From the NCBI GenBank assembly GCA_903869725.1, contig CAIQAD010000047.1, forward strand, positions 1-53,144: a stretch of 53,144 nt of DNA, in the 5' to 3' direction. Below are positions 1-53,144 of the stretch, in pieces. A program made the translations under genes and the position numbers. Position 1 is the stretch's first letter; every line of letters begins with the position of its first letter. The notes beneath the pieces are model-generated. The model did not search any database and was not told where the DNA came from. It saw nothing but the letters and a program-made list of their open reading frames with translations. This DNA is from an uncultured Alphaproteobacteria bacterium. GTDB lineage: Bacteria; Pseudomonadota; Alphaproteobacteria; Pelagibacterales; Pelagibacteraceae.

Positions 1-514
1 AATCTTTACAATTGTATCTTGATAACTTTTTAGAATTGTCATTATAATTTAATAAATCTTGAGCAAAAACTACTGTATTTTTGATATCAAGTTCGGAATA
101 CTTTGCTACTTCAAATTTAGAATAAAAATTATCCGTATCTTTCAAAAATTTTACATAAAATTTCTTGTTATTTTCTAATGCTATTTTAGTAAATTTCTTT
201 CTATCAACTAAGCTTCCCATTATTTGAAAACTATTAAAACCTAAAATTTTAATCTTTTTAACTAAAGCGATAGATTTAATTGATGAAAAAATATTTCTTA
301 ATCCTACAAAACTTGCTGGTCCAAGATTAATCATAAAAAATTTTATTTCGTTTATAGTAATTTTATTCTTTTTTAAAAAATCCAAAAAAATAATTATAAA
401 ATTCTCGCTATTTTTAAATTCTTTTATCTCTAATTGACTTTCTAAATTGCCTTGTCTTGCATTTAGTAATAGACTTCCATGACTAATATCAATTGAACAA
501 TAATTAAATTTCAT
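1..514 (-). CDS. tsaB: tRNA threonylcarbamoyladenosine biosynthesis protein TsaB, partial (3' end outside window)
   Basis: This open frame reads from an ATG at 514 down to the window edge without a stop, giving about 170 residues of N-terminal and middle sequence. Residues 65-73 read GPASFVGLR, the signature loop of TsaB (GPGSFTGLR in most members), and the N-terminus MKFNYCSIDIS matches the first beta strand of the ASKHA fold. TsaB is the non-catalytic partner of TsaD in making the t6A37 modification of ANN-decoding tRNAs. The sequence is divergent, so TsaB rests mainly on the loop and fold. Its start codon shares the bases CATG with the divergent gene at 513. Confidence 0.75.
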   Translation of the reverse strand, partial: MKFNYCSIDISHGSLLLNARQGNLESQLEIKEFKNSENFIIIFLDFLKKNKITINEIKFFMINLGPASFVGLRNIFSSIKSIALVKKIKILGFNSFQIMGSLVDRKKFTKIALENNKKFYVKFLKDTDNFYSKFEVAKYSELDIKNTVVFAQDLLNYNDNSKKLSRYNCKD

Positions 515-1574
515 GAAATTTTTCTTCAAAATAAATGTTTTAATGACATTATTAATTCTAAGCAATCACACATTTTTAACAGCTCAAGAAAATCAAAACG
601 AAAAAGGCATTATTGGTCTGATGTATCACAGATTCAATGAAAATAAATATCCTACAACTAATGTCAAATTAAAGGATTTCGAGGAACAATTAAAAATGAT
701 TCAAAAGCAAAATATTCAATTTATATCTATCGATGAATTTAAAGACATCATGCTTGATAAAAAGAGCTACTCTAATAAGAAAGTTTTGTTGACTATTGAT
801 GACGCTTATAGATCTTTTTATGTAAACGCTTGGCCAATTTTAAAAGAGAAAAAAATTCCTTTCATACTATTTCTTAATACAAGAGAAATTAATGCAAATA
901 ATCCAAATTACATGACTTGGGATCAAATTAGGGAAATCAAAAATTCTAATATTGGCACAATTGGTGGACATAGTTTTTCTCATGACTACCTTGCTTTAAA
1001 AACTGACAAAGAAATATATGAAGATATTGTTCATTCAAACAATGATTTTTTTAGAGAGTTATCTTATATTCCAAAATATTTCTCTTATCCTTTTGGTCAA
1101 TATGGCGCGAACTTTTCAAAAATTGTTAAAGATCTTAATTACCAATTAGCATTTGGACAACATTCTGGGGTTATAGATACTTCTAAAAATTTATTTGAAT
1201 TACCAAGATATCCTATTAATGAAAATTACGGAAAACTTGATAGATTTTTATTTTTATTAAATACAAAGCCGCTACCCTTTAAATCATTTAAACCTGAGAA
1301 TAAGTTATTATCTAAATCAAATAATCCTCCTATAATTGAAATTGAATTTTTTAAAAATATAAAGAATATTAATAAAATTCATTGTTTTTCAAATAATAAT
1401 CGTAGTGGAGATTTTGATGAGCAAAAAATTATTTTCATTGGAGAAAATTGGATAAGAGTAAATTTAGATCAAAAATTTTATAGAAAAACCGGAAGAATAA
1501 ATTGTTCAATTCAAGACACAGAAGATAAACAATGGGGCTTTATGGGATTTCAGTTTACTACTTTTGAAGAATAA
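513..1574 (+). CDS. Secreted polysaccharide deacetylase (NodB/CE4 family)
   Basis: The 353-residue product has an N-terminal signal peptide (residues 1-24, likely cut after LTA) and a NodB-type fold. The metal/catalytic motif TIDDAY is at residues 94-99, the metal-binding His pair is in GGHSFSHDYL (H153, H157), and a SYPFGQY motif follows near residue 195. CE4 enzymes remove acetyl groups from N-acetylated sugars such as peptidoglycan or poly-GlcNAc; the substrate here cannot be read from sequence. The roughly 100-residue C-terminal tail after the NodB domain is not recognised. It is convergent, 7 bp apart, with a glucosaminidase gene, so both neighbours are predicted to act on amino-sugar polymers in the envelope. 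Confidence 0.82.
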   Translation: MKFFFKINVLMTLLILSNHTFLTAQENQNEKGIIGLMYHRFNENKYPTTNVKLKDFEEQLKMIQKQNIQFISIDEFKDIMLDKKSYSNKKVLLTIDDAYRSFYVNAWPILKEKKIPFILFLNTREINANNPNYMTWDQIREIKNSNIGTIGGHSFSHDYLALKTDKEIYEDIVHSNNDFFRELSYIPKYFSYPFGQYGANFSKIVKDLNYQLAFGQHSGVIDTSKNLFELPRYPINENYGKLDRFLFLLNTKPLPFKSFKPENKLLSKSNNPPIIEIEFFKNIKNINKIHCFSNNNRSGDFDEQKIIFIGENWIRVNLDQKFYRKTGRINCSIQDTEDKQWGFMGFQFTTFEE

Positions 1575-1581
1575 TTTTTAA

Positions 1582-2661
1582 TTATATCGAGCCAGATCGC
1601 TTAACTACTAATGCTGCTTTGTCAAAATCTCCTAAAGAATTTTGATCAATTATCTTTTTTAAACCTAAAATATAATCATCGCCTTTAGTTGAGTATTTAT
1701 GCAAGTAGCCAACTAATTTTGGACCAGAAATATTACCAAAAGGTTTGAAGACTCTCTGTTTAGCTCTTTGTTTTCTAAATTCATCATAAAAAGCATGAGT
1801 ATTTAAATTATTTTTATAGGCGTTGACCGCATAACGAATTTCATTAAATTTAGATATTTGATAGGTGCTATCATCTGGTCTATCCCAAGGAACCATACCT
1901 TCGCTAGATTTCCATGACCATTGGCCAAATAAAGCATTACCTTCAATTGCAAATCTAGATGTTCCCCAGCCACTTTCATAGGCTGCCTGTGCGATTGCTA
2001 AAGAAGGTGGAACTATATCCATTCTTAATAACAGCTCCTTATAATTTCCTGGTTTAACTTTATACTGTTCAAATTTATCTGAAAGCCATTGCTGTTCTTT
2101 TTTGTAACTCTTTTTGTTCATGATACCTATTAGCTTTCTTCTATCATCAATAATTTTTTGATTTTCTGACAAAACAATAGGCAACAAAATTTGAATAAAA
2201 ACTTTTTTTCTTATTTCAAAATTATCAATGTTATTTATTCCTTGCGGAAATTTTGCAAGAAAGAAATTAGCTACAGGCTCACCTTCTCTTACTTTATCTA
2301 AATTATACCCATTCTTTTCAAATAAGTTTATTAAACTTGTAACTTGCTGATATTCTAAACTTTCGTTTTGAGCATTATTTTCAAATAGTTTTTTCTTACT
2401 CATCATTCTATCAATTGATGGATTTTGTTTTAAAGATCCCTCCATTTCTGAACGATTAGTACCTATTTTTAAATTGTTTGTAGATTTAAATAATTCTGGA
2501 ACAAAAGCTGTGAAAATTAACAAAATAATTATAAGCGCATAAGAAGAAGCTATGGAAAAATTAAATTTATTTTTTAATTTAGAAAATTTTTTATTACTAC
2601 TAAAATAATAATTAATTTTTCCTAAAAAAAAATTTTTACAATTCAAAAGAATATTTTTCAT
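1582..2661 (-). CDS. Bax-like membrane-anchored N-acetylglucosaminidase-domain protein
   Basis: The 359-residue product has one N-terminal transmembrane segment (about residues 36-56) and a C-terminal glucosaminidase-family domain (Bax/FlgJ type, pfam01832). The domain is recognised from PSLAIAQAAYESGWGTSRFA with the catalytic Glu in AAYESGWG, followed by NALFGQW and a YAVNAYKNNLNTH segment. Proteins of this family hydrolyse peptidoglycan glycan strands or resemble enzymes that do. The region between membrane anchor and domain is lysine-rich and unrecognised. It is downstream of the NifU-type gene on the same strand with a 15-bp gap, so they may be co-transcribed. Confidence 0.82.
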   Translation of the reverse strand: MKNILLNCKNFFLGKINYYFSSNKKFSKLKNKFNFSIASSYALIIILLIFTAFVPELFKSTNNLKIGTNRSEMEGSLKQNPSIDRMMSKKKLFENNAQNESLEYQQVTSLINLFEKNGYNLDKVREGEPVANFFLAKFPQGINNIDNFEIRKKVFIQILLPIVLSENQKIIDDRRKLIGIMNKKSYKKEQQWLSDKFEQYKVKPGNYKELLLRMDIVPPSLAIAQAAYESGWGTSRFAIEGNALFGQWSWKSSEGMVPWDRPDDSTYQISKFNEIRYAVNAYKNNLNTHAFYDEFRKQRAKQRVFKPFGNISGPKLVGYLHKYSTKGDDYILGLKKIIDQNSLGDFDKAALVVKRSGSI

Positions 2662-2676
2662 AATATAAATTAAAAA

Positions 2677-3219
2677 TTAGTGCGAAATAGCTCTTACGCT
2701 TTTCACTTCGGGCACATAATGAACTAACATACGTTCAACCCCCTGTTTTAAAGTTAAAGTTGATGAAGGACATCCAGCGCAACTTCCTTGTAACTCAACC
2801 TCTGCTACACCATCAACAAATGCTTTTAATTTTATGTTACCGCCATCCATTGCAACTGCTGGTCTAATTTTAAGCTCCAAAACTTCTTCAATTCTTTTAA
2901 AAATATCACTCTGTTTTGAATCTATATTTATGGCAATTTCTATGGGCTTAAAATTCCCAGAAAAATTAAGTCTTATTAAATTTTCAATGGAATCTTGCAT
3001 TTCATTCCAATTTACAGTTGGTTTTTTTTTAACTGATATAAAATTACTGCCCAAGAACAGCAATTCAATGTCACATGTATTAAAAAAACTTCCAACAAAG
3101 GGATAATTATTTCCCTCTGAGGCACTTTTAAACTCAATAGTCCCGTTTTTAACCAACTCTACATCCAGTACAAATTTCAAAGTATCTGGATTTGGTGTTT
3201 GTTGAACATTAATGTTCAT
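2677..3219 (-). CDS. NifU-family Fe-S cluster carrier (Nfu type)
   Basis: The 180-residue product starts MNINVQQTPNPDTLKF, the hallmark of the Nfu N-terminal domain. It ends in a NifU C-terminal domain with the cluster-binding CxxC in GSCAGCPSS (C147, C150). It lacks the IscU scaffold domain, so this is a carrier that takes assembled [4Fe-4S] clusters to client enzymes rather than a nitrogen-fixation protein. The gene lies downstream of trpS, as is common in Alphaproteobacteria, and upstream of the Bax-like gene. A 93-bp gap with a small hairpin separates it from trpS, so it may have its own promoter. Confidence 0.9.
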   Translation of the reverse strand: MNINVQQTPNPDTLKFVLDVELVKNGTIEFKSASEGNNYPFVGSFFNTCDIELLFLGSNFISVKKKPTVNWNEMQDSIENLIRLNFSGNFKPIEIAINIDSKQSDIFKRIEEVLELKIRPAVAMDGGNIKLKAFVDGVAEVELQGSCAGCPSSTLTLKQGVERMLVHYVPEVKSVRAISH

Positions 3220-3282
3220 ATGATGAATTTAGTTATTATAATTTGCAATTAAAGTAACTACTCTTTATAAAAAGACATATAA

Positions 3283-3299
3283 AACAGTATCTTACTGTT
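3283..3299 (-). terminator. Weak hairpin after trpS
   Basis: A perfect 7-bp inverted repeat (AACAGTA / TACTGTT, 3-nt loop) lies 13 bp beyond the trpS stop. Read on the minus strand it is followed by TTATAT, a poor U tract. It could weakly terminate trpS transcription or separate trpS from the NifU-type gene. The rest of the 93-bp gap is AT-rich and shows nothing else I can name. Confidence 0.35.
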
Positions 3300-3312
3300 A
3301 TTCTACGTTTTT

Positions 3313-4317
3313 CTACAGTGCGAGGCCTAAGATATTATGAACATCTTTCAATGTTTGATTTGAAACAATATTGGCTTTTTCAGCGCCGTCTTTAAGTATT
3401 TTTTTAATATTATTTGGGTCTTTTTTAAATTCCTTAATTTTTTTCCCGATTGGCACTATTTCTTTTATCAAATAATCGCTCAAAATATTTTTAAATTCAG
3501 AAAAATTCTTACCACTAAAATCCTTCAAGGCGGCTTCTAAGGTCTGATTTTTCAAAATTGCCAATATTCCTATTAAATTTCTTGCTTCATCTCTACCGTT
3601 TAGGTCTTCAACTTTTGAAGGTATTAAATCGTTGTCCGTTTTAGCCTTTTTAATTTTTTGAATAATTTGATCTTCCGTATCTGTTAAATTAATTCTTGAA
3701 TATTCAGAATCATCTGATTTGCTCATCTTTTTTTTACCATCCTTTAAACTCATAATTCTAGCAACTTCTTTTACAATTACAGGCTCTGGCAACTGAAAAA
3801 AATCTTTACAATTAAAATCATTATTAAATTTTATAGCTATGTCCCTGCATAATTCTAAATGTTGCTTTTGATCTTCTCCCACGGGTACGTGTGTTGCCTT
3901 ATACAACAAAATATCAGCTGCCATTAAAATTGGGTAGCTATAAAGACCTACGCTTGCTTTTTCTTTATTAGACCCCGCTTTTTCCTTAAATTGCGTCATT
4001 CGATTTAACCAACCTATTCTTGCAACACAATTAAAAATCCAAGCTAATTCAGAATGACCAGGGACTGCTGATTGACAGAAAATAATATTTTTCTTTGGGT
4101 CTATGCCACAGGCAAGAAAAGCTGCTGCTGTTTCAATAACATTATTTTTTAATTGTTGTGGATCTTGAAAAATTGTTATTGCATGTAAATCAGCCAACAT
4201 AAAATAACATTCAAATTTTTGTTGAAGTGCTACAAAATTTTTAATTGCTCCTAAATAGTTTCCAAGATGCAAATTTCCTGTAGGCTGAACTCCTGATAAA
4301 ATTCTATTTTTAATCAT
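3313..4317 (-). CDS. trpS: Tryptophanyl-tRNA synthetase
   Basis: The 334-residue class I aminoacyl-tRNA synthetase charges tRNA-Trp. It opens with GVQPTGNLHLGNYLGA, whose HLGN (residues 17-20) is the HIGH motif, and has KMSKS at 197-201. The SYPILMAADILLY and PVGEDQKQHLELCRDIA segments are typical of bacterial TrpRS, and the length is normal. The gene follows murJ on the same strand with a 9-bp gap, a conserved alphaproteobacterial pairing. Confidence 0.97.
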   Translation of the reverse strand: MIKNRILSGVQPTGNLHLGNYLGAIKNFVALQQKFECYFMLADLHAITIFQDPQQLKNNVIETAAAFLACGIDPKKNIIFCQSAVPGHSELAWIFNCVARIGWLNRMTQFKEKAGSNKEKASVGLYSYPILMAADILLYKATHVPVGEDQKQHLELCRDIAIKFNNDFNCKDFFQLPEPVIVKEVARIMSLKDGKKKMSKSDDSEYSRINLTDTEDQIIQKIKKAKTDNDLIPSKVEDLNGRDEARNLIGILAILKNQTLEAALKDFSGKNFSEFKNILSDYLIKEIVPIGKKIKEFKKDPNNIKKILKDGAEKANIVSNQTLKDVHNILGLAL

Positions 4318-4326
4318 TAATAAATA

Positions 4327-5841
4327 TTAAAATTTTAAATCGCTAATCGAAAATGCTTTAATAAAAAAAGCACATAAAAAATATATTAAACTAGAAAATA
4401 AGACCATAGAAATTAAAGTTAAAGGTTTTACTAATGAATTCAATAACAAATATTCACCAAAAATTTTTATCAATAAAACAAATACTAAGCCCATTATAAT
4501 TGTACAAAAAATTGTCTTTAATATTTTAATAAAAAATAACTTATCGAAAAAATGATATTTATCTAAATAAAGATTAACCTGATAAATAATTACAGTACAC
4601 CAAGCCGCAAAGCTTGTTGCAAAAGGAATTATTAAAAATCCAACTTTTTTAAAAAATATTAAACTTACAATAATATTAATAGAGACCGAAAATACAGAAA
4701 TATAAAAAGGAAGCTTGGTATTGTGTCTAGCAAAATAGAAACTCGCATACACTTTCGTTAATGCAAAAGCTGGTAACCCAATACCAAATAAAAAAAGCGC
4801 ATTAGAAGTATTAACGATTGTTTCTGAATTGAAAGAACCAAACCCAAAGATGGATTTAATTATTTCATTATATCCAACAATAATTCCTATAAATGCTGGC
4901 AATGTTAAAAATAAGCATAACTCCAAAGAACGATTCTGAATTGAATTAATTCTACTAAATTTTGCAGTTAATATTTCTTTTGAAAGTCTTGGCAAAACTA
5001 CAGTTCCTATTGCAATTCCACTCAATGCAAGTGGCAACTGATAAATTCTGTCAGCATAATATAAATAAGATACTGCACTTGTCTGAAAAGACGCAATTAT
5101 TGTTCCGACTAAAATATTTAATTGATTAATTCCTGAAGCAAAAACACTAGGAAAAAATTTCTTAAAAAAAATTCTTATTTTATTATTAATCCTAACTCTA
5201 AATAATAATTTTAACTTAAAATATTGTTTTAAAAATAAGAACAAATAGATAGCCTGAACAAATCCTACTAAAACTAAAGTAATGCACGATGCATACACAA
5301 GCTCTATTTGACTACTATGAAATAAGAATAAAGACACAATTAATAAGCCATTAAATATTATCGGAGCGGCTGCTGTTACAAAAAATTTCTCATTGAAATT
5401 TAATATTGCAGAAAATACTGAGGCTATTGAAATAAAAAAAAGAAAAGGGAAACTAATTCTATATAAATTAACTGCTAGTTCGAACTTTTCAGGAATTTTT
5501 TGAAAACCAGGGGCAATTAAATATAAAAATTGACGCGCAAATATTTCAACTATTACTATAACAATTATAATAAAAATTATTTTTAAACTTAATATTTGGT
5601 TTGCAAATAAATTTCTTTTTGCTTTACTTTCCTTGGCATAAGATGGAATAAATGCAGAATTAAAAACCCCCTCTGCAAATAATTGCCTAAATGTGTTAGG
5701 AAATCTAAAAGCAACAAATAATGCATCTGATGCAATTCCAGCTCCTAAATAAACTGCAATAAGATTATCTCTTATAAATCCTAGTATCCTACTTAAGAAA
5801 GTTGCAAACCCAAATGAAAAAACATTTTTTAAAATATTCAT
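4327..5841 (-). CDS. murJ: Lipid II flippase MurJ (MviN)
   Basis: The 504-residue polytopic membrane protein carries about 14 hydrophobic segments. Its N-terminal half has the MurJ hallmarks SRILGFIRDNLIA and FRFPNTFRQLFAEGVFNSAF. MurJ flips the peptidoglycan precursor lipid II across the inner membrane. Length and motif order are standard. It is 9 bp upstream of trpS. In many Alphaproteobacteria glnD and mutS precede this gene; here the next gene upstream is a small DUF2061 protein. Confidence 0.96.
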   Translation of the reverse strand: MNILKNVFSFGFATFLSRILGFIRDNLIAVYLGAGIASDALFVAFRFPNTFRQLFAEGVFNSAFIPSYAKESKAKRNLFANQILSLKIIFIIIVIVIVEIFARQFLYLIAPGFQKIPEKFELAVNLYRISFPFLFFISIASVFSAILNFNEKFFVTAAAPIIFNGLLIVSLFLFHSSQIELVYASCITLVLVGFVQAIYLFLFLKQYFKLKLLFRVRINNKIRIFFKKFFPSVFASGINQLNILVGTIIASFQTSAVSYLYYADRIYQLPLALSGIAIGTVVLPRLSKEILTAKFSRINSIQNRSLELCLFLTLPAFIGIIVGYNEIIKSIFGFGSFNSETIVNTSNALFLFGIGLPAFALTKVYASFYFARHNTKLPFYISVFSVSINIIVSLIFFKKVGFLIIPFATSFAAWCTVIIYQVNLYLDKYHFFDKLFFIKILKTIFCTIIMGLVFVLLIKIFGEYLLLNSLVKPLTLISMVLFSSLIYFLCAFFIKAFSISDLKF

Positions 5842-5891
5842 CTAATCTTTAAATTTCTGACTTTTTCCTTAAAATTAATTCTGAGACAAAA

Positions 5892-6131
5892 CTACTTATG
5901 TTTATATAGTCTTCCCCAATTAATTTTATTCCAAAATCTTTCATGTAACCAAAAAAGAACTATTTTTGTAAAAATTTCTGTAAAAGCTATACCTGTCGCT
6001 ATTTTTACTCGACCAGTAATTAACCAACTTATTATAAACGTGTCGACAGTGCCTGTTATTCTCCAGCTAATAGCCTTGATTAAACTTCTGCTATGATTCT
6101 CTATGAAAACTGGCTTTCTTAATTTCACCAT
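5892..6131 (-). CDS. DUF2061 small membrane protein
   Basis: The 79-residue protein contains the DUF2061 signature: a basic start (HSRSLIKAISWRITGTVDTF), one or two hydrophobic stretches (FIISWLITG and IAFTEIFTKIVLFW), and a conserved C-terminal WLHERFWNKI. The family function is unknown; it is a predicted inner-membrane protein often found beside sulfur or envelope genes. It sits 50 bp upstream of murJ on the same strand. Confidence 0.85.
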   Translation of the reverse strand: MVKLRKPVFIENHSRSLIKAISWRITGTVDTFIISWLITGRVKIATGIAFTEIFTKIVLFWLHERFWNKINWGRLYKHK

Positions 6132-6204
6132 AATTTAAATACTAGAGTTATTAAAGTTTCCAGTCAATTTGCAGAGAAGAAATATAAAGCACGATTACTA
6201 AAAC

Positions 6205-6222
6205 TAAGCAAAATCATGCTTA
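6205..6222. repeat. Inverted repeat in the 197-bp DUF2061/maeB gap
   Basis: TAAGCA and TGCTTA form a perfect 6-bp inverted repeat around a 6-nt spacer. It lies between two divergently transcribed genes, 107 bp before the maeB start. It could be an operator for a dimeric regulator or a small hairpin. The rest of the gap shows no tRNA fold, riboswitch or reading frame that I recognise. Confidence 0.3.
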
Positions 6223-6328
6223 AAATATTCATTTGATACTAAGTTTTGGCTTTGTTTTAATAATTATAAGTCATATAAATATAGATTAAGAAACTACTTC
6301 TTAGAGATTATTATTAAAAATATTTTTT

Positions 6329-8596
6329 ATGGAAAAATTCACCGACAAAGAAGCTTTAGACTTTCATACTCAAGGTAAGCCTGGAAAAATTGAAATAATT
6401 CCTTCAAAACCAATGGCTACACAAAAAGATTTAGCATTGGCTTATTCTCCAGGTGTTGCAATTCCAGTTTTAGCCATCGCAAAAGATCCTCTTAAAGCTT
6501 ACGATTATACTAGCAAAGGCAATATGGTTGCTGTCATATCTAATGGTACTGCAATTTTAGGCCTTGGAGACCTAGGTGCACTTGCTTCAAAACCTGTAAT
6601 GGAAGGTAAAGCGGTTCTTTTTAAAAGGTTTGCAGATATTGACTCTATAGATATCGAAATAGATTCTAAAGACGCGAAACAAATTATAGAAACAATTGCA
6701 AGCATAGGTAATAGTTTTGGTGGTATCAATCTAGAAGATATTGCGGCTCCTGACTGTTTCATTATCGAACAAGAATTAAAAAATAGATTAGAAATACCTG
6801 TATTTCATGATGACCAACATGGAACTGCTATTATAACAGTTGCTGGAATATTAAATGCTCTAGAGATTATTAAAAAATCTATAAAAGACGTTAAGATAGT
6901 TGTGAATGGAGCAGGAGCTGCTGGTATCGCATGTGTAGAATTATTAAAAGCAATGGGCTTGCAAGATAAGAATGCGATTATGTTAGATCGACAAGGAGTT
7001 ATTTACAAGGGCAGACCAAATGTAGACCAATTTAAATCAGCTCACGCTGTAGACACAAAACTTAGAACGTTAGCTGAGGCGCTAAAGGGAGCCGACATAT
7101 TTTTAGGATTATCTGCAAAAAACGTTGTTACAGAAGATATGGCAAAATCAATGGCAAAAAATCCTATAATTTTTGCTTGCGCAAATCCAGATCCAGAAAT
7201 TTTACCAGAATTGGCCCAAGCGGCTAGACCTGATGCGATTATTGCAACTGGGAGATCTGATTATCCAAATCAAGTAAATAATGTTTTAGGATTTCCATAT
7301 ATTTTTAGAGGAGCTTTAGACGTTAGGGCAAAAACAATTAATAATGAAATGAAAATTGCTGCAGCAAAAGCTATTGCTGATCTTGCAAAAGAAGATGTTC
7401 CGGATGAAGTAGTGAGTGCATACGGTGGCGAAAGACCAAAATTTGGAAAAAATTACATTATCCCTTCACCATTTGATCCAAGATTAATAAGAAATGTATC
7501 AGCAGCTGTTGCGGAGGCCGCTATGAAAAGTGGGGTCGCAAGAAAGAAAATTGAAAATTTTGCAGAATATAAAGATAGTTTAGCTGCAAGATTAGATCCT
7601 TCGGTTGGTTTCTTACAAAATATTTACAGCCAAATTAGAAAAAAACCAAAAAGAGTGATTTTTGGAGAAGGAGAAGAAGAGTCAATGTTAAGAGCAGCAA
7701 TTGATTTTAAAAATAATAATCTTGGAACTCCAATTCTTATTGGTAGTGCTGAAAAAATAAAAAAACAATTACAAGAACTTGGTTTAACATTAGATAAATC
7801 TATAGAGATTCATAATTCAAAAAATGAAGAGCAAACTAAAAAATATACAGATCATATTTATAAAAGATTACAGAGAAAAGGTTTTTTAAAAAGAGATTGT
7901 GAGAGAATGATAAGAAATAATAGAGTAGTTTTTGGATCTTGTATGGTTGATCTTGGAGATGCAGATGCAATGGTAACTGGGGTAACAAGAACTTTCAGTG
8001 ATACACTCGAAAACATTAGATATGTCGTAGACGCTAGACCAAACGAGGTTATTTTTGGGTTAACAATAGCGGTTACAAAAAAAGGTGCAATTTTTGTTGC
8101 AGATACAAACGTTAATGAATATCCAAATGCCGAAAATCTTGCGGATATAGCTATATCATCAGCAAGAGTTGCTAGACTTTTAGGCTTTGTTCCAAGAGTT
8201 GCTTTCTTATCTCATTCTACGTTTGGAAAACCTATGTCAGAAAGAAGTATTCACTTAAGAGAAGCGAGAGATATTTTGGAAAGAAGAAAAGTAGATTTTG
8301 AATTTGAAGGTGAAATGCAACCAGATGTTGCTCTAGACCAAAAATTTAAATCTATTTATCCATTTTCAAAATTAACAGGATCTGCAAATATTTTAATTAT
8401 GCCTGCTATTCATAGCGCGGCAATTTCTACAAAAATGTTAAAAGAGTTAGGAGGATCTACTTTAGTTGGTCCAATGTTAGTTGGCTTAAATTCACCAATA
8501 CAAATATCAACTTTGAGATCAAAAGTTTCTGATATATTTAACATGGCAGCTATTTCTGCGTTTTCTTCTGAAGTTATTAAATATAAGAAAAATTAA
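6329..8596 (+). CDS. maeB: NADP-dependent malic enzyme (malic enzyme-phosphotransacetylase fusion)
   Basis: The 755-residue product converts malate to pyruvate and CO2 with reduction of NADP. The malic-enzyme half (about residues 1-420) has the ALAYSPGVA start, a VFHDDQHGTAI motif and the nucleotide-binding loop GAGAAG (194-199). From about residue 430 follows a phosphotransacetylase-like domain (VIFGEGEEESMLRAA, ending near NILIMPAIHSAAI). In MaeB proteins this domain is regulatory and binds acetyl-CoA rather than acting as an enzyme. Length is typical. No Shine-Dalgarno sequence precedes the ATG. It converges with the BON lipoprotein gene with a 4-bp overlap. Confidence 0.96.
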   Translation: MEKFTDKEALDFHTQGKPGKIEIIPSKPMATQKDLALAYSPGVAIPVLAIAKDPLKAYDYTSKGNMVAVISNGTAILGLGDLGALASKPVMEGKAVLFKRFADIDSIDIEIDSKDAKQIIETIASIGNSFGGINLEDIAAPDCFIIEQELKNRLEIPVFHDDQHGTAIITVAGILNALEIIKKSIKDVKIVVNGAGAAGIACVELLKAMGLQDKNAIMLDRQGVIYKGRPNVDQFKSAHAVDTKLRTLAEALKGADIFLGLSAKNVVTEDMAKSMAKNPIIFACANPDPEILPELAQAARPDAIIATGRSDYPNQVNNVLGFPYIFRGALDVRAKTINNEMKIAAAKAIADLAKEDVPDEVVSAYGGERPKFGKNYIIPSPFDPRLIRNVSAAVAEAAMKSGVARKKIENFAEYKDSLAARLDPSVGFLQNIYSQIRKKPKRVIFGEGEEESMLRAAIDFKNNNLGTPILIGSAEKIKKQLQELGLTLDKSIEIHNSKNEEQTKKYTDHIYKRLQRKGFLKRDCERMIRNNRVVFGSCMVDLGDADAMVTGVTRTFSDTLENIRYVVDARPNEVIFGLTIAVTKKGAIFVADTNVNEYPNAENLADIAISSARVARLLGFVPRVAFLSHSTFGKPMSERSIHLREARDILERRKVDFEFEGEMQPDVALDQKFKSIYPFSKLTGSANILIMPAIHSAAISTKMLKELGGSTLVGPMLVGLNSPIQISTLRSKVSDIFNMAAISAFSSEVIKYKKN

Positions 8597-9210
8597 AGAT
8601 AGTGTTGTCTTGTAAGATCCGTAGCTAAAATAATACTTGAGACAACTTCTTCAACATTTGGGATTAATTTTACTTCTTTTATAACTTCATCGAATTCATT
8701 TTTATCACTAGCCATTCCATAAATATAAACTTTGCCATTAATAACATCAAAATTATAATTTGAAGATCCAATATTTTTATTCACTAATAAAGCAACGTAT
8801 AATTGCGAGCCAATTAAAGCGTCTTTTGCTCTTTGTTTAAAAGAAGTTTGATCAATAATAACAATATCATTTTTAACCGCTTTTATTCCTGAAGTTTCCC
8901 AAGCAATTTTTGTTATTTTTAATTTATCTTCAGCCTGTTCAACTTTTCCACTTAAAAAAGCTGTTCCATCAATTACTTTAACATTAATAAAAAATTGCCT
9001 GTAGTCATTTTTTATTATTTTAGCAGTAATTAAATTTTCACTAATTTTATCGTCAATATAAAGGCCTGGTGATCTTGGGTCAGATTTTATTGAAACACCA
9101 AGTCCAAAAGCTGAGGTAACATAATTACCTACACTTGTGGCAGAAGTAGTTAAGGATTGGGTGCAAGAACTTAGAATAATAATTAAGAAAAAAAATTTTA
9201 AAGATTTCAT
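8593..9210 (-). CDS. Outer-membrane BON-domain lipoprotein (DolP/OsmY-like)
   Basis: The 205-residue lipoprotein has a hydrophobic signal ending in the lipobox LSSC (Cys16) and two BON domains (about residues 55-115 and 130-200). The first is marked by DGTAFLSGKVEQ and the second by NGKVYIYGMA. BON domains bind phospholipid. The two-BON lipoprotein architecture matches DolP (YraP), which supports outer-membrane integrity and normally sits beside rsmI and the YraN/DiaA genes. Here it overlaps the rsmI stop by 4 bp, supporting the call. Confidence 0.85.
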   Translation of the reverse strand: MKSLKFFFLIIILSSCTQSLTTSATSVGNYVTSAFGLGVSIKSDPRSPGLYIDDKISENLITAKIIKNDYRQFFINVKVIDGTAFLSGKVEQAEDKLKITKIAWETSGIKAVKNDIVIIDQTSFKQRAKDALIGSQLYVALLVNKNIGSSNYNFDVINGKVYIYGMASDKNEFDEVIKEVKLIPNVEEVVSSIILATDLTRQHYL

Positions 9211-10064
9211 TGTTTCTTTTTTAAACTCAATGCTTTGCTATAAATAATTTTTTTTGAAATATTTAATTTATCTGAAAGATACTTAGCAATATCTGAAGTT
9301 TTCATTTTTTTTGATAGCGTTAATATTTCTTTATCTAAATCAATATTGGTTCCATTATTTTTATTCGTTGAAGAAGACAATACTAAGGTTATCTCTCCTT
9401 TAATAACAAAATTCTCTAATTTATCTAAAATTTCACTTAACTTTGATTTTATAAAATTTTCATAAATTTTGGTTATTTCCTTAGCAATTAAAACTTCTCT
9501 ATCATCTAAGTACTTTTGCATTTCTATAAGAATACTTTTTAAATCTCGTGCGGGCACAAACATGATAACCGAGCTTTGAAAATCTTTAATTTTTTCATAA
9601 AAAATTTTTCTCTCCCCTAATTTTTTTGAAAGAAAACCAGAAAAGTAATAATCGTCACTAAAACCACTAACGCTAAAAGCAGCTGTTACAGCTGAAGGTC
9701 CTGGAATGGGAATAATTTTTATATTATTTTTATACGCTTCATTAATTAATAATCTTCCAGGATCAGAAACTAATGGTGTTCCACAATCACTAATTAGAGA
9801 TACTATTTTTTCTTTTTTAATAATGTCTAAAACTTTTTTTATAGATTCTTTTTCATTAAACTTATGATAAGAAATTAATTTATTTGTAATATTATAATAC
9901 TCTAATAATTTTTTTGAAACTCGAGTATCTTCACATAAAATAACGTCAGATCTTTCAAGAATATCAATTGCTCTTATAGTTATGTCTAAAAGATTTCCTA
10001 TAGGTGTTGATATTAAGTATAATCCATTTTGAAGTTCTTGTTTTTTATAATCAATCGTTTGCAT
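9207..10064 (-). CDS. rsmI: 16S rRNA (cytidine1402-2'-O)-methyltransferase RsmI
   Basis: The 285-residue SAM-dependent enzyme methylates the 2'-OH of C1402 in the decoding centre of 16S rRNA. It shows GLYLISTPIGNLLDITIRA near the N-terminus, the CEDTRVSKKLL motif and the SDCGTPLVSDPG and PGPSAVTAAFSVSG segments of tetrapyrrole-methylase-fold RsmI. Length is standard. It is flanked by rdgB (2-bp gap) and the BON lipoprotein gene in a compact minus-strand operon. Confidence 0.96.
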   Translation of the reverse strand: MQTIDYKKQELQNGLYLISTPIGNLLDITIRAIDILERSDVILCEDTRVSKKLLEYYNITNKLISYHKFNEKESIKKVLDIIKKEKIVSLISDCGTPLVSDPGRLLINEAYKNNIKIIPIPGPSAVTAAFSVSGFSDDYYFSGFLSKKLGERKIFYEKIKDFQSSVIMFVPARDLKSILIEMQKYLDDREVLIAKEITKIYENFIKSKLSEILDKLENFVIKGEITLVLSSSTNKNNGTNIDLDKEILTLSKKMKTSDIAKYLSDKLNISKKIIYSKALSLKKKQ

Positions 10065-10066
10065 AA

Positions 10067-10681
10067 TTAGTATTTAAAATAAGATTTTATTTTATTAAAT
10101 GCTTTAAAACGATGACTTATTTTATCTTTTAAAGAAGAGCTAATTTCTCCAAAAGTTTTTTTATAACCATCTGCTATAAATATTGGATCATATCCAAAAC
10201 CTTTATTGCCTTTTGGCTTTAAAGATATAGTTCCGCTAACTGTCCCTCTAAAAACTTTATAATTACCATTGGGCCATGCTATAGCTAAAGAACAAATAAA
10301 TCTTGCAACTATTTTCTTTTTTTTATTTCTTTTTTTTATTTCAGATAAAACTTTTTTTATTGCGAAATTAAAATCTTTATTTTTCCCAGCCCATCTAGCC
10401 GAATAAATCCCTGGTTTTTTATTTAGTATATCAATTTCTAAACCAGAATCGTCAGACAATGAAACTAATTTACTTTTAATAGAGCAATATTTAGCTTTAA
10501 TTACAGCATTATCTTCAAAAGTTTTTCCATTTTCTAGTGGTTCTTTTAGAGAAAAATCTTTTGGACTATAAAAATTAATTTTTACTGGAAGTAACTTTTT
10601 TATTTCTTTTAATTTTCCAGAATTATTCGTTGCAATTAATAATGACTTAATGTTTTTTAGATCTGAAATTTTATTATTCAA
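10067..10681 (-). CDS. rdgB: XTP/dITP/ITP diphosphatase (RdgB/HAM1)
   Basis: The enzyme hydrolyses non-canonical purine triphosphates to keep them out of DNA. It shows LLIATNNSGKLKEI, FEDNAVIKAKY, SLSDDSGLEIDIL, KPGIYSARWAG and KGFGYDPIF, all standard RdgB motifs. No ATG is available: the plausible starts are TTG codons at 10681 (204 residues, 8-bp overlap with rph) and 10702 (211 residues, 29-bp overlap). I chose 10681 because it leaves the shorter N-terminal extension. The rph-rdgB neighbourhood is conserved in Alphaproteobacteria. Confidence 0.93.
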   Translation of the reverse strand: MNNKISDLKNIKSLLIATNNSGKLKEIKKLLPVKINFYSPKDFSLKEPLENGKTFEDNAVIKAKYCSIKSKLVSLSDDSGLEIDILNKKPGIYSARWAGKNKDFNFAIKKVLSEIKKRNKKKKIVARFICSLAIAWPNGNYKVFRGTVSGTISLKPKGNKGFGYDPIFIADGYKKTFGEISSSLKDKISHRFKAFNKIKSYFKY

Positions 10682-11387
10682 AGCAAGCGTTCTGACGTTC
10701 AATTAATATTTTAGCTGCATTTTTAGCAACTTTAAGCATTTCTGTTAGTTCAATTTCTGAGAATGTTCTTTTCTCGCCTGTGCTTTGAATTTCAGCTAAC
10801 TCCATATTCTCAGTTATTACAAAATTTGCATCTACGTCTGCATTGCTATCTTCATCGTAATCAAGATCTAAAAGAATATTATTCTTAACAATGCCGCAGC
10901 TTACAGCTGCCACATTTTGACTAATTGGATTAGTTTTTATTTCTTTTTGTCTAAGAAGATAATTTATACATTTTTTTAAAGCAACAAAACCTCCGGTAAT
11001 AGCAGCCGTTCGAGTGCCACCGTCAGCAGTTAAAACATCACAGTCAATTGTTATTAATTTTTCGTTTAACAATCCTAAATCAACGACTGATCTTAACGAT
11101 CTTCCTATTAATCTCTGAATTTCTGATGTTCTACCTCCTATTTTGCCAACCGACGCTTCTCTTCTCATCCTTTCGTGTGTTGATCTTGGTAGCATTCCGT
11201 ATTCCGCTGTAACCCATCCTTTTTGCGATCCAACTAACCATCTAGGCAATTTTGCCTCAACAGATGCCGTGCATACTACTTGGGTTTCTCCAAACTTAAC
11301 TAAACAAGAACCTTCAGAATTTTTGATAAAATCAGGAATTATTTCAATATCCCGAAGATTAAGATTTCCTCTATTATTTTTTCTCAT
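10674..11387 (-). CDS. rph: Ribonuclease PH
   Basis: The phosphate-dependent 3'-5' exoribonuclease trims tRNA 3' ends. The frame is open to 11462, but the family starts with an MRxxxR motif, so I place the start at the ATG at 11387 (MRKNNRGNLNLRDIEI, 237 residues), close to the usual length. Motifs include GSCLVKFGETQVVCTASVE, KGWVTAEYGMLPRSTHER and ALKKC. It is divergent from grpE with 79 bp between starts; in many relatives hrcA lies in this position. Confidence 0.95.
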   Translation of the reverse strand: MRKNNRGNLNLRDIEIIPDFIKNSEGSCLVKFGETQVVCTASVEAKLPRWLVGSQKGWVTAEYGMLPRSTHERMRREASVGKIGGRTSEIQRLIGRSLRSVVDLGLLNEKLITIDCDVLTADGGTRTAAITGGFVALKKCINYLLRQKEIKTNPISQNVAAVSCGIVKNNILLDLDYDEDSNADVDANFVITENMELAEIQSTGEKRTFSEIELTEMLKVAKNAAKILIERQNACFE

Positions 11388-11466
11388 AATTAGCCTAGAA
11401 ATAAAATTTTTAATACCTATATATGTCAAAAAAAATATAAAGTATTGTTTTAAATACCTCACTTAT

Positions 11467-12087
11467 ATGAATAAAAATAACGAAGATTTATTAAACGTTG
11501 ATGAAAATTTAGAAGATAATTCTTCAAATAAAAAAGAAGAAGCGTCATCTGAGCAAGAAATTAAAAGTGAACATAATTTTGAAAATAATGAAAATAACTC
11601 AACCAAAGAGTTTGAAAATAAAATATCAGAATTAAATGACAAATTACTGCGATCACTTGCAGAAAATCAAAATCTTAGAAAAATTCACGAAAAAGAGAAA
11701 GAAGATCTTATCAAATATAGCTCAACTTCATTTGCTAGAGAAAGCCTAAATTTAGCTGACAATTTAGAAAGGGCATTTCTACTTTTTAAAGAAAATCCAA
11801 AATTTAAATCTGAAGAATTTAAAGATATTGGAATTGGAATGGAACTTATTGAAAAAGAACTCAAAAATACATTTGATAAAAATGGAATTAAACCTATTGA
11901 CAGTTTAGGACAAAAATTTGATCCCAATTTTCATCAAGCTCTTAATGAAATTGAGGGTGAAGAAGATGGAAAAGTAGTTGCCGAGATTCAAAAAGGCTAC
12001 ATGTTACATGATAGACTTCTAAGACCAGCTTTAGTCTCTATTTCAAAGAAAAATAATAATAAAAAAGAAGATTCTTCCAAAAGCTAG
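11467..12087 (+). CDS. grpE: Nucleotide exchange factor GrpE
   Basis: GrpE releases ADP from DnaK. The frame extends far upstream, but that part is antisense to rph. The ATG at 11467 gives a 206-residue protein with an acidic, low-complexity N-terminus, a long coiled coil (about residues 55-110) and a C-terminal beta domain with PIDSLGQKFDPNFHQAL and VAEIQKGYMLHDRLLRPA, diagnostic of GrpE. It starts the grpE-dnaK-dnaJ plus-strand chaperone cluster. The 99-bp gap to dnaK holds a heat-shock promoter candidate. Confidence 0.96.
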   Translation: MNKNNEDLLNVDENLEDNSSNKKEEASSEQEIKSEHNFENNENNSTKEFENKISELNDKLLRSLAENQNLRKIHEKEKEDLIKYSSTSFARESLNLADNLERAFLLFKENPKFKSEEFKDIGIGMELIEKELKNTFDKNGIKPIDSLGQKFDPNFHQALNEIEGEEDGKVVAEIQKGYMLHDRLLRPALVSISKKNNNKKEDSSKS

Positions 12088-12128
12088 TAAATTAGAGCTT
12101 TTTTAATCAAAAAAAACTTTCTTTAGGG

Positions 12129-12158
12129 GTTGTAAAAAAATAATTAAGCGCCACATAA
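12129..12158 (+). promoter_or_regulatory. Candidate sigma-32 (RpoH) promoter of dnaK
   Basis: GTTGTAA at 12129-12135, then 15 bp, then CCACATAA at 12151-12158 resembles the sigma-32 consensus CTTGAAA-N13-15-CCCCATNT: five of seven bases match in the first element and five of seven specified bases in the second. It ends 28 bp before the dnaK ATG. CIRCE-type inverted repeats are not seen. This is a pattern match by eye and unproven. Confidence 0.42.
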
Positions 12159-12186
12159 AGCTTTCAACAATTTAAATTAGAAATTT

Positions 12187-14103
12187 ATGAGCAAAATTAT
12201 TGGAATAGATCTTGGAACAACAAATTCATGCGTAGCTATTATGGATGGCTCGCAACCAAAAGTAATTGAAAATTCAGAAGGCGCTAGAACAACTCCTTCG
12301 ATTGTTGCATTTACAGAATCAGGAGAAAAATTGGTTGGTCTGCCCGCAAAAAGACAAGCAGTAACAAATGGAGAAAATACTTTTTTTTCAGTTAAACGAT
12401 TGATTGGAAAAAGTTTCAGTGACTCAAATTTAAAAAAAGATATTCAAAATTTACCATACAAAGTAGTCAAAGCTGATGACAAAGATGACGCCTGGGTTCA
12501 ATCAAGAGATAAAAAGTATTCCCCAAGTCAAATTTCTGCATTTGTTTTAATGAAAATGAAAGAATCTGCAGAAAAATATTTAGGTGCAGAAGTTAAACAA
12601 GCAGTTATTACAGTTCCAGCTTATTTTAATGACTCACAAAGACAGGCAACAAAAGATGCAGGAACAATTGCAGGTCTTGAAGTTTTAAGAATAATTAATG
12701 AGCCAACTGCTGCAGCTTTAGCATATGGATTGGATAAGAAAAAAGCGAAAACAATTGCCGTATACGATTTAGGTGGAGGAACTTTTGATATTTCTATTCT
12801 AGAATTAGGAGATGGTGTTTTTGAAGTTAAATCAACAAACGGTAATACGTCTTTAGGTGGAGATGACTTTGATGCCGTAGTTACAGATTACATTATTGAA
12901 GAGTTTAAAAAAGATAATGGAATTAATTTAAAACAAGACAAACTTGCTCTACAAAGAATAAGAGAAGCTGCAGAAAAAGCAAAAATTGAACTATCCTCTT
13001 CTGCTCAAACTGAAGTAAATTTGCCATTTATTACTGCGGACAAAACTGGACCAAAACATATTAATTTAAAATTAACGAGAGCAAAACTTGAAGCGCTTAC
13101 TGCTCAATTGATCCAAAAAACAATTGAACCTTGCAAAATAGCATTGAAAGATTCTGGATACAGTATAGACGAAATTAATGAAGTAGTTCTTGTAGGTGGA
13201 ATGACAAGAATGCCTAAAGTTCTTGAAACAGTTAAAAATTTTTTTGGAAAAGAACCAAATCAAAGTGTAAATCCTGATGAAGTTGTAGCATTAGGAGCTG
13301 CTATTCAAGCAGGTGTATTACAAGGAGATGTAAAAGACGTTCTTCTTCTTGATGTAACTCCATTATCATTAGGTATTGAAACATTGGGCGGTGTATTCAC
13401 AAGATTAATTGAAAAAAATACAACTATCCCAACAAAAAAAAGCCAAACTTTCTCAACTGCTGAAAATAATCAACCTGCAGTAACTATCAGAGTTTTTCAA
13501 GGTGAAAGAGAAATGGCTAACGATAATAAACTTTTAGGAAATTTTGAACTAACGGGCATTGCTCCTGCGCCAAGAGGAGTTCCTCAAATTGAAGTTACAT
13601 TTGATATTGATGCAAATGGTATAGTGAATGTTTCTGCAAAAGATAAAGGAACTGGTAAAGAACAAAAAATTCAAATTCAAGCTTCTGGAGGATTATCTGA
13701 TGAAGAAATTCAAAAGATGGTTAAAGATGCAGAAGCAAATAAAGAAGCCGATAAGAAAAAAAGAGAAGAAGTAGATGCTAAAAATCATGCTGAATCTTTG
13801 ATCGCTTCAAGCGAACAAAGTCTAAAAGAGCACGGATCTAAAATTGCTGAGGCTGATAAAACAGCAATTGAGAAAGATATAGAAAGTTTAAAAGAGGCAA
13901 TTAAAGCTGATAACACAGAAGACATTAAAAACAAGACACAACAATTAATGACTTCTTCTATGAAATTAGGTGAGGCTATTTATAAATCACAACAGCAAAA
14001 TGCTGAGACTAAGAATGCTGGTGAAAGTGAAAAGGCTGATAATAAAAAGGATGTTGTTGATGCAGAATTTGAAGAAGTAAAAGACGATAATAAAAAAAAT
14101 TAA
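12187..14103 (+). CDS. dnaK: Molecular chaperone DnaK (Hsp70)
   Basis: The 638-residue Hsp70 has the ATPase domain ([17 protein letters not shown] at the start, [14 protein letters not shown] near 195, [13 protein letters not shown] near 335), the linker [16 protein letters not shown], a substrate-binding beta domain and a charged helical lid. The C-terminus is acidic ([12 protein letters not shown]), the usual co-chaperone contact tail. Length is standard. It follows grpE and precedes dnaJ; a hairpin separates it from dnaJ. Confidence 0.99.
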
Positions 14104-14127
14104 CTAGTCAAATTCATTTTGATTAGT
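14103..14127 (+). other. Intercistronic hairpin between dnaK and dnaJ
   Basis: A 10-bp stem (14103-14112 with 14118-14127, one G-T wobble, 5-nt loop) begins at the last base of the dnaK stop codon. No T tract follows, so it is not a classical terminator. It could protect the dnaK 3' end or reduce read-through, giving more DnaK than DnaJ. The remaining 13 bp before the dnaJ ATG contain no clear ribosome binding site. Confidence 0.55.
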
Positions 14128-14140
14128 ATTTGAAATCGTT

Positions 14141-15265
14141 ATGTCAAAAAAAGACTATTATGATATTCTTGGTGTAACCAAAAGTTCAAGTCCAGACGAC
14201 ATAAAAAAAGCTTACCGAAAACTAGCTATGAAATATCATCCTGATCGAAATCAGGGTGACAAAAGTGCAGAAGCAAAATTTAAAGAGGCTTCAGAAGCTT
14301 ATCAAGTTTTATCTGATCCAAAGAAAAAAACTCAATACGATCAGTTTGGACATTCTGCATTTGAGGGTCCACAAGGTGGAGGAGCTGGAGGATTTGATTT
14401 TGGCGGATTTGATTCAGGTGGCTTTTCAGATATTTTTGATGATTTCTTTGGTGACTTTATGGGATCCGGTAGAGGATCTGGCAGGTCAAAAAAATCACGC
14501 TCAAACAGAGGATCTGATTTAAAAATTAATTTAGAAATAACTCTTGAAGAAGCTTACACAGGAAAAAAGCAAACTATAAATTTATCTTCTAACGATAAAT
14601 GTGGAAAATGTTCAGGTAGTGGCGCCGAACCTGGATCTAAGCCAAAAGTTTGCTCTACCTGTGAAGGCAATGGTCAAGTTAGAAGTAGGCAAGGATTTTT
14701 TACTCTTCAACAAACTTGCCCTGATTGCGGAGGTGAAGGAGAAGCTGTTTCAAATCCATGTAAAGATTGTAGAGGAACTGGGTTAGTTAAAACCAAGAAA
14801 AATTTGTCTATTCAGATACCTAAAGGAATTGATGATGGTGTTCAAATGAGATTATCAGGCAAAGGTGACGCAGGTTATAAAGGAGGAGCAAATGGGGATT
14901 TATACGTTTACATAAGCGTACAAAAACATAAAATTTTTCAAAGATCTGAGGAAAATTTATACTTTAAAATACCTGTTTCGATGGCAGATGCCGCGCTTGG
15001 AACTGAAATAGAGGTGCCAACAATTGATGGCACAAAATCAAACGTTAAAATTCCATCTGGAACACAATCTGGCACTCAATTTAGACTTAAAGGCAAAGGT
15101 ATGCCAATTTTAAGAAATAATGGCTTTGGTGATTTATATCTTGAGGCTAACGTAATTATCCCTAATTCACTATCAAAAGAACAAAAAAACTTGCTCGAAC
15201 AATTTAAATCTTTAGAAGATTCGAACAATAACTCAAAATTTAAAAATTTTTTTAAAAGAAAATAA
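14141..15265 (+). CDS. dnaJ: Co-chaperone DnaJ (Hsp40)
   Basis: The 374-residue type I Hsp40 stimulates DnaK ATPase. The J domain (residues 1-70) contains the essential HPD at 33-35. A Gly/Phe-rich linker runs to about residue 125, followed by four CxxCxGxG-type zinc motifs ([32 protein letters not shown]) and the C-terminal substrate-binding barrel ([18 protein letters not shown]). Everything expected is present. It is 11 bp upstream of dapB. Confidence 0.98.
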
Positions 15266-15276
15266 AACCATAAAAA

Positions 15277-16050
15277 ATGAAAAAAATTAAGATTTCTATT
15301 GCTGGCGCCCTGGGAAGAATGGGACAAATTTTAATTAAAAAAACAAAAATAAATAAATATGTTACATTACAAAGTTTAACAGATATTAAAGTCGGAAAAA
15401 AAATTAATACAATAAAAATTCAGAAAAATAGTGTTAACGCTTTCAAGAACTCTGATGTTATTATAGATTTTTCCAATCCTAAATCCTCAATAGAAGTTTT
15501 AAAAATTGCTAATAAATTAAAAAAAAAAGTTATCATCGGAACAACTGGTTTTAATTTAGCGCAAGAAAAAATTATTAAAAATATCTCAAAAAACATTGCA
15601 ATTTTTAAGTCTGGTAATATGAGTTTAGGGATTAATTTGTTAGAACATATTACAAAAATTTTATCTAAAAAAATTCCACAAGATTATCAAATCAATATTA
15701 CTGATAATCATCATACAAAAAAAATCGACTACCCGTCTGGAACAGCTTTGATGCTTGCAAATGCTGTGGCCAAAGGAAAAAATAAAAAACTCAATTTACT
15801 AAAAGGAAATATTTTCTTAAACAAAAAAGGTAAGATAAAAAAAAATAAAATTAACTTTTTTGTCGCAAGAAAAGGCAAAACAATCGGCGAACACACTATT
15901 GAAATTAATAACGGATCAGAAAAAATTGAACTCAAACATGTTGCTTTTTCAAGAGAGTTGTTTGCAGATGGCGCAATTAATGCTGCTGTTTGGATAAACA
16001 ATAAAAAAAGTGGCCTATTTAACATGCAGGACATGTTAAGTCTTAATTAA
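15277..16050 (+). CDS. dapB: 4-hydroxy-tetrahydrodipicolinate reductase
   Basis: The 257-residue NAD(P)H-dependent enzyme acts in the diaminopimelate/lysine pathway. It begins with the Rossmann loop GALGRMGQ (10-17), has VIIGTTGFN, and contains the catalytic/substrate motif DNHHTKKIDYPSGTA (family form E-x-HH-xx-K-x-D-x-PSGTA). The usual IGEHTI segment and the C-terminal WIN-GLF-MQDML are present. Its stop overlaps the nth start as TAATG. Placement after dnaJ suggests co-transcription with the chaperone genes or an unrecognised promoter within dnaJ. Confidence 0.96.
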   Translation: MKKIKISIAGALGRMGQILIKKTKINKYVTLQSLTDIKVGKKINTIKIQKNSVNAFKNSDVIIDFSNPKSSIEVLKIANKLKKKVIIGTTGFNLAQEKIIKNISKNIAIFKSGNMSLGINLLEHITKILSKKIPQDYQINITDNHHTKKIDYPSGTALMLANAVAKGKNKKLNLLKGNIFLNKKGKIKKNKINFFVARKGKTIGEHTIEINNGSEKIELKHVAFSRELFADGAINAAVWINNKKSGLFNMQDMLSLN

Positions 16051-16691
16051 TGCTTCTTAATGAAACGAAAGCCAAGAAAATTTTACTTTTATTAAAAAAA
16101 TCAATTAAAAATCCTAAGACCTCGCTTAAATATAGAAATTATTTTACACTGCTAACATCTGTAGTTTTATCAGCTCAATGTACCGATACTAATGTCAACA
16201 ATGTCACAAAAGATATTTATAAAAAATATTACAAACCAGAACATTTTGTAAAATTAGGGGAAAATAAAATCAAACATTTAATAAAAAAAATAGGCCTCTT
16301 TAATACCAAAGCAAAAAATTTATATCTCTTATCCAAACTTTTAGTTACCGAATATAAAAGTAAAGTTCCTAACGATTTTAATGAATTAATTAAATTGCCT
16401 GGCGTTGGTAGAAAAACTGCTAACGTAGTATTAAATGAAGCTTTTAATCAACCGACTATTGCAGTTGATACTCACGTTTTTAGAGTAAGTAATAGAGTGG
16501 GTTTAAGCAATGGAAAAAATCCTGAACAAGTAGAGAGAGATTTGTTAAAAATTTTACCGATAAAACATCTTAGTAAAGCTCATCATTTAATTCTTTTACA
16601 CGGAAGATATATTTGCAAAGCACGTAATCCACTTTGTAAGCAGTGCAATATTAATAAAATATGTTTATATAAAAATAAAAAATATGAATAA
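16050..16691 (+). CDS. nth: Endonuclease III (DNA glycosylase/AP lyase)
   Basis: The 213-residue base-excision repair enzyme removes oxidised pyrimidines. The helix-hairpin-helix and catalytic Lys are in LPGVGRKTANVVL, the catalytic Asp is in AVDTHVFRVSNRV, and the C-terminal [4Fe-4S] ligands follow the C-x6-C-x2-C-x5-C pattern in CKARNPLCKQCNINKIC. Length is typical. It is translationally linked to dapB (TAATG) and overlaps the following kinase gene by 8 bp. Confidence 0.97.
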   Translation: MLLNETKAKKILLLLKKSIKNPKTSLKYRNYFTLLTSVVLSAQCTDTNVNNVTKDIYKKYYKPEHFVKLGENKIKHLIKKIGLFNTKAKNLYLLSKLLVTEYKSKVPNDFNELIKLPGVGRKTANVVLNEAFNQPTIAVDTHVFRVSNRVGLSNGKNPEQVERDLLKILPIKHLSKAHHLILLHGRYICKARNPLCKQCNINKICLYKNKKYE

Positions 16692-17637
16692 ATCAAAATC
16701 AATTTTAGGAATTGGAAATGCTATCGTAGATGTGTTTGCAAATGTTAATGAAAATTTTCTTAAAAAAAATAATCTTATAAAAGGTTCAATGCGCTTAGTA
16801 ACATTCGACGAATTAAACAGAATTAAAAGTCAGGTTAAAATAACAAAAGTACAAGCTGGTGGTTCGGTTGCGAACTCCATGGCTGGAATATCTTATTTAA
16901 ATGGCAAATGCTCGTTTATTGGAAAAATTAACAAAGACAATTTCGGTAAGATTTATAAAAAAAGTCTTAAAAAAATAAAAGTTAATTTTTTACACAACGC
17001 CAAGAGAGAGAAATTGGCAACAGGAACATCTTTAATACTCATAACTCCTGACTCAGAAAGAACGATGTGTACATATCTTGGCATTTCATCACAATTAAAC
17101 GCGGACGACATCAAAGCAAAACATATTAAAAATACAGGACTAGTATTTCTCGAAGGCTATTTATGGGATAAGGGGACTGCAAAAAAAATGTTCGAAAAAA
17201 CCATAACAATTGCAAAAAAAAATAAGGTGAAAATTGCTATGAGTTTATCAGACTTTTTTTGTGTCGAGAGGCATAAAAAAGATTTTGCTAAATTACTAAA
17301 AAATGATTTGGATTTATTAATCGGTAATGAAAAAGAAATATTAGAACTTCTAAACACTACAAATTTAGAAAAAGCATTGAATAAGTTGAAAAAAATTAAC
17401 AAATTAATTGTAATTACAAGAGAAAAAAAAGGTTCACTTATTGTTAACGGTAATTATAAAAAAATTTGTAAAGCGCATAAAGTTAAAAAAATTTTAGATA
17501 TGACTGGCGCTGGCGATTTATTCGCATCTGGCTTTCTTTATGAATATCTAAACAATAATAATTTAGAAAACTGCTTGAAAAAGGGTTCTTTACTTGCTTC
17601 AAAAATTATTCAAAAAATTGGCGCTAGAATTCACTAA
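16684..17637 (+). CDS. PfkB-family kinase, adenosine kinase-like
   Basis: The 317-residue ribokinase-family protein has the substrate-binding QAGGSVANSMAGISYL segment, the SERTMCTYLG region and the catalytic/anion-hole motif DMTGAGDLFASGFL with its Asp base near residue 280. The pattern of the N-terminal half (ILGIGNAIVDV, VQAGGSVANS) resembles the bacterial adenosine kinase/sugar kinase group common in Alphaproteobacteria. Exact substrate (adenosine, inosine or a sugar) cannot be fixed from sequence. It is last in the plus-strand run and stops 3 bp from a convergent gene. Confidence 0.85.
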   Translation: MNKSKSILGIGNAIVDVFANVNENFLKKNNLIKGSMRLVTFDELNRIKSQVKITKVQAGGSVANSMAGISYLNGKCSFIGKINKDNFGKIYKKSLKKIKVNFLHNAKREKLATGTSLILITPDSERTMCTYLGISSQLNADDIKAKHIKNTGLVFLEGYLWDKGTAKKMFEKTITIAKKNKVKIAMSLSDFFCVERHKKDFAKLLKNDLDLLIGNEKEILELLNTTNLEKALNKLKKINKLIVITREKKGSLIVNGNYKKICKAHKVKKILDMTGAGDLFASGFLYEYLNNNNLENCLKKGSLLASKIIQKIGARIH

Positions 17638-17640
17638 AAG

Positions 17641-18279
17641 TTAAAGCGAATAGAATGAATTTTTTTCTAGAATAAAGTCTTTATCATTAAACTTTGTATC
17701 AATCTTTTTACGTAGTCTATAAATATTAGATTCAACAGTATGTGTATCTAAGTCAGTCTTGTGGCCCCAAACACGCTTTAATAAATCACTTTTACTCATT
17801 TCAACACCATCTTTCAAAGCAAGTAATAGTTCTACTTCTTTTTCTGTTAATTTTAAAATGACTGCTTTTTTTTCGATAGTTTTTTGATTTGAATTTAATT
17901 TATATCCTTTAACAATAATTTCAGAATTTTTAAAAAACTGATATTTAATAACTAAAATAGCCACCAAATCAAAAAGTGCAACGATATCCACTGGCAAAGT
18001 GAGCATATAATTAAATTTGTAGAGATTTAATTTTTTATTTTTAAAAAAATTATTATTACTTACAAGCAAAACTGTTGGATTATCTTCTTTTAGAAGATTT
18101 TTTACCTCTTCTATTTTCAAATTTTCAGGAAATATTATTTTTACAACATTATTTGTTTTGTGCTCTGAATTATTCTTATATAATTTATAATTACTTAAAC
18201 TAACATTGTTAAATATTTTTAATTCTTTAAGTAAATTATAAAAAATTTCTGAACCAAAAATAACAAGCTGATTATTCAT
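17641..18279 (-). CDS. OmpR-type winged-helix regulator with degenerate receiver
   Basis: The 212-residue protein ends in an OmpR/PhoB winged-helix DNA-binding domain (about residues 135-212: LKLTEKEVELLLALKDG, KSDLLKRVWGH, DTHTVESNIYRLRKKI). The N-terminal 115 residues are receiver-length, but I see neither an acidic pocket nor the Asp plus downstream Thr/Ser and Lys pattern expected of a phosphorylated receiver, so it looks phosphorylation-independent. It is divergent from an L,D-transpeptidase gene 21 bp away, so a shared control region is likely. No partner kinase lies nearby. Targets are unknown. Confidence 0.8.
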   Translation of the reverse strand: MNNQLVIFGSEIFYNLLKELKIFNNVSLSNYKLYKNNSEHKTNNVVKIIFPENLKIEEVKNLLKEDNPTVLLVSNNNFFKNKKLNLYKFNYMLTLPVDIVALFDLVAILVIKYQFFKNSEIIVKGYKLNSNQKTIEKKAVILKLTEKEVELLLALKDGVEMSKSDLLKRVWGHKTDLDTHTVESNIYRLRKKIDTKFNDKDFILEKNSFYSL

Positions 18280-18300
18280 AAATTAATATATAATATTAAC

Positions 18301-18792
18301 ATGATTATTGTTAAAAAATCAGGTTATTTATCTTACAAAAATCTCAAGTTTAAATGTGCTTTAGGAAAAAAAGGCATCAAAAATAAGCTAAGAGAAGGAG
18401 ATAAAATAACACCCAAAGGAATTTTTAAAACAGGCAATCTATATTATCGGCATGATCAAATAAAAAACCTAAGAACACAGTTAAAAAAAATAAAAATTAC
18501 CAAAAATTTAGGATGGTGTGATAATCCAAATCATAAATACTATAACAGACCTATACGATTACCTTTCGAAGCAAGTCATGAAAAACTTTATAGAAAAGAC
18601 AGAATTTATGATCTTGTTTTAGTGATTAATTATAACATTCAACCTACAAAAAAAAATAAAGGCAGTGCAATATTTTTACATATAGCTAAAAAAAATTATG
18701 TACCAACAAATGGGTGTGTTGCTATAAAAAAAAATGATTTTCTAAAATTACTGAAAATTCTTAGAAAAAATACTAAAATAAGGTTAAATTAG
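18301..18792 (+). CDS. L,D-transpeptidase (YkuD family)
   Basis: The 163-residue protein has a YkuD catalytic domain: REGDKITPKGIF near residue 35, FLHIAK with the active-site His, and TNGCVAI with the nucleophilic Cys (family SxGCV). Enzymes of this family form 3-3 peptidoglycan cross-links or attach proteins to peptidoglycan. There is no obvious signal peptide; this matches the short COG3786-type alphaproteobacterial members. It is divergent from the winged-helix regulator and 8 bp from the convergent yggS-like gene. Confidence 0.87.
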   Translation: MIIVKKSGYLSYKNLKFKCALGKKGIKNKLREGDKITPKGIFKTGNLYYRHDQIKNLRTQLKKIKITKNLGWCDNPNHKYYNRPIRLPFEASHEKLYRKDRIYDLVLVINYNIQPTKKNKGSAIFLHIAKKNYVPTNGCVAIKKNDFLKLLKILRKNTKIRLN

Positions 18793-18799
18793 TATTAAT

Positions 18800-19429
18800 T
18801 TATGAAAAAATTGCAGAACCAACTCTAACAAAAGTAGATCCACATTCAACTGCTTCTTTATAGTCACTGGACATCCCCATGCTTAGTTCTTTTAAATTAA
18901 AAAATTTATTTAATTTACTAAGTTTAATAAAAAAATCTTTCGGCTCCTTATCAACAGGCGGGATACACATTAATCCTATGATATCTAAATTTAATGTTTT
19001 GCAATATTGTAATAAATTTTCGCAATCGTTAAAAGCAACACCAGATTTTTGGGGCTCATCTCCAATATTAACTTGTATAAAATATTTAAGTTTAATTTTT
19101 AATTTATTTTCTTCTTTTGAAAAACATTTAGCTAGCTTTTGACTATCTAAAGAATGAACAAAATGAAATAATCCGAATAATTCTTTAACTTTGTTAGATT
19201 GAATTTTTCCAATAAAATGTAGTTTAATGTTAGAAAATTTTTTATCTACTAACTTCCACTTATTTTTAGCTTCCTGAACTCTATTTTCACCAAAATGAAC
19301 ATGGCCGTCTTCAAGGATTGGCAAAATATTAGCAAGCTTCTGGTTTTTGCAAACAACAATTAATTTCGTTGTTGAAGACAGGTTATTCATCTCTCTTTTA
19401 ATTTTACGATAATTTTGCAATATATTCAC
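18800..19429 (-). CDS. YggS-family PLP homeostasis protein
   Basis: The 209-residue alanine-racemase-fold protein binds pyridoxal phosphate. Typical motifs are KLIVVCKNQ with the PLP Lys, HFGENRVQEAKNKW, LHFIGKIQSNKV, FIQVNIGDEPQKSGV, GLMCIPP and LSMGMSSDYKEAVECGSTFVR. The frame starts with a GTG at 19429, 2 bp from the divergent ThiE-like ATG. An ATG 13 codons later (19390) is the alternative and would leave a 41-bp control region, but it loses the N-terminal helix usual in the family. Confidence 0.92.
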   Translation of the reverse strand: MNILQNYRKIKREMNNLSSTTKLIVVCKNQKLANILPILEDGHVHFGENRVQEAKNKWKLVDKKFSNIKLHFIGKIQSNKVKELFGLFHFVHSLDSQKLAKCFSKEENKLKIKLKYFIQVNIGDEPQKSGVAFNDCENLLQYCKTLNLDIIGLMCIPPVDKEPKDFFIKLSKLNKFFNLKELSMGMSSDYKEAVECGSTFVRVGSAIFS

Positions 19430-19431
19430 AG

Positions 19432-19989
19432 ATGCACATTATTTATAACGAATCTTATCTTTTAACTAACGAAATTAATAAAACAATTGAGAAAAATATT
19501 TTAAAATTTAAAAAAATTTCAATTATTTATTATAACCCAGAAGAGTTAAATAAAGATAAATACTTAAATAATTGTAAAATATTATCTTATTTTTGTAAAA
19601 AAAATCGTTTAGAATTTTACGTGTCTGATAATTTGAACTTGTGCATGAAATTTAAATGCAAAGGAATTTTTTTAACAAATCCTAAGAAAAATAAAAATTA
19701 CACTTATTTAAAAAAAAATTTTAAAATAATTGGCAGGGCGCACAACCAATTAGAGTATTCAATATTAAATAAAAAAGGTTGTTCAACAATAATGCTATCG
19801 CCTTTGTTTTATAATAATAAATATTCTTTAAATCAGATTCTTAATATCGTTAGATTTAATCTCATTACAAATTTATGGAAAACAAAAATATGCGCCTTAG
19901 GAGGCATTAATATCAAAAATATTAATAGAATAAAGATGCTAAATAATAAAATTTCTATCTCATTTAAGAGTTTAATTAACGATCTTTAA
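19432..19989 (+). CDS. Divergent thiamine-phosphate-synthase-like (ThiE/TenI) protein
   Basis: The 185-residue protein aligns by pattern to ThiE/TenI TIM barrels: FYVSDNLNLCMKFKCKGIFL corresponds to the ThiE segment with GVHLGQ, IIGRAHNQLEY to the IGxSxH region, TIMLSPLF to the YxxxGPxF region and ICALGGINIKNI to the ALGGI loop. Several ThiE residues are changed (the HLGQ equivalent is IFLTNP), so catalytic activity in thiamine synthesis is doubtful. It could be a regulator or a changed-specificity enzyme. A strong hairpin terminator follows the stop. Confidence 0.6.
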   Translation: MHIIYNESYLLTNEINKTIEKNILKFKKISIIYYNPEELNKDKYLNNCKILSYFCKKNRLEFYVSDNLNLCMKFKCKGIFLTNPKKNKNYTYLKKNFKIIGRAHNQLEYSILNKKGCSTIMLSPLFYNNKYSLNQILNIVRFNLITNLWKTKICALGGINIKNINRIKMLNNKISISFKSLINDL

Positions 19990-19993
19990 ATAA

Positions 19994-20030
19994 AAAAACC
20001 CACCTGCTATTTTTTAACAAGTGGGTTTTT
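19994..20030. terminator. Strong bidirectional Rho-independent terminator
   Basis: A perfect 10-bp inverted repeat (AAAAACCCAC at 19994-20003, GTGGGTTTTT at 20021-20030) has a GC-rich core flanked by an A tract on one side and a T tract on the other. It lies between the convergent ThiE-like gene and the porin gene and can serve both. It is the clearest intrinsic terminator I see in the window. Confidence 0.9.
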
Positions 20031-20061
20031 AAATATTGTCTTAGTAGTTAAACTAGAACAA

Positions 20062-21261
20062 TTAGAAGTTTACTCCTGTCCATACTAGGAAATCTTGTTC
20101 CCCGCCATTGCCATGAAGTCCACCAACGTTACTAGTTGTTCTGTATTGTCCTTTAACAGCAACAGGTCCTAAACTGTAACCAGCTGAAAGGATTTTGATT
20201 ACTTCATCTTTTTTGTCAACAGCATCTCCTGCAGTTCCGCCATTGCCATCACTACGCCCAGCTTTTGCGTAAGTGCCTGCAATACTGAAATCTTTGGTTA
20301 CTGCATAAGATAAACCGGCTGATGCAGCAGTAACTTGTCCACCTGAAGTGGCAGTCGTTGCTGGCAAACCATCTTTTGCCCACTCAGCTGCAACTGTAAA
20401 TGCAGTTCCAGGAATAGCGTAAGTAGCATTGACTTTTTCACCGAATATTTTACCAACGTAAGTAGTTACGTTTAGTTTTTGAGAGTTGTTATACCAAGCT
20501 GAAGCTTGAAGTCCTGGCACACCTAAATTACCCATGAAACCAAATTCATAAGCAGATCCATAAGTGCTGTTGTAATCAGCAGCTACAGAAGTGTTACCAT
20601 TATCGTTACCAAAATATGCTTTATTAGAACCCAAAGCATCTCTGTTTGGAACGTATAAAGCTGAAAACGACCCAAATCCTGGAACGTTTTGTATTATACC
20701 TACTCCTGCAGACTCATAAGGAGTGTTTATTGTAGTAGGATAAATACCAGCAACTCCACTGCCAGGGTAAGGTCTAACATATGATGAAGGACCTCCCATT
20801 AAAGTTGGGTTATTATCTGGGGATTGAATGTGATCGACAGAAACTGTTAAAGTTGTGTTTCCAATCATTACATCAATGAAATTATTTTCAGAGAACATTC
20901 CAGATACTTGTCCAGCAGCTGCGCCTCCTGTTGTGCTAACGGCGTTATTTTCTGAGCCATCAACTTCAATAGAGAAACCTGCAGCGTATCCCCAACCATT
21001 GTTAAGTTTTCCGCGATTGTTAATATTAATTTGAACTTCTTTTCCAAATCCATGCAAACCAGCTAAACCAGCTGTTGAGGCAGTGTTTCCACCATTAACT
21101 TTTTGGTCTCTGAAAGAAAAGTACATATTACCGCTTACAGTTGTTCCATCTTTGCCACCATTATCGTAATAAGTAGTAGCTTGTTGTGCTAATGCAGAAC
21201 CTGCACTGACAGCAACCAATGAACCAACTAAAGCTGTAGTAAGTTTTAGTTTATTTTTCAT
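20062..21261 (-). CDS. Outer-membrane porin
   Basis: The 399-residue protein begins with a signal peptide (LVGSLVAVSAGSALA, cut before QQAT near residue 26). It consists of alternating polar/hydrophobic beta strands rich in Gly, Ala, Asn and Tyr, and ends in TGVNF, the C-terminal Phe expected of a BAM substrate. Its composition is clearly less AT-driven than its neighbours, as expected of a highly expressed protein. It is a general diffusion-type barrel by pattern; the solute is unknown. It has the only strong terminator and one of the largest upstream regions in the window. Confidence 0.85.
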   Translation of the reverse strand: MKNKLKLTTALVGSLVAVSAGSALAQQATTYYDNGGKDGTTVSGNMYFSFRDQKVNGGNTASTAGLAGLHGFGKEVQININNRGKLNNGWGYAAGFSIEVDGSENNAVSTTGGAAAGQVSGMFSENNFIDVMIGNTTLTVSVDHIQSPDNNPTLMGGPSSYVRPYPGSGVAGIYPTTINTPYESAGVGIIQNVPGFGSFSALYVPNRDALGSNKAYFGNDNGNTSVAADYNSTYGSAYEFGFMGNLGVPGLQASAWYNNSQKLNVTTYVGKIFGEKVNATYAIPGTAFTVAAEWAKDGLPATTATSGGQVTAASAGLSYAVTKDFSIAGTYAKAGRSDGNGGTAGDAVDKKDEVIKILSAGYSLGPVAVKGQYRTTSNVGGLHGNGGEQDFLVWTGVNF

Positions 21262-21312
21262 GTTTATTTATTTGTTGTTAGTTTTAATTGTTAATTTTAA
21301 TTTAATTAACGA

Positions 21313-21318
21313 TGTCAA
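21313..21318 (-). promoter_or_regulatory. Candidate porin -35 element
   Basis: On the minus strand this reads TTGACA, an exact sigma-70 -35 hexamer, 51 bp before the porin start. No convincing -10 hexamer lies at 16-18 bp; TAAAAT occurs at a 13-bp spacing. The element is plausible because the gene needs a strong promoter, but an exact TTGACA can occur by chance. Confidence 0.35.
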
Positions 21319-21354
21319 AATATTCTTTTTTTTAGTACTTACAATTTTGCATGC

Positions 21355-21374
21355 TAATTTTATCTAATTTTATC
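21355..21374. repeat. Tandem 10-bp direct repeat in the porin/lipoprotein divergent region
   Basis: TAATTTTATC occurs twice head-to-tail at 21355-21364 and 21365-21374. A period near one helical turn is the arrangement bound by OmpR-family winged-helix dimers. The site lies 94 bp before the porin ATG and about 37 bp upstream of the TTGACA. Regulatory function is inferred. Confidence 0.45.
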
Positions 21375-21477
21375 TCAATATGTGTTATTTATGCAACATT
21401 TTCTGCTTGAAAAGCCTTAAAAATCAACATTATTACGGTTATTATGATTATACTTTTATTATGAAAATCATTATAAA

Positions 21478-22041
21478 ATGCCAATGAATTTAAAAACAAT
21501 CTTACTATTTACATTAATTTTAATCAATGCCTGCTCTATCTTTAGTTCAAAAGAGACTGACCCAATTTTAGATCAAGAAAGTTCAAACTCTGGATCAGGA
21601 AAGAAGGCCGGAAGTGCAGGGGTTGATGCGAAAACTAGGACTGAAATTTATCGTAATGAACACCCTCTTATTGACTTTGGTGGAGACAGTAAAAAAAGTA
21701 ATAACTTTGTATTTGGAACTTCTAATGTTTTATGGAGAGCAACACTTAAAGCGTTAGATTTTATTCCTCTAACAAGCGCTGATTACGCTGGAGGAATTAT
21801 AATTTTTGACTGGTATTCAGATGTGTCAAATCCTAAAGAACAAATAAAATTGACAGTTAAATTTTTAAGTAATGATCTTAGATCCGACGCTTTGCAAGTT
21901 ACTGCATTTAAAAAAATCTGTATAAATGATAAATGCACCACAACAAAAGTTGATAGCAATTTCACAGATGAAATTAAAGACTCTATACTAACGGCTGCAA
22001 GAAATTTAAAATTGCAGGATGCAAAATCACAAAAAAATTAA
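21478..22041 (+). CDS. DUF3576-family lipoprotein
   Basis: The 187-residue protein has a lipoprotein signal with the lipobox INAC (Cys19) and a C-terminal globular domain of the DUF3576 type (VLWRATLKALDFIPLTSADYAGGIIIFDWY). The family is alphaproteobacterial, of unknown function and typically sits directly upstream of leuS, as here (21-bp gap). A second in-frame ATG at 21484 is an equally good start. The adjoining leuS-lptE pair suggests a link to outer-membrane biogenesis. Confidence 0.85.
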   Translation: MPMNLKTILLFTLILINACSIFSSKETDPILDQESSNSGSGKKAGSAGVDAKTRTEIYRNEHPLIDFGGDSKKSNNFVFGTSNVLWRATLKALDFIPLTSADYAGGIIIFDWYSDVSNPKEQIKLTVKFLSNDLRSDALQVTAFKKICINDKCTTTKVDSNFTDEIKDSILTAARNLKLQDAKSQKN

Positions 22042-22062
22042 TTTTTTATAATCTCCACAACA

Positions 22063-24594
22063 ATGGAAAATTATAATCACGTAGCTACAGAAAATAAGTG
22101 GCAAAAAAAATTTAAAGAAAAAAAAACATTTCTAACCACCAAAGACAATTCTAAAAAAAAATTTTATTGCCTAGAAATGTTTCCATATCCATCTGGAAAT
22201 ATTCATATGGGCCATGTTCGAAATTATACGCTTGGTGATGTCATTGCTAATTTTAAAAGACTAAACGGATTTAATGTTTTGCACCCAATGGGATGGGATG
22301 CTTTCGGTTTGCCCGCAGAAAATGCAGCTATACAAAATAAACTACATCCAAAAGATTGGACTTTAAAAAATATAGACCAAATGAAAAAGCAGTTAAAAAA
22401 ATTGGGTCTATCTATTGATTGGGATAGAGAAATTTCAACCTGTGATGAAAATTATTATAAACAGCAGCAAGTTTTATTTGGAGTCTTATTTAAAAAGGGC
22501 CTTATTTACAAAAAAGAAAGTTATGTAAATTGGGATCCAATAGATAATACTGTACTTGCTAACGAACAAGTTATTGATGGTAAGGGTTGGAGATCAGGAG
22601 CAATTGTTGAGAAAAAAAAGCTTAATCAATGGTTTTTAAAAATTACTCAATTCTCAGACCAATTATTGGAATCTCTAAACAATCTTGAAGGTTGGCCTGA
22701 AAAAGTAAAGTTAATGCAAAAGAATTGGATTGGAAAATCAGAAGGTTGTGAAATTATTTTTATTTCTGATTTTAATAACGTTAGTATTAAAATATTTACA
22801 ACACGACCAGACACAATATTTGGAGCTAGTTTTATTGCTATAGCACCAGATCATCCTTTTACAGAAAATTTAAAAGATGACCAAAAATTTCAAACTTTTA
22901 AAAAAGAAGCACTAAAGAATATAAGTAACGAGTCCTCATTCCAACAAAATGAGAAATTAGGCTTTAAAACTAAGTTTTCTGTATTTCACCCCTTCACTAA
23001 AAAAAAATTGCCCATCTTTGTAGCAAATTTTGTGCTTATGGACTACGGCTCTGGTGCTATTTTTGGATGTCCTGCTCATGATCAAAGAGATTTAGATTTT
23101 GCAAAAAAATATAATTTAGAAATTATTCCTGTTGTTACTTCTGAAAAATCAAAAGAAATAAATATTATAGATAAAGCTTTTACTGAAGATGGATATGCAA
23201 TTAATTCTGAATTTTTAAACAATTTAAGTACAATTGAGGCAAAAAATAAAATTATAGAGGAATTTGAAAAAAATAAAATTGGTACACGTAAAATATCTTA
23301 CAGATTAAAAGATTGGGGAATATCAAGACAAAGATATTGGGGATGTCCAATTCCAATAATTTACAGGGAAGATGGAAAAACAATTTTGCTAGAAAAAAAT
23401 CTTCCAATTAAACTTCCTTTAGATGTTGATTTTAATAAGGCTGGAAATCCTTTAGAAAATCACCCATCTTGGAAACATACTACTTGTCCTGAAACTGGAA
23501 TGAAAGCAATTCGAGAAACGGATACTTTGGATACTTTTTTTGACTCATCTTGGTATTTCTTAAGATTCTGTTCTCCTCACGAACAAAATTTACCTTTTGC
23601 GCAAGATGAAATAAACTATTGGATGCCGGTTGATCAATATATTGGGGGAGTGGAGCACGCTATACTTCACTTATTATATTCAAGATTTTTTACCCTTGCA
23701 TTGCAAGATGATTATAAAATTAAAAGTGCTGAGCCATTTAAAAATCTTTTTACGCAAGGAATGGTTTGTCATCCAACCTATAAAACAAATGATGGAAAAT
23801 GGATATTTCCAAATCAAGTTCTTGGGGAGGGTAAAAATTTATTTTTAGCAAATGGAGAAAAGGTGATTCAAGGTGATTCCCAAGCAATGTCTAAATCAAA
23901 AAAGAACGTTGTTGATCCTGAGGAGATTATAAAAATCTATGGTTCAGATGCAATGCGTTGGTTCATTTTATCAGATAGTCCTCCGGATAGAGATATTCAA
24001 TGGAGCGAAAATGGAATTCAGGGTTCTTTTAAATATATTCAAAAAATATGGCGTACTTCAGAACTTGTAAAATCCTATAAACAAGAAAAAAACGACACTA
24101 ACAATAATTACGATGACGAAATTAATATTTTAATTGAACAAATATCCACATGTATTCAAAAGTTTCATATCAATGTTGCAATTGCAAAACTTTACACATT
24201 TCTTAATAAAATTAATGAACAGATAGAGTTAAAAATAGTAAAATCTGAAAAAATTTTAGAGAGTTATAAAAATTATTTAATTATAATTTCTGTTTTTATT
24301 CCATTTATTGCTAACGAATGTTGGGAAAAATTAACGGGCAAGGATAATTTATCTGCTCAAAATTGGCCAAAAATAAGCACTTTGATAAAAAAACAGGAAA
24401 CTTGTAATGTTGTCATACAAATAAATGGGAAAAAACGTGCAATTGTTAATGTAATGAACGATGAAGAAGAAAGTCAAATTTTTAGCAAATCATTAGCAAT
24501 TAATAATATTAAAGTTATATTGGACGGAAAAACAATTAAGAATAAAATCTTTGTCAAAAATAAAATTTTAAACATTGTCACAAATGAAAATTAA
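22063..24594 (+). CDS. leuS: Leucyl-tRNA synthetase
   Basis: The 843-residue class Ia synthetase charges tRNA-Leu. The HIGH-type motif is in [12 protein letters not shown] (near residue 50), the CP1 editing domain holds [12 protein letters not shown] and the downstream GCPAHDQRD, and KMSKS appears as [12 protein letters not shown] near residue 610. The C-terminal anticodon-binding and ubiquitin-like tail ([15 protein letters not shown]) are present. Length is normal. Its 3' end overlaps lptE by 11 bp. Confidence 0.99.
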
Positions 24595-25048
24595 AAAAGT
24601 ATTTGGGTTATTTTTAATACTTTTTTTAACACATTGCGGATTTTCTCCAATTTTTTTAGGAGATCAAAAACCAATTTATTTTTCAAAAATTGAAATTACT
24701 GGACAACAAGATCTAGCATTTCCCTTAGAACAAAAATTAGGTCTTATTAAAGATGAAAAAAACTTAAAAGGAAATCAGTTTAATGCTCAGGTTTTTAGCA
24801 CAGAAGAAACTTCTCAGATTGATGCAAGAGGGGTTCCAACTGAAACAACAGTAAAACTTACTGTATCTTTTGAAATAAAAGATAAAACAGGGTTAGTTGT
24901 CTATTCTGGATCAGCAGAAAAATCTATTAGAGTTGCCATAACAGACAACGTCTCTAACAATATAATCATAAAAAACAATAGTAAAGTTAGCCTTCTTGAC
25001 CCTATTGCTCAAAGTATAAAATTCAAAATAAGAACTGCATTAAAATAA
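24584..25048 (+). CDS. lptE: LptE-like LPS-assembly lipoprotein
   Basis: The 154-residue lipoprotein has a signal ending in the lipobox LTHC followed by GFSPIF, the usual LptE start after lipidation (CGFxP). LptE plugs the LptD barrel that inserts lipopolysaccharide in the outer membrane. The ATG at 24584 is chosen over a TTG three codons upstream because it gives a normal signal peptide. Position between leuS and holA is the conserved alphaproteobacterial one and supports the call, since the protein sequence itself is weakly conserved. Confidence 0.87.
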
Positions 25049-25053
25049 AATTA

Positions 25054-26052
25054 ATGCTTTTAAGATCTCAAGATATTTATCTTAAAAAAAATGATTTCTT
25101 TAAAGGAAAGATAATTCTTTTATATGGAGAAAATGAGGATTTAAGTAAGTATTATAGTTTAATTCTTTCAGAAAAGTTTAAAGAGAAAAATAAAATAATT
25201 AAAACTTTTTTTGAAGAAGATATATTAAAAAACCCAGATCACATTATCGCAGAATATAATAATGGAAGCTTGTTTGGGGACAAAATTATTTCTATTATTA
25301 AAAATTGTTCAGATAAAATTTTAGATGTCCTTAGCCAAATAAGTATATCTATTAATGAAGAAGTAATAATATTAAATTCTGGCTTATTGCAAAAAACTTC
25401 TAAACTTAGGAAATTTGCAGAGAGTAGTCCAAATACAATATGCATTCCTTGCTACCAAGAAAATCTCATAGATATAAAAAGATTTTTACTTAATGAGTTA
25501 CAACAAAAAAAAGTTGGCCTATCTAGCGAACAAATTGACCATATTATTCATTATTCTTCATTAAGACGTTCAAAGATTACTGAAATAATCGATAAATTAA
25601 GTCTTATCAACAAGGATCAAAAGATCGATAAAAAAATTCTTGAGGAAATTTGTAGCGAACAAGATCTTCAGAAAAATGAAGAGATTATTGATATTTTGCT
25701 CTCAAAAAACAAAAAAAACATCAATGAATTCATTTCCAATATGTCTAATTACGATAAAAATTATATCGAAATAATAATTTTTTTAAGAAACCTAATTATA
25801 AAAATATTAAACATTTATAGCCATGATTACAAAATGTCTTTGGATGAAAAAATTGAAAAATACAAGCCTGCTATTTTTTGGAAAGAAAAAGATCGGATAA
25901 AAAGTATTTTAAAAATTTGGAATATAAAAGATCTACAAAAATTATTTAATAATTTAAATTGTCTAGAAAAAGAAATTAAGCTTTCAAATATCAACCAAGA
26001 TATTCAATTTTACTATTTTTTAACAGAAAATTTATCTAAAAGAAGTTTTTAA
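25054..26052 (+). CDS. holA: DNA polymerase III subunit delta
   Basis: The 332-residue clamp-loader subunit opens the beta sliding clamp. It begins with the family pattern IYLKKNDFFKGKIILLYGENEDLSKYYS and keeps the three-domain delta layout: an AAA+-like N-terminal part, SSLRRSKITEIIDKLSLI in the middle and a helical collar domain. It follows lptE (5-bp gap), the typical gene order, and its 3' end overlaps the convergent parB by 17 bp. Confidence 0.93.
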   Translation: MLLRSQDIYLKKNDFFKGKIILLYGENEDLSKYYSLILSEKFKEKNKIIKTFFEEDILKNPDHIIAEYNNGSLFGDKIISIIKNCSDKILDVLSQISISINEEVIILNSGLLQKTSKLRKFAESSPNTICIPCYQENLIDIKRFLLNELQQKKVGLSSEQIDHIIHYSSLRRSKITEIIDKLSLINKDQKIDKKILEEICSEQDLQKNEEIIDILLSKNKKNINEFISNMSNYDKNYIEIIIFLRNLIIKILNIYSHDYKMSLDEKIEKYKPAIFWKEKDRIKSILKIWNIKDLQKLFNNLNCLEKEIKLSNINQDIQFYYFLTENLSKRSF

Positions 26053-26896
26053 GTGTTTTTATAATTTTGGTTAATTGATCAAGATTTTTATAAACAAATT
26101 TTATATCACCTGTATTATTTTTTTTATTATTAATATTTACTTTAATACCCATTAATAATTCAAGATCAGACTCTAATGATCTAATATTGCTATCCTTATT
26201 AATTGTTTGACTATTTTTTTGTTTACCAAACACTTGCTCTTTTTTAACAAGAAACTCGGCTTGTCTTACGGATAAATTTTTATTAACAATAATTTTAGCT
26301 AATTTTATATTATCTGGAATATTAATTAGACATCTTGCATGACCAGCTGTTAATAAGCCATTAAAAATCATATCTTTAATCTCTTGAGGCAAACCTACTA
26401 ACCTTAAAGTATTTGTTATATGACTGCGACTTTTGCCTAAAATCTGAGCTAATGTTTCTTGAGAATAATTAAATTTATTTATAAGATTTTCATAACCTAG
26501 AGCTTCTTCAATTGCATTTAAATCTGATCTTTGAATATTTTCAAGTAGTGCAAATTCTAAAGATTTTTTATCATCTATATCTAAAATAACTACAGGTACT
26601 TCGTGAATTTTTGCAATTTGTGCAGCACGCCATCTTCTTTCTCCTGCTACAATTTCAAACTTATCATTTTTTTTTCTAACTAGAATTGGTTGAATAATTC
26701 CCTGTTGCTTGATTGAATCTGATAATTCATTTAAAAGTTTAATATCAAAACTTTTTCTAGGTTGATCAGGATTTGGATAAAGTAAATGAATAGGTACTTT
26801 TTCTGAAACGTTAGAATTTTGAATTTGCGCCTGCACATTCTCACCCATTAATGCGGACAAACCTTTGCCTAATCCTTTAAATTTATTTGTAATCAT
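26036..26896 (-). CDS. parB: Chromosome-partitioning protein ParB
   Basis: The 286-residue centromere-binding protein and CTPase has the N-terminal GLGKGLSALMG segment that contacts ParA, the ParB/Srx domain with NPDQPRKSF and GERRWRAAQIA, the helix-turn-helix region QETLAQILGKSRSHITNTLRL that reads parS, and a C-terminal dimerisation region. Length is typical. It directly abuts the parA stop (0-bp gap). A matching parS site lies 1.4 kb away inside rsmG. Confidence 0.98.
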   Translation of the reverse strand: MITNKFKGLGKGLSALMGENVQAQIQNSNVSEKVPIHLLYPNPDQPRKSFDIKLLNELSDSIKQQGIIQPILVRKKNDKFEIVAGERRWRAAQIAKIHEVPVVILDIDDKKSLEFALLENIQRSDLNAIEEALGYENLINKFNYSQETLAQILGKSRSHITNTLRLVGLPQEIKDMIFNGLLTAGHARCLINIPDNIKLAKIIVNKNLSVRQAEFLVKKEQVFGKQKNSQTINKDSNIRSLESDLELLMGIKVNINNKKNNTGDIKFVYKNLDQLTKIIKTLKNFF

Positions 26897-27700
26897 TTAT
26901 GCTACCTTCTTTTCTTTACTTGTTTCTCTTGTAATAAACTCTTCTACAAACTCATTATAAGCTAATGCTCCAGCGCAGTATTTGTCATATAAAATTACCG
27001 GCAACCCAAAGGACGGGGCCTCAGAAATCCTTACATTTCGCGGTATATTTGAGTTGTAAACCTTCTGTCCGAAAAAATTTCTAGCTTCTTTTTCAACTTC
27101 TCCACATAACTTATTTCTTTTATCAAACATAGTTAACAATATTCCGTGTATGTCTAAATCTTTATTTAAATTTATTTTGATTCTTTCAATAGTTTTCACA
27201 AGCTGACTTAATCCTTCTAAAGCAAAAAATTCTGCCTGTAAGGGAACTACCAATGTATTTGAGGCAACAAGAGACATAATGGTTAACAAACTTAATGATG
27301 GCGGGCAATCAATAATGATGTAAGAAAAATTTTCTTTTTCTATTTCTTGAAAAGAATCTCCAATCAAATTTTTTAATAAAAAAGCTTTTTGTGAATCGTT
27401 TGCAAGTTCTGTTTCGAGACCAGAAAGTTCCGGGTTAGCTGTAATTATTTTTAAGTTATTTATTTTTGTTTTTTTTATTGACTCAGAAAAAGAATTTTTT
27501 CCAATTAGTAAATCATAAATAGATTTATCCCTTTGACTTGGGTCAATGCCTACTCCTGTTGAAGCATTACCTTGGGGATCAAGATCTATCAAAAGAACAT
27601 TTAACCAATTTTTAATTGCAAGACCTGCTGCAAGATTAATAGCTGTTGTTGTTTTTCCAACGCCACCCTTTTGATTGATAACGGAAATTATCCTAGGCAT
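26897..27700 (-). CDS. parA: Chromosome-partitioning ATPase ParA
   Basis: The 267-residue deviant Walker A ATPase begins RIISVINQKGGVGKTTTAINLA with the KGGVGKTT loop. It also shows LLIDLDPQGNASTGVG, the Walker B-like YIIIDCPPSLSLLT and FDKRNKLCGEV. ParA moves ParB-parS complexes along the nucleoid. The start overlaps the rsmG stop by 8 bp in the classic rsmG-parA-parB order. Confidence 0.99.
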   Translation of the reverse strand: MPRIISVINQKGGVGKTTTAINLAAGLAIKNWLNVLLIDLDPQGNASTGVGIDPSQRDKSIYDLLIGKNSFSESIKKTKINNLKIITANPELSGLETELANDSQKAFLLKNLIGDSFQEIEKENFSYIIIDCPPSLSLLTIMSLVASNTLVVPLQAEFFALEGLSQLVKTIERIKINLNKDLDIHGILLTMFDKRNKLCGEVEKEARNFFGQKVYNSNIPRNVRISEAPSFGLPVILYDKYCAGALAYNEFVEEFITRETSKEKKVA

Positions 27701-28337
27701 TTACAACCTTAGATTGTATAATTTTAAGTTCTTTTATTTTTAAAATTTTTCCTTCGTTTGATGTTATACTTTTGAATTTTTCACATTTAAATTCGTACTT
27801 AAGTAGAGCTTCGTCAATTTCTTTTTGATAACTTTTTCCTTTTAGCAATATAAACTGACTCACATTTTTTATGTTTTTTTTCATTTCATCAAAAGTATTA
27901 ATCAAAGATTTAAATGCTCTTGAAGTTACAGATGAATTTTTTGGCACTTTAATATCACTAACTAAATTATTGAGTATAATTATTTTTATATTAAGCTTAT
28001 TAGCTAATTCAAATAGAAAATCACACTTTTTTTTGCTCTTATCAACAAGGTAAACATTTATTTTTTGATTATGATCATCAGAAATAAGCTTAATAATCAT
28101 TCCTGGAAATCCTGCTCCTGATCCAAAATCAAATAAATGATCAGTATTTTTAAAATGCCCATATAACTGAGCAGAATCAGTAAAATGCCTTATAAATAAG
28201 TCTTTTTCGGTTGATTTACCTATTAAATTGAATTTTTTATTAGATTCTAATATAAAATCTTTGTAAATTGCTATTTTTTCAATAGTTTCACGTGAAACAT
28301 TGAACTTATTTTTAAATTCTTCTAATGTAGCTTCCAT
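27693..28337 (-). CDS. rsmG: 16S rRNA (guanine527-N7)-methyltransferase RsmG (GidB)
   Basis: The 214-residue SAM-dependent enzyme methylates G527 of 16S rRNA. The motif I loop is DFGSGAGFPGMIIKL, preceded by FIRHFTDSAQL, with SRAFKS and LLKGKSY later. The start overlaps the mnmG stop by one base (TAATG). The codons for residues N13-T18 carry the parS palindrome described separately. Confidence 0.97.
   Translation of the reverse strand: MEATLEEFKNKFNVSRETIEKIAIYKDFILESNKKFNLIGKSTEKDLFIRHFTDSAQLYGHFKNTDHLFDFGSGAGFPGMIIKLISDDHNQKINVYLVDKSKKKCDFLFELANKLNIKIIILNNLVSDIKVPKNSSVTSRAFKSLINTFDEMKKNIKNVSQFILLKGKSYQKEIDEALLKYEFKCEKFKSITSNEGKILKIKELKIIQSKVVNA
28284..28299. promoter_or_regulatory. parS: parS centromere site (ParB binding)
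   Basis: The sequence matches the bacterial parS consensus TGTTTCACGTGAAACA at 15 of 16 positions (first base A instead of T). The inner 14 bp (28285-28298) are a perfect palindrome. It lies within the start of rsmG, 1.4 kb upstream of the parB gene that encodes its binding partner. I found no other near-exact copy by eye. Confidence 0.93.
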
Positions 28338-30199
28338 TAAGAGGCTTTTTTATAGCCATTCTTGCAATAAATCATCAAAATATTAATTGATGCTGGGGTG
28401 ACTCCGTCGATTCTTAAGGCTTGTCCGAATGTTTCTGGGTTTATTTCTGTAAGTTTTCTTTTAATCTCATTTGATAACCCTGATATATTTTTATAATTTA
28501 TATTTTTAGGAATTTTTAAATTTTCGTCTTTTTTGAAAATATCAACATCTTCTTTTTGCTTTAAAATATAGCCACTATAATGAGATTCAATCTTAACCAC
28601 ATCCTCAATTTCTTTTGTAATTTTTGGAATATCTTTAAAAATTGATCTAAGTTTACTAAAATCAACATCTTTAAACTTTAAAATTTCAAGCAACGAACGT
28701 TTTTTTCCATCTTGTGATATTTTAATTCCCTTTTTCCTTAAAAAACTTGGCGAAACTTTAGTTTTTTGTAAAAATAATTTTATGTTACTTAAACTATTGA
28801 TTTTATTGATAAATTTAGACTTTCTTTCTTTTGATATGAAGTTATTTTTAATTGCAACTGGTGTCAATCTTGTATCAGCATTATCAGCTCGCAATGTTAA
28901 ACGATACTCTGCTCTCGATGTAAACATTCTGTAAGGTTCACTAACACCTTTTGTAATTAAATCATCCACCATCACTCCAATGTAAGATTCTGTTCTATCA
29001 AATTTAATAGGGTCTAAATTTTTAACTGTTAGAGCTGCATTTATGCCTGCGACTAAACCTTGGGCAGCTGCCTCTTCATAACCAGTCGTGCCATTGATCT
29101 GACCAGCAAGATACAAATTTTTAATTTTTTTTGTCTTTAATGTAAAATCTAATTCCGTTGGAAATACATAATCATATTCTATTGCATAACCAGGTCTGAT
29201 CATAGAAACGTTCTCTAAACCATTGATATTAAACAATATTTCAAGCTGTATTTCTTCTGGCAGCGAAGTAGAAATCCCATTTGGATATACAATGTTAGTT
29301 GATAAACTCTCAGGTTCAAGGAATATTTGATGTCTTTCTTTGTCTTTAAATTTAACAACTTTATCTTCAATAGAGGGACAATATCTTGGCCCAACGCTTT
29401 TTATTGACCCAGAATATATAGCACTTCGATTTAAATTTTTTTCTATAATTTTATGAACCTTATAATTTGTATATGTGATGCCACATTCAATTTGTTTAGC
29501 ATTAACTTTTTTTGTGAGATAAGAAAAAAAATATGGATCTGGATCTGCTCCTTGCATTTCGATATTTTTATAATTTATAGTACGACCATCTAATCTTGGT
29601 GGGGTACCTGTTTTTAATCTACCAAGTTTAAAATTTAATTTTTTTAGTTGTTCACTCAAACCAAAAGTAGGAGCCTCTCCAACTCGTCCTCCTGAAATTT
29701 TCTGATCTCCAATATGCATCAAACCATTTAGAAAAGTTCCAGTTGTTAAAATAAATTTTTTTGCAGAAAAAGATTTTCCTGATTTAGTTTCAACAGAAAT
29801 TATTAGATCTTTATTAAATTCAAATTTAACGACCGGATCGAAAAAAAGACTTAAATTACAGTAGTTTATTAATGTTTTTTGCATATATTTCTTATACAGT
29901 TCACGATCAGACTGTGTACGCGGTCCTCTTACGGCATGTCCTCTACTACTATTTAAAAGTCGAAATTGTATTCCTGACAAATCAGCAACTGTTCCCATAA
30001 TGCCATCTAAAGCATCAATCTCGCGAACTAAATGACCTTTTCCTAATCCGCCAATGGCTGGATTGCATGACATTTCACCTATTGTCTCTAATGAATTGGT
30101 TAGAAGAGCAGTGTCTACTCCTGCCCTAGCAGAAGCTGCTGCTGCTTCACAACCAGCATGACCCCCTCCAATAACTATCACTTCAAACTTATTTTTCAT
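28337..30199 (-). CDS. mnmG: tRNA uridine-5-carboxymethylaminomethyl modification enzyme MnmG (GidA)
   Basis: The 620-residue FAD enzyme works with MnmE to modify U34 of tRNAs. It starts with the dinucleotide-binding loop [17 protein letters not shown], then has [22 protein letters not shown] near residue 45, the [16 protein letters not shown] and [14 protein letters not shown] signatures, and [21 protein letters not shown] near 370. The length is normal. It is separated from mnmE by 50 bp and is first in the mnmG-rsmG-parA-parB series. Confidence 0.99.
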
Positions 30200-30249
30200 T
30201 TTACGGCTATATATATAGCTTTACAAATAAAAAGATAAGTGAATAAAGT

Positions 30250-31575
30250 TTATTTACCTATGCAAAAATCTCTGAAAATATTATCTAGAACTTCTTCAAC
30301 ATTAACACTTCCGACTATTTCGCCTAAACTTCTGGCGGCAAGCCTTAGATCTTCAGCCGCAATATCAATTTCGCTGATCTTTGATTTTTTCAAACAGTTT
30401 GAAATTAATAAGCTAGCATTTATAAGACTTTTTTGATGTCTTAAACGAGAAGTTACACTGTCTTTTTCAATTTTAAAATTGCTAATAATTTTTCTACTTA
30501 TTAACTTCAAAAGTTTTTCAATACCTAAATTTTTTTTTACTGAAATTTTAATTTCATTAAGTTTTAATAAATTTTTAAATTTCTGTTTAGAAGATAAATC
30601 AATTTTATTTAAAAGTATAATTGATCTTTGATCAAATAAATTTAAAAAATTGTTCGGAATAGGCTTAGAGTAATCAAAAATAAAAATTTTTAAATCTGAA
30701 TTTTTTAAAAGTTTATTTGTAAGTTCAATGCCTTTTTTTTCAATTATATTTTCTGCTTTTCTTATTCCAGCAGTATCTAAAAATTTAACAAGATATCCAT
30801 TTAACATAATGCTTGCTTCGATAACATCGCGCGTAGTCCCGGGTATTTTAGAAACAATAGAAGCTTCTCTTTGAATTAATCTATTCATTAAAGATGATTT
30901 TCCAGAATTAGGAGGCCCAACTATTGCAATTGTAAAACCATCCCTAATTTTCTCAGTATTTTCACCCTTTTTTATAATTTCATCTATTTTATGTTTTAAT
31001 TTCAATAACTTAGACCTGTTTTGAATGAAGATATTATCCTGAACATCATCTTCAGAAAAATCTATAACAGCCTCATAGTTTGACAAAATTTTGATAATTT
31101 CCGATCTCAAATTTTCATAAAGTCTTGTTGTGTCATCGCTCATCATCTTTAGAGCATGAACTCTTTGAATTTCCGTCTCGGAATTTATCAGATCTATTAA
31201 TGCCTCTGCCTGAAGAAGATTTATTTTTTTATTAAGTAAGGCAATTTGACTAAACTCTCCTGGTTTAGCTAATCTACAATTTTTAAATTTGGATAAATTT
31301 TTTAAAAAACAATTAATAACAGCATTACTGCCGTGCAAATGAAACTCTATAACATCATCACCAGTGTAGCTATTAGGTCCTGGAAAAAATATATAAATAC
31401 CTTTGTCGATAAGACAATTAGAAAGATCATAAAAATTTGTAAAGTTGGCTATCCTTGGTCGTAGTTTATTTTTTTTAGTTATTTTTTTTGCTATATTTAG
31501 CGAACCTGTTCCTGATAATCTAACAACTGCTAAACCGGAAATTCCTGGAGATGTTGCTAAAGCAAAAATTGGCAT
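30250..31575 (-). CDS. mnmE: tRNA modification GTPase MnmE (TrmE)
   Basis: The GTPase is the partner of MnmG in U34 modification. I start it at the ATG at 31575 (MPIFALATSPGISGLAVVRL, 441 residues) because the family begins there; the frame is open for 15 more codons. The G domain has GPPNSGKSSLMNRL, the DTAGIR switch and NKID, and the C-terminus is FCIGK, the conserved CxGK tail whose Cys is catalytically implicated. It starts 13 bp from the end of the hydroxylase gene upstream. Confidence 0.98.
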   Translation of the reverse strand: MPIFALATSPGISGLAVVRLSGTGSLNIAKKITKKNKLRPRIANFTNFYDLSNCLIDKGIYIFFPGPNSYTGDDVIEFHLHGSNAVINCFLKNLSKFKNCRLAKPGEFSQIALLNKKINLLQAEALIDLINSETEIQRVHALKMMSDDTTRLYENLRSEIIKILSNYEAVIDFSEDDVQDNIFIQNRSKLLKLKHKIDEIIKKGENTEKIRDGFTIAIVGPPNSGKSSLMNRLIQREASIVSKIPGTTRDVIEASIMLNGYLVKFLDTAGIRKAENIIEKKGIELTNKLLKNSDLKIFIFDYSKPIPNNFLNLFDQRSIILLNKIDLSSKQKFKNLLKLNEIKISVKKNLGIEKLLKLISRKIISNFKIEKDSVTSRLRHQKSLINASLLISNCLKKSKISEIDIAAEDLRLAARSLGEIVGSVNVEEVLDNIFRDFCIGK

Positions 31576-31588
31576 ATTAGAACTAGTT

Positions 31589-32758
31589 TTAAAAAGACAA
31601 ACCTTTATCTGCAATATCAATTAAATGTTGTTTTATCATTAAGTTTTTATTTAAAATATTTACACTGATTTTTCTCAGCTGCGCGTAGCGTTCATTGTTA
31701 ATATCGAAAGACTTTCTAATGCCATCAATTAAAATTGAAAATATAAAATTCTTTGACTTTATTTCTTTTTGATATTCTTTAATAAAAGATTCTCCACCTA
31801 TTTCAAGTCCAATATTTTGCTGTCGCTTAATAACAAAAAATAAAGATAAAATATTCCTGAGCGTCATATTCCAGCCTTGACCGGCTATAGGATGAAATTG
31901 ATTTAAAGCATCTCCTAATAATATTGTTCTATTAAGTTTTTTTGTGACATTTAAGTAAAAATTTAAATCAAATTGTTTAATTGCGGTATTTAAAGAAATT
32001 TTACCAAAAATTTTCGAGAATTTTAAATTTAAAAAATTTTCCACTACTTTTTTATTTTTAATATTTTTACTCCATTTTGAATCATTTTTTATTGACCAAA
32101 TAACAAAAGTTTTTTTTTTAGACAAAGGCAAAAAAGCTAGAGGACCATCTTTTAAAAAAAATTGTCTTGCGGTATTATTATTTATCTTTTTGTGATTTAT
32201 TATAAAAGTATTGCTAATTTCTTTATAATTTCTAACCAATAAAGGGCTTATTTCTTTTTTAGTAAATTTAATTGAATTTTTTAAAGTTAAAATTGCTAAA
32301 GAATAGTTTTGATAAGTTTTATCTTCATAAATAATTTTCACATTTGAATTATTTTCACTAATTGAATTAAGGCGTTTTTTAGTGATAAAAATATTTTTAT
32401 TTTGTTTAATTAATTTATATATTTCTTTATAAAGTAAATTGCTACTTACAATATAGGCTAAATTATTTTTATTTTTTTTTGAAAAAATTAAATCACTTTT
32501 AAAATCAATTTTATTAAAAGAGTCGTATAAAAAAATATCTTTGATTTTGTATGATTTGTTTTTGATATTTTTTATTCCAAATTTTTCTAAATGTTTTATA
32601 GAATTATCACTTAATGAAAGTTGCATTACAGGTTTTTGACTTTTGGCATGGCTGACATCTAGTAAATCTATTTTGAAGCCTAATTTTGCCAAAAAACAAG
32701 CTGTTGCCGAACCAGTAAGTCCATTGCCAATTATTGCAATTCGTTGAGAATTATTCAT
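31589..32758 (-). CDS. UbiH/COQ6-family FAD-dependent monooxygenase (ubiquinone pathway)
   Basis: The 389-residue flavoprotein has the N-terminal FAD-binding loop RIAIIGNGLTGSATACFLAK and the family-specific second FAD motif LLGDALNQFHPIAGQGWNMT near residue 285. This combination marks the UbiH/UbiF/UbiL/COQ6 ring hydroxylases. Which ring position it hydroxylates cannot be told; Alphaproteobacteria often make do with one or two broad-specificity enzymes. Lys/Asn content is extreme in the central part. It is divergent from ftsK, 71 bp between starts. Confidence 0.86.
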   Translation of the reverse strand: MNNSQRIAIIGNGLTGSATACFLAKLGFKIDLLDVSHAKSQKPVMQLSLSDNSIKHLEKFGIKNIKNKSYKIKDIFLYDSFNKIDFKSDLIFSKKNKNNLAYIVSSNLLYKEIYKLIKQNKNIFITKKRLNSISENNSNVKIIYEDKTYQNYSLAILTLKNSIKFTKKEISPLLVRNYKEISNTFIINHKKINNNTARQFFLKDGPLAFLPLSKKKTFVIWSIKNDSKWSKNIKNKKVVENFLNLKFSKIFGKISLNTAIKQFDLNFYLNVTKKLNRTILLGDALNQFHPIAGQGWNMTLRNILSLFFVIKRQQNIGLEIGGESFIKEYQKEIKSKNFIFSILIDGIRKSFDINNERYAQLRKISVNILNKNLMIKQHLIDIADKGLSF

Positions 32759-32829
32759 ATATTTCCTTTAAATTCTATCAACTAGATATTAATGATACAA
32801 AGGTTTTAAATCTGATTCGTCCTCGGTAT

Positions 32830-34941
32830 ATGGAAAAAATACTAAAAATTATAAAATTAAAATTAATAGAACTTTTAGGAATAATTCTGATTGCAGCTTC
32901 TTTAATTTATTTGTTTTCTATTATTACCTACTCTGCAGATAAAATAAATTATATTTTTCCTGAAGAAAAAAATATTCACAATCATTTAATAAAAATTTTT
33001 AACTACTTTTCCGATTTTTTTTTACAATCTTTTGGAATTTTTTGTTTAATTATTTTTATAAATACAAATATTTGGAGTTTTCAAATTATTTTTAATAAAA
33101 ATGTTAAATCTTTTTCAAGAAAATTATCTTTATTATTTTTATCAATTTTATTGGGATCAACATTTTTTTCAATAATAAATGAAAAAAGTTTTTGGCTACC
33201 AGACAATGGGCTAGGAGGGTTTGTTGGAAATTATATAAGCGAATCTCTATCACTCAATAATAGTATTTATAAAAATTTTATATCTATTTTTTTTTTAATT
33301 GGCTCTTTTTTTGCATTTTATTTTAGTGCCGGACTAAATTTATCTGAGTGGAAATTAGTTTTTATAAAAGCTTATTATTATATAAGTTTCTTCCCTAAGC
33401 TCATTATCAAAGCTTATTTTAATAATAAAAAACAAGAAACAACTCTCTTTACAAAAGAACACCCTGTTCAAATGCAGGAAAAAGAAGAAATAGTTAAAGA
33501 AGAAATTATTCAACCTCAATTACCTTTGGAATCCGTTAAAACTGAAAGTTTTAAAGAATTTAAACTTCCTAATTTAAAATTACTAGACGATCCTATAAAA
33601 ATTGAAAATAAAAATAATAATGAACATTATGAAAAGCAATCTCGATTTCTTGAGAACGTATTGTTGGATTTTAGTATTAGCGGAGAAATTAAAAAAGTTA
33701 GTGCAGGACCAGTTGTAACACTTTATGAGTTTGAGCCTACCGCTGGAATTAAAACTTCTAAAATAATTAATCTTTCAGAAGATATTGCGAGAAGTACAAG
33801 CTCTATATCAACTAGAGTTGCAACAGTTCCTGGTAAAAATACTATAGGAATAGAAATACCTAATCAAATAAGAGAAAATGTAGCATTAAAAGAAATTATT
33901 TCTTCAAAAGAATTTAATAATAAGGATATTAAAATTCCAATCACGCTTGGAAAAAGCATTTCTGGGTTTCCAATTGTTGGTGATTTAGTTTCAATGCCAC
34001 ATCTTCTAATTGCTGGTACTACTGGCTCAGGAAAATCAGTTTGTATAAATACCTTAATTCTTTCAATACTTTACAAACATACTCCTGAAGAATGTAAATT
34101 AATTATGATTGATCCTAAAATGCTAGAATTGTCCATTTATCAGGGAATTCCTCACCTTTTAACTCCAGTAATTACTGAACCAAGAAAAGCAACAACTGCT
34201 CTTAAGTGGACAGTTAAAGAAATGGAAAAAAGATATCGAGAAATGACAGAAATTGGGGTGAGAAATATTCTTGGATTTAATGAAAAAGCTTCTTCTGAAA
34301 ATAAGAAGAAGATGCCTTATATAGTAGTTATAGTTGATGAGATGGCTGATCTTATGATGGTAGCTGGAAAAGAAATAGAAAATTATATTCAACGATTAGC
34401 TCAAATGGCCAGAGCTGCTGGAATACATATTGTTATGGCAACACAAAGACCAAGTGTTGACGTTATCACCGGAACTATCAAAGCAAATTTTCCAACTCGT
34501 ATTTCTTTTCAAGTTACATCAAAAATTGACAGCAGAACAATTCTTGGTGAACAAGGAGCAGAATTACTTTTAGGAAATGGTGATATGCTTTTTATGTCAT
34601 CGGCAAGCAGAATGATTAGAATTCATGGACCATATGTTTCAGAAAAAGAAATTGAAAGAGTTACAACCTTTTTAAGATTACAAGGAACACCAACATATAT
34701 CGATGAAGTTACTAAAATAGAAGAACAGGAAAGCGATGAAGCAATTCTAAACTCTGAAGGAAAAGATGAACTTTACAATAAAGCTATCGAAATAATAAAG
34801 GGCGAAGGTAAAGCGTCTACAAGTTTCTTACAAAGAAAATTAGGCATTGGATATAATAGAGCTGCAAGAATTATAGATCAAATGGAAGAAGAAAAAATTA
34901 TAAGTCCAGCTAATCATGTGGGAAAAAGAGAAATATATTAA
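32830..34941 (+). CDS. ftsK: DNA translocase FtsK
   Basis: The 703-residue protein pumps chromosome ends toward the septum and activates XerCD. The ATG at 32830 (MEKILKIIKLK) is preferred to an upstream non-ATG start because it leads straight into four transmembrane helices (to about residue 175). A linker and the motor follow, with Walker A GTTGSGKSVCIN (near 397) and Walker B YIVVIVDEMADLMM (near 500). The gamma winged helix at the end (STSFLQRKLGIGYNRAARII) binds KOPS. Length is short to normal for the family. Confidence 0.98.
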   Translation: MEKILKIIKLKLIELLGIILIAASLIYLFSIITYSADKINYIFPEEKNIHNHLIKIFNYFSDFFLQSFGIFCLIIFINTNIWSFQIIFNKNVKSFSRKLSLLFLSILLGSTFFSIINEKSFWLPDNGLGGFVGNYISESLSLNNSIYKNFISIFFLIGSFFAFYFSAGLNLSEWKLVFIKAYYYISFFPKLIIKAYFNNKKQETTLFTKEHPVQMQEKEEIVKEEIIQPQLPLESVKTESFKEFKLPNLKLLDDPIKIENKNNNEHYEKQSRFLENVLLDFSISGEIKKVSAGPVVTLYEFEPTAGIKTSKIINLSEDIARSTSSISTRVATVPGKNTIGIEIPNQIRENVALKEIISSKEFNNKDIKIPITLGKSISGFPIVGDLVSMPHLLIAGTTGSGKSVCINTLILSILYKHTPEECKLIMIDPKMLELSIYQGIPHLLTPVITEPRKATTALKWTVKEMEKRYREMTEIGVRNILGFNEKASSENKKKMPYIVVIVDEMADLMMVAGKEIENYIQRLAQMARAAGIHIVMATQRPSVDVITGTIKANFPTRISFQVTSKIDSRTILGEQGAELLLGNGDMLFMSSASRMIRIHGPYVSEKEIERVTTFLRLQGTPTYIDEVTKIEEQESDEAILNSEGKDELYNKAIEIIKGEGKASTSFLQRKLGIGYNRAARIIDQMEEEKIISPANHVGKREIY

Positions 34942-34944
34942 ATA

Positions 34945-35490
34945 ATGATAAAGAATTTTTTAATTCTATTATTATTTTTCTATTCAAATCGAGTTTTAGC
35001 TGATGATCAAATTGAAATCATTAAAAATGTAGAAAAAGTAAATTCATTATATTTCAATTTTAAACAAATTAATAATAATATTATAGAGACAGGCTATTGT
35101 GATATTATGTATCCTAATAAAATTCATTGCGTTTATGATGGCGATGATGCAAAACAAATTTTTGTTGAGAATGATAATCTAATTATCTTAGAAAAAGATG
35201 GAAAAAAAAATTCTTACCGAATTGATAACAGCTTGTTTCAAATAATCTTGAATAAAGAAGATCTTACAAATACAATTAAAAAGTCACAGATTTTAGATGA
35301 AAACAAAAAAAATTTTATTGCGAAATCATCAGACAATCAAAATGGTACTTTAGAATTGTATTTTGACAAAAAAAATTATTTAATTTCTGGTTGGAAATTT
35401 CAAAATTATGACAAATCAGAAATTAAATTTATTTTAGATAAAGTCAAAATAAATGTTGATAATAAAGACAAATTTGCTTTACCTAATTAA
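34945..35490 (+). CDS. lolA: Outer-membrane lipoprotein carrier LolA
   Basis: The 181-residue periplasmic protein has a signal peptide (cut near VLA-DD, residue 20) and the LolA beta-sheet pattern: FNFKQINNNIIETGYCDIMYPNKIHCVY, corresponding to the FxQ...G strand region, then LEKDGKKNSYRID and LYFDKKNYLISGWKFQN. It shuttles lipoproteins to the outer membrane. The position 3 bp after ftsK is a conserved alphaproteobacterial arrangement and supports an otherwise diverged sequence. It converges with a GNAT gene with a 4-bp overlap. Confidence 0.85.
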   Translation: MIKNFLILLLFFYSNRVLADDQIEIIKNVEKVNSLYFNFKQINNNIIETGYCDIMYPNKIHCVYDGDDAKQIFVENDNLIILEKDGKKNSYRIDNSLFQIILNKEDLTNTIKKSQILDENKKNFIAKSSDNQNGTLELYFDKKNYLISGWKFQNYDKSEIKFILDKVKINVDNKDKFALPN

Positions 35491-35999
35491 AAATTTTCTG
35501 GGTTATAATAAATTTCTTCTGTTTTATATATTTTCATGCCACGAGCAATATAATTTTTAAGAGCATTTGGATGATCTAGAGTGCAAGTGTGAATTAAAAC
35601 TTGGTTTACTTGTTTTTGAAATGAGCGAATAATTGCATCTGTCAGCAAAAATCCTCCTATGCCTTTATTGTAATATTCTTTAAATATTCCTAAATAAGCT
35701 ATTTCTGAAGAATTAATATCTTTATTAAAAAATAATTCATAAAATCCGACAATAGCCTCTTTATTTTTTAAAACATAAAAATCGATACTATTTAAATAAT
35801 CAAACCAATAATTATCCGTCCACTTGAGTCTGTCCTTCCAAAAAAAATCTTTTCCTATTTCTTTATATAAAAATTTATAAAAATTAATTTCTTTATTTTT
35901 TTCTAAAGTAATTTTTAATTCAGATGAAATATAATTAGACTTTATTAAATCTTTTAAAGAATTAATTTTTAGGTAGAATCTTTGGATTTTTCTATTCAT
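35487..35999 (-). CDS. GNAT-family N-acetyltransferase
   Basis: The 170-residue protein matches the GNAT fold: AIVGFYELFF (beta4), SSEIAYLGIFKEYYNKGIGGFLLTDAI with the acetyl-CoA pyrophosphate loop (Y-N-K-G-I-G-G) and VLIHTCTLDHPNALKNYIARGMKIY (beta5-alpha4). The substrate is not deducible. It is 6 bp downstream of a GT41-like glycosyltransferase, so the two may act on the same target or simply be co-transcribed. Confidence 0.87.
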   Translation of the reverse strand: MNRKIQRFYLKINSLKDLIKSNYISSELKITLEKNKEINFYKFLYKEIGKDFFWKDRLKWTDNYWFDYLNSIDFYVLKNKEAIVGFYELFFNKDINSSEIAYLGIFKEYYNKGIGGFLLTDAIIRSFQKQVNQVLIHTCTLDHPNALKNYIARGMKIYKTEEIYYNPENF

Positions 36000-36005
36000 T
36001 ATTTT

Positions 36006-38087
36006 TTAAATATAAATATCATCTGGAGTCTGTCCTAATTTATGGCGTTCATAAATTTTTTTATAAGATTTTTCTAAATTTTTTGTAAACAGCGGAGTAT
36101 TAAATAAAGGTTTATTTAAAAGATTTTTTTCTAACTTAATTTTCAAATCTCTTAATTTATCAAAATTAACACCTAGATTTATAGCTAAATTCTTATAGTC
36201 TTCTAACGTAGTAGTGACTAACTCTGGAAGATCTATTGCATACAATAAACTAGCTGCAACTCTACTATGATAACATTTACCCATTAAAGTAATAATTGGA
36301 ACTCCAGCCCATAAAGATTCACAACCAGTGCTATGTGCGTTGTAAGGAAATGTATCTAGAGTTAAATCTGCCAATTTATGTCTAGCTAAATGAATTTCAT
36401 GATTTTCAACTGATTTTGCAAAAATTATCCTATCTAGTGATAATTTTTTATTTTCACATTTTTTCAGAATATTTGTTTTAGCAAAATCATTGGTTTGACC
36501 CAACCACAAAACACTATTTTTTACATTTTCTAAAATTTCTAACCAAACGTCAAAAACATTTTCGTTAATTTTATAAATATTATTGAAAGAACAAAATATA
36601 AATACATTTTCAGGTAATTGAAAATCGGATTTTTTTATTAATTTTTTTGAGATTAATTTTTTACGATCATTCACCATAAAACTATTTGGCAAATAAATAA
36701 TTTTTTCTACATATTTATCTTTAAGATCTAAAGGAATTAAATTTTTGTCTGCTATTAAATAATCCATAAAATTTGCGCCCATTGTCCCTGCATAACCTAA
36801 ATAGTTTATTTGGATGGGAGCAATTTTACGTTGAAATATCAATGTTTTTGAGCAATCCGTATAACCATTTAGATCAACAGCAACATCAATATTTAAATCT
36901 CTTACTAATGCTATTATTTCTAAATATGTTTTGTTTTCAGCGTTAATAAAATGATCACAAGAATTTATTATTCTCTCTTTTAGTAAAGAATTTGGTTTAT
37001 TTTCTAAAGAAAATAAAAATATTTCAAAACTATTTCTATCATGCAATTCAAACAACTCTACAATTTGTCTAGAAACAGGATGATCGCCAAAATCGCTTGA
37101 AAAATAGGCAATTTTTATTTTTGCATTTATTGGTTTTTTGTCAAAAAAGTAAGTATCTTTTTCAGAATTTTTTAAAAATTTTTTTTGTAAAAAGTTTTTT
37201 GTTATTTTTAATTGTAAATCAATGTCATCGTTAACTAAAAGAAAATTCCAAGGATGAATAGTTAATTTATTTTCTTTTATATCAATTAAAGATTGATTTA
37301 TAATTGTAATTTTTTTTTCAAAATCAACGATTGTTGCTACAAGTTGGAGAATATTTCCTAGTAAAAGTTCAAAATCAGGATTAAGTGAATATGCTTTCTC
37401 TAGGTCTTGAAGAGCTAATAAAAAATCTTTTTTTTTTTTAAAGAACAATCCTCTTTCAAAATAGTACTCTGATTCGTTAGAACTGTGTGCAATAGCAAAA
37501 TTAAAATCTATAAGCGCAGAGTCATGTTTATTTAATTTACTATTTATTTTCGCTCTATTTAAATAGGCTGGGGCAAAATCATTTTTCAGAAAAATTGCTT
37601 TATTTAAATAATATAAAGACTCTTCGTGCTTATTAAGTTGCAAAAGACAAAAGCCAATATTGTTGTAAGACATAAAATCATCATCTTTAATCTTAATTGC
37701 AATCTTAAAATTTTTTATAGCTTCTTCAAATTTGAGCAGTGAAGCAAGTGCTCCTCCTAAGTTAACGAAAGATTCAAAATTATTTCCGTCAAGATCCGCT
37801 GCTATTTGAAAATTTTTTACAGCTTCATTAAAATTCTCTAATTGTTTTAATAATAAGCCTAGAAGAGTAAAAGCTTTTGACGTGTTTGAATTTATATTAA
37901 TTGCTTTTTTAATTAAATCTATTCCTAAATTATAATTTTTTTGATCATAAGCAATCCAACTAAGAAAATAATAGGCATCAAAATTTTCTTTGTCGACCGA
38001 AAGTAACTTTTTATACTTTATTTTGGCCTCTTCTAAATGACCATCTTTTTGAAGATTTATTGCTTCTATGAGTATATCTTTAGACAA
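36006..38087 (-). CDS. TPR protein with O-GlcNAc-transferase-like (GT41/SPINDLY) domain
   Basis: The 693-residue protein has about six to seven TPR repeats (residues 5-260) followed by a GT41 catalytic region: FSSDFGDHPVSRQIVELF with the HP motif, DVAVDLNGYT, QINYLGYAGTMGANFMDYLI, FNNIYKINENVFDVW, NSVLWLG and DTFPYNAHSTGCESLWAGVP. These follow the order seen in eukaryotic OGT and bacterial SPINDLY-type proteins, which glycosylate Ser/Thr of proteins. The acceptor is unknown. The frame starts at a TTG (38087): an in-frame stop lies just upstream and the next Met is about 140 codons in. Confidence 0.88.
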   Translation of the reverse strand: MSKDILIEAINLQKDGHLEEAKIKYKKLLSVDKENFDAYYFLSWIAYDQKNYNLGIDLIKKAININSNTSKAFTLLGLLLKQLENFNEAVKNFQIAADLDGNNFESFVNLGGALASLLKFEEAIKNFKIAIKIKDDDFMSYNNIGFCLLQLNKHEESLYYLNKAIFLKNDFAPAYLNRAKINSKLNKHDSALIDFNFAIAHSSNESEYYFERGLFFKKKKDFLLALQDLEKAYSLNPDFELLLGNILQLVATIVDFEKKITIINQSLIDIKENKLTIHPWNFLLVNDDIDLQLKITKNFLQKKFLKNSEKDTYFFDKKPINAKIKIAYFSSDFGDHPVSRQIVELFELHDRNSFEIFLFSLENKPNSLLKERIINSCDHFINAENKTYLEIIALVRDLNIDVAVDLNGYTDCSKTLIFQRKIAPIQINYLGYAGTMGANFMDYLIADKNLIPLDLKDKYVEKIIYLPNSFMVNDRKKLISKKLIKKSDFQLPENVFIFCSFNNIYKINENVFDVWLEILENVKNSVLWLGQTNDFAKTNILKKCENKKLSLDRIIFAKSVENHEIHLARHKLADLTLDTFPYNAHSTGCESLWAGVPIITLMGKCYHSRVAASLLYAIDLPELVTTTLEDYKNLAINLGVNFDKLRDLKIKLEKNLLNKPLFNTPLFTKNLEKSYKKIYERHKLGQTPDDIYI

Positions 38088-38100
38088 ATGCTTTTTTTAA

Positions 38101-38457
38101 TTACTTATTGATCATTTTACCGATTTTTTCTCCTCCAAAAATATGAAAATGTAAATGTGGCACTTCTTGGCCAGCATCAATTCCATTATTTCCCAAATAT
38201 CGATAACCTGTTTTATCAACACCTAACATGGCAGAGACAATACCAATTCCTCTTATTAACCCCTCTATTTCAATGGACTTTGCATTTTTAGAAAAATCAT
38301 CCATGTTAACATACTCACCTTTTGGAATAACTAAAACATGAATTTTTGTTTGAGGGTTTATATCTTCAAAAGCCAAAACAAATTTATCTTCATAAACTTT
38401 TTTACAAGAAATTTCTCCCCTCAAAATTTTAGCAAAAATATTATTTTTGTCGTACAT
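38101..38457 (-). CDS. HIT-family nucleotide-binding hydrolase (HinT-like)
   Basis: The 118-residue protein is a branch I HIT enzyme with the catalytic triad HLHFHIFGG near residue 100, preceded by IFAKILRGEISCKKVYEDKFVLAFEDINPQ. HinT-type enzymes cleave phosphoramidates and acyl-adenylates of purine nucleotides. It overlaps hisE by 17 bp at the distal end of the his operon, as in several related genomes. Confidence 0.92.
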   Translation of the reverse strand: MYDKNNIFAKILRGEISCKKVYEDKFVLAFEDINPQTKIHVLVIPKGEYVNMDDFSKNAKSIEIEGLIRGIGIVSAMLGVDKTGYRYLGNNGIDAGQEVPHLHFHIFGGEKIGKMINK

Positions 38458-38773
38458 TTAATTTTCTACTCTTCTTCTCTTCTAATCCAGAAAATTTTTG
38501 TCTTCTTTTAAGCTCAAACATTATTGATTTTACTGGGATACCTTTTAATTCCAATAAAACAAAAAGATGATAAAATAAATCTGCTGCTTCATGTATAATA
38601 TGCTTTTGATTAGTATGCTTAGCTGAAAATGCAAATTCCTTCGCCTCTTCCATAAATTTATTAATACAATGCATCTTCCCTTTTTTTATTAGAGAAGCAG
38701 TATAGGAAATATTTTTATTTTTATTTTTTTGGTTTTTAATAATTTTTATTAATTCTTCTAAATTTTTTAACAT
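38441..38773 (-). CDS. hisE: Phosphoribosyl-ATP diphosphatase
   Basis: The 110-residue enzyme performs the second step of histidine synthesis. It shows SYTASLIKKG, KFMEEAKEF and HIIHEAADLFYHLFVLLELKGI, the MazG-like Glu/Asp pattern of HisE. It is 3 bp after hisF in the hisB-hisH-hisA-hisF-hisE order. No hisI is fused to it. Confidence 0.93.
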   Translation of the reverse strand: MLKNLEELIKIIKNQKNKNKNISYTASLIKKGKMHCINKFMEEAKEFAFSAKHTNQKHIIHEAADLFYHLFVLLELKGIPVKSIMFELKRRQKFSGLEEKKSRKLNVRQK

Positions 38774-38776
38774 AAT

Positions 38777-39535
38777 TTAAATTCTTATAGGTATTCCTTT
38801 TTTGAATAAATAATTTTTTGCATCTTTAATAGTATAATCTCCATAATGAAATATAGATGCCGCAAGTACAGCGCTAGCTAAGCCTTCGCTAAATCCTTTA
38901 TATAAATGTTCAAGATTACCAACGCCACCAGAAGCAATTACTGGGATTGAAACGTTATTTACTACTTTTCTTGTAAGTTCAATATCGTATCCCGTTTTTG
39001 TTCCATCTCTATCCATTGAGGTTAACAAAATTTCACCTGCTCCGTTTTTTTCAACAATTTTTAAATAATCAAAAACGTCAATACCGGAATCATTTTTTCC
39101 ACCATGAGTATAAACTCTCCATTTATCATTTCCAATTTTCTTTGCGTCTATTGCAATAACAATACATTGCGAACCAAACTTTAAAGAGCTTTCTTTAATA
39201 AAATTAATATTTTCTACTGCTGCAGTATTAATTGAAACTTTGTCTGCTCCGGCTAACAAAAGTTGCTGAATATCATCAATTGACTTAACTCCACCACCAA
39301 CGGTTAGTGGAATAAAACAATTTTCAGCAGTTTGTTTTACTTTTTCTAACAAAATTTTCTTATTTTCACCTGAAGCTGTGATATTTAAAAAACACAATTC
39401 ATCCGCACCACCTTTGTCATATATTTTTGCTTGCTCGACTGGATCACCCGCATCTTTTAAATCTATAAAATTTATTCCTTTAACTACACGACCTTCTTTA
39501 ACATCAAGACAAGGAATAATTCTTTTTTTAAGCAT
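38777..39535 (-). CDS. hisF: Imidazole glycerol phosphate synthase cyclase subunit
   Basis: The 252-residue TIM-barrel subunit uses ammonia from HisH to make imidazole glycerol phosphate and AICAR. The catalytic Asp is in [17 protein letters not shown], the second phosphate/acid region is in [15 protein letters not shown] and the phosphate-binding loops are in [12 protein letters not shown] and IASGGVGN. Normal length, 3-bp gap after hisA. Confidence 0.99.
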
Positions 39536-39538
39536 TTT

Positions 39539-40252
39539 TTAATAATCTAATTTTTTTAGTTGTTTAAGATTAATAGAATTATCATAAATTGATTTTCCAA
39601 TAATTACACCCTCCGCAACTTTTGACTTAGAAATTTTTTTTACATCATTAATTCCGCTAACACCTCCTGAAATAACAATAGGAATATCTGTCATTTTTGA
39701 TACTTTAATAATTTCTTTCATACTAATGCCACTTTTGGTTCCGTCTTTATCAATGTCTGTATAAATAATTCTCGAGACATAAAAACCTTTGATCTGTTTT
39801 ATAAATTGACTCAAACTAACTTTTGTCTGTTTTATCCACCCATTAATAGCTATAAAATTATTTCTTACATCTATAGCAACCGCAATTCTGTCTGGATACA
39901 AAGAACAAGCCCGCTTTAATTCTGCTTGTTTTTTTATTGCCATTGTTCCGACTACAACTTTATCAACTCCATTCTTAATCCAAAAAGAAATGTCTTTTAA
40001 ATTTCTTATGCCGCCTCCCAATTGAATTTTAAGTTTTGTTTTTTTAATAATCTCAAGAATAATTTTTTTATTATTTTTTTTTCCTAAAGCAGCATCTAAA
40101 TCAACAATATGTAAATTTTTAAATCCAGCCTTTTTAAATTTTAAAGCTTGTAAAACCGGTGAACTGCTAAAAATTGTTGTTTTTGAAAAATTACCTTTAT
40201 ATAATCTTACACAATTTCCCTCTTTAATATCTATGGCAGGAAATATTATCAT
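39539..40252 (-). CDS. hisA: ProFAR isomerase HisA
   Basis: The 237-residue TIM barrel catalyses the Amadori rearrangement of ProFAR to PRFAR. The catalytic Asp is in FPAIDIKEGNCVRLYKG and the second acid is in YTDIDKDGTKSGI; phosphate loops are in IQLGGGIRN and VISGGVSG. It starts inside the hisH stop (TAATG). Confidence 0.98.
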   Translation of the reverse strand: MIIFPAIDIKEGNCVRLYKGNFSKTTIFSSSPVLQALKFKKAGFKNLHIVDLDAALGKKNNKKIILEIIKKTKLKIQLGGGIRNLKDISFWIKNGVDKVVVGTMAIKKQAELKRACSLYPDRIAVAIDVRNNFIAINGWIKQTKVSLSQFIKQIKGFYVSRIIYTDIDKDGTKSGISMKEIIKVSKMTDIPIVISGGVSGINDVKKISKSKVAEGVIIGKSIYDNSINLKQLKKLDY

Positions 40253-40893
40253 TATAAATTGAATTTTAAAAAATTTGAAAAAATTTTGATACCATTTTGT
40301 TGGCTCTTTTCAGGATGAAATTGAGTTCCAAAAATATTATCTTTTAAAACTGCAGCAACTATTAATTTTTCATATTCGGTTGTAGCAACAACATTTTTTT
40401 GGTCTTTAACATCAAAATTATAACTGTGAACAAAATAATAATGGCTTAAATTTTTAATACCTTTGAATAATAAGTTGTCTTCTGCAAATTTTACTTCATT
40501 CCATCCCATGTGGGGTAATTTTAAATTTTTATCTTTTAAAACAATTTTTTTAACTATTCCTGAAATCCAACCAAAACCTTTGGTTTTTTCTTGCTCTAAG
40601 CCTTCATTAGAAAATAGTTGCATTCCAACACATATGCCAAATATCGGTTTTTTTTTCTTGATCACAAACTCATTCAAAGAATCTTCTAATTCAGGAATAT
40701 TTTTTATATTATCCATGCACTGTTTATAAGAACCTTGTCCGGGCAAAATTACTTTGTCAGATTTTAATATTTCTTTAGGACTATTTGATATTTTAATTGT
40801 AATATTTTTATTTACGTTTTTTGCGGCAAAATTAATTGCTTTTCTTACAGAATGAAGATTTCCGGTACCATAATCAACGATGGTTACCTGCAT
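40252..40893 (-). CDS. hisH: Imidazole glycerol phosphate synthase glutaminase subunit
   Basis: The 213-residue class I glutaminase feeds ammonia to HisF. The nucleophilic Cys is in IFGICVGMQLFSNEG, the catalytic His-Glu pair is in TQFHPEKSQQNG, and the start VTIVDYGTGNLHSV is diagnostic. It is 4 bp after hisB. Confidence 0.99.
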   Translation of the reverse strand: MQVTIVDYGTGNLHSVRKAINFAAKNVNKNITIKISNSPKEILKSDKVILPGQGSYKQCMDNIKNIPELEDSLNEFVIKKKKPIFGICVGMQLFSNEGLEQEKTKGFGWISGIVKKIVLKDKNLKLPHMGWNEVKFAEDNLLFKGIKNLSHYYFVHSYNFDVKDQKNVVATTEYEKLIVAAVLKDNIFGTQFHPEKSQQNGIKIFSNFLKFNL

Positions 40894-40897
40894 TTAA

Positions 40898-41485
40898 TTA
40901 CAATTTACCTTTTGTCGAAGGCAGTAATTTTGGTGCTCTCTTATCTTTCTCTACTGCGATTCTAAGAGATTTGGCTAAAGCTTTAAAACATGACTCAATA
41001 ATGTGGTGACTGTTATCGCCATATATATTTTCAACATGCAAAGTTATACCTGCACTTTGCGCAAATGCCTGGAACCATTCTTTGAATAACTCTGTATCCA
41101 TCTCTCCTAATTTCTCTACCTTTAATTTAACATTCCACACAAGATAAGGTCTATTCGAGATATCTAGAGAAACTCTGCTTAATGTCTCATCCATAGGAAT
41201 ATAAGTAGTTGCGTATCGCCTTATACCCTTTTTATCCTTGAGAGCTTTTGCAATGGCTTCGCCTAGGACAATTCCTGAATCCTCTGTTGTGTGATGAAGA
41301 TCAATATGCAAATCACCTTTAACTTTTAATTTAATATCTATAAGCGAGTGTTTGGCCACCTGCTCAAGCATGTGATCAAGAAATCCTATTCCAGTATTAA
41401 TTTTGTATTGTCCCTTCCCATCAAGATTAACTTTTGTCTCAATTGAAGTTTCTTTGGTTTTTCTATTTACTTTTGCAGTTCTCAT
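40898..41485 (-). CDS. hisB: Imidazoleglycerol-phosphate dehydratase
   Basis: The 195-residue Mn-dependent enzyme has the two metal-binding motifs [14 protein letters not shown] and [14 protein letters not shown], plus [15 protein letters not shown] near the start. It is the monofunctional form without the phosphatase domain. It is first in the minus-strand his gene run and has a 74-bp upstream region with a promoter candidate. Confidence 0.99.
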
Positions 41486-41504
41486 TTAAATAATGGGTAA
41501 ATTA

Positions 41505-41533
41505 TCTATACAGATAAAAATAAAACATATCAA
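41505..41533 (-). promoter_or_regulatory. Candidate sigma-70 promoter of the his operon
   Basis: Minus-strand TTGATA (41533-41528), 17-bp spacer, then TATAGA (41510-41505). The -35 matches consensus at five of six bases, the -10 at four. The hisB ATG at 41485 would have a very short leader of about a dozen bases. No long leader exists for a his attenuator, and no His-rich leader peptide is seen. Confidence 0.4.
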
Positions 41534-41559
41534 TAAATTCAACAAATTTGATTGACTTA

Positions 41560-42003
41560 CTATCTCTTTTTAAGTTTTACTAATAAAGCACCGCTTCCTC
41601 CTAAATCTTTTGGTGCTTCAGCAATAGAAATTACAATATTTGAAAAATTATCTTTTATAAAATTAGGTACGGAAAACTTTAAAAGACTTAAATCTTCAGA
41701 TAAGTAGGGATTTTCTTTCACTCTAGATCTTAGACCTTTGCCAGTTACAATTAAAATATTTCTTAATTCTTGCTCATAACATTGCTCGATGGTTTTCTTT
41801 ACAAGCGCCGTTGCTTGATTAAGAGAATTTCCATGAAGATCTATCTTATAATCTATTGATTTATCTTTTTTTTTATTTTCAAAAGGTAATCTAACTTCTT
41901 GATCTTCTTTTTTTGAGGAAATAAAAATATTATTCTTATTAAAATCTTCCCAAACTTTTATATCTTCTGGTGTTAAATAATTAACCTTTTTGCTTTTGGT
42001 CAT
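41560..42003 (-). CDS. Smr-domain protein (putative nuclease)
   Basis: The 147-residue protein has a C-terminal Smr domain (about residues 55-145): IDLHGNSLNQATALVKKTIEQ, NILIVTGKGLRSR, and SIAEAPKDLGGSGALLVKLKK. Smr domains are DNA/RNA nucleases or nicking enzymes; stand-alone bacterial forms include SmrB, which cleaves mRNA at collided ribosomes. The charged N-terminus is not recognised. It overlaps the Tim44-domain gene upstream by 23 bp. Confidence 0.9.
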   Translation of the reverse strand: MTKSKKVNYLTPEDIKVWEDFNKNNIFISSKKEDQEVRLPFENKKKDKSIDYKIDLHGNSLNQATALVKKTIEQCYEQELRNILIVTGKGLRSRVKENPYLSEDLSLLKFSVPNFIKDNFSNIVISIAEAPKDLGGSGALLVKLKKR

Positions 42004-42607
42004 TTAAATAATGAACTATCTCAGTTAAATGCCAGGTTGGATCTTCTGCTGTTATATCTTTTTTAAAAATCCACACATCATTTACTTGTTGTATTAGTTC
42101 AGGATTACCTTCAACAATATTATTATTTTCATCTTTAACACTTGAAATAATCTCACTTAAAAATCTAGTTGTTATTGTATAAAGATTGCCATCAATTACT
42201 TTATTCTCAATTGTAGCTTTTTTAACTCCAATAAAAGTGAAATCATTAATTTGTTTATTTTTATTTCTCTCATCAATTACATGACAAAAGTTATTGTAAA
42301 CTTCTGCAGTAACTAATCCTTTTAATGTTTCTTTATCAGCCTTTGCAAAAGCATTAACTATTATTTCATAAGCACTAGACGCACCTTTTAGAAAATCTTT
42401 TTCGTCAAATTCCTGTTTATTATTTATTTGTTGTTTTTCTATTGAGTCTTTATTTGCCTCGAAAGAGACATCAGAAACAAAGGTACGTTTTTCTCTTAAA
42501 ATACTGTCTTCTGCGCCCTTTCCTAAAATACTTCTTAATCGTAAAAGAATTATTCCAGCAACCATTGCGATTAGGATTATGTCTATGTAGTTAAAATTTT
42601 CACTCAT
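41981..42607 (-). CDS. Tim44/TimA-domain membrane-associated protein
   Basis: The 208-residue protein has one N-terminal transmembrane helix (IDIILIAMVAGIILLRLRSI) and a Tim44-like domain (about residues 70-205; FLKGASSAYEIIVNAFAKAD, VYNNFCHVI, WIFKKDITAEDPTWHLTEI). Alphaproteobacterial TimA proteins are homologues of the mitochondrial import factor Tim44; their role in bacteria is poorly defined. It is divergent from secB, 75 bp apart, a conserved pairing in this class. Confidence 0.9.
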   Translation of the reverse strand: MSENFNYIDIILIAMVAGIILLRLRSILGKGAEDSILREKRTFVSDVSFEANKDSIEKQQINNKQEFDEKDFLKGASSAYEIIVNAFAKADKETLKGLVTAEVYNNFCHVIDERNKNKQINDFTFIGVKKATIENKVIDGNLYTITTRFLSEIISSVKDENNNIVEGNPELIQQVNDVWIFKKDITAEDPTWHLTEIVHYLNDQKQKG

Positions 42608-42682
42608 ACAATTATTTTAGATGATAAAAATATCACTTTATACATTTAAATTTAATAATTTATGTAATAATTATAACGCCTC

Positions 42683-43144
42683 ATGAACGAAAACGAAAAA
42701 AACATGTCAAAATACCAAATACTTTCATCATATATAAAAGATATATCCTTTGAAGTACCTACGCCTGCCTGCTTTATAGACGCAAATCAAAATTTAGATA
42801 AATACAATACAACAGTCGACATCACTACAAAACCAGGAACAAATCAATTCATTGAGTTAAATTGCAAGATTACATTTCATGCTCCAGAAAATATTATTCA
42901 TAAAATTCACGTTGAGGCATGTATTGCAGTTATAATTAAAATATTAGATGAAAATCTAAGTAAAGAACAGGTTAGAAAGTTGTTATTAGTAGAAATACCA
43001 GATCTGCACTCAAAACATCTAACGGGCATTATAACAGACATGCTTCATAAATCAGGTTTTAAAGATTTTAAATTTACAAAAGAAATTAATTTTGCGGAAC
43101 TTTATTTAACTGAAACTACAAATCAGAATTTGCAAAAGAATTAG
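42683..43144 (+). CDS. secB: Protein-export chaperone SecB
   Basis: The 153-residue chaperone keeps preproteins unfolded and hands them to SecA. Recognisable segments are YIKDISFEVPTPACF and the charged internal strands; compared with other SecB proteins the C-terminal half (HVEACIAVIIKILDE, HLTGIITDMLHKSG) is diverged. Location opposite Tim44 and dnaQ is the conserved one. It overlaps the convergent dnaQ by 29 bp, so the two genes share their 3' ends. Confidence 0.85.
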   Translation: MNENEKNMSKYQILSSYIKDISFEVPTPACFIDANQNLDKYNTTVDITTKPGTNQFIELNCKITFHAPENIIHKIHVEACIAVIIKILDENLSKEQVRKLLLVEIPDLHSKHLTGIITDMLHKSGFKDFKFTKEINFAELYLTETTNQNLQKN

Positions 43145-43793
43145 GGACATTTTTTTTTAAGAATTTTTTATACTCAGCTTTCTGTTCTTCTGAAATATTA
43201 ATTGTAAAACTACTTCCTTTTGATTTTTTAACGTTTTGATCAAATTCTTGTAGATTGGTTTGTAGGTCTAGTATTAATTCTTTCTTATCTATTAGTTCAA
43301 TATAAATCTTAGCAAGCAAGTTACAGTCAAGTAGAGCTGAGTGTTTTTCTCTGTTATCATTGTTGATTTTAAATCTTTTACATAAAGCATCTAAATTATT
43401 TGCAAGACCTGGAAATTTTGATCTCGCTATTTGTAATGTGTCAATAACATTAGTTTTAATTATTGGTTTAATGCCAAGTCTTTTAAACTCATTATTGATA
43501 AAGCTAAGATCAAAATCTGCATTATGAATAATTAGTGTTTTATCTTTTATAAAATTCAAAAAAACTTGTGCAATTTCTTTAAATTTTGGTTTATCAGCTA
43601 AGAATTCATCTGAATAACCATGCACCTCGAATGCCTCTTGAGAAACTTTAACAGTATCTGGACTTATAAATGAATGAAAAATATTTTTGGTAGGTATATG
43701 GTTATTAAGTTCGATGCAGGCAATTTCAACAACACGATCTTTTTCAAAAAGTAAACCTGTTGTTTCTATATCAAGTATTGCTTCAATCATCAT
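43116..43793 (-). CDS. dnaQ: DNA polymerase III epsilon subunit (3'-5' exonuclease)
   Basis: The 225-residue proofreading subunit shows the DEDDh motifs: ILDIETTGL (Exo I), IIHNADFDLSFINNEF (Exo II) and REKHSALLDCNLLAKIY (Exo III with the His). The C-terminal tail is lysine-rich, as usual for the region that binds the polymerase. The start overlaps the coaE stop by 11 bp. Order secB/dnaQ-coaE-aroE-maf-ppsR equals the left flank of Caulobacter Cori. Confidence 0.97.
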   Translation of the reverse strand: MMIEAILDIETTGLLFEKDRVVEIACIELNNHIPTKNIFHSFISPDTVKVSQEAFEVHGYSDEFLADKPKFKEIAQVFLNFIKDKTLIIHNADFDLSFINNEFKRLGIKPIIKTNVIDTLQIARSKFPGLANNLDALCKRFKINNDNREKHSALLDCNLLAKIYIELIDKKELILDLQTNLQEFDQNVKKSKGSSFTINISEEQKAEYKKFLKKNVPNSFANSDL

Positions 43794-44367
43794 TCAATAT
43801 AATTTTATTTAAAATATCATTTATTTGTGATTTTAAATTTGTATTTTTATTGTTGATAACAATGAAGTCCGAATACTTGATTTTCTCTTTATCGCTTAAT
43901 TGTTGTGATTTAAGAATAGCTAAAAACTCTTTATTTAACCCTCTTTTTTCTAATCTTTTTCGAATAGTAGTTTTTTTTGTTTTTACAAAAATAAGCAAAT
44001 CAACAAACTTGAACATTTTATTTTCAATTAACAAAGGAATATCCAGAACAACGAGGGTTTTGTTTTTATGTTTTTTTAAAAAATGTTTAAGGTTTCTCCT
44101 GACTATTGGATGAATAACATTATTTAAAAATTTAAATTTGTTAGGCTGTTCTACCAATTTAGTCTTGAAATCTTCTTTTTTAACTTTTCCATTTACTAAT
44201 GTAATATTAAAATAAGATGAAATTTTTTTATTAATTAAAAAATTTCTTTTATAAATCTTCGACACTTCTTGATCGGCGTTAAAAATTGGGAAACCTTTAT
44301 TTTTAAAAATTTGAGCAACATACGATTTACCTGCTCCAACTGGTCCTAAAATCCCTAATTTAATCAT
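43783..44367 (-). CDS. coaE: Dephospho-CoA kinase
   Basis: The 194-residue P-loop kinase makes the final step of CoA synthesis. The P-loop is GPVGAGKSYVAQIF (family GxxGSGKS), with NADQEVSKIY and the LID-type KHKNKTLVVLDIPLLIEN segment. Normal length. It overlaps aroE by 8 bp. Confidence 0.95.
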   Translation of the reverse strand: MIKLGILGPVGAGKSYVAQIFKNKGFPIFNADQEVSKIYKRNFLINKKISSYFNITLVNGKVKKEDFKTKLVEQPNKFKFLNNVIHPIVRRNLKHFLKKHKNKTLVVLDIPLLIENKMFKFVDLLIFVKTKKTTIRKRLEKRGLNKEFLAILKSQQLSDKEKIKYSDFIVINNKNTNLKSQINDILNKIILNDD

Positions 44368-45187
44368 TTATTGCTTTTCTTAATATTTGATACATTTGTT
44401 TATTAATTAACGGACTTTTTTTATGCCAAATAATAAAAGCTTTTTGTGCCTGATATATAAACATTTCAAGTCCTGAGATTATATTGTGCTTACAAACCTG
44501 CGCATCTTTTAAAAATTTTGTTTTTTTAGGATTATAAACAATATCAACAACGTTCATCTTTTTTTTTGTTTTTTTGAAATTAAAATTTAATTCTTTTTGA
44601 CCCAGCATTCCAAGTGTTGAGGCGTTAATTAAAATATCTACGTTGTTAAAACAATTTTCATGTTGCCCAAATTTTATTGGTATTATCCTTTTCTTAAAAA
44701 TTTTTTTTAGATTTAATATTTTTTTATAGGTTCTATTAGTGATATAAATTTTTTTAATATTTTTATTAATTAAGGATTGAATAATAGAAGGTACAACTCC
44801 ACCTGCTCCAATGATGGCAGCTATCTTGGGTTTGCTCTTTATCTTTTCTAAGACTCCTTTTGTAAATCCATATACATCTGTATTATCTCCGATCAATTTA
44901 TCATTTTGTAAATAGAGTGTATTCACAGAATTTGTTTTGATTGCATCTCCCTTTATTATATCCAAATATTTAATAATCTTATTTTTAAATGGCACAGTAA
45001 CATTTGCGCCATAAATTTTACCGCTTCTTATATTTTTTACAAATTTTGCTAAGTCAAACGCATTGAGTTTTTGTTTTTTATATAAGCAATTTTTTAGTTT
45101 ATGTTTTTTAAACCAAAAATTATGTAATGTTGGCGATAGCGAATGACCAATCGGATTTCCAATAACTAGAAAGTTTTTATTTTTCAT
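44360..45187 (-). CDS. aroE: Shikimate dehydrogenase
   Basis: The 275-residue NADP-dependent enzyme reduces 3-dehydroshikimate. It begins VIGNPIGHSLSPTLHNFWF (SxS substrate motif), has the catalytic Lys in GANVTVPFKNKI, NTDVYGF, the NADP loop IIGAGGVVPSIIQSL, and the C-terminal GLEMFIYQA. Normal length; overlaps maf by 11 bp. Confidence 0.97.
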   Translation of the reverse strand: MKNKNFLVIGNPIGHSLSPTLHNFWFKKHKLKNCLYKKQKLNAFDLAKFVKNIRSGKIYGANVTVPFKNKIIKYLDIIKGDAIKTNSVNTLYLQNDKLIGDNTDVYGFTKGVLEKIKSKPKIAAIIGAGGVVPSIIQSLINKNIKKIYITNRTYKKILNLKKIFKKRIIPIKFGQHENCFNNVDILINASTLGMLGQKELNFNFKKTKKKMNVVDIVYNPKKTKFLKDAQVCKHNIISGLEMFIYQAQKAFIIWHKKSPLINKQMYQILRKAIND

Positions 45188-45764
45188 TTAATATTAAAAA
45201 ATCAATTAATGCTTTGACTGGCATACCCATAACCGCGTATTCATCTCCCTCTATTTTGTGAAATAATTGGCGCCCTGTGCCCTCTATTTGATAAACTCCA
45301 TATCTTTGGATTGTGTCTAAACCTAATTTATTTAAATAATCATCAAAAAAATTTTCTGTGTAATGACGCATAGTTAAATCTAATCTTTCAGTATGAATCC
45401 AATTATTTGTTCCATTTTTATATAAACAAATGGAACTAAATAAAGAGTGCTTCCGATTATTTAAAACTAATAAAAGTTTTTTGGCATCTTTTAGATCTTT
45501 TGGTTTGTCATAAATTTTTCCTTCACAATCTAAAACTTGATCCGCGCCGAGCACTAATTCATCTGGATTTTGCGTGCTGATTTTTTTAGCTTTTAATTCA
45601 GCAAGCGCTCTAGATACGTGGAAAGAATCAGCATCTTCTTTAATTAAAGAGTCTTTAATAAGCTGCTCGTCAATATTTGCCGGCAAAACTTTTACAACAA
45701 AGCCAAAATCTTGTAAGATTTTTTTTCTTATTCCGCTTGCGGACGCCAATGTAATATTTGTCAT
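45177..45764 (-). CDS. maf: Maf-family nucleotide pyrophosphatase
   Basis: The 195-residue protein starts ITLASASGIRKKILQ, a Maf signature (LASxSxxR), with VLGADQVLDCEGKIYDKP (catalytic Asp) and a C-terminal YQIEGTGRQLFHKIEGDEYAVMG. Maf enzymes hydrolyse modified pyrimidine triphosphates and also affect septation. It overlaps ppsR by 4 bp and keeps the origin-flanking order. Confidence 0.94.
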   Translation of the reverse strand: MTNITLASASGIRKKILQDFGFVVKVLPANIDEQLIKDSLIKEDADSFHVSRALAELKAKKISTQNPDELVLGADQVLDCEGKIYDKPKDLKDAKKLLLVLNNRKHSLFSSICLYKNGTNNWIHTERLDLTMRHYTENFFDDYLNKLGLDTIQRYGVYQIEGTGRQLFHKIEGDEYAVMGMPVKALIDFLILNEK

Positions 45765-46579
45765 TTAGTGTTTTTTATTTCGTGTATTTTTATTATTGAT
45801 GCAGCAGTTTCTTCAACGGATTTTCTTGTTACATCGATGACTGGAATGTTATATTTTTTGAATAAAATTTTACTTTTTTCAATTTCTTCTTTTATTTTTT
45901 CAATATCAACATAACTAGTGTGTTTTTCTTCTGATAGAGTGTTAAGTCTAGTTTTCCTAATATCCTGCAATCTACTAGCATCTGCTATCAACCCAACTAC
46001 TGTTTTTGTTTTTTCATTTAATACTTCCTCGGGCACGCTTCTGTCGGAAATTAGGGGGATATTGGCTGACTTAAAACCCTTATTTGCTAGATATATTGTT
46101 GTTGGAGTTTTGCTTGTTCTGCTTATTCCTAAAACGATAATGTCGGACTCTAAAATTGTCTCTGGTTTTTGACCATCATCATGTTCTATGCTAAATTGCA
46201 TCGCAGAAATTCTTTTGTAGTACTCCTTGTTGAGAGCGTGCTGTCCGCTTGGTATATGATTTGCTTTTTTTCCAAGTACTTTTTCAAATTCTGGCAACAA
46301 GGTATCTAAAATACCAAAGCACACATATTTATTATGACTCGCTTCTTTTTTTATTTCTTGAATAATTGTAATGTCAACCAAGGTATATATAATTATTGGG
46401 TTCTCGCTTTTTTTGCACTTTTCTATTAATGTTTTTACTTGTGCGCTTGTCCGAAAAAAGGAGAAATGATGAATTGTATTATTAAATTGATTAAATTGAG
46501 CTTTTATAGCGAGAAATATCCTGTCTAGAGTTTCTCCAGTAGAGTCCGAGACTAAAAAAATATTATAAAATTTGTTCAT
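45761..46579 (-). CDS. ppsR: Pyruvate, phosphate dikinase / PEP synthase regulatory kinase-phosphorylase (DUF299)
   Basis: The 272-residue bifunctional regulator phosphorylates and dephosphorylates PEP synthase or PPDK. It opens FLVSDSTGETLDRIFLAIKAQF, and the P-loop-like motif VLGISRTSKTPTTIYLANKG is at about residue 150. It is the homologue of the gene annotated RP001 in Rickettsia and CC_0001 in Caulobacter, the one that borders the replication origin. Its ATG is next to a 275-bp gene-free T-rich stretch. Confidence 0.95.
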   Translation of the reverse strand: MNKFYNIFLVSDSTGETLDRIFLAIKAQFNQFNNTIHHFSFFRTSAQVKTLIEKCKKSENPIIIYTLVDITIIQEIKKEASHNKYVCFGILDTLLPEFEKVLGKKANHIPSGQHALNKEYYKRISAMQFSIEHDDGQKPETILESDIIVLGISRTSKTPTTIYLANKGFKSANIPLISDRSVPEEVLNEKTKTVVGLIADASRLQDIRKTRLNTLSEEKHTSYVDIEKIKEEIEKSKILFKKYNIPVIDVTRKSVEETAASIIKIHEIKNTK

Positions 46580-46854
46580 ATGGCTGTTGATAAGCCTTTA
46601 TTAGTTTGTTTTGTACATGAAAATTACCAAGTTTTTTATGAAATAACACTTTGTTCTGATTTTTTTCTTTTTTTATTAAGATTGTTTATGTTTTTTTTGT
46701 TTTGTTTATTTTGTTTATTGTTTAATAATTTCTGTGTTTTTTGGGTTTTTAACTTAATTTATTAACAATTTGTTGTGAGTAAATAATGTATTGAAAATTA
46801 CCCTCTGTTTCCACAGAACCATATAACACTACTATATATAACTATTATTTATTA
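46580..46854. other. oriC: Candidate chromosomal replication origin (oriC)
   Basis: This 275-bp gap between ppsR and hemE has no credible gene. It carries four 9-mers near the DnaA-box consensus TTWTNCACA: TGTTGATAA at 46585-46593 (reverse), TTATTAACA at 46759-46767, TGTGAGTAA at 46774-46782 (reverse) and GTTTCCACA at 46807-46815, each one base off. Between them lies a long T-rich tract (about 46650-46760) with four TTGTTTA copies (46682, 46702, 46711, 46718), suitable as an unwinding element. Gene order on both sides matches Caulobacter Cori. Near-boxes also occur elsewhere by chance, so the synteny carries most of the weight. Confidence 0.65.
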
Positions 46855-47865
46855 ATGAGTAATAAAATTCTTTCTTGTTTAAAAAAAAAGGAAAAAAATT
46901 TACCTATCTGGTTTATGAGACAGGCTGGGAGGTACTTGCCGGAATATCAAAGTTTAAGAAAAAAAAATAAAAATTTCATAAATTTTTGTAAAAATCCAGA
47001 AGATATTCAAAAAGCAACTTTACAACCTATAAAAAGATTTGATGTAGACGCAGCAATAATATTTTCTGACATATTACTAATATTAGATGCTACAGGACAA
47101 AAAATAAGTTTTGAAGAAAAAAAAGGACCAATTTTAAATAATTACAATAAAAAAATATTTTACCAACAAAGTGATAAAGATTTTAAAAAAAAACTAAAAA
47201 AAACATACGAAAGCATAAAGAAAACAAGAAAAAAACTAAACAAAGAAAAAGCATTAATTGGATTTGCAGGAGCGCCTTGGACGTTATTAGTTTACATGAT
47301 AAATAAACAGTCACCAAAAAAAAAATTAGAAATAGAGAAAATAAAAAATAAAGAAAAAGAAAAAATAATTAAAAGACTAGAACACCTTATCTATCTGCAT
47401 TGTGAAGAACAAATTAAAAGTGGCGCAGACATAATCCAGCTTTTTGATAGCTGGGCAGGAAAAATAAAAGAGAAAGAAATTAATAAATTTTGTATAATAC
47501 CAAACGCGAATATTATAAAAAAAATAAAAAAAAAATACCCACACATACCTGTTATATGTTTTCCAAAAGGCATTAATAAAAAAATAAATCTATTTATAAA
47601 AAAAGCAAAACCACACGCGATTAATATTGATCCAAATATGAAGCTAAAAAAAATTAATATAAAAGCAAACGTTGTATTTCAAGGAGGACTAGACCCAAAA
47701 TTTTTATTAAAGGGAGAAAAACAAATGTTTAAAAAAACAAAAGAATACTTAGATTTTTTTAAGGAAACGCCTTATATTTTTAATTTAGGTCACGGAATAT
47801 TGCCGCAAACAAAACCAAAAACTGTTAAAAGATTAGTCGAATTTGTAAGATCTTATAAACCATGA
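46855..47865 (+). CDS. hemE: Uroporphyrinogen decarboxylase
   Basis: The 336-residue enzyme converts uroporphyrinogen III to coproporphyrinogen III. It shows PIWFMRQAGRYLPEY (HemE signature), AIIFSDILLILDATGQ, IGFAGAPWTLLVYMI and FNLGHGILPQTKP near the end. The gene is among the most Lys-rich in the window. It is the first gene on the right of the candidate origin, as in Caulobacter, and overlaps hemH by 4 bp. Confidence 0.98.
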   Translation: MSNKILSCLKKKEKNLPIWFMRQAGRYLPEYQSLRKKNKNFINFCKNPEDIQKATLQPIKRFDVDAAIIFSDILLILDATGQKISFEEKKGPILNNYNKKIFYQQSDKDFKKKLKKTYESIKKTRKKLNKEKALIGFAGAPWTLLVYMINKQSPKKKLEIEKIKNKEKEKIIKRLEHLIYLHCEEQIKSGADIIQLFDSWAGKIKEKEINKFCIIPNANIIKKIKKKYPHIPVICFPKGINKKINLFIKKAKPHAINIDPNMKLKKINIKANVVFQGGLDPKFLLKGEKQMFKKTKEYLDFFKETPYIFNLGHGILPQTKPKTVKRLVEFVRSYKP

Positions 47866-48875
47866 AAACAATTATTAACGAGCCAGGTCATCCAGAAGTA
47901 AAATTTGGAAAAACAGGAGTTTTGCTTATTAACCTAGGAACCCCCGATTCAACAAGCTGGTGGGATATAAGAAAGTATTTAAAAGAATTTTTATCTGATC
48001 CTAGAGTAATAGAACTTAATCCTGTTGTTTGGAAAATAATATTAAATACTTTTATATTAACTTTTAGACCTTCAAAAACAGCTCACGCTTATAAACAAAT
48101 ATGGATGAACTCTATTAATCAATCCCCATTAAGATTTTATACTACGCAGCAAACAAAAAAATTAAAAAGCAAACTATCAGATCCTGAAGTTATAATAGAT
48201 TATGCAATGAGATATGGAAATCCGTCAATCAGAGATAAAATAAAAAATTTACAAGATCAGGGCTGTGAAAAAATTATTATTTTTCCGCTCTACCCGCAAT
48301 ATGCAGCCGCAACAACCGCGACCGTTTGTGATGAGGTTTATAGAACTTTAATGAACATGCGGTGGCAACCTAGTTTGCAAATTATTCCGCATTATGAGAG
48401 CGAGCCACTTTATATTAAAGCTTTAGTAAATAGTATTAAAAAAAAAATATCAGAAATCAATTGGAAACCAGATTTAATAATAGCTTCATATCACGGTATA
48501 CCAAAAAAATATTTTGAGAAAGGTGACCCGTATCACTGTTATTGTCTTAAGACCTCAAGGCTTATGAAAGAACAATTTAAAGAAATTGAAATTGAAACAA
48601 CATTTCAATCAAGATTTGGCCCGCAAGAGTGGTTGAGGCCATATACAGACAAGACATTAGAAAGTTTACCAAACAAAGGAAAAAAAAATATATTAGTAAT
48701 CTGCCCAGGGTTTTCTTCTGATTGTGTAGAAACACTAGAAGAAATTGCAATACAAGGAAAAGAATCTTTTATGGAGAATGGTGGTGTAAATTATGATGTT
48801 GTTCCATGTTTAAATGACAACGACGATCATATTTTTATGCTCGAAAATATTGTTAACAAATATTTAATAAAATAA
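47862..48875 (+). CDS. hemH: Ferrochelatase
   Basis: The 337-residue enzyme inserts Fe2+ into protoporphyrin IX. It shows GVLLINLGTPDST, the FLSDPRVIE segment, the catalytic His in IASYHGIPKKYFEKGDPY, and TFQSRFGPQEWLRPYT and CPGFSSDCVETLEEI with the Glu of the active site. Normal length. Its stop overlaps the hemJ start (TAATG). Confidence 0.98.
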   Translation: MKTIINEPGHPEVKFGKTGVLLINLGTPDSTSWWDIRKYLKEFLSDPRVIELNPVVWKIILNTFILTFRPSKTAHAYKQIWMNSINQSPLRFYTTQQTKKLKSKLSDPEVIIDYAMRYGNPSIRDKIKNLQDQGCEKIIIFPLYPQYAAATTATVCDEVYRTLMNMRWQPSLQIIPHYESEPLYIKALVNSIKKKISEINWKPDLIIASYHGIPKKYFEKGDPYHCYCLKTSRLMKEQFKEIEIETTFQSRFGPQEWLRPYTDKTLESLPNKGKKNILVICPGFSSDCVETLEEIAIQGKESFMENGGVNYDVVPCLNDNDDHIFMLENIVNKYLIK

Positions 48876-49309
48876 TGAATTATTATTTAATTTTAAAAAG
48901 CATTCACGTTGTTGCAATAATTAGTTGGATGGTTGGACTATTATATCTTCCACGATTATTTGTTTATCATGTAGAAAATATTAACTCCGAAAGCTCAGAA
49001 GTTTTTAAGTTAATGGAAAAAAGACTTATGAAAATTATTATGAATCCGGCAATGATAATAACGTGGATAACAGGACTTTGGATGTCGTCATTTCTTGTAT
49101 CAAGCTCAAACATACCTCCGATGTGGCTTTCGGTTAAACTTGGATGTGTGCTAATCTTGTCTGGCTATCATGGGTTTTTATCTAAATGCAGAAAAGATTT
49201 TGAACAAAATAGAAATCAAAAATCATCTAAATTTTTTAGAATAATAAATGAAATACCGACAATATTGCTTATAATTATAGTTATTTTGGTTATTTTTAAA
49301 CCAGCTTGA
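48875..49309 (+). CDS. hemJ: Protoporphyrinogen IX oxidase HemJ
   Basis: The 144-residue membrane protein with four hydrophobic helices matches the HemJ (UPF0093) family: the conserved His in SIHVVAIISWMVGLLYLPRLFVYH, the EKRLMKIIMNPAMIITWITGLWM segment and KLGCVLILSGYHGFLSKCRKDF. HemJ oxidises protoporphyrinogen IX and so supplies HemH. Placement next to hemE and hemH supports this. Confidence 0.95.
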   Translation: MNYYLILKSIHVVAIISWMVGLLYLPRLFVYHVENINSESSEVFKLMEKRLMKIIMNPAMIITWITGLWMSSFLVSSSNIPPMWLSVKLGCVLILSGYHGFLSKCRKDFEQNRNQKSSKFFRIINEIPTILLIIIVILVIFKPA

Positions 49310-49333
49310 AATAAAATTTAAATCAACTATATT
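49306..49333 (+). promoter_or_regulatory. Candidate sigma-70 promoter of rho
   Basis: TTGAAA at 49306-49311, 16-bp spacer, TATATT at 49328-49333; each hexamer matches consensus at five of six bases. It begins within the hemJ stop region and lies 41 bp before the rho ATG. No Shine-Dalgarno motif is seen between it and the start. Confidence 0.45.
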
Positions 49334-49374
49334 AATCGTTCACCTTTAAGCTTCTTAATAAATTTCAATCAACA

Positions 49375-50646
49375 ATGAACCTTCAAGAATTAAAAAATAA
49401 AACACCAGCTGATTTAATTATCGAGGCAGAAAAGCTCGGAATAGAAAATCCAAGTACAATGCGTAAACAAGAAATCTTGTTTGCTATTTTAAAGAAGCTT
49501 GCAGAAAAAAATGAAAAAATTACAGGCGGAGGCGTCCTTGAAACATTACAAGATGGATTTGGATTTCTAAGAGCCACAGAGTCAAATTATTTACCAGGAC
49601 CTGATGATATTTATGTAAGCCCAAGTCAAATTAGAAGATTTGGTTTAAGAAAAGGAGATACAGTTGAAGGAGAAATTAGAGCTCCAAAAGATTCCGAAAG
49701 ATATTTTGCTCTTTTGCAAGTAAATAAAATAAATTTTGAAGATCCAGAAAAATCAAGAAATAAAATAAATTTTGATAACTTAACGCCTTTATATCCAGAT
49801 GAAAAAATAAAGTTAGAAGTTGAATCTTTAAAAGCAGAAAAAAAACCTGATCTTACTGCTCGTCTTATCGATTTAATTACTCCAATCGGAAAAGGTCAAA
49901 GAGCATTAATCGTGTCGCCCCCAAGATCTGGAAAAACAGTTATTCTTCAAAACATTGCTCACTCAATCACAGCAAACCATCCGGAAATTTACTTGATTGT
50001 TTTGTTAATTGATGAAAGACCCGAAGAAGTTACGGATATGCAAAGATCTGTTAAGGGTGAAGTTATAAGCTCAACTTTTGATGAACCAGCAATGCGCCAC
50101 GTTCAAGTTGCAGAAATGGTTATTGAAAAAGCAAAAAGATTAGCAGAACATAAAAAGGATGTCGTAATTTTATTAGATTCAATAACCCGTTTAGGAAGAG
50201 CTTATAATGCAGTAATTCCAAGTTCTGGAAAAGTATTAACGGGTGGTGTTGATGCTAATGCGTTACAAAGGCCAAAAAGATTTTTTGGAGCTGCAAGAAA
50301 TATTGAAGAAGGTGGATCTTTAACTATTATTTCTACAGCTTTAATTGAAACTGGCTCTAGAATGGACGAGGTTATTTTTGAAGAATTTAAAGGAACGGGT
50401 AATGCTGAAGTAATTCTAGATCGTAAGGTGGCAGATAAACGAATATTCCCTGCAATTGACATAACAAAATCAGGAACAAGAAAAGAAGAATTGTTATTTA
50501 AAAAAGAAGATCTTCAAAAAATGAATGTTCTTCGAAGATTAATAGCTCCAATGGGAAGTATGGAGGCAATAGAATTTTTAATCGGAAAACTTAGAGAGAC
50601 GAAAAACAACGCAGAATTTTTCGACTCAATGAATAAGTCAGTTTAA
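49375..50646 (+). CDS. rho: Transcription termination factor Rho
   Basis: The 423-residue hexameric helicase releases RNA polymerase. The N-terminal helical domain ([22 protein letters not shown]), the cold-shock-like RNA-binding domain ([14 protein letters not shown]) and the ATPase with Walker [16 protein letters not shown] and [15 protein letters not shown] (Walker B) are present; the R-loop/Q-loop segment [20 protein letters not shown] is intact. The stop overlaps the convergent small UPF0434 gene by 3 bases. Confidence 0.99.
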
Positions 50647-50813
50647 GAAATTTTTCTAGCGTCTTCTGGAATCATTATTGGTATTCCATCTTTAATTTTG
50701 TAAGCAAGTTTTGATTTTTTAGCTATTAACTCTTGGTTTTCTTTATCATAAATTAAATTTTCTTTTGATAAAGGACAAACAAGTATCTCAAGAAGTTTTC
50801 GATCAATTTCCAT
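50643..50813 (-). CDS. UPF0434/Trm112-family small protein (YcaR-like)
   Basis: A 56-residue frame from an ATG at 50813 to TAA at 50643: [20 protein letters not shown] at the start, then [20 protein letters not shown] and a final [10 protein letters not shown]. This is the UPF0434/Trm112 pattern (LLE-x-LVCP, LAYxIxDGIPxM, EAR). Only one Cys is present, as in many alphaproteobacterial members. Trm112-type proteins activate methyltransferases in other organisms; here the role is unknown. Its ATG overlaps the stop of the Lon-N-domain gene upstream (TAATG), a common gene pair. Confidence 0.9.
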
Positions 50814-51460
50814 TAGTGCAATTTTCCGTTTGAAGAGATATTGTTGCTTGTAATATAAAAATTAATAATCTGATTTATTAAAATATTTCTATCTTTTAAA
50901 CTTTTAGCTTCCAACAAGCTTTGTTTTTCTCCAACTGAAAAAGGACATATCATTGATAAAGAGTTAATTAATTGATCAAAACCAATTTTTTCAACGGTTT
51001 TCCAATCAGTTGAAAGACCATGAATTTTGAATAATTTTTTAGTTTTATCAAGCAAATGTAGTATGTCGTTTTTTTCATCAAATTTTATTTCTTCCAAGTC
51101 ATTAAAAAATTCATCATAGCTAACCCTGAATTTTCTGTAGGGCAATTCAATGTTAATTTCATCTAAAACTCTAAATCTCACTACCCCTTTTAGATTGATT
51201 AAGTATCTGCCATCAGGAGTTTTGGAGTAGGCGTCTATTTTACCCAAGCAACCAATGCTAAAAAGACCATTTTTAGGTCCAAATTGTCTTGTTTGGATCA
51301 TGCCTATCATTTTATTAGAAGCTAAAGCATCTTCTGTCATTTTTTTATATCTTGGTTCAAAAATATTTAATGGAAGAACGGTGTTCGGAAAAAAAATTGC
51401 ATTCGCTAATGGAAACACAGGTATCTCATCTGGAAATTTATTTTTCTGCATAATCGCCAC
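50813..51460 (-). CDS. Lon N-terminal substrate-binding-domain protein
   Basis: The 215-residue protein is a stand-alone Lon N domain: [62 protein letters not shown] and [10 protein letters not shown], followed by a helical C-terminus. There is no AAA+ or protease domain. Its function is unknown; it is presumed to bind unfolded or specific proteins. It is 4 bp downstream of a GT41-type gene and translationally coupled to the UPF0434 gene. Confidence 0.93.
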
Positions 51461-51464
51461 TATA

Positions 51465-53111
51465 TTATAGCTTAGCTAAAATTGTTTTTATTTTTTCATC
51501 AAAATTTAAAGCGAATTTGTTTGCATCAAACAAAGGAGAACCAATAGCTTTTTCATGCAACTCACTTCTTGTTTTGTTAAGTTTCTCAATGTTAGAACTA
51601 AATTCAAATGCTTTCTTAATGTATTCGTCCCTGGATAAGGTTATCCATTCTTTCATGTCTAAATTGTTATTTATAGAGGAGCCACAATTGTGTAAGAAAG
51701 TATCTCCTTTTAGAGTTAAAAGAGGCACACCCATATAAGCAGACTCAAAACTAGTAGTGCCACCGCCATATGGAAAAGTATCTAAACAAATGTCAATTTC
51801 ATTATATAATTCTAATAATTGCTTTCTAGGTAAAGGATCATGAATAATAATTCTTTCTTCGCTTATATTTAGGTCAGTAAAATTTTTAATAAAATTTTTT
51901 TTAAATTCTGCAATTCCAAAATTTTTGCCTGCAAAAATTATTTTAGAATTTGGGACGATTGATAAAATTTCACTAAATACCCTAATAACTTCTTGTGTTA
52001 TTTTTATAGATATATTTAAATTCCCAAAAGTTACAAATTTATTTTTGATGGCGGGAGTAATTTTATTTATTTGTAAATCTTTATATTCAGGCTTACTAAA
52101 GCATGCCCAAACATCTGGCATTTGTAATATTTTTTCAGCAAATTTTTCTTGTGAATCTAAAGGTGTTACAATTGGATCGCCAATGATGTAGTCAATTTCT
52201 GGTATGCCAGTTGAATTAAGGCATGCAGCCCAAGTCATTTGTATCGGAGCAACCCTATTAATGTAGATTGGAAGACGGTTGTTATCAGTATGTCCATTTA
52301 CATCAATTAAAATATGAATTCCATCTTCTTTTATTAGATTAATTAATTCATTGTCAGATTTTGTTCTTACATTTCTCCATTCATGAAAAAGACTTTTAAT
52401 CCTAATAAAATTTTCTTTTTCAGCATAATTATTAAAATAAGAATAAATTTTATAACGCGTTTTAATTTTTTCTAAGAAATTATTTAAAAAATATCCGACA
52501 GGATGATCATCTTGAATATCTGAGCCTAGAAAGCCTAATTTAATTTCAGCATCCTTATGATATTTAGTTATTTTTAGATAACTCTTGTTTATTGGAGCTA
52601 AACTTTTTCTAAATTCATCAGAATATTGCTTATAAATTTTATCAGAATAATAAGGATGAAAATTATAGGAAAATAATAAAAAAGAAAAATATTTCGGATT
52701 TTTAGTTAATCTTACTGCCTCTTTAATGTTTTCAAAGCTTTTCACATATTCATTAAAATTTATATAAGTTCTAGATAAATTGAAATAAGCCTCTGGTCTA
52801 TTAGGTTCAAATATTTTGATCTCCTCTAAAATTTTTATAACCTCTAATAATTTTTTTTGTTTTGTTAATATTCCTGTTTTATTCAGAAGAAGATCGTAAG
52901 ATTTTGGATACAATCGAAGCCCTTTGTTTATGTAAAAATCAGCTTCTTCTAGTTTAAGGTTTTGTTGTAGCGAAGAACTTAAATTAACAATTACCGCGAG
53001 ATTATCCGGAAGAATTTGATAGGCTTTTTTTAATTTTATTTCTGCATTAAAATAATCTTGTTTTTTAATATCATTAATTGCAGCTAAAAATATTTCTTCA
53101 GGCCTATTCAT
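51465..53111 (-). CDS. TPR protein with GT41/SPINDLY-like glycosyltransferase domain (second copy)
   Basis: The 548-residue protein has about three or four TPR-like repeats (residues 1-150) followed by a GT41-type catalytic region: KLGFLGSDIQDDHPVGYFLN (HP motif), ILIDVNGHTDNN, PIQMTWAACLNSTGIPEIDYIIGD, TFGNLNISIKIT, SKIIFAGKNFG and DICLDTFPYGGGTTSFESAYMGVP. It is clearly related to but shorter and more diverged than the protein at 36006-38087. It probably transfers a sugar to a protein Ser/Thr or another acceptor; target unknown. It starts 33 bp from the window edge. Confidence 0.85.
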   Translation of the reverse strand: MNRPEEIFLAAINDIKKQDYFNAEIKLKKAYQILPDNLAVIVNLSSSLQQNLKLEEADFYINKGLRLYPKSYDLLLNKTGILTKQKKLLEVIKILEEIKIFEPNRPEAYFNLSRTYINFNEYVKSFENIKEAVRLTKNPKYFSFLLFSYNFHPYYSDKIYKQYSDEFRKSLAPINKSYLKITKYHKDAEIKLGFLGSDIQDDHPVGYFLNNFLEKIKTRYKIYSYFNNYAEKENFIRIKSLFHEWRNVRTKSDNELINLIKEDGIHILIDVNGHTDNNRLPIYINRVAPIQMTWAACLNSTGIPEIDYIIGDPIVTPLDSQEKFAEKILQMPDVWACFSKPEYKDLQINKITPAIKNKFVTFGNLNISIKITQEVIRVFSEILSIVPNSKIIFAGKNFGIAEFKKNFIKNFTDLNISEERIIIHDPLPRKQLLELYNEIDICLDTFPYGGGTTSFESAYMGVPLLTLKGDTFLHNCGSSINNNLDMKEWITLSRDEYIKKAFEFSSNIEKLNKTRSELHEKAIGSPLFDANKFALNFDEKIKTILAKL

Positions 53112-53144
53112 TTTTAAAATTTTATATATATTTTAAATTCAAAT

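Follow-up and report, generated by a model that had tools for sequence, protein, structure and literature searches.

The ppsR-hemE Locus in a Freshwater SAR11 Genome

The window, i.e., the whole stretch of 53,144 nucleotides analyzed here, is an entire contig (C47) of a draft genome of 1.08 Mb in 55 contigs, and its host is a freshwater SAR11 bacterium (LD12), Candidatus Fonsibacter. An earlier note on this DNA had proposed that a 275-bp gap without genes, lying between ppsR and hemE, is the chromosomal replication origin. The gap itself was borne out, and protein family matches identified the divergent genes on either side of it:

45761-46579, minus strand: ppsR (COG1806/DUF299), left boundary gene; PF03618, E value 5.8e-85
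46580-46854, no strand assigned: candidate oriC gap, 275 bp, gene-free, with the divergent genes ppsR and hemE on either side
46855-47865, plus strand: hemE, right boundary gene; PF01208, E value 9.3e-91, and TIGR01464, over its cut-off

To the left of ppsR and on the same strand, maf, aroE, coaE and dnaQ follow in this order, and dnaA, which the note had reported as missing from the window, was found on a separate contig (G000:C52). The interval 46580-46854 occupies the intergenic position between hemE and COG1806 (ppsR) that is characteristic of Cori-type origins. Elsewhere on the same contig, two genes (36006-38087 and 51465-53111) encode TPR proteins that carry glycosyl transferase family 41 (O-GlcNAc-transferase-like) domains.

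A SAR11 Form of the DnaA Box

Four DnaA-box-like 9-mers lie in the gap, three of which are listed here and the fourth with the putative unwinding module below:

46585-46593, minus strand: DnaA box in its SAR11 form, TTATCAACA, at the ppsR edge; one mismatch to TTATCCACA, exact match to TTATNAACA
46759-46767, plus strand: DnaA box in its SAR11 form, TTATTAACA; exact match to TTATNAACA, two mismatches to TTATCCACA
46774-46782, minus strand: DnaA-box-like site TTACTCACA, presumably weak; two mismatches to TTATCCACA

All four had been described as one base away from the DnaA box. This description holds for 46585-46593 (TTATCAACA), which differs from TTATCCACA at a single base and whose position at the ppsR edge is occupied by a TGTNNATAA-like site in most SAR11 gaps, whereas the sites at 46759, 46774 and 46807 are each two bases off. 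Judged against TTATCCACA, the window gap contains one site with at most one mismatch (0.09 expected, P = 0.09) and four with at most two (1.3 expected, P = 0.03), a count that taken alone is barely above chance. Neither an exact copy of TTATCCACA nor a match to the strict TTATNCACA consensus is present in the window gap, and scans with both strict patterns gave no signal at the gap in either of two complete relatives, G003 and G020. Judged against TTATNAACA, the boxes at 46585 and 46759 are both exact, compared with 0.11 exact copies expected in the window gap (P = 0.004). The related pattern TTATNMACA reaches its genome-wide density peak in the gap of both G003 and G020, with four copies per spacer compared with at most two in any other spacer of G003 and at most one in G020. 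The gap thereby shows the DnaA-box cluster of a Cori-type origin, through this peak in the complete relatives and the two exact copies of TTATNAACA in the window.

Sequences from one genus are not independent of each other, and statistics were computed on representative subsets. A de novo search, in which all gapped 9-mers were compared with dinucleotide shuffles in 21 dissimilar SAR11 gaps, placed TTATNAACA at the top of the ranking (found in 21/21 gaps, 3.2 expected), and seven gaps that had not been viewed when the pattern was formed contained 13 copies versus 0.93 expected. As judged from their sequences, SAR11 origins are rich in a presumptive variant of the DnaA box whose sixth base is A (TTATNAACA). 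Since domain IV of the DnaA protein of the window genome keeps the GRDHTT motif, as in the E. coli DnaA chain 1j1v, this protein is expected to read TTATNAACA-type boxes.

A Putative Unwinding Module beside hemE

The fourth box lies close to hemE and is followed by a short spacer and a run of trinucleotides:

46807-46815, plus strand: unwinding-side DnaA box GTTTCCACA, within the inverted repeat 46804-46817; place, orientation and spacing as for the box preceding the trios in other SAR11 gaps; two mismatches to TTATCCACA
46816-46819, plus strand: 4-bp spacer GAAC; a spacer of 4 bp is found in nearly all SAR11 gaps scored
46820-46834, plus strand: DnaA-trio-like run CAT ATA ACA CTA CTA, the proposed start of melting, as suggested by the SAR11 module score and by conservation of the hemE end

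The inverted repeat with 5-bp arms that had been reported around this box (TCTGT-TTCC-ACAGA) is present. Nearly every SAR11 gap has a DnaA-type box some 47-55 bp ahead of hemE, followed by a spacer of 4 bp and then by consecutive CTA, ATA or TTA triplets, an example being TTATTAACA-tagg-ATA-ATA-CTA-ATA-CTA. The module score averaged 9.02 over 22 dissimilar SAR11 gaps versus 7.40 +/- 0.17 in shuffles (the maximum of 100 shuffles being 7.82), and elsewhere in the scored gaps, in their middle and at their left ends, module scores stayed at the level of the shuffles. The module of the window, GTTTCCACA-gaac-CAT-ATA-ACA-CTA-CTA at 46807-46834, begins about 48 bp ahead of hemE, is recognizable and degenerate (3 of 5), and is weaker than in the relatives. 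The last 35 alignment columns of the gap are 90% identical to congeners versus 51-60% elsewhere in the gap. The box/spacer/trio module is the best-conserved part of the gap and likely its melting site.

A different element had been singled out in the earlier note, namely a T-rich tract:

46660-46726, plus strand: T-rich tract in which TTGTTTA occurs four times; AT-rich and not conserved

The four copies do exist (starting at 46682, 46702, 46711 and 46718), but the tract is peculiar to the window genome. As a conserved melting element it was rejected, as it is missing from the other Fonsibacter gaps.

Conservation of the Gap and Loss of Its Boundary Genes

The length of the gap varies only from 264 to 294 bp in the 50 SAR11 genomes that have both flanking genes. 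In genus g9 (G020 and G032), hemE is gone from the locus and rho is the next gene, with the box-spacer-trio module retained; the gap before rho measures 353 bp in G020. In the sister family f2, ppsR was not found and Maf is the left neighbor, adjoining a gap of 271-281 bp in 19 genomes. The gap is thus retained independently of its boundary genes hemE and ppsR.

The only hemE match in genus g9 lies elsewhere (C1:718094-719056 in G020, C1:412375-413337 in G032) and is distant, with 33-34% identity; in G020 this match, at 718 kb, is near the replication terminus. This suggests that the origin-side hemE was replaced by another copy in this genus.

Strand Composition and the parS Site

Because the raw cumulative skew mixes replication effects with those of the coding strand, we used a coding-strand correction, in which the mean coding-strand bias was removed and G-C at third positions was added up for each gene. 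The window genome itself is in 55 contigs, and the skew was computed in the two complete relatives: G003, a one-contig Fonsibacter genome of 1,160,202 bp and thus from the genus of the window, and G020, from another genus. In G003, the corrected GC3 minimum falls on the gene centered at 1,090,713, which is ppsR (1,090,306-1,091,118, next to the gap at 1,090,027-1,090,305), and a two-breakpoint fit locates the switch directly beyond ppsR (bootstrap 95% range, 1,071.6-1,112.8 kb). In G020, the corrected minimum is centered at 139,531, beside ppsR (140,519-141,328) at a distance of about 1 kb, with a wide bootstrap range of 98-173 kb. Of the two genomes, G020 carries more weight, since its locus lacks hemE. 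Both genomes therefore show the change of strand composition that marks a bacterial oriC, with the corrected GC3 change point within about 1 kb of ppsR. The skew at fourfold-degenerate sites gave no clear signal, the sites being too sparse. Within the window, a strong outlier in third-position GC skew is the gene at 20062-21261, whose 399-aa product has a signal-peptide-like start, looks porin-like by eye and is matched by no Pfam or NCBIfam model.

The partition genes and a centromere-like site are located on the ppsR side of the gap:

26036-27700, minus strand: parB and parA (ParB_N/HTH_ParB/ParB_C; AAA_31/ParA)
28284-28299, no strand assigned: parS-like centromere site AGTTTCACGTGAAACA; one mismatch to parS, 18.3 kb from the gap

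The copy of GTTTCACGTGAAAC at this site is the sole one in the window genome. A single perfect parS is present in both complete genomes, 16.7 kb (G003) or 19.5 kb (G020) from the gap, and the next best site has three mismatches; in other genomes with parS on the same contig as the gap, its distance is 17-20 kb when it lies on the ppsR side and 8-10 kb when it lies on the hemE side. A lone parS at 8-20 kb from the gap is independent support for an origin at this place. In the window, the parS-like site lies at the gidB/gidA junction of a parB-parA-gidB-gidA-mnmE cluster (26036-31575). As the window has its parS-like site on the ppsR side and other SAR11 genera have parS on the hemE side, the two arrangements are likely to be related by an inversion around the origin.

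Alternative Readings of the Gap

Divergent genes require promoters, and the gap could be a mere promoter region of ppsR and hemE whose conservation serves transcription. The -10 box of hemE would then be the TATAAT-like part of the trio run; indeed, TATAAT occurs 30-40 bp before hemE in some gaps. We consider this very unlikely, as the gap and its box/trio module survive the loss of hemE, the 271-281-bp gap survives the loss of ppsR, and the upkeep of length and layout under both losses is not what one would expect of a plain promoter region. Promoter function also predicts neither the skew switch, nor the genome-wide maximum of boxes, nor a neighboring parS. A promoter may well overlap the origin.

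The origin might instead be sought elsewhere on the chromosome. Origins beside dnaA are common in bacteria and the closed record of G003 begins at dnaA, so that the ppsR-hemE gap could be an ancestral remnant; we give this almost no weight, given that dnaA (at 382 bp on the G003 circle, about 71 kb from the gap) lies outside the G003 bootstrap range, is similarly distant in G020 (about 71-72 kb in the two genomes) and has no box cluster nearby that equals the one in the gap. Across genera, dnaA is found at a distance of 63-72 kb, to one side of the gap or the other, as expected, since inversions around an origin at the gap would yield such an arrangement. An origin located 15-30 kb away on the hemE/rho side would agree with the raw skew and with gene-order symmetry: in both complete genomes, the raw GC-skew and gene-strand minima are displaced by 18-24 kb to this side (raw GC minima at 1,072,618 in G003 and 159,876 in G020, strand-walk minima at 1,066,789 and 165,061), and the gene orders of G003 and G020 are symmetric about an axis at about 1,070/170 kb, 20-30 kb from the gap, whose position is resolved only to tens of kb. 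However, once the coding strand is corrected for, the minimum of both genomes shifts to the ppsR gap, no box cluster lies in the hemE/rho-side stretch, and the gene-order correlation is almost flat across the range (0.868 versus 0.887). Many genes of this stretch point toward the gap, which is likely to have caused the shift of the raw minima, and an origin there is exceedingly improbable.

We are therefore highly confident that the chromosome of this Candidatus Fonsibacter is replicated from a single origin (oriC) at 46580-46854, positionally homologous to Caulobacter Cori. The place of the gap, its conservation, the skew switch, the enrichment of boxes and the nearness of parS were all established by computation. 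The earlier note had itself named two observations that would count against an origin here, a skew minimum elsewhere and a lack of box conservation among relatives; on examination, the corrected GC3 minimum was found at ppsR in G003 and about 1 kb from it in G020, and DnaA-type boxes in the gap proved to be conserved across SAR11, so that its reading of the locus as oriC is supported. What stands is the location, whereas the boxes then thought relevant have to give way to TTATNAACA and the box/trio module by hemE, and the T-rich tract does not hold.

Comparison with Known Origins and a Proposed Model

In Caulobacter crescentus, Cori occupies the gap between hemE and CC_0001/COG1806 (PMC1914354), in agreement with the earlier note, and the SAR11 gap resembles it in boundary genes, position and the presence of DnaA boxes in an intergenic origin. 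In contrast, the SAR11 box consensus is TTATNAACA rather than TTATNCACA. The origin of Rickettsia prowazekii is likewise reported to have hemE and COG1806 as its boundary genes (PMC1914354). Strict CtrA sites (TTAA-N7-TTAA) are absent from the window gap, and 19/52 SAR11 gaps have one. A ctrA orthologue was not found in Pelagibacter (PMC2877005), and a search of three SAR11 genomes with a CtrA model gave no match above cut-off; this model is a Rhodobacter one that only 1/14 control genomes passed, and the absence of CtrA therefore rests mainly on PMC2877005. GcrA is present, and GANTC does not occur in the window gap. As origins free of CtrA sites have been accepted in some Wolbachia and Ehrlichia (PMC1914354), the lack of such sites marks a variant and leaves membership standing. 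The IHF site WATCAN5WTR is absent from the window gap and present in 13/52 gaps versus 18 expected by shuffling, i.e., no IHF site is conserved, and the SAR11 gap is classed as Cori-type by its position and DnaA boxes and not by an IHF site.

The basal unwinding system, known from Bacillus subtilis and many bacteria, comprises a DnaA box with at most two mismatches, a spacer of at most 16 bp and at least three NAN trios (PMC8287927); the DnaA-trios 3'-GAT-5' appear as 5'-CTA-3' on the opposite strand, after the box (PMC8287927, PMC8235120). SAR11 gaps resemble it in their box, short spacer and downstream 5'-CTA/ATA-3' repeats and on average conform to this description, with clear CTA runs in three sister-family relatives. 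The window differs in its degenerate run (3 of 5, and CTA CTA), in which three trios do not occur in a row, and in the two mismatches of its box.

On this basis, we propose that DnaA would bind the TTATNAACA-type boxes across the gap (46585, 46759 and weaker sites), and that an ATP-DnaA filament would start at the box 46807-46815 and cross the 4-bp spacer onto one strand of the trinucleotide run 46820-46834, thereby melting the DNA at the hemE side of the gap. The helicase would be loaded after melting and two forks would depart, one via ppsR, maf and aroE toward parS and parAB, the other via hemE, hemH and rho. CtrA would take no part in the control of the origin. For SAR11 as a whole, we lean toward the view that the origin is a cassette of fixed length (about 275 bp), CtrA-free, with a preferred DnaA box shifted to TTATNAACA in the presence of a standard DnaA recognition motif and DnaA-trio opening on the hemE side, and that this cassette has outlasted the loss of either boundary gene (hemE in one genus, ppsR in the sister family).

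SAR11 ranks with the most abundant groups of bacteria in water. A description of SAR11 origin architecture was not found in the searchable literature, although DoriC-type databases may hold predictions. A firm origin position anchors coverage-based estimates of SAR11 growth rates, one of which infers the terminus from coverage (PMC9589681), and cautions against assuming that the dnaA end of closed records is the origin. The gap also offers a small, defined origin for DnaA-binding tests or for plasmids replicating in SAR11. In the sister family f2, the gaps of L298 (G039) and L303 (G045) contain four or five perfect CTA trios, and these two origins are better suited than the window itself to experiments on the unwinding module.
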